From a virus, in the IMG/VR virus record IMGVR_UViG_3300031933_000021, positions 1 to 44,843 of that record: a stretch of 44,843 nucleotides of DNA; one strand, given 5' to 3'. The notes under the pieces were generated by a model. It did not search any database and was not told the DNA's origin. It saw only the letters and a list, made by a program, of their open reading frames with translations. Shown piece after piece: positions 1 through 44,843 of the stretch. Position numbers and translations under genes: made by a program. Position 1 is the first letter of the stretch; each line of letters opens with the position of its first letter.

Positions 1-2823
1 ATGTATGGTAATGCACAGAGTGTGCTACACATGCAAGCTCAAGATGAGACTGTAGACGGTGTACCTAGTCGTGTTGTTACTGACATTCAACTTGATGTTC
101 CTGAAATTGAGACAGCTAAAACTCCTGAATACTTAGCTAAAGGTATCGAAGCAGAATTACAAGATTTGAGTCAAACTGGTCGAGCTCAATTAGTTACACC
201 AGTAAACTCACCATCTGACTCTGAGCAGTTCAAACAATTAGCTAAACAGACAGGTTCAGAGTATGTAGAAAAATATGGTAAAGCTATCTTTAAGCCTGGT
301 ATGGCTTCTGTGCAAGACGACACTGAAGAAGGTTTCAAGGTAGCTACAGCTTTAGAGAATAACTACTCTGAAAAAGAGATTAGTGACTATCTACTAAATA
401 AAGGTTATGACCAAGAGCAAATTAGCTCTATGGTTGCTCAGTCTTCTAAGATTCTCGAAGCTCGCAAGTCAGGTTACAACGATGATGAGATTCGTTCATA
501 CTTATCAGCAGGTAATACGACTGTCTCGAGTGTAGAAAAAGAACCTGTAGTGTTCGAAGAAGACGAAGTGTGGATTCCAACACAGTGGGGCGCTGTTAAG
601 AAGCGCTCTGCTTACGACACTTTAACTTCTAGTAATACTATTACAGCAGAAGAACTACTAGCTAGTATGAAGGTTCTAGCACCTAACATGGCTTCTATGA
701 CAACTCGTGTTTCTGGTTTCTTCGGTAATCAAGAAGCTGCACGTAAAGCAGAAGCAGGAGCTCTAGGAAGCCGTAAGAAGATTATTGCTATGGCTGCTGA
801 GCGTGGCTTAGAGCTTACTTGGAATGAGCAGATTGGTGAGTTTGTAGCTGAAACAGCAGATGGTCCTCAACCTATCAACGAAGGTATTTGGGAGAGTCTA
901 TTAGCTGAGAAAGGTGAATTAGCTGGCGGTATCTCTGGCGGTCTAGCTGGATTTAAGCTAGGTTCACGAGGAGGTCCATGGGCAGCTGCAGGTGGTTCTA
1001 TTTTAGGCGCTGCTGTAGGTTCTGCGGTTGGTTCTCAATTCGATTATTTGTATCAAGCTATAAAACTACAAGAAGAAATCGAAGCTGATGTTATGGCTCA
1101 TAGAGCGTTGACTGCAGCTGAAGTATCTGTTGCTGCTGATGTTCTAGGCATCGGTGTGTTCGGTACTCATAAATACGCTATGAAGTCTATTGCACGAGTA
1201 AAAGATTTCTTAGTTGACGGCAACACTGAAGGTGCGTATCGAGCACTTAAAGAAATGGAGTATGTAACTGATGAGCAAGCACAAGAACTTGTAGAACAAT
1301 TAGCTAAAGTGTCAATTGGTGCTCCAGGTAAAAAAGCAGAAGAACAAGCAATTGCTGCTGTTGTTACTACTAAACCTGGTGCTGAAGGTGTTGTTGCAGC
1401 AGCTGCTGCTGTTGACCCTCAAGCTTCTCGTGCTATCGGTAAAGCTATTGACGACCGAGCTAAAGACTTACTACAAGCTACTCAAGAGCTGTCAGGTGAT
1501 AACATCGGTCGTATTATGCGTGAAGACTTAGGTAACTATGTAGCTGATGTTAAGAATTTCTACGGTAATGTAAAAGCAGCTGCCGCTCAGTCTCCTCGTG
1601 CTGCTAACTTTAGTTTTGACTATGATAAGTTAGCTGTTCAACCTGTAATCGATACTCTACAGAAGAACATAACAGACCCAGCAGTTTTAGAGAAGTTTAA
1701 GTTACAAGCTGAGCGTATTCGTGGTATGTCAGATGCACGTACGTTTGGTGATTTATTAGAGCTTCGTCAAATCGTTAATGAGTTCAAGTTTAACACTAAG
1801 ATTACTAAGTCTAAAGACTTTGATACTCTTAATCAAGTGTTAGGCAACATCGATGGTGCTATCAGAAGTGGTGCTGAAGTTGTTCTTGAGAATCCTAAGC
1901 AATGGTTGAACGACTATGATTTAGCGCGATTGAACTATGCTAAGATGAAACAACTAGAAAAGAACGTAATGTATAAAGCTCTCACTCGTGAAGGTATAAG
2001 CGAGAAAGATGTTGTTCGTTCTTTGTCTAAGTACATCACAGCACTTGACGGAACTTACAATGATTTAGTTAGTAAGCTACCTAAAGAAATGAAGTTTCGT
2101 GTTGAAGCCGCTACTATTGACACGTTAGCGAATAAATTCACGGCTGGCGTAGGTGATGGTCAGCGAGCTACTAACTTCCCTATGTTAGCTAAAGAACTTA
2201 ATATGGTTAGTTTCTCGTCTCCTGAAGCACGTAAGATGAAGGACGCCATTAACCAATTAGCTGAAGTGTTCAAGAACGACGTTCCTCTATCTCAAATTAC
2301 AGGTAATGTCCAAGTACCTAAGTTCCAAAGCTACTTGACTACTGACCCAGTAGCTCGTGCTAAATATGAAATTGCATCTAAGAGTTTTAACTATATTAAA
2401 ACTCTACTACCAAATAAAGAGCAAGCAACTTTAGCTCTAGTTCGTAAAACAGCTGAGTTGCTAGAAAACCCACTAAGTTCAAAATCAGTTAAGGAGTTGA
2501 TGGATGAAGCGGCAGGACGAGTAGACTTATCAGAAGACATCTTGAAGATGCAACAAGAAGTAGCTAGAGCTAAAGCAGCAGGTAAAGATGTTGGTTCAGC
2601 TAAAGTTAAGTTGTACGGTAATGGCTCGGTATTAAGTGCTAAAGGTACAGGCACTGAGCATACGATTCCCTTGCACCGTATCGCAACAACGGAACAAGCT
2701 TTGCAGATTGCTGACGCTAATGGTATTAATGCAGCTGATAAGAAATTATTAGATGGTATTCTTACTCAATATGGTTATAAGGCAGTACAGCAAGGCACCG
2801 ACAAAGTGCGAGTACTAAAATAA
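1..2823 (+). CDS. Large ejection (internal virion) protein, C-terminal 940 residues
   Basis: A 940-residue open frame begins at the first base. It is probably not the true start: if the 7-base overlap of the window ends is collapsed, the frame extends 20 residues upstream to the ATG at 44777, giving about 960 aa. Residues about 305-350 form a glycine/alanine-rich hydrophobic stretch (GGISGGLAG, then AAGGSILGAAVGSAVG) of glycine-zipper type, as in proteins that insert into membranes during DNA ejection. The rest is Ala/Lys/Glu-rich helix. I see no transglycosylase or peptidase motif. It lies directly after the portal and two smaller ejection candidates, matching the T7 gp14-gp15-gp16 and P22 gp7-gp20-gp16 modules. 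Function is inferred from size, composition and position. Confidence 0.7.
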   Translation: MYGNAQSVLHMQAQDETVDGVPSRVVTDIQLDVPEIETAKTPEYLAKGIEAELQDLSQTGRAQLVTPVNSPSDSEQFKQLAKQTGSEYVEKYGKAIFKPGMASVQDDTEEGFKVATALENNYSEKEISDYLLNKGYDQEQISSMVAQSSKILEARKSGYNDDEIRSYLSAGNTTVSSVEKEPVVFEEDEVWIPTQWGAVKKRSAYDTLTSSNTITAEELLASMKVLAPNMASMTTRVSGFFGNQEAARKAEAGALGSRKKIIAMAAERGLELTWNEQIGEFVAETADGPQPINEGIWESLLAEKGELAGGISGGLAGFKLGSRGGPWAAAGGSILGAAVGSAVGSQFDYLYQAIKLQEEIEADVMAHRALTAAEVSVAADVLGIGVFGTHKYAMKSIARVKDFLVDGNTEGAYRALKEMEYVTDEQAQELVEQLAKVSIGAPGKKAEEQAIAAVVTTKPGAEGVVAAAAAVDPQASRAIGKAIDDRAKDLLQATQELSGDNIGRIMREDLGNYVADVKNFYGNVKAAAAQSPRAANFSFDYDKLAVQPVIDTLQKNITDPAVLEKFKLQAERIRGMSDARTFGDLLELRQIVNEFKFNTKITKSKDFDTLNQVLGNIDGAIRSGAEVVLENPKQWLNDYDLARLNYAKMKQLEKNVMYKALTREGISEKDVVRSLSKYITALDGTYNDLVSKLPKEMKFRVEAATIDTLANKFTAGVGDGQRATNFPMLAKELNMVSFSSPEARKMKDAINQLAEVFKNDVPLSQITGNVQVPKFQSYLTTDPVARAKYEIASKSFNYIKTLLPNKEQATLALVRKTAELLENPLSSKSVKELMDEAAGRVDLSEDILKMQQEVARAKAAGKDVGSAKVKLYGNGSVLSAKGTGTEHTIPLHRIATTEQALQIADANGINAADKKLLDGILTQYGYKAVQQGTDKVRVLK

Positions 2824-3008
2824 TGGATGAAAAATGTAGTGAAAAGAAAAGACTAGATAACTTAGAGAAGAAAGTAGAAGAGCAAGGAAATACTTTACTT
2901 CAACTAGTTAAAGATGTAATGAAAATCTGGCATATTGCTATAGGCGTAGGTCTAGGTTTAGTACTAGAAAAAATAGGTCTAGACAAACTATTAACTAAGT
3001 TATTATGA
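2823..3008 (+). CDS. Small coiled-coil plus single-TM membrane protein (XhlA-like layout)
   Basis: This 61-residue protein has a charged N-terminal half (residues 5-32) with a heptad-like pattern. A hydrophobic glycine-containing segment follows (about 36-54, IAIGVGLGLVL), and the tail is short and Leu/Lys-rich. The ATG overlaps the preceding stop codon by one base (TAATG), so it is translationally coupled to the ejection protein. Haemolysin XhlA-like phage proteins have the same arrangement of coiled coil then C-terminal TM. A role in lysis or as a membrane partner of the ejection machinery is possible; the main holin and endolysin genes are elsewhere. The function is not established. Confidence 0.6.
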   Translation: MDEKCSEKKRLDNLEKKVEEQGNTLLQLVKDVMKIWHIAIGVGLGLVLEKIGLDKLLTKLL

Positions 3009-3014
3009 GCTAAT

Positions 3015-3036
3015 CTAGCCCTTTAGTTAGGGCTAG
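3015..3036. other. Intergenic RNA hairpin before the first adhesin
   Basis: A perfect 8-bp inverted repeat (CTAGCCCT / AGGGCTAG) with a 6-base loop follows the stop of the 61-aa gene. No T-run follows it on the plus strand, so it is more likely a processing or attenuating hairpin than an intrinsic terminator. Confidence 0.5.
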
Positions 3037-3065
3037 CAACTACATTTATTACCGTGGAGAAAATC

Positions 3066-4337
3066 ATGGATACAAAGAAAGTTACTAAAGTACCAGCAGC
3101 TATGGAAGATTTAGCTTGTGGCACTAATAAAGTGATGCAGCAAAGAGCAGGTCAAGATGTAGAAGTACATGAGATTGACATGCACTTACAAGTATCTTCA
3201 GAAGACGATATTCGTAAGATAGATATAAGCAAATACACTTATGCTAAAATAGGTGAAGTAGCTTACCGTTTCGACTCTACTGCTATTTCAGGTATACCTT
3301 CAGACTTTGGTCAAGGTTTTTGGAATGTAAGTTATTTACCTTCTAAATATGTTAGTTATAAAGATGAAAGTGTAGAGAAAACCTTAAATGACATTTTGCT
3401 AGAGCTAAATAATCAATCTGATGCTGTCGCCAAAAATAAAAAAGTGTTTAGCGCTAAAGTCGTAAAGACAGCTTCTGGTTGGAGTCTTGAAGATTCTAAC
3501 AAAGTCATGAGTGTATCTGCTTCTATTAAACCTGGTGCGAGAGTTGACACACTTAGCTTTATACTCGATAAAAAGCCGGTATCACTACTTTCTGTAGGTC
3601 TACCAGGTTTTCTGTTTGATTACCAAATAAAAGATAATGAACTCGAACTAGCTCTTCTGCATAACTTATCTGGCATTGTAGCTCTAGACAATGGAGCCAT
3701 AGACTTGTATCAGCATGATTTATGGTCAAGCATTATTGATGTAAACGTAGACAGTAATTTAGGTGAAGTTAAGATTTCTCATCCAGATTCTTTCAACACT
3801 GTTTCTGATAAGGTCAACCCTTACTTTACACCTGGTAGTATATCTATAGCTGACTCTATAGATGCTGATAAATTTTACTTTAACGCTATGCTTAAGTCAT
3901 CTAATGCAACTAAGTATATTTATGCTATGGCTCCATTAGAAATGTACGTAAGTTATGAATCTAATACAGATAGTTTTAGTGTAAATACTCTTAATCTGAA
4001 CGTTGAAGCAGTAAAAGGTACTATATCAGGAGATATTAAAGTAAGTCACGATGACTTACAATGCAGACCTTACGCAGAAGCAACTAGCGATTCTTTAATA
4101 CCTAAAGTAAGAACAGCTGGTACTGGTTCTTCTATTGTATCATTGTACAATTTCTCTGGTACTAAGAAATCAGATTATGATGATTATTCTAGCTTCGCTC
4201 TTGTTAGTCCTTCATTAGTTCGTTCTAAGTGCGTGTCTAAAAGCAGAGTTAATTTCGATTTTGGTCCTATTGTGCTACCTCCATCAGAGTTAGAAGTAGG
4301 TTTCTCGTTTTACATCGTAGGTTTAATAGAGGCTTAA
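3066..4337 (+). CDS. Tail adhesin/fibre protein 1 with shared N-terminal anchor
   Basis: The start is placed at the ATG at 3066, six bases after a GGAG ribosome site, rather than the GTG at 3054; this gives 423 aa. Residues about 1-90 resemble the N-terminus of the next gene: MEDLA-x-G, a Gln-x-Arg-x-Gly element, an S-E-x-x-(I/L)-(K/R)-x-I-D-(I/V)-S-K element, and SGIP-x3-G-x-G-x-W. That shared block is probably the virion attachment domain. The remainder is Ser/Asp/Asn-rich beta-type sequence without a recognisable enzymatic motif, as in non-catalytic fibres or short head-domain adaptors. Phage tail role is inferred from this paired organisation and position at the end of the late operon. 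Confidence 0.65.
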   Translation: MDTKKVTKVPAAMEDLACGTNKVMQQRAGQDVEVHEIDMHLQVSSEDDIRKIDISKYTYAKIGEVAYRFDSTAISGIPSDFGQGFWNVSYLPSKYVSYKDESVEKTLNDILLELNNQSDAVAKNKKVFSAKVVKTASGWSLEDSNKVMSVSASIKPGARVDTLSFILDKKPVSLLSVGLPGFLFDYQIKDNELELALLHNLSGIVALDNGAIDLYQHDLWSSIIDVNVDSNLGEVKISHPDSFNTVSDKVNPYFTPGSISIADSIDADKFYFNAMLKSSNATKYIYAMAPLEMYVSYESNTDSFSVNTLNLNVEAVKGTISGDIKVSHDDLQCRPYAEATSDSLIPKVRTAGTGSSIVSLYNFSGTKKSDYDDYSSFALVSPSLVRSKCVSKSRVNFDFGPIVLPPSELEVGFSFYIVGLIEA

Positions 4338-4338
4338 T

Positions 4339-6801
4339 ATGTATAGAAAGATTTTTAAAAACCTAATCACAATGGAAGACTTAGCTCAAGGCATAGGTAA
4401 AGTAGTCCAGAATAGAGTAGGTAAGCAGTTCACATTAGGTAAAGTGAACATACCTTATGCTGTGTTATCTGAAGAAGGTCTTAAAGACATTGATGTGTCT
4501 AAGTTCATGAGCGCAATGCTAAATGGTCTTACATACAAGTATGATGAAGATGATAACTCAGGTATTCCTCCTTTAGTTGGTAAAGGCTCTTGGATTCTAG
4601 ACCCTAGACGTGCTATGGATGTAGCATTAGATAGTGGAGAGACTCTACAGAGTTTTGCTATGCGTGGTGGAGCTTACTACAATATAGAGCACCTTAAGAA
4701 AGCAGACTTAGTTATAGGTGCAGTTGTAGATGTATATCTTGGCTCTACTTACGATATCGGACTAGCTTCTGGTTCTGAAGATTTCTTGTTAGATAATGGT
4801 CTAGGTGCTTTCTCACGAAATAATTCTGGTTCTTCAGGTCCTTCATTTGAGTATATTAATTCTAGAATAATCGCAGCCTTCTCTAATGTAGACAATATGT
4901 TAGCAGGTATAACTAATGGTGGTGAGCCTCATAAGTTTGAAGCAGGTCAATACTTATGTTCTGGCGGTACAATCTGGTTAGTTAAGTCAGTTGCTCAACC
5001 TATGACTTTAGCTAATTTAGAACCTAAGAATAATGTATATGTTGATGACTTCTATAAAACTAGTGATACCCAAGCTTTTGTAGACGCTTCAGCTTTCTGT
5101 AAAACTTACAATCATGATTTGTTTGGTAAGAACAGAACTTATACATGTACTGGTCAAGGTACTGTAGATTTAGTTGGTATTGGTATTTCAATACTAGGTA
5201 CTATTAATTTTGTTAATGGTACTGATTACTTAGTTATAGGTGGTAATGCATCGTCTACACAGAACCCAAAACAGTTCATTCGTAATGTATTATCAGACAC
5301 TGACAGAACTATAGATACACCTGTGTTGAAAGTTCATGGCGCTAAGAACCAGCATATTGAAGTAGAAGTATCTCCTTCTATTATGTTATTCGCTGACAAT
5401 GCAGATAACAGACTTAACTATAGTATTGCTTATTCTGATTTCCACTTCAACTACGTTAAATACTTATGGTTGAAAGGTGAAGTTAAAGGAACTTCAGCTC
5501 AAGCTGGCTGGATTAATGAGAATACTTTCAACATAAATCGTATGACACTTTGTCGTATCGGTATTGATGATGTAGACTCGTACTCTCACAATAATAACCG
5601 ATTTAAAGGTGGTACTTTAGAAGGTGCTACTCGACATATAGAAATTATTGCTGGTTCTAACAATACGTTCTATGACATTCGTTTCGAGTCAGCTGGAGAA
5701 GATACAATACTGTTTGGTGAGAGAACCTATAAGAACCGTGTATACATTAGTTGGGTGTCTTCTCAAGCAGATGACCCAGTGTATGACCATAGTTATATAG
5801 ATAAAGGTATAGGTAATATTGTAGGTTCTACAGATGAAGCTATGTTCTCTGTATCTAACTTAGCTGATATTTCTGCAAGTACTTTACTATTCGATGTAGA
5901 CGAAAGCCCTACTGTATGTAACTACGCTAACATAGGTGTTTGGGCTTCAGCTAAAGAAGAAGAAACAGAGAAAGTATCTCCACTCACTGTCTCAAAAGTA
6001 GGCAATAAGTTAAGAGCTAAACAGTGGTGCTGTATCTATCGTTCAAGCTTAGTTCCTGTATCTCCTACAGGTGATACTTGGATTACAGTAGATTCTGATG
6101 GTTGGGAACCTACTGCTGGTCTTCGTTTGTTTATCTACGGTTATGATAAAGACGGCACATTATTAGCTACTACGTCTAAGGATGTCTACGTTAAAGGTGT
6201 CGGTGATGTTCCTTTCGGTACTACTGTAGGCGTAAACTCTAAGAGTGTATCTGTTAACATTGTTCGTAGAGACTGTAGATTCGTAAGAGCTGTTATCAGT
6301 AATGGTAGTGTAGAATCAAACTTTGACTATATCAAGATGTCTACAAGAAGTCCTAAGACTAGCGATATACAAGATGAGTTGAATTATAAAGCTAATCCAG
6401 CTACTAAGTCTTCTATTGGCATGATACCTAACTTAGATTTAACTAAGTTTAAAGCGCTAAAGAAAATAGAAGACGCTGCTGCCACTACATTGACATTTAA
6501 AGTGCCTATATTTGCTTCGTTAGAATACAAGGTAACTTTCACTTATGCTGGTGGACTAGCTAATAACTGCTATAGAAAAGGCATGTTGTTATTAGGTAAC
6601 TCTGCTGGAGAAGTAGAAGATGTAGAAATATCTAATAAGGTTTCATCAGGAGGAGCTATTACTGCTAGTGCCTTATTAGATTCTGAAGGTACACACTGGG
6701 TAGTAAGTATCACGAAACCTGCTGGTACAGGTCCATATAATGGAGTATTATCGTTTGTTGTAGATAGTTCTCACGATATAACTGATAAATCTTTAGCATA
6801 A
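4339..6801 (+). CDS. Tailspike/tail fibre 2, probable right-handed beta-helix adhesin
   Basis: This 820-residue protein starts two bases after the previous stop, with AGAGG six bases upstream of the ATG. The N-terminal ~90 residues match the neighbouring adhesin (see that entry). Residues about 235-480 contain a tailspike/pectate-lyase-like pattern: an AFVDASAFCKTYNHDLFG entry motif and then Asn/Thr/Gly-rich rungs such as NNRFKGGTLEG and NNTFYDIRFESAG, typical of parallel beta-helices. The final ~140 residues look like a separate beta-sandwich. It likely binds, and may depolymerise, host surface polysaccharide; no catalytic residues can be assigned by eye. It is the last gene of the rightward late operon and is followed by a strong bidirectional terminator. 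Confidence 0.8.
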   Translation: MYRKIFKNLITMEDLAQGIGKVVQNRVGKQFTLGKVNIPYAVLSEEGLKDIDVSKFMSAMLNGLTYKYDEDDNSGIPPLVGKGSWILDPRRAMDVALDSGETLQSFAMRGGAYYNIEHLKKADLVIGAVVDVYLGSTYDIGLASGSEDFLLDNGLGAFSRNNSGSSGPSFEYINSRIIAAFSNVDNMLAGITNGGEPHKFEAGQYLCSGGTIWLVKSVAQPMTLANLEPKNNVYVDDFYKTSDTQAFVDASAFCKTYNHDLFGKNRTYTCTGQGTVDLVGIGISILGTINFVNGTDYLVIGGNASSTQNPKQFIRNVLSDTDRTIDTPVLKVHGAKNQHIEVEVSPSIMLFADNADNRLNYSIAYSDFHFNYVKYLWLKGEVKGTSAQAGWINENTFNINRMTLCRIGIDDVDSYSHNNNRFKGGTLEGATRHIEIIAGSNNTFYDIRFESAGEDTILFGERTYKNRVYISWVSSQADDPVYDHSYIDKGIGNIVGSTDEAMFSVSNLADISASTLLFDVDESPTVCNYANIGVWASAKEEETEKVSPLTVSKVGNKLRAKQWCCIYRSSLVPVSPTGDTWITVDSDGWEPTAGLRLFIYGYDKDGTLLATTSKDVYVKGVGDVPFGTTVGVNSKSVSVNIVRRDCRFVRAVISNGSVESNFDYIKMSTRSPKTSDIQDELNYKANPATKSSIGMIPNLDLTKFKALKKIEDAAATTLTFKVPIFASLEYKVTFTYAGGLANNCYRKGMLLLGNSAGEVEDVEISNKVSSGGAITASALLDSEGTHWVVSITKPAGTGPYNGVLSFVVDSSHDITDKSLA

Positions 6802-6805
6802 AAAC

Positions 6806-6840
6806 AAGCCCTCTTATTAGAGGGCTTTACTTTTTACTTC
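6806..6840. terminator. Bidirectional intrinsic terminator between convergent operons
   Basis: A perfect 9-bp stem (AAGCCCTCT / AGAGGGCTT, 6806-6814 and 6819-6827) has a 4-base loop. T-rich sequence follows on the plus strand, and on the minus strand the hairpin is followed by TTGTTTTT. It sits between the ends of the rightward tailspike gene and the leftward holin gene, so it can stop both transcripts. Confidence 0.9.
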
Positions 6841-7340
6841 TTAGTCTTACTACCTAAACTAGAACCGAATCGATAGTTCATTACTTGCTGTCGTTCTTGA
6901 TATAGCTGATTAACGTAACCACCAACTAAAGCAGATATAGTAGATAGTACACCTGCAGCTAAGTTTAGAGTAGTTATGTAACTAAGTGTACCGAGACAAA
7001 TCATGATTTGAGGTATACTTGTCCACATCACTAACCAACCTAGTCGTTGAGTAGCTTTATCGTCAGTATGTTCGCGAGCATGCTGAACATCTTGAACTTC
7101 TAGTTTAACTAGCTCTAGTACTTCGACTCTTAATTCATTAGCTCGTTCAGGACTTTGTTCCATTAACTCATCTAACTTCTTAAGAGCAGGTACTGCATCT
7201 TCGTTAAAAGCAGACTTAGCATGCTTAATAACTACATCTGCAACCTGAGCAGCTTTCTTGCTATCTAATTTAGTTTCAATTAGTTCAGGTATGTATTTAG
7301 ATGCAATACTTACAGCTAAAGGTATTAACATAGGTAACAT
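6834..7340 (-). CDS. Holin of the 3-TM type
   Basis: This 168-residue membrane protein matches the layout of the family named 'holin of 3TMs, for gene-transfer release'. It has a hydrophobic N-terminus (MLPMLIPLAV), then a long charged helical region. The element EVQDVQHAREHTDDKATQR precedes two hydrophobic segments (about 103-122 and 126-147), and the C-terminus is the characteristic NYRFGSSLGSKTKK. It is the last gene of the leftward operon, just after the endolysin, with TTGGAGG seven bases before the ATG. It would permeabilise the inner membrane and let the endolysin reach the peptidoglycan. Confidence 0.8.
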   Translation of the reverse strand: MLPMLIPLAVSIASKYIPELIETKLDSKKAAQVADVVIKHAKSAFNEDAVPALKKLDELMEQSPERANELRVEVLELVKLEVQDVQHAREHTDDKATQRLGWLVMWTSIPQIMICLGTLSYITTLNLAAGVLSTISALVGGYVNQLYQERQQVMNYRFGSSLGSKTKK

Positions 7341-7342
7341 TA

Positions 7343-7798
7343 TTAAGCCTCCAAAGCTTTACCAAGCTCTTTATAAAACTTTACTGGGTCAATGTGTTTG
7401 TAAATATACTGACCATTCACACGAAGCCACACGATGCGTTCTGAACGACTGTCCATATGAACCATAGGTGTATTCGTATCGAAATACAAACCAATACCTC
7501 CGACGCACTCATTTGCCTCCAGAACATGATATAGTTTCATCATATTCGTATGATTTTTAACATGCATATCAGTAGCAGTTGACAAGCGAGTTCCATTATT
7601 AGTAGAGTGCTGAGAAGTACCAGTCTCGCGAACATGCGCACTAGCGAAAGCACTAGGCCACATAGGAACACGAGAGATAGTACGAGCAGGCCATACAATC
7701 TTTGTGAACAAGTCTGCGTCCATGTGTTCTAGTGTACCTTTAGGCCATTCACTTGGGTGAAAAGTAACTGGCCAACCCTTTAGTTCACTTGCTTTCAT
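7343..7798 (-). CDS. Endolysin, M15-family zinc peptidase
   Basis: This 151-residue protein carries the M15A/VanY-type zinc signature: S-x-H at 62-64 (SQH), an Asp thirteen residues later (D77 in TATDMHV) and H114-x-D116 in PMVHMDSR. Such enzymes cleave peptide crosslinks in peptidoglycan and serve as endolysins in many phages. There is no signal peptide, so release depends on the holin encoded next to it. The start ATG overlaps the stop of the VRR-NUC gene (ATGA), giving tight coupling. Confidence 0.82.
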   Translation of the reverse strand: MKASELKGWPVTFHPSEWPKGTLEHMDADLFTKIVWPARTISRVPMWPSAFASAHVRETGTSQHSTNNGTRLSTATDMHVKNHTNMMKLYHVLEANECVGGIGLYFDTNTPMVHMDSRSERIVWLRVNGQYIYKHIDPVKFYKELGKALEA

Positions 7799-8121
7799 AG
7801 TAGAGGTTCCTCTTTATCTTCTTTAGGTTTTATTTCAGCAATCTCGTCTTGAAGATTGTAGATTACTGTTTCTAAGTCCCACGCCACAAAAGCAATACCA
7901 TTGCGACGCTTGACTTCTTCGATGTGGTACTTCTGCAATTCGCTTGGTTTACCACTACCATACTTAACTTCTATACCAACAAATCGACCCTTAGGTGAAC
8001 AAGCAATAACATCCATGATACCATTAGTTGAACACACAATTGTTTTAAAGCACCAGAAGTTATTGTCTTGTAGCCACTTAAGAATTTTACCTTGTACAGC
8101 ACCTTCTTTACCTGCAGCCAT
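7795..8121 (-). CDS. VRR-NUC domain nuclease (Holliday junction resolvase-like)
   Basis: This 108-residue protein is a minimal VRR-NUC fold of the PD-(D/E)XK group. It has an N-terminal helix with GKEGAVQGKIL, Asp37 in NGIMDVIA, the E51-V-K53 catalytic element in GIEVKYG, then a Gln and Glu-rich helix (SELQKYHIEEVKRRNG). Stand-alone phage VRR-NUC proteins act as structure-specific nucleases, probably replacing T7 gp3 in resolving branched DNA before packaging. The ATG overlaps the ligase stop (TAATG). Family confidence is high; the exact substrate is inferred. Confidence 0.85.
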   Translation of the reverse strand: MAAGKEGAVQGKILKWLQDNNFWCFKTIVCSTNGIMDVIACSPKGRFVGIEVKYGSGKPSELQKYHIEEVKRRNGIAFVAWDLETVIYNLQDEIAEIKPKEDKEEPLL

Positions 8122-9005
8122 TACATATCATCCTTACTACGGAACCCTTTAAATCGAGCACTACGAGGTTCCCCAGACTTGTGAATTTCCATGTATGTGA
8201 ATGTAAACATACGACCTTTGTATTTATCAAAGTTTTTAGCGATGTCTGTAGCTAAATGATGAGTAAGCTTACCAGGACCTACGTAGATTGTGCGTCCACA
8301 CCACTTAGCTATTAGACGACCTGCACGTTCTCCTTCTACTTTGTTATAAATAGAGTTTGAGTTACCAGCATCTAAGTTGTGTTGAACTAAATCAAAACCA
8401 ATTAACTCAGCTTCATCGTCTTCACAAGGTTTGAGTTTAAGCATGATACCTTGCTTGAGTGTAGAACGACCATGCTTGTACTTAGCTTTCGGGTCACATA
8501 CAATAAGACCTTCGTAACCAGCTTCTCGAGCTTTCTCATAAGCTAAAAGAAGTTCTTCAGCAGAATGAACTAAGAACTGCTTACAGAATCTAATAGCTAT
8601 ATTTGGCATGTTTATAGCTTCATTGATAGATTCTACGTGTTGACGTGCGTACTCTTTTCTTTCTAACGCACATTTAGTAAGAGCTCTTTCATCCATACTA
8701 TCAAACACGTGGAAGACTAGCTTTTTAGGTACACCACTCTTAGTCATAATAGCTGATTGGTTAGCATTGAAATCATTCCAAGATTCGTCAGCTAAAGTTA
8801 GTTCACCATCCATACCTTCAAATACAGGGTCTGATAGTTGCTCCATGACATATTTATTGATTGAAGGTTTTAATGAACGACCGGCAACACACTTACCTTC
8901 CTGAACGCACACACGAACACCATCAATCTTACCTGAAGCCAATACTGGATATTTTAGTTCGTGAACATTTGCAAGTTGAGATGCTGCTAACATTACATTT
9001 TTCAT
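8121..9005 (-). CDS. ATP-dependent DNA ligase
   Basis: A 294-residue minimal ligase. Motif I is K26-I-D-G (the lysine that becomes adenylated), followed by RSLKP. Later elements include the MDGELTL segment (motif III region), YEGLIVCDP (motif IV) and MLKLKP (motif V K-x-K). The C-terminal part looks like a short OB domain. It would seal Okazaki fragments and recombination nicks together with the neighbouring nuclease and helicase. It overlaps the helicase stop by four bases. Confidence 0.93.
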   Translation of the reverse strand: MKNVMLAASQLANVHELKYPVLASGKIDGVRVCVQEGKCVAGRSLKPSINKYVMEQLSDPVFEGMDGELTLADESWNDFNANQSAIMTKSGVPKKLVFHVFDSMDERALTKCALERKEYARQHVESINEAINMPNIAIRFCKQFLVHSAEELLLAYEKAREAGYEGLIVCDPKAKYKHGRSTLKQGIMLKLKPCEDDEAELIGFDLVQHNLDAGNSNSIYNKVEGERAGRLIAKWCGRTIYVGPGKLTHHLATDIAKNFDKYKGRMFTFTYMEIHKSGEPRSARFKGFRSKDDM

Positions 9006-10192
9006 AGTGTTTCCTTAACGAATACTGAGTCAACATAATTTTTCTTATTGACTGATACTGTTTTGTAAACCTGCTCGCTGATAGCTTTTTTAACAAGCAG
9101 ATAGTGAACTGTTATAGGGGTTCTACGATTTTTATTGCACTGTCTAGCTCTTCGTTGAGTATGGCGTGCTGTAGAGTAGTCTTGTGAGTAGATAATAAGG
9201 TCACTGTACTTATGTAAGTCGACCCCTTCAGCGTAACTCGTCGCTTGAAGTAATGTCGCGTTCTTGAAGTGCGAACGTAACTTAACTTCTTCGGCTCTGA
9301 AGTTATACATAATGACGACATCTTCTTTGTCTCCAAAATGTTTTAGTATGTAATCAACTTTTTCAGTATTAGGTAATACTTTACCTTCTTCATTTATGCG
9401 AACAGTACCACCTTCGAGTTGATGTAAGCTTGTTCTTAACTTAGATTTGCTATCGCAAACAAGCTCGCCAACACTGAGATTAATAATACTGTGCTCAAGT
9501 AAATGATTATACACTTTGCGGGTGTTTTCAGCCAGTTCAATGTAGTGTAGCTTATCTTCTGGTTCATGCTCGAACTCTAACTCTTTACGTGTTTTAGTGA
9601 TGAATAAATGTTTCACTTGAGATGCAATCCAATCTTCATGACAGCGGTCATACTGAGTAATAGGAATGCCATTGATTTCTTTAGTGTATGCTTTACCATA
9701 CACACGGAACCATTCGTAAAATGTCTTAAATGACTTCCAAGGAGACCAGTAACTAAGTTTGAACTGGTGATATAGCATCTGGTAACCTTGAGCATTAGGA
9801 GTAGCACTGATGTAAATAAGAGGTACACCATAACATAGCCCGTATACTTCTTTCCAGATTTTACCTGGCTTAGGAAATGAACTAATATAGTTATGACTCT
9901 CATCTAAGATTATTACATCGAATTTACGGCCTACTTTTTTATGAGCTTGGTGGTAGTTTACTACTTCATACTTCTTAGTTGTAAGGTAAGCTGACAGCGT
10001 TTCTTTCCATCCGTCTAGAGCTTTTTTCTTAGTTATAACTAAGCAACTTTCAGCTGCAGATTTTTCGACTGTGAGAATAGCAGTAAGAGTCTTACCGGTA
10101 CGTTCCTCCATAGCGTAGTAAACAATACCGTTGTTTCTTAATATCTCTAAACCTTCGTCACTTAGAGAATCTTGGTATTCGTATGGTATCAT
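9002..10192 (-). CDS. SNF2/DEAD-like superfamily 2 helicase
   Basis: This 396-residue SF2 ATPase has a Walker A variant EERTGKT (residues 29-35), the DExH box DESH (97-100), motif III SAT (129-131), and a C-terminal RecA domain. That domain includes the YNFRAE segment, the ATSYAEGVDL segment (motif V) and HTQRRARQ (arginine-finger motif VI). Phage proteins of this size are often annotated as DNA helicase or SNF2-like and act in recombination or replication fork processing. It sits in a ligase-nuclease operon, consistent with recombination-dependent replication. Confidence 0.85.
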   Translation of the reverse strand: MIPYEYQDSLSDEGLEILRNNGIVYYAMEERTGKTLTAILTVEKSAAESCLVITKKKALDGWKETLSAYLTTKKYEVVNYHQAHKKVGRKFDVIILDESHNYISSFPKPGKIWKEVYGLCYGVPLIYISATPNAQGYQMLYHQFKLSYWSPWKSFKTFYEWFRVYGKAYTKEINGIPITQYDRCHEDWIASQVKHLFITKTRKELEFEHEPEDKLHYIELAENTRKVYNHLLEHSIINLSVGELVCDSKSKLRTSLHQLEGGTVRINEEGKVLPNTEKVDYILKHFGDKEDVVIMYNFRAEEVKLRSHFKNATLLQATSYAEGVDLHKYSDLIIYSQDYSTARHTQRRARQCNKNRRTPITVHYLLVKKAISEQVYKTVSVNKKNYVDSVFVKETL

Positions 10193-10204
10193 AATAAACC
10201 TACT

Positions 10205-10227
10205 AAGGCACTGACTAGCAGTGCCTT
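10205..10227. other. Intergenic hairpin between nuclease and helicase genes
   Basis: A perfect 9-bp inverted repeat (AAGGCACTG / CAGTGCCTT) with a 5-base loop. No T-run follows on the minus strand, so termination would be weak. It resembles the hairpin at 27702-27719 (same AAGGCACT arm), so it may be a shared processing or attenuation element. Confidence 0.5.
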
Positions 10228-10237
10228 TAATTAGTTG

Positions 10238-11098
10238 TTACAATTTAACCTGAGCAATCATATTGTCAGCCATCTTGACATCGTTCTGAGTAGCTTTCAC
10301 GTTATTAGCTACGAAAGGACATGTGTCGTAATGAGCACAGTATTTAGGTGAGCACAGATAGTACTTAGGGTTACCACGTAGAATTAGCTCTGGTGCCACT
10401 TTGTCTTCAGCTACGATGTCTAGAATATCTAGAATGTGGTTGATTAAGAAGCGAGCTTGTTCTACATTAGGGTCTAAGTCGTAGATAGCACCATCAGGTT
10501 TTTGTTTAAGAACAACAGACTGAATATTATTATGCTTAACAGGTACACCATTAGATTCAGCTAAGAAACGGTATATTGACTGTTGAGTCACATATGAAGC
10601 AATAGTAGGTTTACGTTTACTAGTCTTCAAGTCACTGATAGTGTCTTTAGAAATGTAGTCGATAGTACCACCGACTGCTGTAACTAATTTGTGTTGTACG
10701 ATTGGCACTTCGAAATACTTCTCTGTAGCAACAGGAATTTCAGCGAAAGGTGCTATATCATTCAAGAATGCGTTAGTACCCATCTTAATCGTGTTGATAC
10801 TGGTTGTAAGGTTCTCACCTTCATCGAATCGCAAGTCTTGTTTAGCTAGTTCAGCATATTCCTGTACAGCAGCGTCTTGCAACTTAGTTAAGTTTTCATC
10901 ACGCTGACCAGTAGAGATAGCATCTAACCAGTACACTTCAGCAGCTTTATGAATTGAAGTACCAATAGCTGCACGGTTATTAGGAATAGAGCTTATACCT
11001 TCTAAGAAAGTCTTACCCCACTGATAACCACAGTTAAAGAAGCCATCTACTGCTGATGGGCGGATACGGATATCTGTATTTTGTACAATAATTGACAT
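10238..11098 (-). CDS. Cas4/RecB-like PD-(D/E)XK nuclease with Fe-S cysteines
   Basis: A 286-residue nuclease. The catalytic pattern is H50, Asp147 in GGTIDYI, D156-L-K158 and a following Gln motif (YVTQQSIYRF), as in Cas4/AddB/RecB nucleases. Four cysteines fit a 4Fe-4S clamp: Cys23 near the N-terminus and Cys249, Cys254, Cys260 at the C-terminus (LCSPKYCAHYDTC). It probably supplies 5'-3' exonuclease activity for recombination and host DNA breakdown, the role of T7 gp6. There is no CRISPR array nearby, so it is a phage recombination nuclease rather than an adaptation protein. Confidence 0.87.
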   Translation of the reverse strand: MSIIVQNTDIRIRPSAVDGFFNCGYQWGKTFLEGISSIPNNRAAIGTSIHKAAEVYWLDAISTGQRDENLTKLQDAAVQEYAELAKQDLRFDEGENLTTSINTIKMGTNAFLNDIAPFAEIPVATEKYFEVPIVQHKLVTAVGGTIDYISKDTISDLKTSKRKPTIASYVTQQSIYRFLAESNGVPVKHNNIQSVVLKQKPDGAIYDLDPNVEQARFLINHILDILDIVAEDKVAPELILRGNPKYYLCSPKYCAHYDTCPFVANNVKATQNDVKMADNMIAQVKL

Positions 11099-11139
11099 TC
11101 TGGTGTCCTCTCTGAGACGTTTTAAAATGGAATACGAAT

Positions 11140-11168
11140 ATTATATCGTGTCATTAATTTCCGCTAAA
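11140..11168 (-). promoter_or_regulatory. Possible sigma70 promoter for the Cas4/RecB-like nuclease
   Basis: On the minus strand TTTAGC (-35) and TATAAT (-10) are separated by 17 bases, about 40 bases before the start codon. The -10 is perfect and the -35 is moderate. Confidence 0.5.
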
Positions 11169-11173
11169 TCTGG

Positions 11174-11758
11174 TTAATTAAGGCTATCAGATTTAGCATT
11201 CAGAATAGCCTGTAAACGTGCCTCTGGACCAACATAATAAGGTCCTTTATCACCATCGTTTGCTTTAGCTGTAGAGTCTGTCTTTTTAACAGATTTAGAG
11301 TCATTACTGTCACATACAGCTTCTAAAGCTTTTAGACCATCCTCAGACTCTAGACCTAAGAGCTTCATTTCAGTTAGACACGCTGTAATAATAACATGCA
11401 TACCTAGTAGAATAGGAACTTCTGGGTCTGTTCGCATACCATCAATAAATGACGGAACGATATAGATAGGTCGTAAACCAGTACCACGAATAAAGTTGTC
11501 TACGATGTGAGCAGCTAAAGTTAGAACTTCTTCGTCTGATACTTCTTCTTCAGGTAAGTCAAGTTTCCACAAGTTACCTAGAGCTACGTACACTTCATCA
11601 CATAGAGCATCTAGCTTTTTAACTGGTGAATTAGCTTCTAACCACTCTTCGTATTCTTCGTCAAGTAAGTTTAGAGCTAAGTTATGGTCGTATGTACGCT
11701 CGTAGCGTTTTTCATTCCAAGAGCCTACACGTTTATAAATATCCATCAAGTTCAGCAT
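11174..11758 (-). CDS. MazG-like nucleotide pyrophosphohydrolase
   Basis: The start is set at the ATG at 11758, which has TTGGAG seven bases upstream, rather than the TTG at 11764; this gives 194 aa. The N-terminal half has the all-alpha NTP pyrophosphatase pattern: E-E-Y-E-E-W-L-E-A, then D-A-L-C-D-E-V-Y-V-A-L-G. The C-terminal ~100 residues are helical with a low-complexity Ser/Asp/Lys linker. Such enzymes hydrolyse (d)NTPs to (d)NMPs. Next to a dCMP deaminase, a TS-fold enzyme and a carbamoyltransferase, a dCTP-hydrolysing role like T4 gp56 is plausible but not shown by the sequence. Confidence 0.75.
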   Translation of the reverse strand: MLNLMDIYKRVGSWNEKRYERTYDHNLALNLLDEEYEEWLEANSPVKKLDALCDEVYVALGNLWKLDLPEEEVSDEEVLTLAAHIVDNFIRGTGLRPIYIVPSFIDGMRTDPEVPILLGMHVIITACLTEMKLLGLESEDGLKALEAVCDSNDSKSVKKTDSTAKANDGDKGPYYVGPEARLQAILNAKSDSLN

Positions 11759-12167
11759 GGTCAATCTCCAAAAAGTTTATGTAAGGATGCAGTTCTTTAT
11801 GTGACTCGAAACAACTTCTCCAAGTATCAGAACTAGCTATGTTTGGGTTTACACAATAGACTACTTCTAATACACCATAAGCAGCTAAGTGTTTCATGCA
11901 GTCTTTACAAGGAGGCAATCCATAGATATATACTCTTTGTATTTGACCACGTGTTAGACGACTATTTATGATAGCATTCATTTCAGCGTGAATGACTTTC
12001 TCATACTTATCGTCAAAGTTAGTATCATCATAACCTGGTGGGTAACCATTGAATCCGATACCGATATCAGCTCTATTAAAGCCTTGAGCGACCGCACCTA
12101 TCTTAGTGCGGTCTTTAGACATTAATGATGCAGTTTTAGCTATCGCTATGTAGTTTACGTTGCTCAT
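11733..12167 (-). CDS. dCMP deaminase
   Basis: This 144-residue protein has the zinc deaminase signature: H60-A-E62 and P-P-C87-K-D-C90, preceded by a GFNGYPPGYDD loop typical of dCMP deaminases. It converts dCMP to dUMP. It overlaps the MazG start by 26 bases and the carbamoyltransferase end by 32 bases, so the three are one translation unit. In a phage that modifies cytosine, removing dCMP would help keep unmodified cytosine out of new DNA; in an ordinary phage it simply feeds dTTP synthesis. Confidence 0.92.
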   Translation of the reverse strand: MSNVNYIAIAKTASLMSKDRTKIGAVAQGFNRADIGIGFNGYPPGYDDTNFDDKYEKVIHAEMNAIINSRLTRGQIQRVYIYGLPPCKDCMKHLAAYGVLEVVYCVNPNIASSDTWRSCFESHKELHPYINFLEIDHAELDGYL

Positions 12168-13602
12168 AATGAATTCTCGTCATTTCTTCATAGTCATGAT
12201 AATCAAATAAGATTGGTTGACCATGAGCATTAAGCGATGTATTGATACACACACCATACTTTTTAGTGAACTCGTTGTCTACAACTTGAGGACGACAAGT
12301 ATACACTTCTTGACCAGGCTTCTTATGAATAACACCTTCGTAACCTTCAATTGGTCCTAGCCAGTCAGTAGCTACAATCATAAAGTGTTTACAGAAGCCA
12401 AGTTTATTGATGTTACGACAATATTTAGCTGCTACATCATGTCGTAACATAGGAGCCATTGGCATGACGTTAGGTCGACCATTCAGCATGTTAATAACTT
12501 CAGTAGCACGCTGTGTTGGAGCTGCAATAGTTGAAGTATTACCTAATGCTCTAGGACCGAATTCCATTGAGCCACGCATTACGAAAGTCATTTCTACACC
12601 ATTGACTTCCATTAAACGGTCATATTTGTTTGTGAATCGCTTACCCCAGAATAAGTTATCGTACTTAACATCAACAAAGCCTAGACCACAACCTTGGTCA
12701 CCTGCTAGTGGATGGAATTCAATAACTGATACTTCTTCGGCGTATTTGTTAAGAATCACATTATTTAGCTTAACATTGTAGAACACACCGCCTGAGAACT
12801 GCATCACACGATGCTCTGGCTTTTTATAGTCTTCTAATAAACGTAGAACTAATTTTTCAGTGACTGCTTGAACTAAATATGCGACTGCATACTGGTCATA
12901 TGCAACTTCAGCACAGTATTTATCAAGCATGTGGTTAACAATCTGACGATTCTGAGCACATTGCTGACTATACACTTGGTCTGTGTGGTTATCGAAGTTA
13001 TCGTAGTAGAAGTCAACAATATCTTCGACATGTTTATCCATAGCTTCACGATGTTCGTCAAGAACATGAGCTTCCATACCAAGTAACTTGTACTCATCTT
13101 GGTTTTCTTTCATTCCTAGATAAGCAGTAGCATACTGGTACCAAAGACCGATAGACAAGAAATACATACGGTCTACTAACTTACCATCTTCGTAGATAGA
13201 CACTGTTTCACAGTCAGTACCAAACCCATCAGCTACCATAGTAAGACCTGACATAGTACGAGAGAAGTTCCACACAGAATGAGCGTGAGCGTCGTGGTGT
13301 GTGAAGTTCTTGCTGATAGTACGCCATTCAGCTTTTTTGAATCGTGTCTTTAGATGTTGCGGGTTGAAGTATTTAGACTCTTCGAATTTCCACAAAGAGT
13401 TAAACCAGTGTGAGATACATACTTCTGTAACTTCATACTTAGCTTCAGGATGATGCTTAAGAATTTCTTCAATAGCAAGTTTAGGGTAAGAGCTGTCAGC
13501 TTTTACTTTAGATAGACGTTCTTCTTCATAACCACAAAGAACATGAGTTTTATCAACTAAGATAGCTGAAGAGTTATGACCGAGAGTTAGTAGAAGTTTC
13601 AT
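12136..13602 (-). CDS. NodU/TobZ-type carbamoyltransferase, candidate DNA base carbamoyltransferase
   Basis: A 488-residue full-length carbamoyltransferase. The N-terminal Kae1/YrdC-like part shows LGHNSSAIL (7-15), EERLSKVK (27-34), the metal-binding HHDAHA (102-107) and DGFG (125-128). The middle has SGGVFYNVKLNN and FHPLAGDQGCGLG. The C-terminal domain has the family's hallmark FGPRALGNTS (348-357). NodU enzymes carbamoylate hydroxyl groups using carbamoyl phosphate and ATP. Related virome-encoded enzymes have been reported to convert 5-hydroxymethylcytosine to 5-carbamoyloxymethylcytosine. A TS-fold enzyme lies just upstream and a dCMP deaminase just downstream. DNA as the substrate is an inference from this context. 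Confidence 0.88.
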   Translation of the reverse strand: MKLLLTLGHNSSAILVDKTHVLCGYEEERLSKVKADSSYPKLAIEEILKHHPEAKYEVTEVCISHWFNSLWKFEESKYFNPQHLKTRFKKAEWRTISKNFTHHDAHAHSVWNFSRTMSGLTMVADGFGTDCETVSIYEDGKLVDRMYFLSIGLWYQYATAYLGMKENQDEYKLLGMEAHVLDEHREAMDKHVEDIVDFYYDNFDNHTDQVYSQQCAQNRQIVNHMLDKYCAEVAYDQYAVAYLVQAVTEKLVLRLLEDYKKPEHRVMQFSGGVFYNVKLNNVILNKYAEEVSVIEFHPLAGDQGCGLGFVDVKYDNLFWGKRFTNKYDRLMEVNGVEMTFVMRGSMEFGPRALGNTSTIAAPTQRATEVINMLNGRPNVMPMAPMLRHDVAAKYCRNINKLGFCKHFMIVATDWLGPIEGYEGVIHKKPGQEVYTCRPQVVDNEFTKKYGVCINTSLNAHGQPILFDYHDYEEMTRIHYEQRKLHSDS

Positions 13603-13931
13603 AGTTTCACCATTACAGAGAAAGCAAGTTCAGAAGCAGGTTTAAATCCGAGCTCTTTGTAGAAATCTTCAAGAGCTTTGTTACAGAATAAAATGGTACG
13701 AGTGTCTTTAGTTAGACGTTCAAGAACTTTCTTACCGATACCTTTACCGCGATGTTCTTTAAGAACATAGATAGTATCTAAGTATGTTGTGTTACCATCA
13801 GTAACAGTAATAACGATACAACAACCTTCTACTACTTCAACAGTAGCGTCAGCGTATTTACGCTTAAACTCACCGTAAGTATCAGGAATCCAGCTACAGT
13901 CTTTAAGACCATCATCGTAAAACATTCTCAT
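13599..13931 (-). CDS. GNAT-family N-acetyltransferase
   Basis: This 110-residue protein has the GNAT acetyl-CoA-binding signature: a beta-strand LDTIYVLKEH followed by R61-G-K-G-I-G66 and an amphipathic helix, then the CNKALEDFYKELGF element of motif B. It has GGAG eight bases upstream of the ATG and overlaps the carbamoyltransferase start by four bases. The substrate is unknown. It could acetylate host proteins, or acylate an aminated base precursor given its position as first gene of the nucleotide-modification operon. Confidence 0.8.
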   Translation of the reverse strand: MRMFYDDGLKDCSWIPDTYGEFKRKYADATVEVVEGCCIVITVTDGNTTYLDTIYVLKEHRGKGIGKKVLERLTKDTRTILFCNKALEDFYKELGFKPASELAFSVMVKL

Positions 13932-13948
13932 GCTTGAGTCTCCTCTTT

Positions 13949-13981
13949 AATCTTGGAACCATTATACACGGTCCCAAGATT
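13949..13981. promoter_or_regulatory. Inverted repeat overlapping the modification-operon promoter, candidate operator
   Basis: Two 12-base arms (AATCTTGGAACC and GGTCCCAAGATT, one mismatch) flank a 9-base centre that contains the -10 box. An inverted repeat placed across the -10 and spacer fits an operator for a dimeric repressor. It could also act as a weak terminator hairpin for the upstream thymidylate-synthase transcript, since TTAAAG follows on the minus strand. Confidence 0.5.
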
Positions 13982-13988
13982 TTGTAAA
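13961..13988 (-). promoter_or_regulatory. Sigma70 promoter of the GNAT-carbamoyltransferase-deaminase-MazG operon
   Basis: The minus strand shows TTTACA (13988-13983), a 16-base spacer and a perfect TATAAT (13966-13961), 30 bases before the GNAT start. It gives the modification operon its own transcript, independent of the upstream DNA polymerase operon. Confidence 0.75.
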
Positions 13989-13996
13989 CAATTTAA

Positions 13997-14662
13997 TTAA
14001 AGTGAATCGAAGATACCAAAGTGACGTTCATACAAGTGTAGACTACATGCATGCCAGTGTACTTTACCGTATTCTACACCGAGCTCGTCAGCTAATTGAC
14101 GTAAGACAAGAATTTGCCAAGCCAAATCAGCACCGACAACACCAAATCGGAGGTCACTACTACGCATGCTAACAAAAGCATGAAGCTTACCGTTCCGTAC
14201 TGTGTATGATACATACATAGTGCAAACGAAATCCTCTCCACCAGTATAATGGATATGATTAGGGCAATAAACCATAATAGCACGTCGAGAAGCTGGGTCA
14301 TTCTTTAGTTCCTTAAGCACGTTATCGTACTGGTTACAGTTTTGTGGACTGTGAACTAAGAATCCATAGTTACTATTTACGAATCCTTTCTCGTTAGCAA
14401 TAGCAGACCACATACTAGCAAAATTGCTAATGAAATCAGCTTTAGTAGAAGCAGAGTCGTACCACTTAAACTCTGCGTCGACGTAAGATTCGCTAGTAGA
14501 AAAACCAGGCACTGTGATAATACCAGATTCGTTAGCATCAAACTCCATTGTAGCATTTAAAAGCTCCACAGTTTTGAATCCACGAACATGTACGAACTCA
14601 CCAGCATCGTGAAGTTCTTTGAATTTATTTAGTTGATTAAGAATTACTTGGTTGTTGTTCAT
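13997..14662 (-). CDS. Thymidylate synthase-fold enzyme, probable dCMP hydroxymethylase
   Basis: The start is placed at the ATG at 14662 (221 aa), because an upstream Met at 14701 would overlap the previous gene by 65 bases. TS-fold residues are clear: phosphate-binding Arg126-Arg127 (SRRAIM), nucleophile Cys147 (FVCTMYV), R167-S168-S-D170 and His209-x-Tyr211 (LHLYERH). At the position that is Asn in dTMP synthases (E. coli Asn177) this protein has Asp179 (GADLAWQ). Asp there is the known feature of dCMP hydroxymethylases such as T4 gp42. The neighbouring carbamoyltransferase and dCMP deaminase support hydroxymethylation of dCMP. dUMP as substrate cannot be excluded without alignment or assay. 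Confidence 0.83.
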   Translation of the reverse strand: MNNNQVILNQLNKFKELHDAGEFVHVRGFKTVELLNATMEFDANESGIITVPGFSTSESYVDAEFKWYDSASTKADFISNFASMWSAIANEKGFVNSNYGFLVHSPQNCNQYDNVLKELKNDPASRRAIMVYCPNHIHYTGGEDFVCTMYVSYTVRNGKLHAFVSMRSSDLRFGVVGADLAWQILVLRQLADELGVEYGKVHWHACSLHLYERHFGIFDSL

Positions 14663-14957
14663 TTCTTTCTCGTTGCTCCATATGAAGTAAGAACATTGCA
14701 TTGCATGCGATACTAGCTAAGTGAGACTCTTGCATCTCTTCGTCTAAGTACTCTCCAGACAGATATGCTTCTAAATGACGAAGAAGTGCATCTTTGTACA
14801 TGTCTTTATCTTCACACTTCTTCCAGTTATGAGCATCATACTTCTTAGCTCCCTGAGTTAGTATGCTTGCCATAGCTCGCTTAAACTCAGGCTCAATTAG
14901 AGTGTAACGAAGTTTGTCTACACTTTGAGACTCTTTAACAAATGGTTTCTCAGCCAT
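14637..14957 (-). CDS. DUF5664-type protein (dATP/dGTP diphosphohydrolase-like)
   Basis: This 106-residue protein has the phage family pattern Y-D-A-H-N-W, then ALLRHLEAYLSGE, D/E residues, and HLASIACNAMFLL. It is often annotated as a dATP/dGTP diphosphohydrolase domain and is remotely related to all-alpha NTP pyrophosphatases. It overlaps the polymerase stop by eight bases and the following TS-fold gene's start by 26 bases. It may adjust dNTP pools. The enzymatic activity is not certain from sequence. Confidence 0.7.
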   Translation of the reverse strand: MAEKPFVKESQSVDKLRYTLIEPEFKRAMASILTQGAKKYDAHNWKKCEDKDMYKDALLRHLEAYLSGEYLDEEMQESHLASIACNAMFLLHMEQRERNEQQPSNS

Positions 14958-16758
14958 TCAAGACTTCCTCCAGCATCGCCATGCCTTCTAATTCATATTG
15001 ATATAGTTTGAATCCATCGTCTGAATCGATTGACTTCCAGTCGTATCCCACGCGCACATCAACCGGCATTGGGAGGTCTTTAATCTTAAAGATTTTAGAC
15101 ATTTCAAACCACGCTTTTTGCATCTCTTGTGCCATGACATGAGCTGCTTCTTTGTACACTTCTTCATCATTACCGTAGTAAGCAATAATGTATGAGTCAT
15201 GCACGAAGTTAACTAAACACATCTCGTCATCACGAAGATTATACTTAGTTCTTAGTTCTGCTACACGTTCGTTAAGACGAATGAATGCTAATTTAGCTAC
15301 GTCAGCACCGGCACCTTGGTTTTCGATGTTCAAGAAGTCGGTCATCATCTTAGCTTTATAGTAACGACCTAATGGAGTATGTCCAAGCTTACCTTTCTGC
15401 CACTTAGAAATACCTTCTTGCTGCCACTTAAAGATTTCACGCCATAGCGTACGCCAACCTTTACGAATATCAGAAGCTTCAGAGTATTCCAGCTTAACAG
15501 ATGCGATTTGCATCATGAAGCCAATAAACATCTCGATACCACCGCCATAAAGCAGACCGAAGTTTGCACCCTTAGAGTAAAGACGAGCGAGAGGTTTAGT
15601 TTCTTTCCAGTCTTTACCGAATAACATATCAGCTGTGTATGAGTGTAAGTCTGCACCTGCTCGGAACAGTTCTTCCATCTTAGATACACCTAAGATAGCA
15701 CAAATTGTACGAAGCTCTAGCTGAGCGTAGTCAGCAAAGATTAGTACACCGTCACCTTCTTCCATACCGAACAAGCCTTTAAGAGCTCGAGGTATTTGTT
15801 GTAAGTTTTCATCATCTGAAGTAAGACGACCAGAACGAGCAGAAGGCTTGAGCTTACCATACAACTTCTCACCTTTCTCTTCGTACTTATAGATAGTAGA
15901 TAGACGCTTAGTAAGAGTGCGAACAGTACGAATATTCTTAGCATACTCGCAACCATCCATCTCGCGTTCTGATAGGTAAGCATCATCAGAAGCATTAGAG
16001 TTTAGTAATTCACGTACTTGTTTGTAAGAGTTAACGTTTATTAGACCTTTATCAGTCTTCATTAACCAACGTGTTTCTTTACCTACAGGCGTCAATTCAG
16101 CAAGCTCACCTAGTTTCTTAATGGTCTCTTCTTTCTTAGCTTGTAAGTTAGTTTCGTGAATAGGTACACCATTCCACTGAACTTCTAGACAAGTACGAAG
16201 AGTCTTTTTATCAAGAATATACGCAGGCATTGTAAATGCTTTAGATACTGCTTCGAATAATTTAGGAAGACAGTAAACGTCTATAGAAGCGTATAGTTTC
16301 TGCTCTTTGTCTAATTGAGGTTTATTCCATTTAGATTTTTGCAGAGTTTTCTTATCTAAGTTAGCTTCAACGTATGGGTCAAAACCTAGTACTCGAGCCA
16401 TACAGTCGTCAAGAGTATATGTATCGTACATAGGCATAGCTAAACGTGCAGCTAAGAAAGTATCTTCGAATTTTTCTGGTACCCAAACTAACTGAGATTG
16501 AGCTTGACTTGTTGTGATATCGTAATGAGCATTGTGACAGTAGAATGTCATACGAGATAACAAACTGATTAGAGCTAAATCATTAGGATATTCAACTAAG
16601 ATAACTTGGTCCCAATGAGGTTGGTAAAACTGTGCTAAACGAATTTTACCGTAAAAACCGATTGTTTCTGTATCGTATGCCATAGGAGTAGAGAAATCTG
16701 TTAGACTCTCTACTTCCTGTAATGAGCCCATACGATAGATAGTATGGTCTAAAATCAT
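14950..16758 (-). CDS. Family A DNA polymerase with 3'-5' exonuclease
   Basis: This 602-residue T7/Pol I-type polymerase has all three exonuclease motifs: D29-x-E31, N76-x3-D80 and Y156-x3-D160. Polymerase motif A is D343-YAQLELR. Motif B is K396-x3-F400-x3-Y404-G, with Phe at the E. coli 762-equivalent position. Motif C is H520-D521-S522, where most family members have His-Asp-Glu. Phe at the 762 position is mostly found in virulent phages. This is the replicative polymerase. No separate thioredoxin-binding insertion is evident. Start ATG overlaps the upstream gene's stop by four bases. Confidence 0.95.
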   Translation of the reverse strand: MILDHTIYRMGSLQEVESLTDFSTPMAYDTETIGFYGKIRLAQFYQPHWDQVILVEYPNDLALISLLSRMTFYCHNAHYDITTSQAQSQLVWVPEKFEDTFLAARLAMPMYDTYTLDDCMARVLGFDPYVEANLDKKTLQKSKWNKPQLDKEQKLYASIDVYCLPKLFEAVSKAFTMPAYILDKKTLRTCLEVQWNGVPIHETNLQAKKEETIKKLGELAELTPVGKETRWLMKTDKGLINVNSYKQVRELLNSNASDDAYLSEREMDGCEYAKNIRTVRTLTKRLSTIYKYEEKGEKLYGKLKPSARSGRLTSDDENLQQIPRALKGLFGMEEGDGVLIFADYAQLELRTICAILGVSKMEELFRAGADLHSYTADMLFGKDWKETKPLARLYSKGANFGLLYGGGIEMFIGFMMQIASVKLEYSEASDIRKGWRTLWREIFKWQQEGISKWQKGKLGHTPLGRYYKAKMMTDFLNIENQGAGADVAKLAFIRLNERVAELRTKYNLRDDEMCLVNFVHDSYIIAYYGNDEEVYKEAAHVMAQEMQKAWFEMSKIFKIKDLPMPVDVRVGYDWKSIDSDDGFKLYQYELEGMAMLEEVLNG

Positions 16759-17003
16759 AATTTACCTTCTTTAGCTATCTTTATTGCTTGTTCTACGCCT
16801 TTACCTCTAGCTGCTTTCTTGAATTCATCTCTAGCATTAGCGTAAACTGTACCAGTAGTAGGGTAGTATTCTACTCTTCGTACACCACCAATAATAGATA
16901 AGTGATTAACTTTTTTAGATGAATCAGAATTATTGTCATGCTCTTGTACGCTTAATCCTGCAGCTAGTATGTCTTCTATAGCTTGTTTTATAGCGTCTGT
17001 CAT
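16755..17003 (-). CDS. Small conserved phage protein of unknown function
   Basis: This 82-residue protein has an N-terminal amphipathic helix, a Ser/Asn/Asp linker and a compact basic core (VNHLSIIGGVRRVEYYPTTG followed by VYANARDEFKKAA). That core looks like a small beta-hairpin plus helix. It is coupled on both sides by 4-base ATGA overlaps between the OB-like protein and DNA polymerase, so a replication accessory role is plausible. I do not recognise the family. Confidence 0.65.
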   Translation of the reverse strand: MTDAIKQAIEDILAAGLSVQEHDNNSDSSKKVNHLSIIGGVRRVEYYPTTGTVYANARDEFKKAARGKGVEQAIKIAKEGKL

Positions 17004-17395
17004 AGTCGTACTAGTCCTTTAACATTGTTGAAAGCTTCTTCACCGATTTGTTCAACAAGCTGTTCTTCCATCTGTTTACGTGCAGCAGCAGCTTTAGCTT
17101 TGTTAACTTCGCGTTGAACTTGTTTTTCTACTTCTTGTAGCTTGTTGTAGTAATCCAAGTCTACTTTAGAAACAATCCACTTGTAGTTGAATGCATCTAA
17201 GTTAACTTCTAGAGGGTCTACTGTGTCTACTACTGTAACAATGACAAGACCTGAAGACGGTGAGTCTACGATTACTTTATCGTCTTTTTCAAGCTCAAGA
17301 GTAGTTTTATAGAGGTAAGTCTTTGGATGTCCGTCAAATACTACTTTAACGAATGTGAAGTTTTCTTGTTGAAGAAAGAAAAGATTAGCGTTCAT
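17000..17395 (-). CDS. Beta-domain plus coiled-coil protein, paralogue of 24884-25306
   Basis: The ATG at 17395 has AAGGA eight bases upstream and is preferred to the ATG at 17404; this gives 131 aa. Residues about 1-80 are beta-rich (LYKTTLELEKDDKVIVDSPS, then GLVIVTVVDTVD and FNYKWIVSKVD). Residues 85-125 are a charged helix. The protein encoded at 24884-25306 has the same order of elements (Y-x-Y then T-x-E-L at the first strand, D/GDxxVV-x-SP, VVVVEEV, FDYKFIVQRVD, helix), so the two are diverged duplicates. Function is unknown; location between SSB and polymerase suggests replication. Confidence 0.7.
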   Translation of the reverse strand: MNANLFFLQQENFTFVKVVFDGHPKTYLYKTTLELEKDDKVIVDSPSSGLVIVTVVDTVDPLEVNLDAFNYKWIVSKVDLDYYNKLQEVEKQVQREVNKAKAAAARKQMEEQLVEQIGEEAFNNVKGLVRL

Positions 17396-17417
17396 TGTTT
17401 GCATCCTTATGCAGTTG

Positions 17418-17463
17418 GTAAGATAGTGAAATACACAAAGTATTATGTACTTTACTATCTTAC
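17418..17463. promoter_or_regulatory. 10-bp inverted repeat upstream of the 131-aa gene
   Basis: Arms GTAAGATAGT (17418-17427) and ACTATCTTAC (17454-17463) are perfectly complementary with a 26-base loop. It lies in the leader between the SSB terminator and the next gene, so it may be a leader stem-loop or a protein-binding site. Confidence 0.5.
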
Positions 17464-17485
17464 AAAAGGGAGACCGAAGTCTCCC
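17463..17485 (-). terminator. Intrinsic terminator with TTCG tetraloop after the SSB gene
   Basis: On the minus strand GGGAGAC-TTCG-GTCTCCC is followed directly by TTTTG. A 7-bp GC-rich stem with a UUCG tetraloop and T-run is a classic rho-independent terminator. It would cap the SSB transcript. Confidence 0.88.
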
Positions 17486-17494
17486 TAAAGAGAG

Positions 17495-18169
17495 TTAGAT
17501 ACGTACTTTGCTTGCTGCTGAGTCAGAATCCTGGTTCGATTCACTTTCGCCAGTCCATTCGTTCTCATCCCAACCATCGTTGCCAACATGTTCTTCGTCA
17601 GCATCGAAGCCAGCATCAGCAGTGTATTTCTCTAACTTAGATACTTGAATAGCATTCAAGTACAAAGTAACACCTGCATCTACAATAGTTTTATTGTTAG
17701 GTGTCATGTTCACGTAGATACCCATAGCACCTTTGATTTTACCGATAGAGCCGTTACCTACGATGTTTTCAGTGATACCTTGAACAGGTTTACCTGCTGC
17801 ATTGTAGATACCTACAACCTTGTTCTTACCATCAGGGAATGTAGTACCTGTCTTGAACTGTAGAGCAATACGACCGTTCTTATCGAATGTCTTATTACCT
17901 TCTTCATCAAGAACGAACTCACCATCTTCGTCTTTGATAGCGTCGTAGTAATACCAACCGCTAGTCTTAGGTGCTTTCTTGAAGTTCTTAGGTTTGTTTT
18001 CTTCCCAGAACTGCTCAAGTTCCTGAACAATAGGATGCTGGTCGTTTTCAAGAACAAGTGTAGACACATACTGCATCTTACCACTCATGTTCTCTTTACC
18101 TTCACCACGGATGTTAGTCCAGAAAAGTTCACCTTTAGGAGAGAAGAATTGTTTTGTAGCGTCAGCCAT
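17495..18169 (-). CDS. Single-stranded DNA-binding protein (T7 gp2.5-like)
   Basis: The ATG at 18169 has AAGG about ten bases upstream. The frame upstream of it (to 18265) runs through the promoter, so this start gives 224 aa. The sequence has an OB-like beta-rich body with aromatic residues (SGWYYYDAIKDEDGE, NGRIALQFKTG, MGIYVNMTPNNKTIVDAG, VTLYLNAIQVSKLE). It ends in a long Asp/Glu/Ser-rich acidic tail (EEHVGNDGWDENEWTGESES), the hallmark of phage SSBs that recruit polymerase and helicase. It has its own promoter and terminator, fitting the high level expected of an SSB. Confidence 0.8.
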   Translation of the reverse strand: MADATKQFFSPKGELFWTNIRGEGKENMSGKMQYVSTLVLENDQHPIVQELEQFWEENKPKNFKKAPKTSGWYYYDAIKDEDGEFVLDEEGNKTFDKNGRIALQFKTGTTFPDGKNKVVGIYNAAGKPVQGITENIVGNGSIGKIKGAMGIYVNMTPNNKTIVDAGVTLYLNAIQVSKLEKYTADAGFDADEEHVGNDGWDENEWTGESESNQDSDSAASKVRI

Positions 18170-18207
18170 AGAAATATACCTTATAGAAATTAGTTTTTTA
18201 AGAAATT

Positions 18208-18232
18208 CATGTGAACCATCCCGATTCACATG
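18208..18232 (-). promoter_or_regulatory. 5'-leader hairpin of the SSB transcript
   Basis: A perfect 8-bp inverted repeat (CATGTGAA / TTCACATG, 9-base loop) begins about five bases after the -10 box, so it would form at the very 5' end of the SSB mRNA. Similar stems of different sequence follow several other promoters here. Confidence 0.6.
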
Positions 18233-18236
18233 ATTA

Positions 18237-18265
18237 ATTATACGCGATTTATTTTTAATGTACAA
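18237..18265 (-). promoter_or_regulatory. Sigma70 promoter of the SSB gene
   Basis: The minus strand has TTGTAC (18265-18260), a 17-base spacer and a perfect TATAAT (18242-18237). The spacing is ideal, and the predicted start lies about 60 bases before the ATG at 18169. Confidence 0.82.
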
Positions 18266-18273
18266 TATTTAAT

Positions 18274-18453
18274 TTAAGTATTTTTTGGTACGACTCCATC
18301 ACCTCCACAGTAGCCACATATAGTGTATATAGTTTTAACTCCAAGACCACCACAAGCAGGACAGTCAACTAATTTGTCAGCACTAGACTTCTCGCTCGGC
18401 TTATCCCGACGTAGAATAGTTTTAGGTACATCATCACGTTTGTTTGAGCACAT
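18274..18453 (-). CDS. 59-residue DnaJ-type zinc-finger protein overlapping the helicase gene
   Basis: This frame of 59 codons starts at the ATG at 18453, with AGAGGA about ten bases upstream. It overlaps the 3' end of the Dda-like helicase gene by 85 bases in a different frame. It encodes two CxxCxGxG-type knuckles: C31-P-A-C34-G-G-L-G and C46-G-Y-C49-G-G-D-G. These are the cysteine-rich repeats that bind one zinc ion in DnaJ. The N-terminal 28 residues are basic and hydrophilic. It could bind nucleic acid or act as a protein cofactor of the helicase or SSB. Confidence 0.75.
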   Translation of the reverse strand: MCSNKRDDVPKTILRRDKPSEKSSADKLVDCPACGGLGVKTIYTICGYCGGDGVVPKNT

Positions 18454-19685
18454 AGACCAATATCCTCTGTGTCAAGAATTACAATATCGTAAGTACTACC
18501 TTGACTCTTGTGAACTGTTGTAGCATGAGTAAAATCTAGACACACTACACACTCATCGTAAGTCAAGAAGTCTCTCCAAGCTTTAGCTCTTTTCCGAGCT
18601 AGTTTATGAGTAGGATTGAACTTAGCCCAACCTGCAGCTTTATAACCACGAAACTTAGTTTCAATATCAGCGTTAGACGCAGCAGCTAATTGTTTGAGTT
18701 CTTGCTTCTTCATCTTGAACTCATAGTGACCGAACTCTACTGCAAGAATTAACTCATTACTCTCTTCGTCTTCTACTCTAGCAAATCGACATGCTTCTGT
18801 GTCAATCAAATGCTCTAGAGTTTTGAACTTAGTATTAAGTGGTATATCACCGCTATATGGAGTGTTAATCATCTCTGGAGCATTTACCCATTCATGGAAC
18901 AAGTAACGCTGCTGAGTAGTTGGACTAAATAACCAATCACCTTTCTCTGGCTCTGTTCTACCTTGTACCAAAGAATTTAGCTCTTGTACACGTTTATTAG
19001 TATACGCAAGCATAACAGCATCATGTCCACCTTGCAACGAACGTTCATATTCTTCCACTATATCTAGCTCACGGATGAATCTGTCGTTCGTTGTGAGAGG
19101 TTTGATTGGTGAACCATTAATCATATCAATCAATTCGTTCAGAGGTTTCTGGAGCTCATTGTCGTTACGCCAGATTTTAGTTAGAGTAACACAATAATCA
19201 CCTTTAGGTTGAACGAACGGAATGTCACCTACGGGAGGTAGCTGGTTATTATCACCAAGCCACACTACCTTCATAGCAGGGTCACCTTCGTACTCTGGGT
19301 CTTGAGCAGCACGAATGTCGATACCGTCTTTCTCACCAATCATAGAGTATTCGTCGATGAAGATAACTCTAGGTCTTTCCATCTTACCTGACTGTACTGC
19401 TATGTCAATATGCTGTAAACGAGTAGCATGTTGATTGATACCTGGTCGTTTACGAAGTAAACTCCATAGCGTAGTAACAACAGCACCTTGAGGCAGTTTC
19501 TCTTGCAGTATACCACACGCTTTATGAGTGTAAGCACACACAGCATAAGGTATGTCGTTTTCCATACAGTATTCTACAGATGCACGTAAGTCAGTAGTCT
19601 TACCTGTACCTGCTGGACCTGTTACATACATATCCCAAGCATGCTCATCTTCCATGAACTTCTTAAATACATCAACAGTTTTCAT
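18369..19685 (-). CDS. Dda/RecD-like superfamily 1 DNA helicase
   Basis: The start is set at the ATG at 19685, which has AAGGAG nine bases upstream, rather than the GTG at 19721; this gives 438 aa. Motifs are complete: Walker A GPAGTGKT, Walker B FIDEYSM, motif III WLGDNNQLPPVG, the VTLTKIWRND segment, motif V THATTVHKSQGSTYD and motif VI YVGISRAR. The size and motif style match T4 Dda and phage RecD-like helicases that assist replication initiation and fork movement. It overlaps the primase-helicase stop by 14 bases and is overlapped at its own 3' end by the zinc-finger gene. Confidence 0.9.
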   Translation of the reverse strand: MKTVDVFKKFMEDEHAWDMYVTGPAGTGKTTDLRASVEYCMENDIPYAVCAYTHKACGILQEKLPQGAVVTTLWSLLRKRPGINQHATRLQHIDIAVQSGKMERPRVIFIDEYSMIGEKDGIDIRAAQDPEYEGDPAMKVVWLGDNNQLPPVGDIPFVQPKGDYCVTLTKIWRNDNELQKPLNELIDMINGSPIKPLTTNDRFIRELDIVEEYERSLQGGHDAVMLAYTNKRVQELNSLVQGRTEPEKGDWLFSPTTQQRYLFHEWVNAPEMINTPYSGDIPLNTKFKTLEHLIDTEACRFARVEDEESNELILAVEFGHYEFKMKKQELKQLAAASNADIETKFRGYKAAGWAKFNPTHKLARKRAKAWRDFLTYDECVVCLDFTHATTVHKSQGSTYDIVILDTEDIGLCAQTNVMMYLKLFYVGISRARSLVLTN

Positions 19686-21915
19686 CCCAATCTTCTCCTT
19701 CTTCGTCAGCACTGAAGCCACTAGAGATATGTATAGTGTATTCAGGTTGATAGTCTATAGTAGTACGATGCATCTTAATACCTGCTACGCGAATAGCATT
19801 ACGTAAGTCAGATTCTTTACCTGAATCACGAGTTAGAACAGCGAACAAATCAGCTAAAGTAGAGAATTTAATCTTACCTTCTATGATTTCTTCTGACAAT
19901 GACTCGATGCAGTTTAAGCTTCCTAATTCAGCTAGGTACTCATACATCTCTTTCTTAAGAGCATAAGCAATACGTTGCTCTGCGTACATAGAATCAGCAA
20001 TAAGTTTGTCTTTCAATTTAGACAGCGGTGGAGTAACATAGTCATCATTAGACAACGACTTAACTTTAGTTGCTAAGTAATAAGCAAAGTCTTTAGTCTC
20101 GTTATGAATCTTATCGACAACATTAGCAATACCACCAGCTTCTTTAACCCAGTCTTGTGATGCTAACACATTAGGTGTAGACATAAAAGCAAGACGACGT
20201 TCACCTTCGTCAAGCATAAGAGGGTTACGGTTAGCTGTCATTATGAAAGTAGCATTATGCAAGTAATCAAAACCATCTGTACGCATAGCACGAATCTGAA
20301 CTTTCTGCTTACCTGTGTATGACTTAAGAATACCTAGAGCAGTAATCTTATCGCGAGCAGTACTCAGTTGGTCACCATACTCATCGAGCTGAACGAAGTA
20401 GGTATCCATTAACCAAGTATTATACTTTTCAAGAAATTCAGTTGTTGATGGACGAGTAACATTACCCATGAACTTTTCAATAATACTTACGAACACGTCT
20501 TTACCTGAACCTTGAACACCTAGAAAGTAAAGAACTACTGGACTATATTTAAAAGTCAACATCTTAGTACGAATGAAACTAAGCACGTAGTCACGCATCA
20601 ACTTCTCTGGTATCAGAGTTTCTAAATACTTAAGTGTAGTAACTGGTTTAGTGTACTTGTCTTTATAGTTCTCAGGTTCATGTAGTATAACTAACTCTGG
20701 AGTCTGCTTGAATGTGTTTAGTAGTCGTCTGTTGAAATTATCAGACTCATTAAATCCAAACGGCTTATTAGGCGCAGATATGACATCAACTAAAGGAGTC
20801 TCACCTAATATTTGAGGCTTGGTCATATTAGCTACATCACGAGATTTTACTACGTGAATATGAGATATTAAATCTGTCTCACGACTGAACAGAGATACTG
20901 ATTGATTAGCTTCATCTACCATGTAGTAGTTCTTACGGTTTGGGTCGTAAGCAATCTCAATGCTCGATGCATCTTTAGTCGGAATAATAAAGCGGTTTAC
21001 ACGCCAGTTCTCATCATAGTTCCAAATGACTTTACCATCTACACTCGCAGTATGATTAAGCATTGGGTCCAAGATAGTCTTAGTAAACTTCTCATCGTCC
21101 ATCGGGTCATCCCAAAGACCATTTACTAAAGTCATCATCTTTATGTACATGTCTTCGTCGATGCTAATATCAGCACCTAAGATAGCACTAACTTTAGACA
21201 GATACTCAGAACCACGACCTTCAGGAACATGTTTAGGATGCAGAGCACCAGACTTTAAGTATTCTTCTTCTTCACGAAATGACTTAGGAGTAAGAATACG
21301 AAATAAGTTAGGAGTATACTGATTTAACTCAACAGCTTGCTTAACTAAAGGATACAAACACATACCAGTAGATACTTGTTGAGTGTTTATAACCTCTTCT
21401 TTAGACTTCTTACGTGACTTAGCTAATTGGATGAGAAGTATCTTTGACGTCTCTGGTATCGCTTTAACTTCCGGTAACTCTGAGAGAGTGACTTTAGTCT
21501 TATTTGCTTCAGTCGGCAGGTACACAAAGCCTCTGTTCGAGTAGAAGTCAAGCGCCATCTTACCATCGTTAATCGAGAACGACTCTTCGAGTTCTTCTTC
21601 GTATTTGTAGATAAATGTACCGCAGGTCTTGCCTTTCCCTTTAGACTCAAAAATAAAAGTGTAGTCAGGGTCCAGTGCTTTAAATGTGTTAAACGTACTT
21701 TCGTTATCGCAGTCGATAGCGATGATGCCAGACACAGCTCCTGTGATAGCACCGCCCAATGCTGTTGGTTGCTTATTGAATACATCTTGGTACTTGTTTC
21801 TCCATCCTTTCTCGAAAACTGGTACAGTTTTATCACCATCAGCGAGTCTTTTCAACTCACCTTTAAGTGGTACAGTGTGCCATCCTAAGTCGATGAATGG
21901 TTGTATAGTCTTCAT
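19672..21915 (-). CDS. Bifunctional primase-helicase (AEP prim-pol plus SF3/D5 helicase)
   Basis: This 747-residue protein has two parts. The N-terminal ~160 residues form an archaeo-eukaryotic-type primase-polymerase domain: GWHTVPLKGELKR, GAITGAVSGIIAIDCDNE (catalytic acidic cluster) and a lysine-rich KGKGKT segment. The C-terminal SF3 helicase begins near residue 465 with Walker A GVQGSGKD, Walker B FVQLDEYGD, and sensor segment NATFIMTANRNPLML followed by GERRLAFM. It would prime and unwind the replication fork. The ATG overlaps the upstream HTH gene's stop (TAATG), and CGAGGT precedes it. Confidence 0.9.
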   Translation of the reverse strand: MKTIQPFIDLGWHTVPLKGELKRLADGDKTVPVFEKGWRNKYQDVFNKQPTALGGAITGAVSGIIAIDCDNESTFNTFKALDPDYTFIFESKGKGKTCGTFIYKYEEELEESFSINDGKMALDFYSNRGFVYLPTEANKTKVTLSELPEVKAIPETSKILLIQLAKSRKKSKEEVINTQQVSTGMCLYPLVKQAVELNQYTPNLFRILTPKSFREEEEYLKSGALHPKHVPEGRGSEYLSKVSAILGADISIDEDMYIKMMTLVNGLWDDPMDDEKFTKTILDPMLNHTASVDGKVIWNYDENWRVNRFIIPTKDASSIEIAYDPNRKNYYMVDEANQSVSLFSRETDLISHIHVVKSRDVANMTKPQILGETPLVDVISAPNKPFGFNESDNFNRRLLNTFKQTPELVILHEPENYKDKYTKPVTTLKYLETLIPEKLMRDYVLSFIRTKMLTFKYSPVVLYFLGVQGSGKDVFVSIIEKFMGNVTRPSTTEFLEKYNTWLMDTYFVQLDEYGDQLSTARDKITALGILKSYTGKQKVQIRAMRTDGFDYLHNATFIMTANRNPLMLDEGERRLAFMSTPNVLASQDWVKEAGGIANVVDKIHNETKDFAYYLATKVKSLSNDDYVTPPLSKLKDKLIADSMYAEQRIAYALKKEMYEYLAELGSLNCIESLSEEIIEGKIKFSTLADLFAVLTRDSGKESDLRNAIRVAGIKMHRTTIDYQPEYTIHISSGFSADEEGEDWDENC

Positions 21916-22544
21916 TAGTTACCTCGACAAATATTGTAGACTTGGCTTCGAGAGATATTATAGTCTGTAGCTAAAGTATCAGCACTAACACCTTGAGCTT
22001 TCTTATTTCTTATTTCAGCTTTTACTTTAGCGCTAAGATAACTATACTTCTTACGTTTAACTTTATTCTTCTTAATCTGAGAAATACGACCAGGACTTAA
22101 GTTAAACATCTTAGCTATCTCTTCGTTAGTATAACGACCAGTGTCTATGAGTTTATTAATCTCTTCTTTCTCTTGTTCTGTCGTACCACAATGATAACCT
22201 TTGGCACGTAACTCACCAGTAGGCACACCTTGCTTAATTAGTTCGTTCATTTCATGAACTGTTAAGAATCTACTAATGCCATGATTAGCAATCTCACTTA
22301 CTTCATGTAAAGGCACGATGTAAATAGCTGAAATCTGCTTCATGGTCATGTTATGGTCATGATAAGACTCTTCTATTTCTGAAGCAAGACCTGGTGTTAT
22401 ATCGTAAAGAGACGTACCTTTCGACTTGAGGTAGTAACGGAACGAGCGATGTGATACTTTGAGAGTGTCGAGAATATTGTCAACGTCAAGTACTTTAGAT
22501 TTAGTGTAAGCTTCAAAAGCAATTTGAATTGTTGATTTCTTCAT
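21915..22544 (-). CDS. Multi-helix-turn-helix DNA-binding protein
   Basis: This 209-residue basic protein has at least three HTH-like units: MTMKQISAIYIVPLHEVSEI, then TNEEIAKMFNLSPGRISQIKK, and at the C-terminus VSADTLATDYNISRSQVYNI. The second matches sigma-factor region 4/resolvase-type HTHs. The N-terminal unit (VSHRSFRYYLKSKG) may be a fourth. It leads the primase-helicase operon, so it is a good candidate for an origin-binding protein or a transcription switch between early and middle genes. No catalytic domain is visible. Confidence 0.75.
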   Translation of the reverse strand: MKKSTIQIAFEAYTKSKVLDVDNILDTLKVSHRSFRYYLKSKGTSLYDITPGLASEIEESYHDHNMTMKQISAIYIVPLHEVSEIANHGISRFLTVHEMNELIKQGVPTGELRAKGYHCGTTEQEKEEINKLIDTGRYTNEEIAKMFNLSPGRISQIKKNKVKRKKYSYLSAKVKAEIRNKKAQGVSADTLATDYNISRSQVYNICRGN

Positions 22545-22570
22545 AATATATTATGAACTCCTTGAACCAA

Positions 22571-22591
22571 AGAAAGGGGCAATTAAGCCCC
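22571..22591 (-). terminator. Intrinsic terminator after the 168-aa early gene
   Basis: On the minus strand GGGGC-TTAATT-GCCCC is followed by TTTCTTT. The 5-bp GC stem plus T-rich tail separates the early Cys/His gene from the HTH and replication operon. Confidence 0.75.
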
Positions 22592-22608
22592 AATCTTAAA
22601 GCGACCAC

Positions 22609-23115
22609 TTAAACTTCGTAGCCACGTGCTTGAGAATCTGCTAGACACTCTTCAAGAGTTTCGAAGCCATAACCATCTTCACGAGGTTTAACTTCGTCAC
22701 GAGCTTTAAGTAGCTCATTTTCGCGTGCTTCGATTTCATCAACAGTGATTTCACCTGCTTTAAGGTCTTCAAGGATTTGTTGAGACGCTTGCTTGAAGTC
22801 ACGATGCTGTTTAGTCCAGTTAGATGTACCTTCTTTACACATAACTGCTAGACCAGTTGGAGAGTTAGCTTTCTTGCCAAACTCAGCAACACGCGGGTCC
22901 ATCCACAATTTGTGGTAAGCACACTTGATTGCAACAACTTCACCAGCTTCGTTCTTATGGAAGTTTTGAGGTTTACCACCACCTGAACCAGACTTAGCTG
23001 ATGCTAGCGCATTTACTTCGTCCATTACTGAAGCGATTGTCGCATCTGCGTTAGATTCCATTGCAGTAGTTAGCAATGACACGATAGGTTTAAAAGCTTT
23101 TTTGATTGTTGACAT
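22609..23115 (-). CDS. Early protein, Cys/His-containing family, copy 1
   Basis: This 168-residue protein of unknown function has a conserved core of about 75 residues shared with the product of 26811-27338. The shared elements are NF-x-K-(D/N)-E-x-G-x-VVAI, C-x-YHK-x-W, (E/Y)(F/Y)GKKA, TGL-x-x-MCKEG and W-T-K-x-x-R. The flanks are helical and charged. The paired Cys-x2-His and Met-Cys could bind metal or form a structural core. It has GAGGTGAC before the ATG, its own sigma70 promoter, a leader hairpin and a terminator, so it is a strongly and separately expressed early gene. A host-takeover or nucleic-acid-binding role is possible. Confidence 0.75.
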   Translation of the reverse strand: MSTIKKAFKPIVSLLTTAMESNADATIASVMDEVNALASAKSGSGGGKPQNFHKNEAGEVVAIKCAYHKLWMDPRVAEFGKKANSPTGLAVMCKEGTSNWTKQHRDFKQASQQILEDLKAGEITVDEIEARENELLKARDEVKPREDGYGFETLEECLADSQARGYEV

Positions 23116-23149
23116 ATGTCACCTCGTTAAATATTCATGAAATTGGATG

Positions 23150-23165
23150 ATGTTCACCAGAACAT
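23150..23165 (-). promoter_or_regulatory. 5'-leader hairpin of the 168-aa early gene
   Basis: ATGTTC / GAACAT, a perfect 6-bp inverted repeat with a 4-base loop, starts about seven bases after the -10 box, at the predicted 5' end of the mRNA. Confidence 0.55.
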
Positions 23166-23171
23166 GATTTA

Positions 23172-23200
23172 ATAATACTGTATCACAACGTCGTTGTAAA
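23172..23200 (-). promoter_or_regulatory. Sigma70 promoter of the 168-aa early gene
   Basis: The minus strand has TTTACA (23200-23195), a 17-base spacer and TATTAT (23177-23172). The -35 lies inside the last codons of the preceding 57-aa membrane protein gene. Confidence 0.75.
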
Positions 23201-23356
23201 CCCTAAAATACGCATAATTACGTAAAATATTCCTCCTCCTATAATACAGGTCAAAATCATCGCGAAAATAATTACTCCTGCTACTCCAAGATAACCTTTC
23301 TCCCACATCTTGAGAAAGAAGTATATTGCTACAAAAGCTGCTGCGAACTCTATCAT
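23183..23356 (-). CDS. 57-residue small membrane protein paired with the GHKL ATPase
   Basis: This 57-codon frame starts at the ATG at 23356, one base after the stop of the GHKL ATPase gene (TAG-T-ATG), with AAAGGA about seven bases upstream. The protein has two hydrophobic segments (about 3-16 and 23-50, including GVIIFAMILTCIIGGGIFYVI) joined by a short WEKGY turn, so it is probably a two-pass inner-membrane protein. The tight coupling suggests it works with the ATPase. It could also be a holin-like or superinfection-exclusion peptide. Confidence 0.65.
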   Translation of the reverse strand: MIEFAAAFVAIYFFLKMWEKGYLGVAGVIIFAMILTCIIGGGIFYVIMRILGFTTTL

Positions 23357-23357
23357 A

Positions 23358-24383
23358 CTACCATCCTTTAGATTGGTTGATTAGAGTAATGAACTTGTTA
23401 CGTAAGTCACGACGCATGTGCTTCTTATTATCTTCAAGAAACTTAGTTAGAATACCAAGAGGTGAGTTAGGTTTAATTCGTTGCTCTTGTTCTTCGATGC
23501 CACACTTAGAGAATGTGCTATACGAGTTGTAACCGAATGTAGTATGAGAGCTACCTATGTACTGCACTGTAGGTTTACCAATCTTAGCTCCATCGCCATA
23601 CTTGTTATAAAATAGTCTAGCTAACTCAGCTTTTAGTTCTTTGTTACTATGAATGTGATACTGTAAGTTAGCTATATCGTTAGCATCATTCTCTAATAGC
23701 TTAAAGACTAACTCTGCTTTATCAGTCTGCTTAGCATAATACTTACCAAGAGTCCAGTGAATACCATTAACCATATTACGGTCACGGTTTAGTTCAATAC
23801 TATCAGGAGAGAAGTTATAACCATACGATAAGTTATTGTCTTCACATACCCACAGACCGCTCACATAGATTTGTCCAGGCTTCGTGTATAAGACTTCGAC
23901 ATTATTACGAATAACTGGTAATGGATGCTCTGTAAAATGCGTCACACGCTCACACAAGAGGTCTGTGTCTACATGATTCACATCACATATAAAGACAATA
24001 TCGTCAGAGTAATCACTAACTTCTTCGATGTTAATGCAGAATTCTTTTACACCAGTGAAGTCGTTTAATTCGAAAGAACCTGTAGCTGCGTACTTACCGA
24101 AAAAGATAACAGGATTTAGTTCTAAGCGAGTAAGTACTAACATCGCTATCTTAAAGCCTTCACCATATTTACCTATAGCACCATCAGCTTTCTCACTAAC
24201 ACCAATGGTAAATACTCGAGGTTCTAATGTAGCACCTTCAGTAGTTACTTTGATAATCTTGTCGTTGAACTCACAAGTGTAAGGTCTATTTGAGTCAATA
24301 GCGTTCTGAACTATCTCACGTAGAGCTTCGATTTCTGTCCAATCTGAACAGTAAGTATTTGATATATTGTAGTTAAGTTTCAT
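23358..24383 (-). CDS. GHKL (Hsp90/histidine-kinase-like) ATPase of unknown role
   Basis: The start is taken as the ATG at 24383 (341 aa) instead of the TTG at 24398. The N-terminal ~200 residues have the Bergerat nucleotide-binding fold: E23-x3-N27-x2-D30 in REIVQNAID (N box) and GKYGEGFK (71-78, lid/G2 box) followed by IAMLVLTRL. The usual DxGxG (G1) box is not obvious, replaced by a VFTIGVSEK segment. The C-terminal third is helical and basic. There is no kinase, MutL or gyrase C-terminal domain that I recognise. Similar stand-alone GHKL proteins occur in phages without a known function. It shares the early region with the coupled membrane protein 23183-23356. Confidence 0.75.
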   Translation of the reverse strand: MKLNYNISNTYCSDWTEIEALREIVQNAIDSNRPYTCEFNDKIIKVTTEGATLEPRVFTIGVSEKADGAIGKYGEGFKIAMLVLTRLELNPVIFFGKYAATGSFELNDFTGVKEFCINIEEVSDYSDDIVFICDVNHVDTDLLCERVTHFTEHPLPVIRNNVEVLYTKPGQIYVSGLWVCEDNNLSYGYNFSPDSIELNRDRNMVNGIHWTLGKYYAKQTDKAELVFKLLENDANDIANLQYHIHSNKELKAELARLFYNKYGDGAKIGKPTVQYIGSSHTTFGYNSYSTFSKCGIEEQEQRIKPNSPLGILTKFLEDNKKHMRRDLRNKFITLINQSKGW

Positions 24384-24429
24384 AGTGATAATATCCAATA
24401 TATTGAGAGTAAACTAAATGTGATAGCAA

Positions 24430-24636
24430 TTAAACTAAGTCGCATAGTAATAGCTTCACAGTGATTGCGTCTTCTTCACCTTGGCGAGTAATCTTCACCT
24501 TTAGCTGACGCTGTGTTACCTTATGAAAGGCATTTGGTTGCCAGATTTTCATTATAACATAATCTTCGCTATAATGTTTATCAATATAAGAGCGAACCAT
24601 TTTACCGATGTAAGAGTCAAGAGTAATTAAAGGCAT
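24430..24636 (-). CDS. Small early protein, unknown
   Basis: The ATG at 24636 is chosen because TGGAG lies seven bases upstream and it is one base after the stop of the preceding small gene (TAG-T-ATG); it gives 68 aa. The sequence alternates beta-like and basic segments (VIMKIWQPN, then LKVKITRQGEEDAITVKLLL). No family is recognised. It belongs to the early leftward gene group. Confidence 0.6.
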   Translation of the reverse strand: MPLITLDSYIGKMVRSYIDKHYSEDYVIMKIWQPNAFHKVTQRQLKVKITRQGEEDAITVKLLLCDLV

Positions 24637-24637
24637 A

Positions 24638-24817
24638 CTATACTCCATATGCTAAGAAGATAATCGCATCACGTAGTGTCTTATGATACTTAGAACCTGC
24701 GTACCACTGGCCTTCACGCTTCTTAATAGAGCCAGCTAACTTGCCGCCAATCCAAACATAACGACGCTGTCTTTTACGGTCGTATGTAACACTATAAGCA
24801 ACTTCACGAACTTTCAT
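24638..24817 (-). CDS. 59-residue basic early protein
   Basis: A 59-codon frame begins at the ATG at 24817 with CGGAG about nine bases upstream. It ends one base before the next ATG. The protein is rich in Arg, Lys, Tyr and Trp (YDRKRQRRYVWIGGKLAG, then KREGQWYAGSKYHKTLRDA). This beta-hairpin pattern resembles small DNA-mimic or AP2/integrase N-arm-like folds that bind nucleic acid. Function is unknown. Coding is supported by ribosome site, coupling and composition. Confidence 0.65.
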   Translation of the reverse strand: MKVREVAYSVTYDRKRQRRYVWIGGKLAGSIKKREGQWYAGSKYHKTLRDAIIFLAYGV

Positions 24818-24883
24818 AGTTATAATCTCCGATTAGTTAATATAAGTGTGGCCTCGGTATAAGACCACACACGTGTGTAATTG

Positions 24884-25306
24884 CTAGTTTAATTTCTCGC
24901 GTAGTACATCGACAAGCTTAGATAACTTGTCACCTTTACGTAGACCTAAGTGCTTACGTAACTTCTTAAGTGCTTTCTGGCGTTCCATCTCATTAAGCTC
25001 AAACGTAAGCTCTTTGATAAGCTCCTGACGCTTCTCATCTGCTTCCTTATCAACACGCTGTACGATGAACTTATAATCGAAGTGAGAGTCGATGTCAATC
25101 GTGGCCGTAGTCACTTCCTCTACTACGACTACCTTGTAGCCACCATATGGTGAGTTAACTACTGCTTCATCACCTGAGTTAAGCTCGATAGTCGACATAT
25201 AAGAATACTGCTTTGGTGATAAGTTACCATCACTGTGTTTAAAGCGAACTAACACTTGAGTCAAGTTTTCTGATAGTAGTGCTACTGCTGCGTTATGTTT
25301 GTTCAT
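24884..25306 (-). CDS. Beta-domain plus coiled-coil protein, paralogue of 17000-17395
   Basis: This 140-residue protein has a beta-rich N-terminal half (YSYMSTIELNSGDEAVVNSP, then YKVVVVEEV and HFDYKFIVQRVD). The C-terminal half is a highly charged helix (KRQELIKELTFELNEMERQK) ending in a basic KKLRKHLGLRKGDK segment. The order and spacing of elements match the 131-aa protein beside the SSB. It overlaps the upstream gene by four bases (ATGA). The function of the pair is unknown. Confidence 0.7.
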   Translation of the reverse strand: MNKHNAAVALLSENLTQVLVRFKHSDGNLSPKQYSYMSTIELNSGDEAVVNSPYGGYKVVVVEEVTTATIDIDSHFDYKFIVQRVDKEADEKRQELIKELTFELNEMERQKALKKLRKHLGLRKGDKLSKLVDVLREKLN

Positions 25307-25740
25307 AGTAAGTTTCTCTCTTTTAGTTGCTGTGTAAACGACTCTTTAATAAGAGCATTGTTAAAAGTAGGTTTATATATTGTGTTAAGTGTTTCAAAAG
25401 ATAAGTCTTCGAACACTCTAACTAACTTAGAAGTTTTGACAGGTTTACCTTGCTCATCTTCTATATAAATAGCGTTACCAATATAACATGCATTATAACA
25501 TAAAATTTCTGGTTTAACATCGTTGTTTGTAAGTATAACCTCGCGCTTTTCTATCGCTTCTATAGCTGTAGCTTTCTTAAACAACTCTCTATCTGAGAAA
25601 GACATACTCAAATGAGGTGTGCAAGTAAAGACAGTAGCTTCATTCAAAGACACTTCTCTGAACGTATTACCTGCGAAAGTATTCTCATGTACTAACTTAA
25701 GATACTTACCATTATTAGTTAACTTTACGAAACCTTTCAT
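25303..25740 (-). CDS. Early protein of unknown function
   Basis: This 145-residue protein has beta-rich segments (YLKLVHENTFAGNTFREVSL, ATVFTCTPHLSMSF) and a mid-region CYNACYIGNAIYIEDEQG. No family is recognised. It is coupled by 4-base overlaps to the DNA glycosylase gene upstream and the paralogue gene downstream, so the three are co-translated in the early transcript. Confidence 0.6.
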   Translation of the reverse strand: MKGFVKLTNNGKYLKLVHENTFAGNTFREVSLNEATVFTCTPHLSMSFSDRELFKKATAIEAIEKREVILTNNDVKPEILCYNACYIGNAIYIEDEQGKPVKTSKLVRVFEDLSFETLNTIYKPTFNNALIKESFTQQLKERNLL

Positions 25741-26189
25741 GAGTATATTACCTTAGCTAAAATGCGCTTGTAGTGGTCTGGGTGAGCTGGTTTACCGTTA
25801 TACGTGTAAATGCTCGGGTTCTCGCGATAACGCTCCATGAGACGTATCAGGTTAAGCGACATCGCGTCTTTATCAGGCTGCCAGTCATAGTTAAGTACAC
25901 TGAGACTATGCAACTGATATTCTTTGTGAGTCAAGTTAGGCCATAAACCTCGACGTAAGCATTCCTGATATAGCGTCTCACACTGCTTCTGTAAGAACAG
26001 GCCTTTATCATAAAAGTACTTCACGTGGCCTGTACCTAACGTATAAGCATGAGGACACTCACATGGCTCGAGAATACGAGCGAGGCTTGACACTCGTGTT
26101 ACCTCACGATAAGCTGCGAACAGATGCTGGTCGAGCAAATCAGAGTGCTTGAACAGACCATTGTCAGTCGTTGTATTGATTCTTGTCAT
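25737..26189 (-). CDS. denV: Pyrimidine dimer DNA glycosylase (T4 endonuclease V-like)
   Basis: This 150-residue protein aligns by eye over its full length with T4 DenV (138 aa). MTRIN is at the N-terminus, with Thr2 as the residue that supplies the alpha-amino nucleophile after Met removal. DQHLFAAYREVTRV includes Glu29, equivalent to catalytic Glu23, then GTGHVKYFYDKGLFL, ECLRRGLWPN and a C-terminal WQPDKDAMSLNLIRLMERYRE segment. It removes UV-induced cyclobutane pyrimidine dimers by base-flipping and beta-elimination. It is the first gene of a small early operon, useful for a phage exposed to sunlight. N-terminal extension of six residues relative to T4 is in the loop before DQHL. Confidence 0.9.
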   Translation of the reverse strand: MTRINTTTDNGLFKHSDLLDQHLFAAYREVTRVSSLARILEPCECPHAYTLGTGHVKYFYDKGLFLQKQCETLYQECLRRGLWPNLTHKEYQLHSLSVLNYDWQPDKDAMSLNLIRLMERYRENPSIYTYNGKPAHPDHYKRILAKVIYS

Positions 26190-26200
26190 ATGCTTGACTC

Positions 26201-26228
26201 TGTATATAATAATGTAATTGTGTACGAA
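26201..26228. repeat. 28-bp upstream motif, copy C
   Basis: This block, just upstream of the denV-like gene, matches the block at 26662-26689 at 24 of 28 positions; both contain TAATGTAATT then TG, a base, ACGAA. It lies where the denV transcript should start, so it is a candidate regulator-binding or promoter element. Confidence 0.6.
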
Positions 26229-26238
26229 TATAATTCAA

Positions 26239-26256
26239 TATATTATGTATAATATA
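26239..26256. repeat. Perfect AT-rich inverted repeat upstream of denV
   Basis: TATATTAT / ATAATATA flank a GT dinucleotide (8-bp arms). Placed in the intergenic DNA before the denV-like gene; could be an operator, a promoter core or an easily melted site. Confidence 0.45.
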
Positions 26257-26273
26257 TTTTGTACACTGTGAAT

Positions 26274-26510
26274 TTAAAGTATTTCCAGTGCGTCAATGTA
26301 CTCACCTTCAGAGCTGAACAGAAGCTCTACCATACCATTAGCTTGAGCGTAACTCAGAAGCTCTCTGAGCTCACTTGTTGCCACCTTCGTAGTATCACTC
26401 GTAGCGACGTCTACACTTAGGCTCACGACATTCTGAAGAGTCAGAAGATAGTTGATTGACAGTCCTTGTAACTGATTGATATAGATATGAGAAGAGTGCA
26501 CATGTAGCAT
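26274..26510 (-). CDS. Small early protein, unknown
   Basis: This 78-residue protein has an N-terminal hydrophobic/beta stretch (HSSHIYINQLQGLSINYLL) and a C-terminal helix plus acidic end (SELRELLSYAQANGMVELLF, then SSEGEYIDALEIL). AAGGA lies nine bases upstream of the ATG. No family is recognised. It is preceded by the two 18-bp direct repeats and a 300-base control region. Confidence 0.6.
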   Translation of the reverse strand: MLHVHSSHIYINQLQGLSINYLLTLQNVVSLSVDVATSDTTKVATSELRELLSYAQANGMVELLFSSEGEYIDALEIL

Positions 26511-26537
26511 TGCTTGTCATCCTTATTGATTAGTTTA

Positions 26538-26578
26538 TTGAGGCCATGACTTTAGATTAATTGAGGCCATGACTTTAG
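26538..26578. repeat. Two 18-bp perfect direct repeats
   Basis: TTGAGGCCATGACTTTAG occurs at 26538-26555 and 26561-26578, with a 5-base spacer, giving a 23-base period (about two helical turns). This geometry suits cooperative binding of a DNA-binding protein. It sits just before the 78-aa gene. Confidence 0.75.
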
Positions 26579-26660
26579 CTTCATAGTATTAGTAAATAAC
26601 ACATTGATAATAGTTGCAAACATGTTAATAATTCTATACTACTCAAAAGCATATCCTTTT

Positions 26661-26768
26661 TTGTACATATTAATGTAATTATGCACGAAATCTGGCATAT
26701 TTTAAATATTACATTTTAGAGAGAAATGTTTTACATATTTTTTTACACAATTACATTAATATGTACAA
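26661..26768. repeat. 20-bp perfect inverted repeat, arms 68 bases apart
   Basis: TTGTACATATTAATGTAATT (26661-26680) is the exact reverse complement of 26749-26768, extendable by one pair. The arms carry the motif also present at 26201-26228. Two inverted binding sites for one dimer, or a cruciform-forming element, would both fit. Confidence 0.8.
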
Positions 26769-26810
26769 ATATTGAGGTGATAGTAAGTACCACCTCAACA
26801 TCTTTAGCTC

Positions 26811-27338
26811 TTATAGATTCAAGAAAGCTTCCACTTCTTCTTTAGATTCGTAAGAGTGAGAGTCTTCTAGAGAGTGAGGAGTAATGTCAGCAAACGCTCC
26901 CTTAGTTTCCTCCACCTTCTTAGCTACGAAGTCATCAATACCATCTACATCGATGTCACCTTGCTTGAGAGCTTCTAGAGCATCTTTAGGTGCCTGTTCT
27001 TTGATAGCGTTGATTGCTCTATTAGCTTTAGTCCAGTGTTTAACACCTTCCTTACACATAGTAGACAGACCAGTTGCTTTATTAGATGCCTTCTTGCCAT
27101 ATTCAATGCCACTGCGTTCTTCATTAGCTACAATCTCCCAGCGTTTATGATAGTAACAGAAGATTGCTACAACATTACCTTCCTCGTCCTTGATGAAGTT
27201 CTTGGCTTGACGAGTACCTACTTTGCTAGCAACATTTAGTTGATTAAGCAAGTTGATGATGTCACCTGATACTGAAGAAACTTTACGGTTCTTGTTCTCT
27301 TCTAGGATAGTGATGATGTCTTGAATTTGAGTATTCAT
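26811..27338 (-). CDS. Early protein, Cys/His-containing family, copy 2
   Basis: The ATG at 27338 has AAGGAGG five bases upstream and is preferred to the GTG at 27356; this gives 175 aa. Its core matches the 168-aa protein at 22609-23115: NFIKDEEGNVVAI, C-x-YHKRW, EYGKKAS, TGLSTMCKEG and HWTKANR. The N-terminal part is helical with an NLLNQLN segment. It is the first gene of the early operon, directly under several sigma70 promoters, so it is probably among the first proteins made after infection. Duplicated early genes of this kind often act in host takeover; no function is known to me. Confidence 0.78.
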   Translation of the reverse strand: MNTQIQDIITILEENKNRKVSSVSGDIINLLNQLNVASKVGTRQAKNFIKDEEGNVVAIFCYYHKRWEIVANEERSGIEYGKKASNKATGLSTMCKEGVKHWTKANRAINAIKEQAPKDALEALKQGDIDVDGIDDFVAKKVEETKGAFADITPHSLEDSHSYESKEEVEAFLNL

Positions 27339-27363
27339 GTTGGCCTCCTTCGGCACTTTAGTT

Positions 27364-27377
27364 GAGGAGCATTCCTC
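27364..27377 (-). promoter_or_regulatory. 5'-leader hairpin of copy 2 early gene
   Basis: GAGGA / TCCTC, a 5-bp inverted repeat with a 4-base loop, lies about 8-21 bases downstream of the predicted start from the promoter at 27392-27420 and just upstream of the ribosome site. Confidence 0.45.
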
Positions 27378-27391
27378 GTTGGTATGTGTTA

Positions 27392-27420
27392 ATAATACTA
27401 CGTCATTCGAGTAAGTAAAC
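27392..27420 (-). promoter_or_regulatory. Leftward early promoter P4 (nearest to the gene)
   Basis: On the minus strand GTTTAC with a 17-base spacer, or TTTACT with 16, precedes TATTAT (27397-27392). Distance to the ATG at 27338 is 54 bases. Confidence 0.55.
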
Positions 27421-27452
27421 AGCTAAATGATAGAAAGTGTTACGCACTTAAC

Positions 27453-27481
27453 AGTATACTTAATTTAGTTGCCAGTAATAA
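27453..27481 (-). promoter_or_regulatory. Leftward early promoter P3
   Basis: TTATTA (27481-27476), 17-base spacer, TATACT (27458-27453) on the minus strand. A short hairpin (AAGTG/CACTT, 27435-27449) spans the predicted start. Confidence 0.5.
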
Positions 27482-27499
27482 GGAACGCGTGCGCATGCG

Positions 27500-27529
27500 C
27501 GTATACTGTGAAATGAGTGTAATGTACAA
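27500..27529 (-). promoter_or_regulatory. Leftward early promoter P2
   Basis: TTGTAC (27529-27524), 18-base spacer, TATACG (27505-27500) on the minus strand, followed immediately by the palindrome GCGCATGCGC at the predicted start site. Confidence 0.5.
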
Positions 27530-27578
27530 TAAAATTACATAAAAGTTTATAAAGTTTACTCGATAGTCAACTGTCTTC

Positions 27579-27587
27579 GGGGGGGGG
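27579..27587. repeat. Homopolymer of nine G
   Basis: Nine consecutive G residues in otherwise AT-rich noncoding DNA within the early leader. Homopolymers of this kind can slip in replication or sequencing, so its exact length is uncertain. Confidence 0.85.
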
Positions 27588-27665
27588 TGGCCAGGATTGC
27601 TTAACATTTGTCACAACTGTCAAAGACGATTTAAACACGTGCACTTTTAGTATATTAATAAATTT

Positions 27666-27694
27666 ATTATAAATGCATTATAATTTATTAACAA
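27666..27694 (-). promoter_or_regulatory. Leftward early promoter P1
   Basis: TTGTTA (27694-27689), 17-base spacer, perfect TATAAT (27671-27666) on the minus strand. It lies just after the terminase operon terminator and is the best-scoring promoter of the early region by eye. Confidence 0.7.
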
Positions 27695-27701
27695 CTAATT
27701 T

Positions 27702-27719
27702 TAAAGGCACCGTAGTGCC
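27702..27719 (-). terminator. Hairpin/weak terminator after the terminase operon
   Basis: On the minus strand AAGGCAC-TACG-GTGCCTT is followed by TAAAATT, a short and interrupted T tract. It marks the end of the terminase transcript, separating it from the early promoter P1. Confidence 0.6.
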
Positions 27720-29348
27720 TTATAGAGCAGTTCCTCTGTTTCTGCGTCTTCCCGAATTACTCTGTCTCTTCTTATGAGCTCCCTCGAATTCAAGAATATT
27801 ACATGCAACTTGTCTGATAGCATCAGCACCGTGAGAATACTCGTCGTGTACAGGAGTCTTCTTCCAAACCTGCAGTTTCTCATCCCACTCTTTCGAGTAG
27901 TTGTACATGCAGTCTATAATGTACTCACATGAAGCATCCACGAGCATATTAGGTATCATACTTCGCACAGCTTCGATGCCGTCAGCAACGCTCTCACGAG
28001 GTAGAGTTTCGATATAAGCTTTAATGTCTTTCTCATCAAAGTACTCTTCCATTACCTCAAGCCTTGTTTTCGCTAAGCCACCTGCTCCTTTAGTTGTCAG
28101 TTCTCGAACAGAGATATCATGCGGCATTTTATAGCATCTGATGCTCATATTCCAGCTCTCAACCTCATCTATGTAGTGCTCGAGACCAAAACCGTTGTTC
28201 CAGTACTCTCTGACAATACGCACTTCACCTCGATACCACTGCACAGCGATAGCTACAAAGTAATCATCTACACCTAAGTCAAAGTACACATCAGTAGGCA
28301 GGTTAGGGTCATATAAGCCTTTGATGATGCGATTGTTACTCACAACGTTAAGTGTGAATAGTTTCGAGTAGTATGTACCATCACGAGATGCAGTAAATGC
28401 CTCCTCAGGAGTACCAGGATACTCTTGATATATATCACCACCTAGCTCACGGTACTGAGCAATCCAGAAGTTCTTCTGTGCTTGCTTTAGTTTACGGCCT
28501 GTTTTCTTCTCGAGCTCTTCGAAGTAAGTCTCAGCGACTTGGTGTGATGTTTGGTGAGTGTCCAAAAGACAGTCAGGGTCGTCGAGCCAGCTAAGGAAGA
28601 CAGGATAGAAGTCTTTAGTTGTCAATTCACCACTTGATAGAGCTACTACAGAGTCATCCCACATTTTCTTGAACATGTTACGACCTTCTGCAGTACTCTC
28701 AATGACACCAGTTTGGCCTTTACCTAGCGCCTGCAGTGTACCAGTCTTAGTTTCCTTAGCTCGTTTAGGATAACTGTTAGCGATTTTACCAAATTCAGAG
28801 ATGTGTAGACGCTGTAGAGTAGCAGAACGGAATGATACACGAATGAAGATAGTCGAGTTATTGCTGAATGCGAACTCTTTAGTGTTATCTTTCTCTAGAG
28901 TGACACCTAAGAATGCTTTTACATTAGGGTCGAGCATATCCCATAGAAATTTAGCTCTCTCAAGCAGTGTAGATGCTTCATCAGTACCTTGTGCCATAAG
29001 ACCTAAATTTAGATGAGGGCACCAGACAGCGTCATCGAAGAATGAGACCAACCAGAATGTCGATATACCTTGCTGGCGTGACTTGAGGATGATTACACGT
29101 GGATGAATACGACTTGTAGCATACACTTTATGCTGTGCATAGTTCATTCTGAACGTCTGAGGAGTACCGTCTTTACCGATTATGGTGTATAGGTTATTCA
29201 TACGCCATAATTTAGACTTGAAGTATACATCTTCCATGTACTTCTCACTAATACCAGCAGGTGGGTTATCATTGAAGAAGTTATAGTGACCTTCTAAGTC
29301 AGGATAGAGCTCATTGAATTGCTCTTCAGTTATTCTCAGACGATTCAT
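27720..29348 (-). CDS. terL: Terminase large subunit
   Basis: This 542-residue packaging motor protein has an ATPase domain with Walker A KSRQQGIST (89-97) and Walker B LHISEFGK (Glu185 catalytic), then an STAEG coupling motif. The C-terminal RNase H-like nuclease has D-L-G in VYFDLGVDD and a late acidic element in SHGADAIRQ. It cuts concatemers and pumps DNA into the prohead. It is transcribed opposite to the capsid genes, which is less usual; the start overlaps the small subunit gene by 23 bases. Confidence 0.94.
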   Translation of the reverse strand: MNRLRITEEQFNELYPDLEGHYNFFNDNPPAGISEKYMEDVYFKSKLWRMNNLYTIIGKDGTPQTFRMNYAQHKVYATSRIHPRVIILKSRQQGISTFWLVSFFDDAVWCPHLNLGLMAQGTDEASTLLERAKFLWDMLDPNVKAFLGVTLEKDNTKEFAFSNNSTIFIRVSFRSATLQRLHISEFGKIANSYPKRAKETKTGTLQALGKGQTGVIESTAEGRNMFKKMWDDSVVALSSGELTTKDFYPVFLSWLDDPDCLLDTHQTSHQVAETYFEELEKKTGRKLKQAQKNFWIAQYRELGGDIYQEYPGTPEEAFTASRDGTYYSKLFTLNVVSNNRIIKGLYDPNLPTDVYFDLGVDDYFVAIAVQWYRGEVRIVREYWNNGFGLEHYIDEVESWNMSIRCYKMPHDISVRELTTKGAGGLAKTRLEVMEEYFDEKDIKAYIETLPRESVADGIEAVRSMIPNMLVDASCEYIIDCMYNYSKEWDEKLQVWKKTPVHDEYSHGADAIRQVACNILEFEGAHKKRQSNSGRRRNRGTAL

Positions 29349-29850
29349 TTACTACTCCTGGAGCGTCACCTAAGTAAGCGTTATATTTAGATGTGGCTGC
29401 TACTTCAGAGCTGCCGAAGTTATTCTGCACGTTTACTTGAGTCGAGTTTTTGTTAAAGAATGCGTTTTGTAAACTGCACAGTATGTCGGTACATATGTCT
29501 AACTCATTAACATTGTCGCACGTGGAAATAAAGGTACGCAGGCGCGTGTTAACTAATAGAGCAGTGTTCTGCAGACTCTCGTCGAGTCTTGCCAAGCCTT
29601 TCACAGATTCACTTGTAAGCTGTAAGCCGTCAGAGTTGTTAGGGTCAACTAATTCACTTAGTTTCTCTTCTACTGTAGGCTCATCAGACAGTTGTAAAAG
29701 CTCGTCGATGTTACCTTCTAATAGAGCATCTTTGAGTTCAGCATTCCAGCGAAAGACAGTCGACACACTTAGTTTAAGTTCGTCAGCTACTTCACGAGGT
29801 AGCATACCAGAATTTAACTTAGCTAGTGCGATTTGCTTCGTCTTTTCCAT
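29326..29850 (-). CDS. terS: Terminase small subunit
   Basis: This 174-residue protein begins with a helix-turn-helix (ALAKLNSGMLPREVADELKL, then SVSTVFRWNAEL), followed by a helical oligomerisation region. It lies directly before the large terminase gene, overlapping it by 23 bases. The HTH plus position is the standard layout of DNA-recognition subunits that bind the packaging start site. Confidence 0.85.
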   Translation of the reverse strand: MEKTKQIALAKLNSGMLPREVADELKLSVSTVFRWNAELKDALLEGNIDELLQLSDEPTVEEKLSELVDPNNSDGLQLTSESVKGLARLDESLQNTALLVNTRLRTFISTCDNVNELDICTDILCSLQNAFFNKNSTQVNVQNNFGSSEVAATSKYNAYLGDAPGVVNESSENN

Positions 29851-29995
29851 CTTGCTCTCTCTTAATCTGTTCTACAATCATTTCACGGAATCGAGCGCTA
29901 TACACTATGCCCTTCTTTTTACAGTCAGCTTTGTACTGCTGAATTAGTTGCTCTTCTTCGCTATCAGCTAAAGTCGAGAAAGTATGTATTGCCAT
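29819..29995 (-). CDS. 58-residue helical protein, possibly ribbon-helix-helix
   Basis: The ATG at 29995 has AGGAA eight bases upstream, so upstream in-frame Met codons are not used. The sequence (MAIHTFSTLADSEEEQL, then YKADCKKKGIVYSARFREMI) ends with VEQIKREQDGKDEANRTS. A short beta-like start and two helices would fit an Arc/CopG-type DNA-binding protein. It is first in the terminase operon and overlaps the small terminase start by 32 bases; it might autoregulate the divergent promoters. Confidence 0.55.
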   Translation of the reverse strand: MAIHTFSTLADSEEEQLIQQYKADCKKKGIVYSARFREMIVEQIKREQDGKDEANRTS

Positions 29996-30025
29996 AGTTT
30001 TAGTTCCTATTACGTTAATAAGATT

Positions 30026-30054
30026 ATTATACACTAAGGGTTTACAAACGTAAA
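30026..30054 (-). promoter_or_regulatory. Leftward sigma70 promoter of the terminase operon
   Basis: Minus strand: TTTACG (30054-30049), 17-base spacer, perfect TATAAT (30031-30026). The -35 box lies three bases from the -35 box of the divergent late promoter. Confidence 0.78.
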
Positions 30055-30069
30055 TATAAATCGTATAAT
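30041..30069 (+). promoter_or_regulatory. Rightward sigma70 promoter of the late virion operon
   Basis: Plus strand: TTTACA (30041-30046), 17-base spacer, perfect TATAAT (30064-30069). Predicted start is near 30077, 30 bases before the scaffold ATG. It overlaps the divergent terminase promoter. Confidence 0.85.
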
Positions 30070-30106
30070 TGTTCAAAATACCTTAACAACACATGAGGAC
30101 CTATCG

Positions 30107-30829
30107 ATGGGCGATAAATCTCCTGAACAAAAGCAAGAAACATTTGCTGATAAAGTTAATGAAGTTGTCAACAAAATGACTCAAGGCGAAGATGGTAAAT
30201 GGGCACTTCCAGAAGGTGACTACGATGAAGCTATCTTATTCGCAGCTAATACTGAGCGACGTCGTCGTGATACACAGAGTGCATATACTCGCTCTCAGCA
30301 AACGTTAAAGAGTCTCGAAGCAGAGAATAAACTTCTCGCTCAGAACTTCGAAGAAAACTATGTACAATTCCTTCCTACAGACAAACAAGCTGAACTTGAA
30401 GAACTCAAAGCAACAGACCCAGATGCATGGCGTGCTAAGTTATCTGACTTAGAGCGTGAGCGTCGTGAAGAGTTCCAAACTAAGCGTAGTGAAATCAAAG
30501 AAAAAGCTAAAGGTGAGTCTGAAGCCGATTACCGTGCTCGCGCACTGACTGAGTTCCAAGAACAGAACCCTGAACTTAAGCTTACTGATGATGTTATCCA
30601 GAACGACATCCCACCTCGTATCACTAAGCAGTTAGAGAAAGGTGATATTACGTTTGCAGAATTCTTAAGTCAGTGTGGCGAGTACCTTTCTAAAGGTAAA
30701 GTAGTAGCTCCACCAGCAGATAAAGCGCCTAACAACCCTAACTTAGGTAAAGTACCAGGCGGCTCTGCTCCTTCAGGCGATGCTGTTGCATCGAGTGTTA
30801 CTAAGTCATACAATGAGGAAATCTACTAA
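30107..30829 (+). CDS. Scaffolding protein
   Basis: This 240-residue highly charged protein has a long helical, Glu/Arg/Lys-rich centre (QTLKSLEAENKLLAQNFEEN, LSDLERERREEFQTKRSEIK), a Pro/Gly/Ser-rich linker (PPADKAPNNPNLG) and a short conserved tail KSYNEEIY. That composition and its place before the capsid gene are typical of podovirus scaffold proteins that direct prohead assembly. GAGGAC lies before the ATG. Confidence 0.8.
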   Translation: MGDKSPEQKQETFADKVNEVVNKMTQGEDGKWALPEGDYDEAILFAANTERRRRDTQSAYTRSQQTLKSLEAENKLLAQNFEENYVQFLPTDKQAELEELKATDPDAWRAKLSDLERERREEFQTKRSEIKEKAKGESEADYRARALTEFQEQNPELKLTDDVIQNDIPPRITKQLEKGDITFAEFLSQCGEYLSKGKVVAPPADKAPNNPNLGKVPGGSAPSGDAVASSVTKSYNEEIY

Positions 30830-31413
30830 TGGCTAAGAATCCAGACAAAATCACTCAGATGATGAAAGACTTAGGTTGCAATGGTAAACGTGTAACTAAA
30901 GAACTTATTGAGTCTCGTATCGAAGACGTAGACTATCAGACAGTAGTAATTGCAGGACAGAAAATGATGTTCTGTGGCATTAAACTCGCTGGTGGTTTTG
31001 TTCAAGTAGGCAAACCTGCTGTTTGTATCGACCCGTCTAATTGGCGTGATGAGATTGGTAAGCAAATCAGCTATGATAATGCTTTCGAAGACCTTTGGAA
31101 ACTCGAAGCTTATCACATGACTTATGTAGAGCCTGAAAAAGCTCTAACAGACAGTAGTATTTACTCTGGGTTTAAGCAGTTTGACGATGTAGGTACTGTG
31201 AAGCATATTTGCACTATAAGTGACTTTCCTGGTACTGTGAAAAGTTACGTAGATGCTATGAGTTTACACGTCTCTATAAATGCTGGTGGTCATGTGTTCA
31301 CGTCTAATTTAGAGCAATTGTCTGCTGATGATTATCTCGTAGTAATTGGTGACAATTACGATGACTGTTATGTTTGTCCTAAACATATTATGGACAATAA
31401 GCTGAACAAATAA
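30829..31413 (+). CDS. N4 Gp49/Sf6 gene 66 family protein with a C-terminal extension
   Basis: Residues about 20-98 match the 'phage protein (N4 Gp49/phage Sf6 gene 66)' family: RVTKELIES, TVVIAGQKMMFCGIKL, GFVQVGKPAVCIDPSNW, EIGKQISYDNAFEDLWKLEAY. That family is usually about 80-100 aa and of unknown function. Here a further ~95 residues follow (GFKQFDDVGTVKHICTISDF, YDDCYVCPKHIMD) that do not look like a second copy. Start overlaps the scaffold stop (TAATG), so it is made with head proteins. Confidence 0.75.
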   Translation: MAKNPDKITQMMKDLGCNGKRVTKELIESRIEDVDYQTVVIAGQKMMFCGIKLAGGFVQVGKPAVCIDPSNWRDEIGKQISYDNAFEDLWKLEAYHMTYVEPEKALTDSSIYSGFKQFDDVGTVKHICTISDFPGTVKSYVDAMSLHVSINAGGHVFTSNLEQLSADDYLVVIGDNYDDCYVCPKHIMDNKLNK

Positions 31414-31426
31414 TAAAATTAATAAG

Positions 31427-31455
31427 TTTACATATCTTATTAAATGTGTTAGAAT
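31427..31455 (+). promoter_or_regulatory. Sigma70 promoter of the major capsid gene
   Basis: TTTACA (31427-31432), 17-base spacer, TAGAAT (31450-31455). It provides extra transcripts for the most abundant virion protein. Confidence 0.65.
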
Positions 31456-31465
31456 TATAATATGC

Positions 31466-31513
31466 AGGTGGACGATTTTTAATCTGCTCTCGAGTACTTA
31501 AATAAGTCCACCT
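31466..31513 (+). promoter_or_regulatory. 5'-leader hairpin of the capsid mRNA
   Basis: AGGTGGAC / GTCCACCT, a perfect 8-bp stem with a 32-base loop, starts about 4 bases after the predicted transcription start. Such stems at the 5' end protect mRNAs from RNase E. Confidence 0.65.
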
Positions 31514-31585
31514 TTATGACAGCCTCCGCCAGGAATCGCTGACAAAGCATGTTAATCATCAATAATCTTAATTGGAGAAATTATT

Positions 31586-32731
31586 ATGACTACAGGTGTA
31601 GTGAAACCTGGCTCAGATTTAGAGCGTCGCGCGTGGATGCGCGAAGGTCTTGTTCAGTCGGCTTCTAAGTCGTTCTGGAATAAGTACACTGGTAATACTA
31701 AAGACGCAATCGTATTCCAAGCGAAGAATGAGTCAGCTAAATCAGGTCACACTGTTGTGTTCGACTTCGATGGCAACCTATCAGGTAAAGCTGTTAAAGG
31801 CAAGAACACTGCGCGTGGTAAAGGCGAGCAGAAACGCAAATTCTCTGACAAGCTAACGGTTGAACGTTACCGTCTTGTTGTAGATAATGGAGATAAGTTC
31901 GATGGTGTTAATATTGGCGACCTTACTATTAACGAGCACTCTGATTCACGTTCGAAACTGTCAGACCTATTCGTTCGTTTTAAAGACCAAGCGCTATTCG
32001 ACGCAGCTCAAGGCCTTCTCGTTACTGAGACTGACGAAGCCATTCAGCAGCCTACTCACACTATCGAGTTCGGTGCTGACTTTGGTTATGACCAGCTCAT
32101 TGACTTAGAAGTGACTCTGCGTACTTCTCGTGGCTTTACAAAAGGTGGTATTCGTCGTCCACTAGTGCCATTCAATATGAACGAAGAAAACCCAGTGTGG
32201 TTGGTTATTCTTGATTCTATGACAACAGCTAAGTTGCGTAAAGACCAACGTTGGACTTCTATCGTACCTGTTGCTGACACTCGTGGTTCTGGTAACATGG
32301 CTCTGTCTGGTCAAATCAAGCGTATTGGTGCTCTTCTTATCCAAGAAGCTCCTCTATTCTTTGGTGAGACTGCTGGTGATGGCGCTGGCTGGGGTCTTAA
32401 CGACTCTAAAATCGAAATGTCAGGTCTTCGTCAATACGATAAGACTAACGACGCTTGGACTGGTCAAGCAGGTTTTGACTACGCGTCAGAAATCTGGTCT
32501 CGCAACCTAGTACTTGGTGCAGGTGGTCTACAAATCGCATTCGGTAAACAGCCTGAGTACCACTGGAAGTCTTCTGATGACTTTGATATCACATCTGAGT
32601 CGTGTCTTGAAGTATGGATGGAAACACGTAAGACCATCTTGAAACAAGAATCAGGTGATGCGTACAAGATGGCTAAAGTGTCTGACATTGACCATGGTGT
32701 TATCGCTCTAGACATCAAAGTCTCTGCGTAA
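31586..32731 (+). CDS. Major capsid protein, N4 gp56-like
   Basis: This 381-residue protein resembles the N4-gp56/DUF4043 capsid family. It has an N-terminal arm, FWNKYTG and KDAIVFQAKNE, then VVFDFDGNLSGKAVKGKN (the G-x-G loop), RYRLVVDNGDKFDG, and later a QRWTSIVP, GQIKRIGALLIQEAP segment and C-terminal VIALDIKVSA. It follows a scaffold and is preceded by its own promoter and leader hairpin. GGAG lies eight bases before the ATG. It forms the icosahedral shell. Confidence 0.87.
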   Translation: MTTGVVKPGSDLERRAWMREGLVQSASKSFWNKYTGNTKDAIVFQAKNESAKSGHTVVFDFDGNLSGKAVKGKNTARGKGEQKRKFSDKLTVERYRLVVDNGDKFDGVNIGDLTINEHSDSRSKLSDLFVRFKDQALFDAAQGLLVTETDEAIQQPTHTIEFGADFGYDQLIDLEVTLRTSRGFTKGGIRRPLVPFNMNEENPVWLVILDSMTTAKLRKDQRWTSIVPVADTRGSGNMALSGQIKRIGALLIQEAPLFFGETAGDGAGWGLNDSKIEMSGLRQYDKTNDAWTGQAGFDYASEIWSRNLVLGAGGLQIAFGKQPEYHWKSSDDFDITSESCLEVWMETRKTILKQESGDAYKMAKVSDIDHGVIALDIKVSA

Positions 32732-32737
32732 GTGACG

Positions 32738-32761
32738 GTTGGCATCAACAATGGTGCCAAC
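32738..32761 (+). other. Intergenic hairpin after the capsid gene
   Basis: GTTGGCA / TGCCAAC, a 7-bp inverted repeat with a 10-base loop, without a T-run. It may stabilise the upstream capsid mRNA or partly attenuate read-through. Confidence 0.5.
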
Positions 32762-32791
32762 TCCTTCTAATTTAGTTAAAGGAGTGCTATA

Positions 32792-33232
32792 ATGGCTCAC
32801 AAAAATGCTTTACTGGCAGGCAATAACTGTCAGAAGAAGTCGAAATCCGTCACTTCAATTAAAGTGAATGACGACTTCTTGAAATTCGCTGGTGGTACAC
32901 CTGTTAGTGGTAACTATTTAGTTGCAAAACTACCTGAAAACGCTGTAATCATGGATGCAGTAGTAGTCGTCAACAAAGCATCTGATGCTGCTACTTCTGC
33001 TACAGCAGCTCTAGGTACATCTGAAGGTGGTGCTGAACTTGTTGCAGCTGTTGATATTAAGACAGTAGCTGTAGATGGCTCTCTAGTAGCTAAGAAAGCA
33101 ACTGGTACAGGCCAAGATGTATACTTGAAACTTGCTGTTGTAGGTGCTACTAAAACTATCGGTGACTTCGACATTATCCTCGAGTACATTGAGTACGAGA
33201 AGAGTATTGGTGAGTACACTATGGTGTCTTAA
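32792..33232 (+). CDS. Capsid-associated (decoration-like) protein
   Basis: This 146-residue protein is rich in Ala, Val, Gly and Lys with alternating beta pattern (SGNYLVAKLPENAVIMDAVV, then VYLKLAVVGATKTI, GDFDIILEYIEYE). It begins two genes after the scaffold, directly after the capsid gene, with AAAGGAG seven bases before the ATG. Small beta-sandwich proteins in this place usually decorate or stabilise the shell. Assignment is by position and composition. Confidence 0.65.
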   Translation: MAHKNALLAGNNCQKKSKSVTSIKVNDDFLKFAGGTPVSGNYLVAKLPENAVIMDAVVVVNKASDAATSATAALGTSEGGAELVAAVDIKTVAVDGSLVAKKATGTGQDVYLKLAVVGATKTIGDFDIILEYIEYEKSIGEYTMVS

Positions 33233-33245
33233 TACAAGCGACATT

Positions 33246-33269
33246 GCCCGCTACGGCGGGCTTTGTTTT
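33246..33269 (+). terminator. Intrinsic terminator after the capsid block
   Basis: GCCCGC-TACG-GCGGGC is followed by TTTGTTTTA: a 6-bp GC-only stem, 4-base loop and T-run. It would reduce transcription of downstream tail genes relative to capsid genes. Confidence 0.9.
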
Positions 33270-33284
33270 ATTAGAGGCTAAAAG

Positions 33285-34094
33285 ATGTCAAGAATATCAA
33301 GCATTCTAACTCGAGTACGAGATTCTTTAGCTGACCCAGGAAAAGAGCGCTGGTCTGACGCTCGTCTTATTCGTCTCATTGACGAAGCTCAAAAAGTCAT
33401 AGCTAGACGTTTTGAGCTGTTTCGTGGTGAAACAGCTATAGCATTAGACACTAGTGTGTCTACCTATCAACTTCCAGATGATGTGTGGCGTATAACTCGC
33501 GCAGCATTTCAGAACATCTGCATTCCTATGTACACTTACGATGAGATGGATAAGAAAGACTCTCGTTGGATGACTGTCACTGGACCTAAAATAGAATCTA
33601 TCATCTTCAATAATCGTAGTATGAACGAAATAAGAGTTTATCCTATGCCTAATGAAGAATTTCCTGATGAATACTACGATATAGACCCCGTGTTCGGTGT
33701 TACAGATTCGATAGAAGGCGTAGTAGACAAGTTCTTTGGCGTAGTATCAGATATTTCTTTTGTGTCTGGTTCTAATACTCACTTATCTTCTCCTTTTGGT
33801 GTAGTTACAGATGTAAGAGTATTACAAGAGTTGCAATTGCAGTATGTTCGAGACCCTAAGACTGTAGTTACAGACTTAGATGAACTCGAGCTATCTACTA
33901 CATTTGACACTATAATAAAACACTACGTTACAGGTATGGCTTTCTTAGACGACTTAGATTCTCAGAACCAAGAGAGAGGACAACGAGCTCTAGCATTGTA
34001 TGAGAGAGACGTAGACTTAATCGGCGAGAAAACAGGTCCAACAAATTCTACTCGAGCAAATAATGTTCGTTCTACGTATAGGAGTTTCGTATAA
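33285..34094 (+). CDS. Head-tail adaptor/connector protein
   Basis: This 269-residue protein has the pattern of podovirus adaptor proteins (phage adaptor/gp4-like). It has an N-terminal SRISSILTRVRDSL with a helical W-SDARLIRLIDEAQKVIARR, a beta-rich middle (VSTYQLPDDVWRITRAAF, IRVYPMP), and a C-terminal helical bundle with LELSTTFDTIIKHYVTGMAF. Such proteins dock below the portal. It begins the tail block after the terminator. Confidence 0.75.
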   Translation: MSRISSILTRVRDSLADPGKERWSDARLIRLIDEAQKVIARRFELFRGETAIALDTSVSTYQLPDDVWRITRAAFQNICIPMYTYDEMDKKDSRWMTVTGPKIESIIFNNRSMNEIRVYPMPNEEFPDEYYDIDPVFGVTDSIEGVVDKFFGVVSDISFVSGSNTHLSSPFGVVTDVRVLQELQLQYVRDPKTVVTDLDELELSTTFDTIIKHYVTGMAFLDDLDSQNQERGQRALALYERDVDLIGEKTGPTNSTRANNVRSTYRSFV

Positions 34095-34396
34095 TGCCTC
34101 GATTCATTATACCTCACAGAGACGGTGCACATAATATTAAGCCTACTACACCTGAAGTATCAGCTCACGTTCTAGCTGTAAGTCCTATTGGTGGTACTAT
34201 GGGAGGCAGTCTATCTGTTGAGACTCGTGCTCCAGGTTCTACTGTTTTTGAAGCAGTTCAAGACAGTCCTATTGATTTAGCTGCACCTAAGTCTCTTACT
34301 TTCACATTCGCTGTTGCTGAGTACAGATTTACTATTACTACTAAGTCTGGTTCAGCATCACAACTAGCTATTCAAGACACAGTAGGAGAACTATAA
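34094..34396 (+). CDS. Small beta-rich structural protein
   Basis: This 100-residue Ser/Ala/Thr-rich protein looks like a single immunoglobulin- or fibronectin-like beta sandwich (TPEVSAHVLAVSPIGG, SLSVETRAPGSTVF, LTFTFAVAEYRFTITT). It is coupled by TAATG to the adaptor gene and to the fibre-like gene that follows. Its exact position in the virion is unknown. Confidence 0.6.
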   Translation: MPRFIIPHRDGAHNIKPTTPEVSAHVLAVSPIGGTMGGSLSVETRAPGSTVFEAVQDSPIDLAAPKSLTFTFAVAEYRFTITTKSGSASQLAIQDTVGEL

Positions 34397-35574
34397 TGTC
34401 TGGACCTCAACCAGGACTAGGATTCTTTGGTTCTGCTCCTCGAGCAGGAGGTAGAACTACAGACCTTGGTCCTTTAACAGCTCAAGTCAATACACTAGCA
34501 GCTAAAGTAGGTGGAGCTATTGACCGTATTGAAGTAGCTGGAACTAAAGTTACATTTACTACTATTGACGGTGTCAAACATGAAGAACAACTGCCTGGTG
34601 GTACTCAACCTTTCGACTTAACAGCTGACGGTATAGTGTCTGCTCTTAATAGAGGTGAAGCTCCAGACTCTGGTTTCTTAGCTGGATTAGCTAGTGGTAA
34701 CTGGTTCATACCTAGCACTTCTGATGCACCTAATTTAGCTGGTAGACCCGGAGATATGACTGGTGCTGGAGTGTTGTTCAAGTCTTTAGTCAAAGACAAA
34801 AGTAACAAGAACAAAGGCGTCATGATGCTGTATGGTGAGAACAATAAACAAGAAGACACAATGTGGGTTCGATTCAAGACTGATGGTAATTGGTCGAGCT
34901 GGATTGAGTACCGTAACGCTGCACACTTGTTATCTGACTTGAGTAAATTAGTTGATGCAGTTAAGAACCAACAATTAGCTGATAAACAAGCTCTCGATGC
35001 TCTTACTAAAACAGTAGCAGACGATAAGAAAGATATCGCCGCTCTTAAACTCGAGCATATTCCTACTATGGATGAGATTAAGCAGCATTTAGAAGGTGAA
35101 GGTTGGGGAGCTCTTACACATCATCTTACTACTGATGAAGTTAAGAAAGCTCTATCTTCTGCTGGTTGGGGACCTATTCCTACTCAGATAACAGTGCAAG
35201 ATGTTAAAGATGCATTAACTGCAGCTGGTTGGGGTCCAACAGGAACGTCTGGACGAAGCGGAGATAGACCTAGCATAGTATTACCAGAGATACATGTATT
35301 GTTCAACTCTAGTGTGCCTTCAGACTTATCTGGTAGCGTATCTAGCACAACAGGTGAAGCATCAGTACATAAAATTGGTTCTGGTCTTGAACGTATCTGG
35401 GTTCTTGTAGAAAAAGACCAAGCAGCTAAAGTTAAATCTATCAAGATTGGCGATAGTCTACCTTCTGTATGGGACAGTAGAGACGTAAGCATTAGCGGTA
35501 CAGCTTATACTGCGTTTTACTCTGCTGGTGGATTTTCTACACTAAGCGAAACAATAACAGTTAAATTTGGGTGA
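34396..35574 (+). CDS. Fibre/appendage protein with triple GWG repeat
   Basis: This 392-residue protein has a disordered Gly/Pro start, a beta-rich region with AGRPGDMTG and WVRFKTDGNWSSW (tail-fibre type), then a helical/coiled segment (about 175-215). Three tandem ~22-residue repeats follow at about residues 225-278, each of the form (T)-x-D/E-(I/V)-K-x2-L-x3-GWG. The C-terminal ~100 residues are a beta sandwich. The layout suggests a trimeric or linker-type appendage subunit connecting adaptor and adhesin. No enzyme motif is visible. Confidence 0.65.
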   Translation: MSGPQPGLGFFGSAPRAGGRTTDLGPLTAQVNTLAAKVGGAIDRIEVAGTKVTFTTIDGVKHEEQLPGGTQPFDLTADGIVSALNRGEAPDSGFLAGLASGNWFIPSTSDAPNLAGRPGDMTGAGVLFKSLVKDKSNKNKGVMMLYGENNKQEDTMWVRFKTDGNWSSWIEYRNAAHLLSDLSKLVDAVKNQQLADKQALDALTKTVADDKKDIAALKLEHIPTMDEIKQHLEGEGWGALTHHLTTDEVKKALSSAGWGPIPTQITVQDVKDALTAAGWGPTGTSGRSGDRPSIVLPEIHVLFNSSVPSDLSGSVSSTTGEASVHKIGSGLERIWVLVEKDQAAKVKSIKIGDSLPSVWDSRDVSISGTAYTAFYSAGGFSTLSETITVKFG

Positions 35575-35578
35575 GCAT

Positions 35579-37798
35579 ATGATGAAAGGAACACCAATCT
35601 TTGAACCTCTATTAGCTGGACCTGAAGATAACTGGGATATTCCTTTAGTATCTCAAGGTCAAGTGTCTGGTGGTATCAAGATATTCGAGACTGAGTCAGA
35701 CATGAATGCTTGGTCAACTAAGTATACGTCTCGACGAGATAAGACTGTAGCTATAGTGCTATCTGATGATGCTGATAGAGTAGTACATACTTTTCGTTGG
35801 AATGGTACTAAATTTGTAGACTTCGAACTTGGTACACAACAAATCCCATTATCTGGCATTTCTTTCGTCAATCCTGATGGTAGTACAACATCTGGTATTG
35901 AGTTACTAGCTCTAAAAGGTCTTGCTCTAGAAGGTAACGAGAAAGACGGATTTACACTAGCAGCTAAATCTTCAGGCTTCAGTGTTGGTCCTTATCTTGA
36001 GTATCAAGATGATGGTAGAGGCGGTAAAGTAATAGACATTAAGCCAGGTACTTTCGAACTTCGTAAAACGCCTGGATTCTTAGCTTACGTTAAATATTCA
36101 GAACTAGTATACGGCAAAGCTAAAGAAGGTAACTTCTATCGTAAAGGTACTATCTGGCCTGACATGACTGTTGTTAGCTCAGAAGGCATGCTACAGATTG
36201 ACCGAGATAACAAAGCTATAGGTCTACAAGACACAGACTCAATTGACGACCCAAACGTTTCAGGAGGTTCTCACTTCTTAGTTTGGCCTATGATATATCT
36301 AGAAGGTAATGCTCCTTCAGATGGTTATGTAGAGTTAGTGTGGTATAAGAAGTCTGATGGTACTATAGCTGTCGATGATAACGGCCACCCTATGGCTATA
36401 CGCCATAACTACAAAGCAGGAGAGGAGTTAACACCAGACCATGCTCCACTAATGTTCGCTCAAGTCCTTAATGCTAAAGGTATTACTGAGTACAGTTTAG
36501 CTCTTGTAGACAACTTTGATGAGTATGTAAAAGTACAAAACTTCTCTGTTCGTCCTTCAGGTATTTGTATTCAAGAACTAAGTGACAAAGGTATGTCAAG
36601 TTCTGCTTTAGTGCAAGCAGAGACTAATAGTGGTTTTTCTGTGAGAGCTGAAAGCTACTATGTAGGTACTTATTTAGCTTCAATAAATTACTTAACTTCT
36701 ATAGTTGAGCAAGCTAGAAAAGTTCCCGCTGGAAGTAGAGCTAATACTGTAGCTGGTGTCGAGATGTACGCTGTTACAGATATACAGTATGAAGTCAGTC
36801 AAGGTTCTATAAAAGTATCACCTTTCGAAGGTAATATTGCAGACTTCTACATCGGTTTAGAGATAAACCCAGAAGTGTCGCGTATTGTAGCAGGTAAGAC
36901 TTTAGACGTAGCTCTATCTTTAGTTGATAAAGACGACGCATGGAACATAGGATTCTTTACTTACTCTGGTGACTTAGCTAATAGACCTCCAGTTTACTCT
37001 AAGCGCAATAATGGACCTATAGTTCTTAATCCTGGTTGGTCTCAGTTCTCTAGTTCTTTTATTTCTGAAGACGCAGTTAGTGGTCTTCATTCATTTGCTT
37101 CTACTAGTTCACCAGTACCTGCTGACGCAGATTTCATTATGGTAGCTATTTATCCAGTAATTGCTCAAGACCCGTGTGATATTACACTTAAGTCATTCCA
37201 TGTAGATGCTTCTCCTGCTTTACAAGGTTTTGAAGTCAATTCTATTGACATCGAAGGTCTACAGCACTTAGACTTTATGACACAGACTACTCGAATGATT
37301 CAAACTCTTTCAGGTAATCAAGCTATTCTCAGATATACTGATGGTCCAGGTAGTATACCTATGCCATTAGGTGTACCAGAGAAACCTCTCAAGTATTTAA
37401 CTTTGGATGACAGTCTTAATGTGGTAGCTGGAAGTCAAGCAGGTCACGGTGAAGGAGCTCTAGTAGCTTCAGAACATGTAGAACTCGATATCTGGCAGAA
37501 ATGGCAGTTGTATAACGAGCAACCAGATTCTCATGAAGCTCAATATTGGTTAGAAGTGTATCGTGATAGTACAGGTCAAGCTACAGAAATTCCTGCAAGT
37601 AGAACTACTTTTATTGTGGAGTCTAAGAGACCAGGTGTAGATTACTTTACAACTAATAAAGTTACTGTTACACTAGAACCTGGTGATTACATCTACTCTC
37701 GATGCTCAACAGATGTTAAGGATGGAGCTTATGCTCAAACTAACATTAAGTCTAAGCCTTTATGTATTACTTATATTCAAGAGCGTTATCTTGGTTAG
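35579..37798 (+). CDS. Large tail fibre/appendage protein
   Basis: The start is the ATG at 35579 (or 35582); GGTGAG lies five bases upstream and an upstream TTG is ignored. The 739-residue protein is beta-rich and Asp/Ser/Gly-rich. It has a shared opening (PIFEPLLAGPEDNWDIPLVS), an early WNGTKFVDFELG segment, carbohydrate-binding-like modules (about 170-560; e.g. GFFTYSGDLANRP, GWSQFSSSFI) and a C-terminal domain with WLEVYRDSTGQ. It is likely a virion fibre or base of the host-recognition apparatus. The 3' end overlaps a small lipoprotein gene. Confidence 0.65.
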   Translation: MMKGTPIFEPLLAGPEDNWDIPLVSQGQVSGGIKIFETESDMNAWSTKYTSRRDKTVAIVLSDDADRVVHTFRWNGTKFVDFELGTQQIPLSGISFVNPDGSTTSGIELLALKGLALEGNEKDGFTLAAKSSGFSVGPYLEYQDDGRGGKVIDIKPGTFELRKTPGFLAYVKYSELVYGKAKEGNFYRKGTIWPDMTVVSSEGMLQIDRDNKAIGLQDTDSIDDPNVSGGSHFLVWPMIYLEGNAPSDGYVELVWYKKSDGTIAVDDNGHPMAIRHNYKAGEELTPDHAPLMFAQVLNAKGITEYSLALVDNFDEYVKVQNFSVRPSGICIQELSDKGMSSSALVQAETNSGFSVRAESYYVGTYLASINYLTSIVEQARKVPAGSRANTVAGVEMYAVTDIQYEVSQGSIKVSPFEGNIADFYIGLEINPEVSRIVAGKTLDVALSLVDKDDAWNIGFFTYSGDLANRPPVYSKRNNGPIVLNPGWSQFSSSFISEDAVSGLHSFASTSSPVPADADFIMVAIYPVIAQDPCDITLKSFHVDASPALQGFEVNSIDIEGLQHLDFMTQTTRMIQTLSGNQAILRYTDGPGSIPMPLGVPEKPLKYLTLDDSLNVVAGSQAGHGEGALVASEHVELDIWQKWQLYNEQPDSHEAQYWLEVYRDSTGQATEIPASRTTFIVESKRPGVDYFTTNKVTVTLEPGDYIYSRCSTDVKDGAYAQTNIKSKPLCITYIQERYLG

Positions 37799-37892
37799 TG
37801 GTTGTACTGTAAACTACTCTCAAGAGACAGTAATTCAGTATGGTGACGGTCAAGTGTCAGAAGGCACTACTTACGAACGTCAGAAGAAGTAG
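37731..37892 (+). CDS. 53-residue lipoprotein, possible o-spanin or exclusion lipoprotein
   Basis: This frame overlaps the 3' end of the large fibre gene by 68 bases. The ATG at 37731 has AAGGATGGAG upstream. It encodes a signal peptide of the lipoprotein type: Met-Leu-Lys, a hydrophobic core (LTLSLSLYVLLIF), then lipobox L21-V-S-G-C25. The mature peptide would be 29 polar residues (CTVNYSQETVIQYGDG onward) anchored to the outer membrane. Rz1-like o-spanins and T5 Llp-like exclusion lipoproteins both look like this. No i-spanin partner is visible nearby. Confidence 0.7.
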   Translation: MLKLTLSLSLYVLLIFKSVILVSGCTVNYSQETVIQYGDGQVSEGTTYERQKK

Positions 37893-37923
37893 AAGCTTCT
37901 TCTGATATTAAGGAGCCACTACG

Positions 37924-38133
37924 ATGTTATCTCCAGATGTAGAAAGAGTACTTGAAGCTGTGAATGTTATTAAAGGTTCGAGTATAGTACCCGAAGATAT
38001 TGACGATGTAGTTCATAAAGTATTAGTTGATTTAGGTAAGATACAAGAAGTGTTAGGAATGAGTCCTATTGCTCGTAGAGCTTACTTATTAGGTTACGCT
38101 GAGAGAATAAAAGATGAAAATACAGCAGTTTGA
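37924..38133 (+). CDS. Small helical virion-region protein
   Basis: This 69-residue protein is almost entirely helical and acidic (SPDVERVLEAVNVIKGSSIV, DDVVHKVLVDLGKIQEVLGM). AAGGAG lies nine bases before the ATG. It overlaps the following tail gene by 20 bases. Probably a small tail or assembly protein; no family recognised. Confidence 0.65.
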   Translation: MLSPDVERVLEAVNVIKGSSIVPEDIDDVVHKVLVDLGKIQEVLGMSPIARRAYLLGYAERIKDENTAV

Positions 38134-40003
38134 TGGTGGTCTAAGTACAAGACAAAGACCTCAGTTCTTACAAACGAATCAAGGTGTAGTGTATGAGAAC
38201 ATTGATAATGACGCTGGTACGCTCGCACCTCTTAATGGTTTATTGCCTACAGAGCGAAAAATTAAACCATATTATACTTATTTTAATGCTTTTCATACTT
38301 GGTTAGACTCTGACGTTAAGACAGATTGGCTAGAATATCAAGGTTCTATGTATTTTTCTGACAAGTATAATAAACCTCAAAAGTTTAATGGTAAAGCGTA
38401 TACTAACTTAGGTATAGACGTACCAGAAGATACTATGGAGTTCGAAGTAATAGAAGCTCCTGAATCACCTAAAGAGTTTACAGTAAAAGTTAATACTAAA
38501 ACAGATGGTAGTGGTTTCTTGCCTAGAGCTGTCTACAGTTATTTATTGCTTACTGAAGATGGAGAGCGTTCTAAAGCGACGTACGTACAAGTAAGAAGCG
38601 ATAACGAAGTTCTAACTTTAGGTGAAGACTTACAGCAGTTGCCTAAACCTACAGCTATAGTTACAGACCCAGCAGAAGATGAGCAAGAGATTAAATTCTC
38701 AGGTTATCCTAATGATACTGTACCTATGAAGATATATCGTTACTATGATAAGAAGTGGTACTACGTAACTTCTATTTCTAAAGACGACACATTTGTAGAC
38801 AGTACATTAGATATTAGCAATAACGACTATTTAGCTGAAGATGCACTTCCTGCTTTGACTGGAGTAATCTCTTACGTACTAACTTACTACAACGAAGACG
38901 ATGGCACTGAATCAGGTCCTTCTAACGTGTCAGAAGAAATAGATTTAGGTGATTCGTATGGTTCTGTTCAAATAACTAAAATACCTTCATCTGATGATTC
39001 TCAGGTTACACACAAGAGGCTCTACAGGATTGGTGGTAATCTTGCTAGGTTTACACTAATAGCTGAATTAGAGAAAGACGAGACGTCATTCTTAGATAAT
39101 GTTTCAGACTCTAAGACTCTGCTAGAGTTTCTGCCTTCAGTTAATGCTGAACCTGCACCAATAGGTTTGTCGCATTTAACAGAAGCTTATGGCATGCTGT
39201 TTGGTACTATAGGAACTAAACTAAGATTTACGCCAATTGGAGTACCGTACAGCTGGCCTTCTACATACTACTTAGACTATGATTCAGATATAACAGGTCT
39301 AGCTACAGCAGCTAATGGTTTACTAGTATTTACTAAACATAGAACTCATATAGTTATAGGCACGAGTCCTAGTACACTTTCTACTTATCTTCTAAGTGGA
39401 GACCAAGGATGTATCTCGTCTGATTCTATACAGATACTAGGTTCAGAAGCAGTTTGGGTGTCTACTGATGGTGTTTGTCGTTCATCTGGTGGTAGACCTT
39501 TAGTTATGACTAAACAAATATTAGGTAAAGTCAGTATTGACGCTGTAGACTCTGCTGTTCATGATGAGATTTACTACGTATTAGATAAGAGTGGTAAAAT
39601 GTATGCTGTTGGTGATAGCATAGTAAAAACGATAGATGCAGGCGTAGATAGTATCGCAGTAGCAGAAGACTCTCTATTTGGCAGAAAAGACGGTGTGTTG
39701 AATGAATTCTTTTTAGGTGATAGTAAGTTAACGTTTAAATATAAGTCACCAATATACACAGAAGGTTCGTTTACCGAAGACAAAGTGTACAAAAAGATAT
39801 TTATTTATTCATCAGGTTATGTTAAAATTAATATATTAATAGATGGACATTTAGTAACGTCAAAAGAGTTTACTGAAGAAGACAACAACGTTATCTTAGT
39901 ACCTGCAGAACTTCAACGTGGTAACTACATACAGTTTGAAATTGAAGGTACAGGTGAAGTCTATGAAATTGAATACACTGCTATAGGACAACAAAAACGA
40001 TGA
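38114..40003 (+). CDS. Tail nozzle/stabilisation protein (P22 gp10- or T7 gp12-like)
   Basis: This 629-residue protein shows the architecture of phage stabilisation proteins: MKIQQFDGGLSTRQRPQFL, ENIDNDAGTLAPLNGL at the start, then repeated beta-propeller-like units with YRYYDKKWYYVTSI, and later HLTEAYGMLFGTIGTKLRFT, VFTKHRTHIVIG, SSDSIQILGSEAVWVSTDG. The N-terminal FxGGLstr...fl motif is common in proteins that form the tail tube exit. It sits between adaptor and ejection genes as in other short-tailed phages. Confidence 0.78.
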   Translation: MKIQQFDGGLSTRQRPQFLQTNQGVVYENIDNDAGTLAPLNGLLPTERKIKPYYTYFNAFHTWLDSDVKTDWLEYQGSMYFSDKYNKPQKFNGKAYTNLGIDVPEDTMEFEVIEAPESPKEFTVKVNTKTDGSGFLPRAVYSYLLLTEDGERSKATYVQVRSDNEVLTLGEDLQQLPKPTAIVTDPAEDEQEIKFSGYPNDTVPMKIYRYYDKKWYYVTSISKDDTFVDSTLDISNNDYLAEDALPALTGVISYVLTYYNEDDGTESGPSNVSEEIDLGDSYGSVQITKIPSSDDSQVTHKRLYRIGGNLARFTLIAELEKDETSFLDNVSDSKTLLEFLPSVNAEPAPIGLSHLTEAYGMLFGTIGTKLRFTPIGVPYSWPSTYYLDYDSDITGLATAANGLLVFTKHRTHIVIGTSPSTLSTYLLSGDQGCISSDSIQILGSEAVWVSTDGVCRSSGGRPLVMTKQILGKVSIDAVDSAVHDEIYYVLDKSGKMYAVGDSIVKTIDAGVDSIAVAEDSLFGRKDGVLNEFFLGDSKLTFKYKSPIYTEGSFTEDKVYKKIFIYSSGYVKINILIDGHLVTSKEFTEEDNNVILVPAELQRGNYIQFEIEGTGEVYEIEYTAIGQQKR

Positions 40004-40152
40004 GTAAAGCAATACAAGTGCCTTCAGACTTAAGTGATGAAATCGCACTAAAACGCTTCTTATCTGAGCTTGTTCAGCGGTTACAAAAAGCAGAGGAGCA
40101 AAACGCTTCTCTGTCTGAAGAGCTTAAACAGCTTAAACAGGAGCAAAAATGA
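40000..40152 (+). CDS. 50-residue coiled-coil protein
   Basis: A frame of 50 codons overlaps the preceding stop (ATGA) and the following start (ATGA), with AGGA ten bases upstream. It encodes IQVPSDLSDEIALKRFLSEL followed by a Glu/Gln/Lys/Leu heptad tail (QRLQKAEEQN, EELKQLKQEQK). Start-stop coupling on both sides makes coding likely. It may be a small virion or chaperone coiled coil. Confidence 0.7.
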   Translation: MSKAIQVPSDLSDEIALKRFLSELVQRLQKAEEQNASLSEELKQLKQEQK

Positions 40153-40649
40153 GTTTAACTTTTACCTATAAGATTCAAGGTGAAGTAGTTTCGACTAACA
40201 CACCCTTGATTCCTTTTATGGATAATGAGTACGACCGTGAAGCTGTTATCAGACTAGAAAAACACTTAAAGTCAATGCCAGAAGCTGATAATGGTGATGG
40301 TGACGTTGAGCATTTCTTCTCTGATGGCTTGTATGCTCGAAAACTTAATATCCCCGCCGACACAGTATTAGTTGGTCATGCACATCTAAAAGGACAGATT
40401 AACTTTCTTATGAAGGGTACTATCCGAGTGACTACTGATAACGGTGTTAAAACCCTTACAGCACCTCAAATAGTTGTATCTGCTGCTGGCACTAAACGTG
40501 CTGGTTATGCTATTACAGATACTACTTGGGTAACAGTAAGTGCTACCGATGAAACAGAACCAGAAGCAGTTCGTAAGGCCATCATTGCTGAAAGCGAAGA
40601 TGACCCTAGACTTAAGGAGGTCCTATGTCTTGGGCAGCAGCAGCAGTAG
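40149..40649 (+). CDS. Cupin-fold virion-region protein
   Basis: This 166-residue protein has a double-stranded beta-helix pattern: YARKLNIPADTVLVGHAHLK, GQINFLMKGTIRVTTDNG, LTAPQIVVSAAGTKRAGYAI, then TTWVTVSATDETE. Cupins of this kind, with KGTIRV and GTKRAGYA, recur among podovirus structural genes. Their role is unclear. The metal-binding His set is partial (H-x-H). Overlaps the next gene by 25 bases. Confidence 0.7.
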   Translation: MSLTFTYKIQGEVVSTNTPLIPFMDNEYDREAVIRLEKHLKSMPEADNGDGDVEHFFSDGLYARKLNIPADTVLVGHAHLKGQINFLMKGTIRVTTDNGVKTLTAPQIVVSAAGTKRAGYAITDTTWVTVSATDETEPEAVRKAIIAESEDDPRLKEVLCLGQQQQ

Positions 40650-41218
40650 TAGGTGCGTCAGTAGTAAGTTCAGCAGTTAGTTCACGTTCTGCTAGCAAAG
40701 CTTCTAAGCGAGCTTCTAAAGATGCTCAGAATGAGTTAGCTTTTGCACAAGCTCAGTATAATGATTGGATGGCAGTTTACGGTCCAATTCAAGACAACTT
40801 ATCTGCTTACTATGGTAATATCACTCCTGAGTACTATGAAGCAATAGGTCTAGAAGCTATTGAAGGTGAGTACGAAGTTATTCGAACTGACTTAGAACGA
40901 AGCCTAGCTCAACGAGGTATCGAAGACAGTGGTCTAGCTCTGTCTTTAGAGAAAGACATAGCTATCCAAGAAGCTGAAGCTAAAGCAGACATTCGCAGAA
41001 CTGCTCCAGCTATGGCAGCAGAAGAACAATCTCGATTCTTACAGATTGGCATGGGTAGTGACCCTTCTTCTAGTGTTTCTACAGCGTTAGCTCGTCGTTC
41101 TAATGTTTCTCAGCAAATCGCTGCAGAGTCATCTAAAGCAGCTGGTGAAGCTATAGGTAGTACTGTTGAAACTATAGGCACTGGTCTAAGTGACTATTTC
41201 GCTAGTAAGGAGAAGTAA
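40625..41218 (+). CDS. Small ejection protein (T7 gp14/P22 gp7-like)
   Basis: This 197-residue protein starts with a hydrophobic Ala/Val/Ser stretch (SWAAAAVVGASVVSSAVSS) followed by Ser/Lys/Ala and an amphipathic helical body with EAKADIRR and RSNVSQQIAAES. A near-perfect AAGGAGG precedes the ATG. It sits ahead of two larger ejection candidates and the portal. N-terminal membrane-like segment and position match ejection proteins that form a channel in the host envelope. Confidence 0.72.
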   Translation: MSWAAAAVVGASVVSSAVSSRSASKASKRASKDAQNELAFAQAQYNDWMAVYGPIQDNLSAYYGNITPEYYEAIGLEAIEGEYEVIRTDLERSLAQRGIEDSGLALSLEKDIAIQEAEAKADIRRTAPAMAAEEQSRFLQIGMGSDPSSSVSTALARRSNVSQQIAAESSKAAGEAIGSTVETIGTGLSDYFASKEK

Positions 41219-41220
41219 GA

Positions 41221-42930
41221 ATGGCAAATCTTTTAGGTGCTTACGTAGGTAAAAGCGCTTCTCAAGCTGTTAGTAACGTTGTCGAGTATGACAGAGCTCG
41301 ACCAGAGCGTGAAGCTCGACGTGAAGAAGCTAAGAATAGAGCTAAGATGTCTGAAATGCAATTAGCTGAGTATGAAGCTAACGCTCCTGTAAGACAAGCG
41401 CAGAGAAGTAATGAGTTGTCTCGCTTAGAAGCTGAGACTTATCAGACAAATGCAAATTTAGCTAAGCAGCAAACATTTGACGCATTTAAGATGTACGATG
41501 TTGATGGTGATTCTCGCCATTTGAATAACTGGCTGAAAGTCTCAAAGACTAACCCAGTTGCAGCTAATGTGACTGCAGGTATGGTACGATTAGATAACTT
41601 GACTCGTACTCCTGAAGTAGAGAAGATGCTTCGTCAACAAGGTATTAAGGACTTAGAAGGTTTCTTCTCAGACCCTAAGCTATCTCGTATGTACACTATT
41701 GGTACACGTCCTGATGGTGAACAAACTCTTATTGATATGAATCGCATGTACGCTGTTACGGGTTATAACCAGTATGTTACTAATGAACAGCAAAAAGAGT
41801 TAGCTACAAACTTCCAACTAATTGCTCGTTTACGTCAAGGTGCTAATCTTGAAGATATCAAACAAGATGACGCTATTGTTGGTGAGTTAGCAGAGTCTCT
41901 AGAGTTACCTCGTGATGAAGTATATCGTATGCTCAGAGAAAAACCAGCTGCCTCTAGCGGTCGTGCTGGTTCTACTATTGAGCGTGTAGCAGAAGAATTA
42001 CGTAAGAACAACCCAGATATGACTTACCGTGATTCTTTAGTTGAAGCTAAGAACCTAACATCAGGTGGTGGTCGCTTAACTAATGAAGCAGCGTACATTG
42101 AAGATTACTTAGCTAACAATCCTGAAGCAACACGTACAGAAGCTTTAGCTGCTTATCGTGAAACTGGTCGTGATGAACGTACATCTAAGATTAAGAACAT
42201 AGAGTACTCTGAAGACGCTAAAACTAAGTTAGATGAAACATTCGGCGGTGATTTCTTAACAGCTGACATCTCTAACTTAGATAGCAAACAAATCGCTGAG
42301 ATGGCTCAGTATGTAAACCGTATTGAGCAAGTTGGTGATTTAAAGCTGTCTAATGAAGACAAGAAGAACGCTCGCTCTATTCGTAAGCTAATGACAGTAG
42401 CACGAACAGCAGGTGAAGGTCTAACAGCAGAACAAACAGGTCCTATTGACTCTGTTCTTCGTTCTCTTAAGAGCTATGTATCTGACAATGTTCAAGGTAA
42501 AGATGCTACTACAGCTTATGAAGCATTTCGTGCAATCTCTCGTAATGCTCTATTTGGTAGTCAAGTATCGTCAGCAGACTACGCAGCGTTTAACTCCGTA
42601 GTAGGTAGTCTTAAGCAACAAACAGGTCCTGTTCTTGCATCTCTAAAAACACAGCTGTCAGTCATTCGTGACGATATGCAAGCTATGGCAGACTTGAATG
42701 ACCCTTACGTAGCTAAAGCTCGATTTGGTGTAAGCTTAGATGAACTAGATGACATCACTAACGCTATTCAAGACCGTATCGATATTATCAATCGCATTGT
42801 AGCAGGTAAACCAGTGGAAGGCGTTGAAGCAGTCGAAGGTAGCGGTATTAAGGTCAACCCTATTCCTCAAGATAGTAAAACAGAACCAGGTCAACGTAGA
42901 CCATTAGATGAAATCTTTGGAGGTCAATAA
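41221..42930 (+). CDS. Ejection protein (middle)
   Basis: This 569-residue hydrophilic, helix-rich protein (ARPEREARREEAKNRAKMSE, then TYQTNANLAKQQTFDAF) has coiled-coil segments and no enzyme motif. A possible internal duplication is visible around residues 262-310 (DMTYRDSLVEAK and ATRTEALAAYRE, both helix starts after a NNP turn). It lies between the small ejection protein and the portal, with AAGGAGAAG before the previous stop. It is likely released with the DNA. Confidence 0.65.
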   Translation: MANLLGAYVGKSASQAVSNVVEYDRARPEREARREEAKNRAKMSEMQLAEYEANAPVRQAQRSNELSRLEAETYQTNANLAKQQTFDAFKMYDVDGDSRHLNNWLKVSKTNPVAANVTAGMVRLDNLTRTPEVEKMLRQQGIKDLEGFFSDPKLSRMYTIGTRPDGEQTLIDMNRMYAVTGYNQYVTNEQQKELATNFQLIARLRQGANLEDIKQDDAIVGELAESLELPRDEVYRMLREKPAASSGRAGSTIERVAEELRKNNPDMTYRDSLVEAKNLTSGGGRLTNEAAYIEDYLANNPEATRTEALAAYRETGRDERTSKIKNIEYSEDAKTKLDETFGGDFLTADISNLDSKQIAEMAQYVNRIEQVGDLKLSNEDKKNARSIRKLMTVARTAGEGLTAEQTGPIDSVLRSLKSYVSDNVQGKDATTAYEAFRAISRNALFGSQVSSADYAAFNSVVGSLKQQTGPVLASLKTQLSVIRDDMQAMADLNDPYVAKARFGVSLDELDDITNAIQDRIDIINRIVAGKPVEGVEAVEGSGIKVNPIPQDSKTEPGQRRPLDEIFGGQ

Positions 42931-44777
42931 TGAAAGCCGATATTAAAGACCTACAAGACACGTTTAAGTATGGTTATGAAGCTTATGAGGATTCTCGTAA
43001 TGAAGCTGACGAAGTATGGAACTTGTACCATAACCGTCACTTTACTCAAGACCAGCTAGACCTCTTAGCTAACCGTGGCCAACCTGCTGAAACTTTCAAC
43101 ATTGTTAAGATGTTTGCTCGTATGTTAGTTGGGTACTACTCAACTGTTGTTAATACAGCTGTAGTGAATCCAGTTAACTATCGTGATGTTACAACAGCAG
43201 CAATCTTGAATGATGTAGTAGACCATACGTTCAAGAACAACCGCTTCAAGTCTGTAGAAGGAGACAAGATTAAACTAAGTGGTATGATTTCAGGTCTATT
43301 AGTTAGTTACATCGATGTTGTTGATTCTGGTCGACGAGATGAGTTTGGTCGTCCTATCAACAAGATTGTTGCTAGTCATGTACCTGATTCTGAGATTGTC
43401 TTAGACCCTGCTAGTCGTGAAGATGATTACTCAGATGCTACATTCTTACATCGCTTCAAGTGGTTGTCAGAAAGCACAGTTAACGCTCTTTTTGGTAAAA
43501 ATGCAACTAAAAAATTAGATGAGTATTATAACCATCTTAATGTTAAAGAAGCAGATTTCGAGTATTTGTTTGGTAAGCGTTTTGAAGGTAAGTACAAAGT
43601 CTACAACAACTACTTAATCGTCCATACAGTTATGGAAGACGATAATGGTGACCGTTGGTCTATCTATTGGTCTCAAGACACAATCTTAAAGAAAGAGAAA
43701 ATCACGTATAAAGAAGTTCGTTGGCCTTACCGAGTAGAACGTCTACATACTTCAGACAAGTGTGAGTACTACGGTATGTTCAGAGAAGTAGTCGCTTCTC
43801 AACATGCTATCAACCAAGCTGTAATTAAGATTCAACTAATGGTTAACTCTGACAAAGTATTAGTTGAAAAAGGTGGCGTTGAAGACATGGTCGAGTTTGA
43901 AGATGCTTACAACCGTGTCAGTGGTGTTATACCTGTTCTCAAATTAGGTAAGATTAAGATTGAGCAACTTACACGAGAAATCCAAGACCAATATTTTATC
44001 ATAGATAAAGCTCTTGAGCGTGTACAAAAAGTTATGGGTATTAATGACAGCTTCTTAGGTATGGCATATGCTTCAGATTCTGGTCGTAAAGTTAAGTTGC
44101 AACAAAATGCTACTATCATGTCTTTACGCTACATTACAGCTCGTATTGAGTCTTTCTATGAACTTTTAGCTCACGATATAGCTAAATTAGCTCAACAATA
44201 CTACAACGCTCATCAATTCTTGCGTATCTCTGATGAAGTAGTAGGTAACCGTTGGGTTGAACTAAATAAACCTATCACTGAGTGGTCAGGTCAAATTGGT
44301 CCGGATGGACAACCGGTAATGGTGCCTGTATTAATGCCTGAAGTTAACCCTGCGAATCCAGATGATTTCTTAGAGGATGAACAAGGCAATATTATATTAG
44401 GTCCAGTAGCAGAGGCTGAGAGCGATTTCACGTTCACAGAATTTGAAATTGACATGGAATCTTCAGCTTACAACGATGAAGATGAAAAAGCTCAGTTGTT
44501 GCTCGAAACATTCATGTCTGGTGCTATCGGTCAAATGACTATGCAAGTAAATCCTGCTGGTTTCTTCAAGATGGCAGCATTGAGCATGAAGTCTATGAAG
44601 ACTAAGTATGCTCCAGATATTGTAGAAGTCTTAGAGCAGAATGCTCAGATGCTTCAACAGAATCCTCAGCAAAATCAAATGGTAGCTGAGTCTAATCGTG
44701 GTTCAGGTTCTGGTTTTGGTGGTCAACCTCGTAGTGAAACACTTAAACTACCTCAGAACACTCAAGGAGAAATGTAA
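42930..44777 (+). CDS. Portal protein
   Basis: This 615-residue protein has the P22-like portal pattern. It has N-terminal YEDSRNEADEVWNLYHNRHF, then ETFNIVKMFARMLVGYYSTV and VVDHTFKNNRF, DKIKLSGMISGLLVSYIDVV, HVPDSEIVLDPASREDDYSD, a central channel/wing region, and C-terminal ISDEVVGNRWVELNKP before a Gln-rich tail. It forms the dodecameric DNA gate at the head vertex. It is placed after the ejection proteins and before the largest one. The gene starts by TAATG coupling. Confidence 0.88.
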   Translation: MKADIKDLQDTFKYGYEAYEDSRNEADEVWNLYHNRHFTQDQLDLLANRGQPAETFNIVKMFARMLVGYYSTVVNTAVVNPVNYRDVTTAAILNDVVDHTFKNNRFKSVEGDKIKLSGMISGLLVSYIDVVDSGRRDEFGRPINKIVASHVPDSEIVLDPASREDDYSDATFLHRFKWLSESTVNALFGKNATKKLDEYYNHLNVKEADFEYLFGKRFEGKYKVYNNYLIVHTVMEDDNGDRWSIYWSQDTILKKEKITYKEVRWPYRVERLHTSDKCEYYGMFREVVASQHAINQAVIKIQLMVNSDKVLVEKGGVEDMVEFEDAYNRVSGVIPVLKLGKIKIEQLTREIQDQYFIIDKALERVQKVMGINDSFLGMAYASDSGRKVKLQQNATIMSLRYITARIESFYELLAHDIAKLAQQYYNAHQFLRISDEVVGNRWVELNKPITEWSGQIGPDGQPVMVPVLMPEVNPANPDDFLEDEQGNIILGPVAEAESDFTFTEFEIDMESSAYNDEDEKAQLLLETFMSGAIGQMTMQVNPAGFFKMAALSMKSMKTKYAPDIVEVLEQNAQMLQQNPQQNQMVAESNRGSGSGFGGQPRSETLKLPQNTQGEM

Positions 44778-44843
44778 TGACTTGGTTTAATCAACGTACA
44801 GATGGTCCTAATAAGACAGCTACAAGAACTAAGTTTATGTATG
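44777..44843 (+). CDS. N-terminal start of the large ejection protein, cut by the window edge
   Basis: An ATG overlaps the portal stop codon (TAATG) and opens a frame beginning MTWFNQRTDGPNK that runs off the window. The final seven bases, ATGTATG, equal the first seven bases. Joining through this overlap continues the frame as KFMYGNAQ into the 940-residue ORF at the left edge. Simple end-to-end joining without the overlap gives a stop codon four codons past the shared Met. This is therefore the missing 20-residue N-terminus of that protein. Confidence 0.75.
   Translation, partial: MTWFNQRTDGPNKTATRTKFMY

Follow-up and report, generated by a model that had tools for sequence, protein, structure and literature searches.

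Gene content and genome context

The window, that is the whole stretch of 44,843 nucleotides making up IMG/VR record IMGVR_UViG_3300031933_000021, comes from a VPMS1/Kafunavirus-like podovirus whose capsid protein is 91% identical to that of Vibrio phage VPMS1. An earlier note on this DNA described a contiguous run of genes for a TS-fold enzyme, a NodU-type carbamoyltransferase, a dCMP deaminase, a MazG-like pyrophosphohydrolase and a GNAT. Coordinates and Pfam matches confirm this arrangement, with all five genes closely spaced on the minus strand between 11174 and 14662 as described. A MazZ-like gene directly upstream had been overlooked. The features of the region are as follows.

10238..11098, minus strand: PD-(D/E)XK exonuclease (PF12705; 50% to VPMS1), downstream boundary of the swapped block
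11174..11746 (frame open to 11764), minus strand: MazG/NTP-PPase-type pyrophosphohydrolase (phrog_671, E 1e-15; 48% to VPMS1)
11733..12167, minus strand: dCMP deaminase (PF00383, 46.6 bits; HAE and PCxxC zinc motifs)
12136..13602, minus strand: carbamoyltransferase of NodU/TobZ type, 488 aa, predicted to act on 5hmC (PF02543 and PF16861, phrog_1601)
13599..13931, minus strand: small GNAT acetyltransferase, 110 aa (PF13508, 46 bits)
13961..13988, minus strand: sigma-70-like promoter TTTACA-16-TATAAT before GNAT-carbamoyltransferase (11/12 consensus letters)
13997..14662, minus strand: predicted T4-type dCMP hydroxymethylase, TS fold, 221 aa (match to 1b49, residue classes)
14637..14957, minus strand: dATP/dGTP-diphosphohydrolase-like protein, MazZ-type (PF18909, dGTP_diPhyd_N, 101 bits)
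14950..16758, minus strand: family A DNA polymerase (PF00476; 44% to VPMS1), upstream boundary of the swapped block

The MazG-like gene, whose Pfam match (PF01503/PRA-PH, 21.1 bits) falls just below the cut-off of 21.3, had been counted as part of the cassette; it rather belongs to the inherited backbone, has counterparts in VPMS1 and Edwardsiella phage KF-1, and is not cassette-specific. No ortholog of the dCMP deaminase was found in VPMS1. The MazZ-like gene accompanies the TS, GNAT and carbamoyltransferase genes in two related loci, L007 and L008, with 47-48% identity between the proteins; it has no VPMS1 ortholog, and a homologous domain occurs in KF-1 gp27. Such a gene could suggest a Z-genome (2-aminoadenine) phage, which was ruled out by the absence of PurZ (PF00709) from the record. 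The promoter is the sole exact match in the window, and its -10 element lies inside a 14-pair hairpin region (13951-13979, z = -4.1).

A new finding is the genome context. The block MazZ-TS-GNAT-carbamoyltransferase-deaminase occupies the slot where VPMS1-like relatives hold a different TS, and it is missing from VPMS1 and KF-1 at the corresponding locus; judged by these comparisons, the cassette appears to have been swapped into a VPMS1-like backbone. The Kafunavirus-like phages VPMS1, KF-1, Amaethon and PH1 share with the window the genome plan, the slot between PolA and the PD-(D/E)XK nuclease, and MazG, but they have neither carbamoyltransferase nor GNAT. Their TS also carries the Asp, yet combines it with the TS-like residues V/L-x-Y and L..CH, and is therefore predicted to be a dCMP methylase (5-methylcytosine) and not a hydroxymethylase. 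The cassette has displaced the cytosine-modifying gene that close relatives keep at that spot, which suggests that phages with nearly identical capsids can swap cytosine chemistries at a fixed locus.

The earlier note had further coupled a loss of GATC to the cassette through restriction pressure. GATC occurs 0 times in 44,843 bases, against ~130 expected from trinucleotides, but the link is unsupported because VPMS1, which lacks the carbamoyltransferase, is depleted too (3 against 84 expected), while the carbamoyltransferase phages Effie and Xp15 have normal GATC. These three phages speak against GATC loss as a mark of the cassette; the loss is a property of the lineage, for which Dam/MutH counterselection has been published as another explanation besides restriction (PMC5014478).

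Predicted hydroxymethylase and carbamoyltransferase

When aligned with dTMP synthases and T4 gp42, the TS-fold protein (Thymidylat_synt, 69.8 bits) groups with gp42 in both its specificity and its hydroxymethylation residues. Its best PDB match is T4 gp42 (1b49, E 1.3e-32), against 6.7e-12 for the best dTMP synthase. The nucleophile is C147, and the cytosine selector D179 aligns with D179 of T4 (N177 in E. coli). The open frame reaches 14701, and the start at 14662 was chosen by comparison with L007 and L008; with this start the selecting Asp is literally residue 179. The claim of an Asp179 at the dCMP-selecting site is thereby borne out, and an Asn, looked for at this position as contrary evidence, was not found. 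The hydroxymethylation signature, which combines an Asp or Glu at -3 from the catalytic Cys with a Ser or Thr at -2 from the Tyr (Park et al. 2019, PMC6400193), is present as D144 ahead of C147 and as S97-x-Y99. The residues ESYRR/D..CT/D are identical to those of T4, where E. coli TS has L..CH/N, and they agree with what Yang et al. 2021 give for positions 147/177 (PMC8670742). On these residues, we predict the protein to be a dCMP hydroxymethylase of the T4 type.

The carbamoyltransferase (Carbam_trans_N/C, 67.9/63.4 bits), whose gene lies 395 bp from the TS-fold gene, aligns end to end with the sole enzyme shown to turn 5hmC into 5-carbamoyloxymethylcytosine (30%, E 1e-58). Its phylogeny, proposed earlier as a check, places it in the clade of this validated virome DNA-modifying enzyme: both belong to a 47-row clade separate from the cyanophage enzymes (support 100/100) and, within it, to an 18-row group with moderate support (92/97). 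H102, H106, D125 and D302 are identical across all 51 sequences, and by analogy with TobZ we take this His/His/Asp/Asp set to be a probable metal site. T356 is Thr in 47 of 47 clade members and Arg in the four outsiders. After RAL, the validated enzyme has Cys and then Thr, and the window has Gly354 and then Thr356; the Cys that Gly354 replaces is found in most of the clade, with several other members likewise lacking it. The low identity to the validated enzyme, the moderate support for the 18-row group and Gly354 count against the assignment; the end-to-end match, the clade and the Thr point to a predicted 5hmC carbamoyltransferase. An Asp-type TS-fold gene lies within 3.5 kb on the same strand in all 46 relatives with readable surroundings and beside none of four cyanophage/pelagiphage carbamoyltransferases, which indicates that the two genes are linked.

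A clade-specific kinase gap

The lack of an hmdCMP kinase, raised in the earlier note, proves to be real, clade-specific and sharper than first stated, since a small P-loop kinase-like gene adjoins the TS/carbamoyltransferase pair in 44 other loci. This gene, whose family profile matches thymidylate kinases and YorR and which lies for example at 8080-8610 in L056, 13818-14471 in L006 and 6242-6730 in L014, is absent from the window, L007 and L008, and the GNAT is found in exactly these three. A fourth clade fragment, L108, shows neither gene, which weakens the idea of the GNAT as a kinase substitute. The record looks complete, and no match to a T4 gp1-type kinase (PF21448) or to the thymidylate-kinase family (PF02223) occurs anywhere in it. 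Profiles of three cassette kinase-like families together with a Walker-A scan were likewise negative for small P-loop proteins across the whole record. On these profile and motif searches, the lack of an identifiable kinase appears to be a real and clade-specific feature that is newly described here. Almost all such cassettes have a candidate hm-dCMP kinase, a step left undiscussed by Yang et al. 2021, whose main text mentions neither a kinase nor an acetyltransferase (PMC8670742), and the window's clade does without one.

Interpretation

Sequence comparison makes it highly likely, in our view, that these genes form a viral cassette for 5-hydroxymethylcytosine carbamoylation; the proposal of a cytosine hypermodification cassette built on a hydroxymethylase and a carbamoyltransferase is supported by the grouping with T4 gp42 and by membership in the clade of the validated enzyme. 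Very probably the cassette would swap phage cytosines for 5-hydroxymethylcytosine and then add a carbamoyl cap, with both reactions assigned by transfer from published work. The gene set and chemistry of the 5hmC carbamoyltransferase network were published by Yang et al. 2021 (eLife 10:e70021, PMC8670742), where 5-carbamoyloxymethylcytosine chemistry was first demonstrated, and literature searches on 5hmC-carbamoylation chemistry found nothing beyond that paper. Phosphorylation to hm-dCTP would fall to a presumed host kinase, as the genome holds no such enzyme, and the phage family A polymerase would use the product. With carbamoyl phosphate and ATP, the carbamoyltransferase would convert 5hmC, in ssDNA or as hm-dCTP, to 5-carbamoyloxymethylcytosine. 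The dNTP pools would be shaped by the deaminase together with both pyrophosphohydrolases; the end effect would be phage DNA shielded from host nucleases. We infer that the DNA of this virus is modified, that a host kinase is used, and that the deaminase and pyrophosphohydrolases have these roles.

A further reading, which we put forward tentatively and regard as possible but unlikely, is that the clade represents a distinct version of the pathway which dropped its dedicated nucleotide kinase, recruited a GNAT and can replace, as a block, the resident 5-methylcytosine-type system of a podovirus that is otherwise a close relative, so that the final base or the triphosphate route would differ from the demonstrated one.

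It is improbable that the cassette makes 5hmC with a different finished base in this clade, where the GNAT, as a co-transcribed gene, or another gene would act on the 5hmC/5cmC product or precursor and carbamoylation would be one step or a side step. The GNAT gene has the TS on one side and the carbamoyltransferase on the other, and in all three GNAT-bearing genomes it shares a 4-nt stop/start overlap with the carbamoyltransferase; a search of IMG/VR and bacterial genomes found it nowhere else, and its RGKG(I/L) acetyl-CoA loop is conserved in an alignment of the three. However, TS and carbamoyltransferase abut without it in L108, whose carbamoyltransferase is 63% identical to that of L007. 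GNATs also frequently modify proteins, there is no aliphatic amine on 5hmC or 5cmC, and the structural model (pLDDT 75), a GNAT fold, matches only generic GNATs and resembles the anti-CRISPR acetyltransferase AcrVA5 as well.

That the pathway is broken or leaky, with hm-dCMP left unactivated and little or no cytosine modified, would fit a complete-looking record lacking a kinase, as do L007 and L008, but is very unlikely. The genes are intact and active-site residues are conserved in divergent clade members, which implies purifying selection, and a kinase is likewise missing from the backbone relatives whose TS is predicted to be a dCMP methylase, so a host kinase may suffice. Glycans or antibiotics are the substrates of most NodU/TobZ-family enzymes, and in cyanophages genes of this kind occur without a TS, but an auxiliary role here, in which the enzyme would modify a sugar of the cell surface or some small molecule and the TS-fold enzyme would simply supply modified or ordinary pyrimidines, is equally hard to credit given the complete linkage with Asp TS, the clade separation, the diagnostic Thr and a published pairing confined to cytosine-modified contigs (PMC8670742).

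Comparison with known systems

The predicted 5hmC-carbamoylation cassette most directly recalls the network of cytosine-modified contigs of Yang et al. 2021, which names these same domains (PMC8670742). Both bring together carbamoyltransferase N and C domains, an Asp TS, a PRA-PH pyrophosphohydrolase and a dCMP deaminase, and the carbamoyltransferase is homologous over its full length to the tested enzyme and of the same clade. The window differs in being a VPMS1-like podovirus with adjoining GNAT and MazZ and without the P-loop kinase-like gene. The T4 hmC system (gp42, gp1 and glucosyltransferases) shares a gp42-type enzyme whose catalytic and selecting residues agree with those of the window, and the order in which hmC is made first and its hydroxyl capped afterwards. 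The T4 cap is glucose, whereas that of the window is predicted to be carbamoyl, and the window lacks the gp1 kinase and has a family A polymerase.

Three cultured phages, Xanthomonas phage Xp15, Acinetobacter phage Effie and Bacteroides phage BF486P2, combine a carbamoyltransferase with an Asp/hydroxymethylase-type TS. They differ from the window in having the kinase-like gene and lacking its GNAT, and their carbamoyltransferase identity is 32-36%. As cultured phages predicted to hold 5-carbamoyloxymethylcytosine, they make a direct test possible. The metavirome chemistry of 2021 is now also tied to a recognisable phage group and becomes testable there through its cultured sister, VPMS1.

Cassette and genome record

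The five genes named by the earlier note are all present on the minus strand between 11174 and 14662, and a sixth gene precedes them:

11174-14662 (minus): MazG/PRA-PH-like pyrophosphohydrolase, dCMP deaminase, NodU-type carbamoyltransferase, GNAT and thymidylate synthase (TS)-fold protein
14637-14957: MazZ-like gene, directly upstream of the five
Next after the MazZ-like gene: family A DNA polymerase

The window is the entire IMG/VR virus record. Both ends share seven bases, ATGTATG (44837-44843 and 1-7), and joining them there yields a reading frame that runs on exactly as gene MS_022 of the cultured sister phage, Vibrio phage VPMS1. Because the joined ends restore the frame of this homolog, the genome is probably complete and permuted, despite the record's classification as linear. 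A pyrimidine dimer DNA glycosylase gene (DenV-like, PF03013) lies at 25737-26189; VPMS1 has one too.

TS-fold protein

T4 dCMP hydroxymethylase (1b49) is the best solved relative of the TS-fold protein (E 1.3e-32, versus 6.7e-12 for the best dTMP synthase). The Asp179 previously placed at the dCMP-selecting site holds up, as it aligns with T4 D179 and is residue 179 when the start is taken at 14662, which is backed by the closest cassette relatives, L007 and L008. A published signature of hydroxymethylation has an Asp or Glu three positions ahead of the catalytic Cys and a Ser or Thr two ahead of the Tyr (Park et al. 2019, PMC6400193). The window protein carries both parts (D144/C147 and S97-x-Y99) and, as in T4, Thr after the Cys; at the corresponding positions, Leu, a residue other than Ser, and His are found in E. 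coli TS. Positions 147 and 177, which set modified apart from unmodified contigs (Yang et al. 2021, PMC8670742), are both in the T4-like state. These are the residues of a predicted dCMP hydroxymethylase, with the reaction carried over from published work. No second TS-family gene and no ThyX were found in the record, so the virus must rely on its host for dTMP.

Carbamoyltransferase and its linkage

The carbamoyltransferase aligns end to end (30%, E 1e-58) with an enzyme that, when expressed, converts 5-hydroxymethylcytosine (5hmC) to 5-carbamoyloxymethylcytosine (Yang et al. 2021, PMC8670742). A tree of 51 proteins unites the window with L007 and L008 (support 100/100) within an 18-member group (92/97) that includes this validated enzyme, while a 100/100 branch sets off four cyanophage/pelagiphage enzymes. 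Three positions after the Leu of RAL, Thr is found in 47 of 47 DNA-type clade members and Arg in all four outsiders; alignments place Arg there in GdmN and novobiocin-type enzymes as well. By inferred numbering the position probably corresponds to TobZ R423, which is among the three that Yang et al. (2021, PMC8670742) flagged.

Among 49 distinct DNA-type loci, including the window and the cultured phages Effie, MD-2021a, Xp15 and BF486P2, 46 have a TS-fold gene encoding the selecting Asp on the same strand, at most 3.5 kb away, and the remaining three are truncated by contig ends. None of the four cyanophage/pelagiphage loci has such a gene. A published co-occurrence network on cytosine-modified contigs lists the same domains as the cassette (Yang et al. 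2021, PMC8670742). Given these computed linkage counts and the network, predicted membership of the cassette in the published 5hmC-carbamoylation system is well founded; the carbamoylation reaction, too, is carried over from published work.

In nine loci (L006, L012, L015, L017, L029, L030 and L033-L035), a TS-fold paralog of a different type (LPYD context) follows the carbamoyltransferase by about 0.6 kb; in most of them it is a second copy, beside one of the hydroxymethylase type.

GATC depletion

The GATC loss that the earlier note had coupled to the cassette is real (0 observed, about 130 expected, with other palindromic tetramers near expectation), but it is not a mark of the cassette. 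VPMS1 is depleted without a carbamoyltransferase (3/84 observed/expected; KF-1, also without one, 41/79), whereas Effie (102/126) and Xp15 (193/202) are near-normal with one. The loss goes with lineage and gives no argument for or against the cassette. Dam/MutHLS mismatch-repair counterselection is a published cause in enterobacteriophages (PMC5014478); restriction at GATC is also possible.

Kinase

In T4, gp1 is annotated as phosphorylating hm-dCMP. Its family, found in the T4 control, is missing from the window and 27 relatives. Clustering of neighbours revealed three families of small Walker-A proteins; 42 of the 49 loci have a member of one of them next to the pair, and two more loci (L109 and L110) also have one. 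These families resemble thymidylate kinases and YorR, weakly but consistently, and are candidate hm-dCMP kinases:

L056 8080-8610, L006 13818-14471, L014 6242-6730, and relatives: small P-loop proteins beside carbamoyltransferase/TS pairs

Such a protein is lacking in seven loci: four that are truncated, the window, L007 and L008. For the last three, profile and Walker-A searches covering the full length of the window and of both contigs turned up no kinase-like protein. Since all other complete loci carry a Walker-A gene and these searches were negative, the missing hmdCMP kinase, already named as the main gap, is a real absence specific to this clade. A host CMP kinase would be the simplest substitute.

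GNAT

The GNAT was found only in the window, L007 and L008, and nowhere else in viral or bacterial collections; in all three its gene shares 4 nt with that of the carbamoyltransferase. The TS abuts the carbamoyltransferase with no GNAT in L108, a MAG contig of 4 kb that belongs to this clade and is 63% identical to L007 in the carbamoyltransferase, so the chemistry does not require the protein. It may perform a further tailoring step, act on a host or defence target, or serve regulation. Just ahead of it, at 13951-13988 (minus), a TTTACA-16-TATAAT promoter overlaps a 14-pair hairpin (z -4.1), which may act as an operator or RNA switch controlling GNAT-carbamoyltransferase.

Backbone and comparison with known systems

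Identity to VPMS1 is 91% for the capsid, 90% for the portal and 85% for the tail protein; more distant backbone relatives are Edwardsiella KF-1, Dickeya Amaethon, Pseudoalteromonas PH1 and two spring-water genomes. In VPMS1 and these relatives, the slot beside PolA instead contains just one TS gene; MazG, and in some cases a deaminase, lie close by. The relatives' TS combines the cytosine-selecting Asp with TS-like residues (V/L-x-Y, Leu at -3, His after Cys):

L047 28150-28962, L048 (KF-1) 16265-17062, and L104-L107: Kafunavirus-like TS genes with Asp and TS-like catalytic residues

Because an Asn-to-Asp change in TS yields a dCMP methylase, according to work cited in PMC8670742, these are best read as predicted dCMP methylases, and their carriers are possibly 5mC phages.

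VPMS1 has no ortholog of the window deaminase, carbamoyltransferase, GNAT or TS, and the only counterpart of MazZ is a domain within KF-1 gp27, but the genes flanking this swapped stretch on both sides do have VPMS1 orthologs. KF-1 gp27 (L048 17611-18219) is a dCMP deaminase fused to a MazZ-like domain, which are separate genes in the window. Identity to L007/L008 is 39-55% across MazZ-TS-GNAT-carbamoyltransferase, exceeding the 22-38% of the polymerase, primase and helicases, which suggests, without proving, that these four genes were exchanged as a block.

The computations show the protein identities, the residues, the linkage, the swap and the lack of a kinase; the two reactions come from published work, and we infer which base the virion DNA carries and that a host kinase is used. 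The window is a new and well-supported member of the published system for 5hmC carbamoylation, and a variant of it, with no kinase, an added GNAT and the cassette swapped into a Kafunavirus-like backbone.
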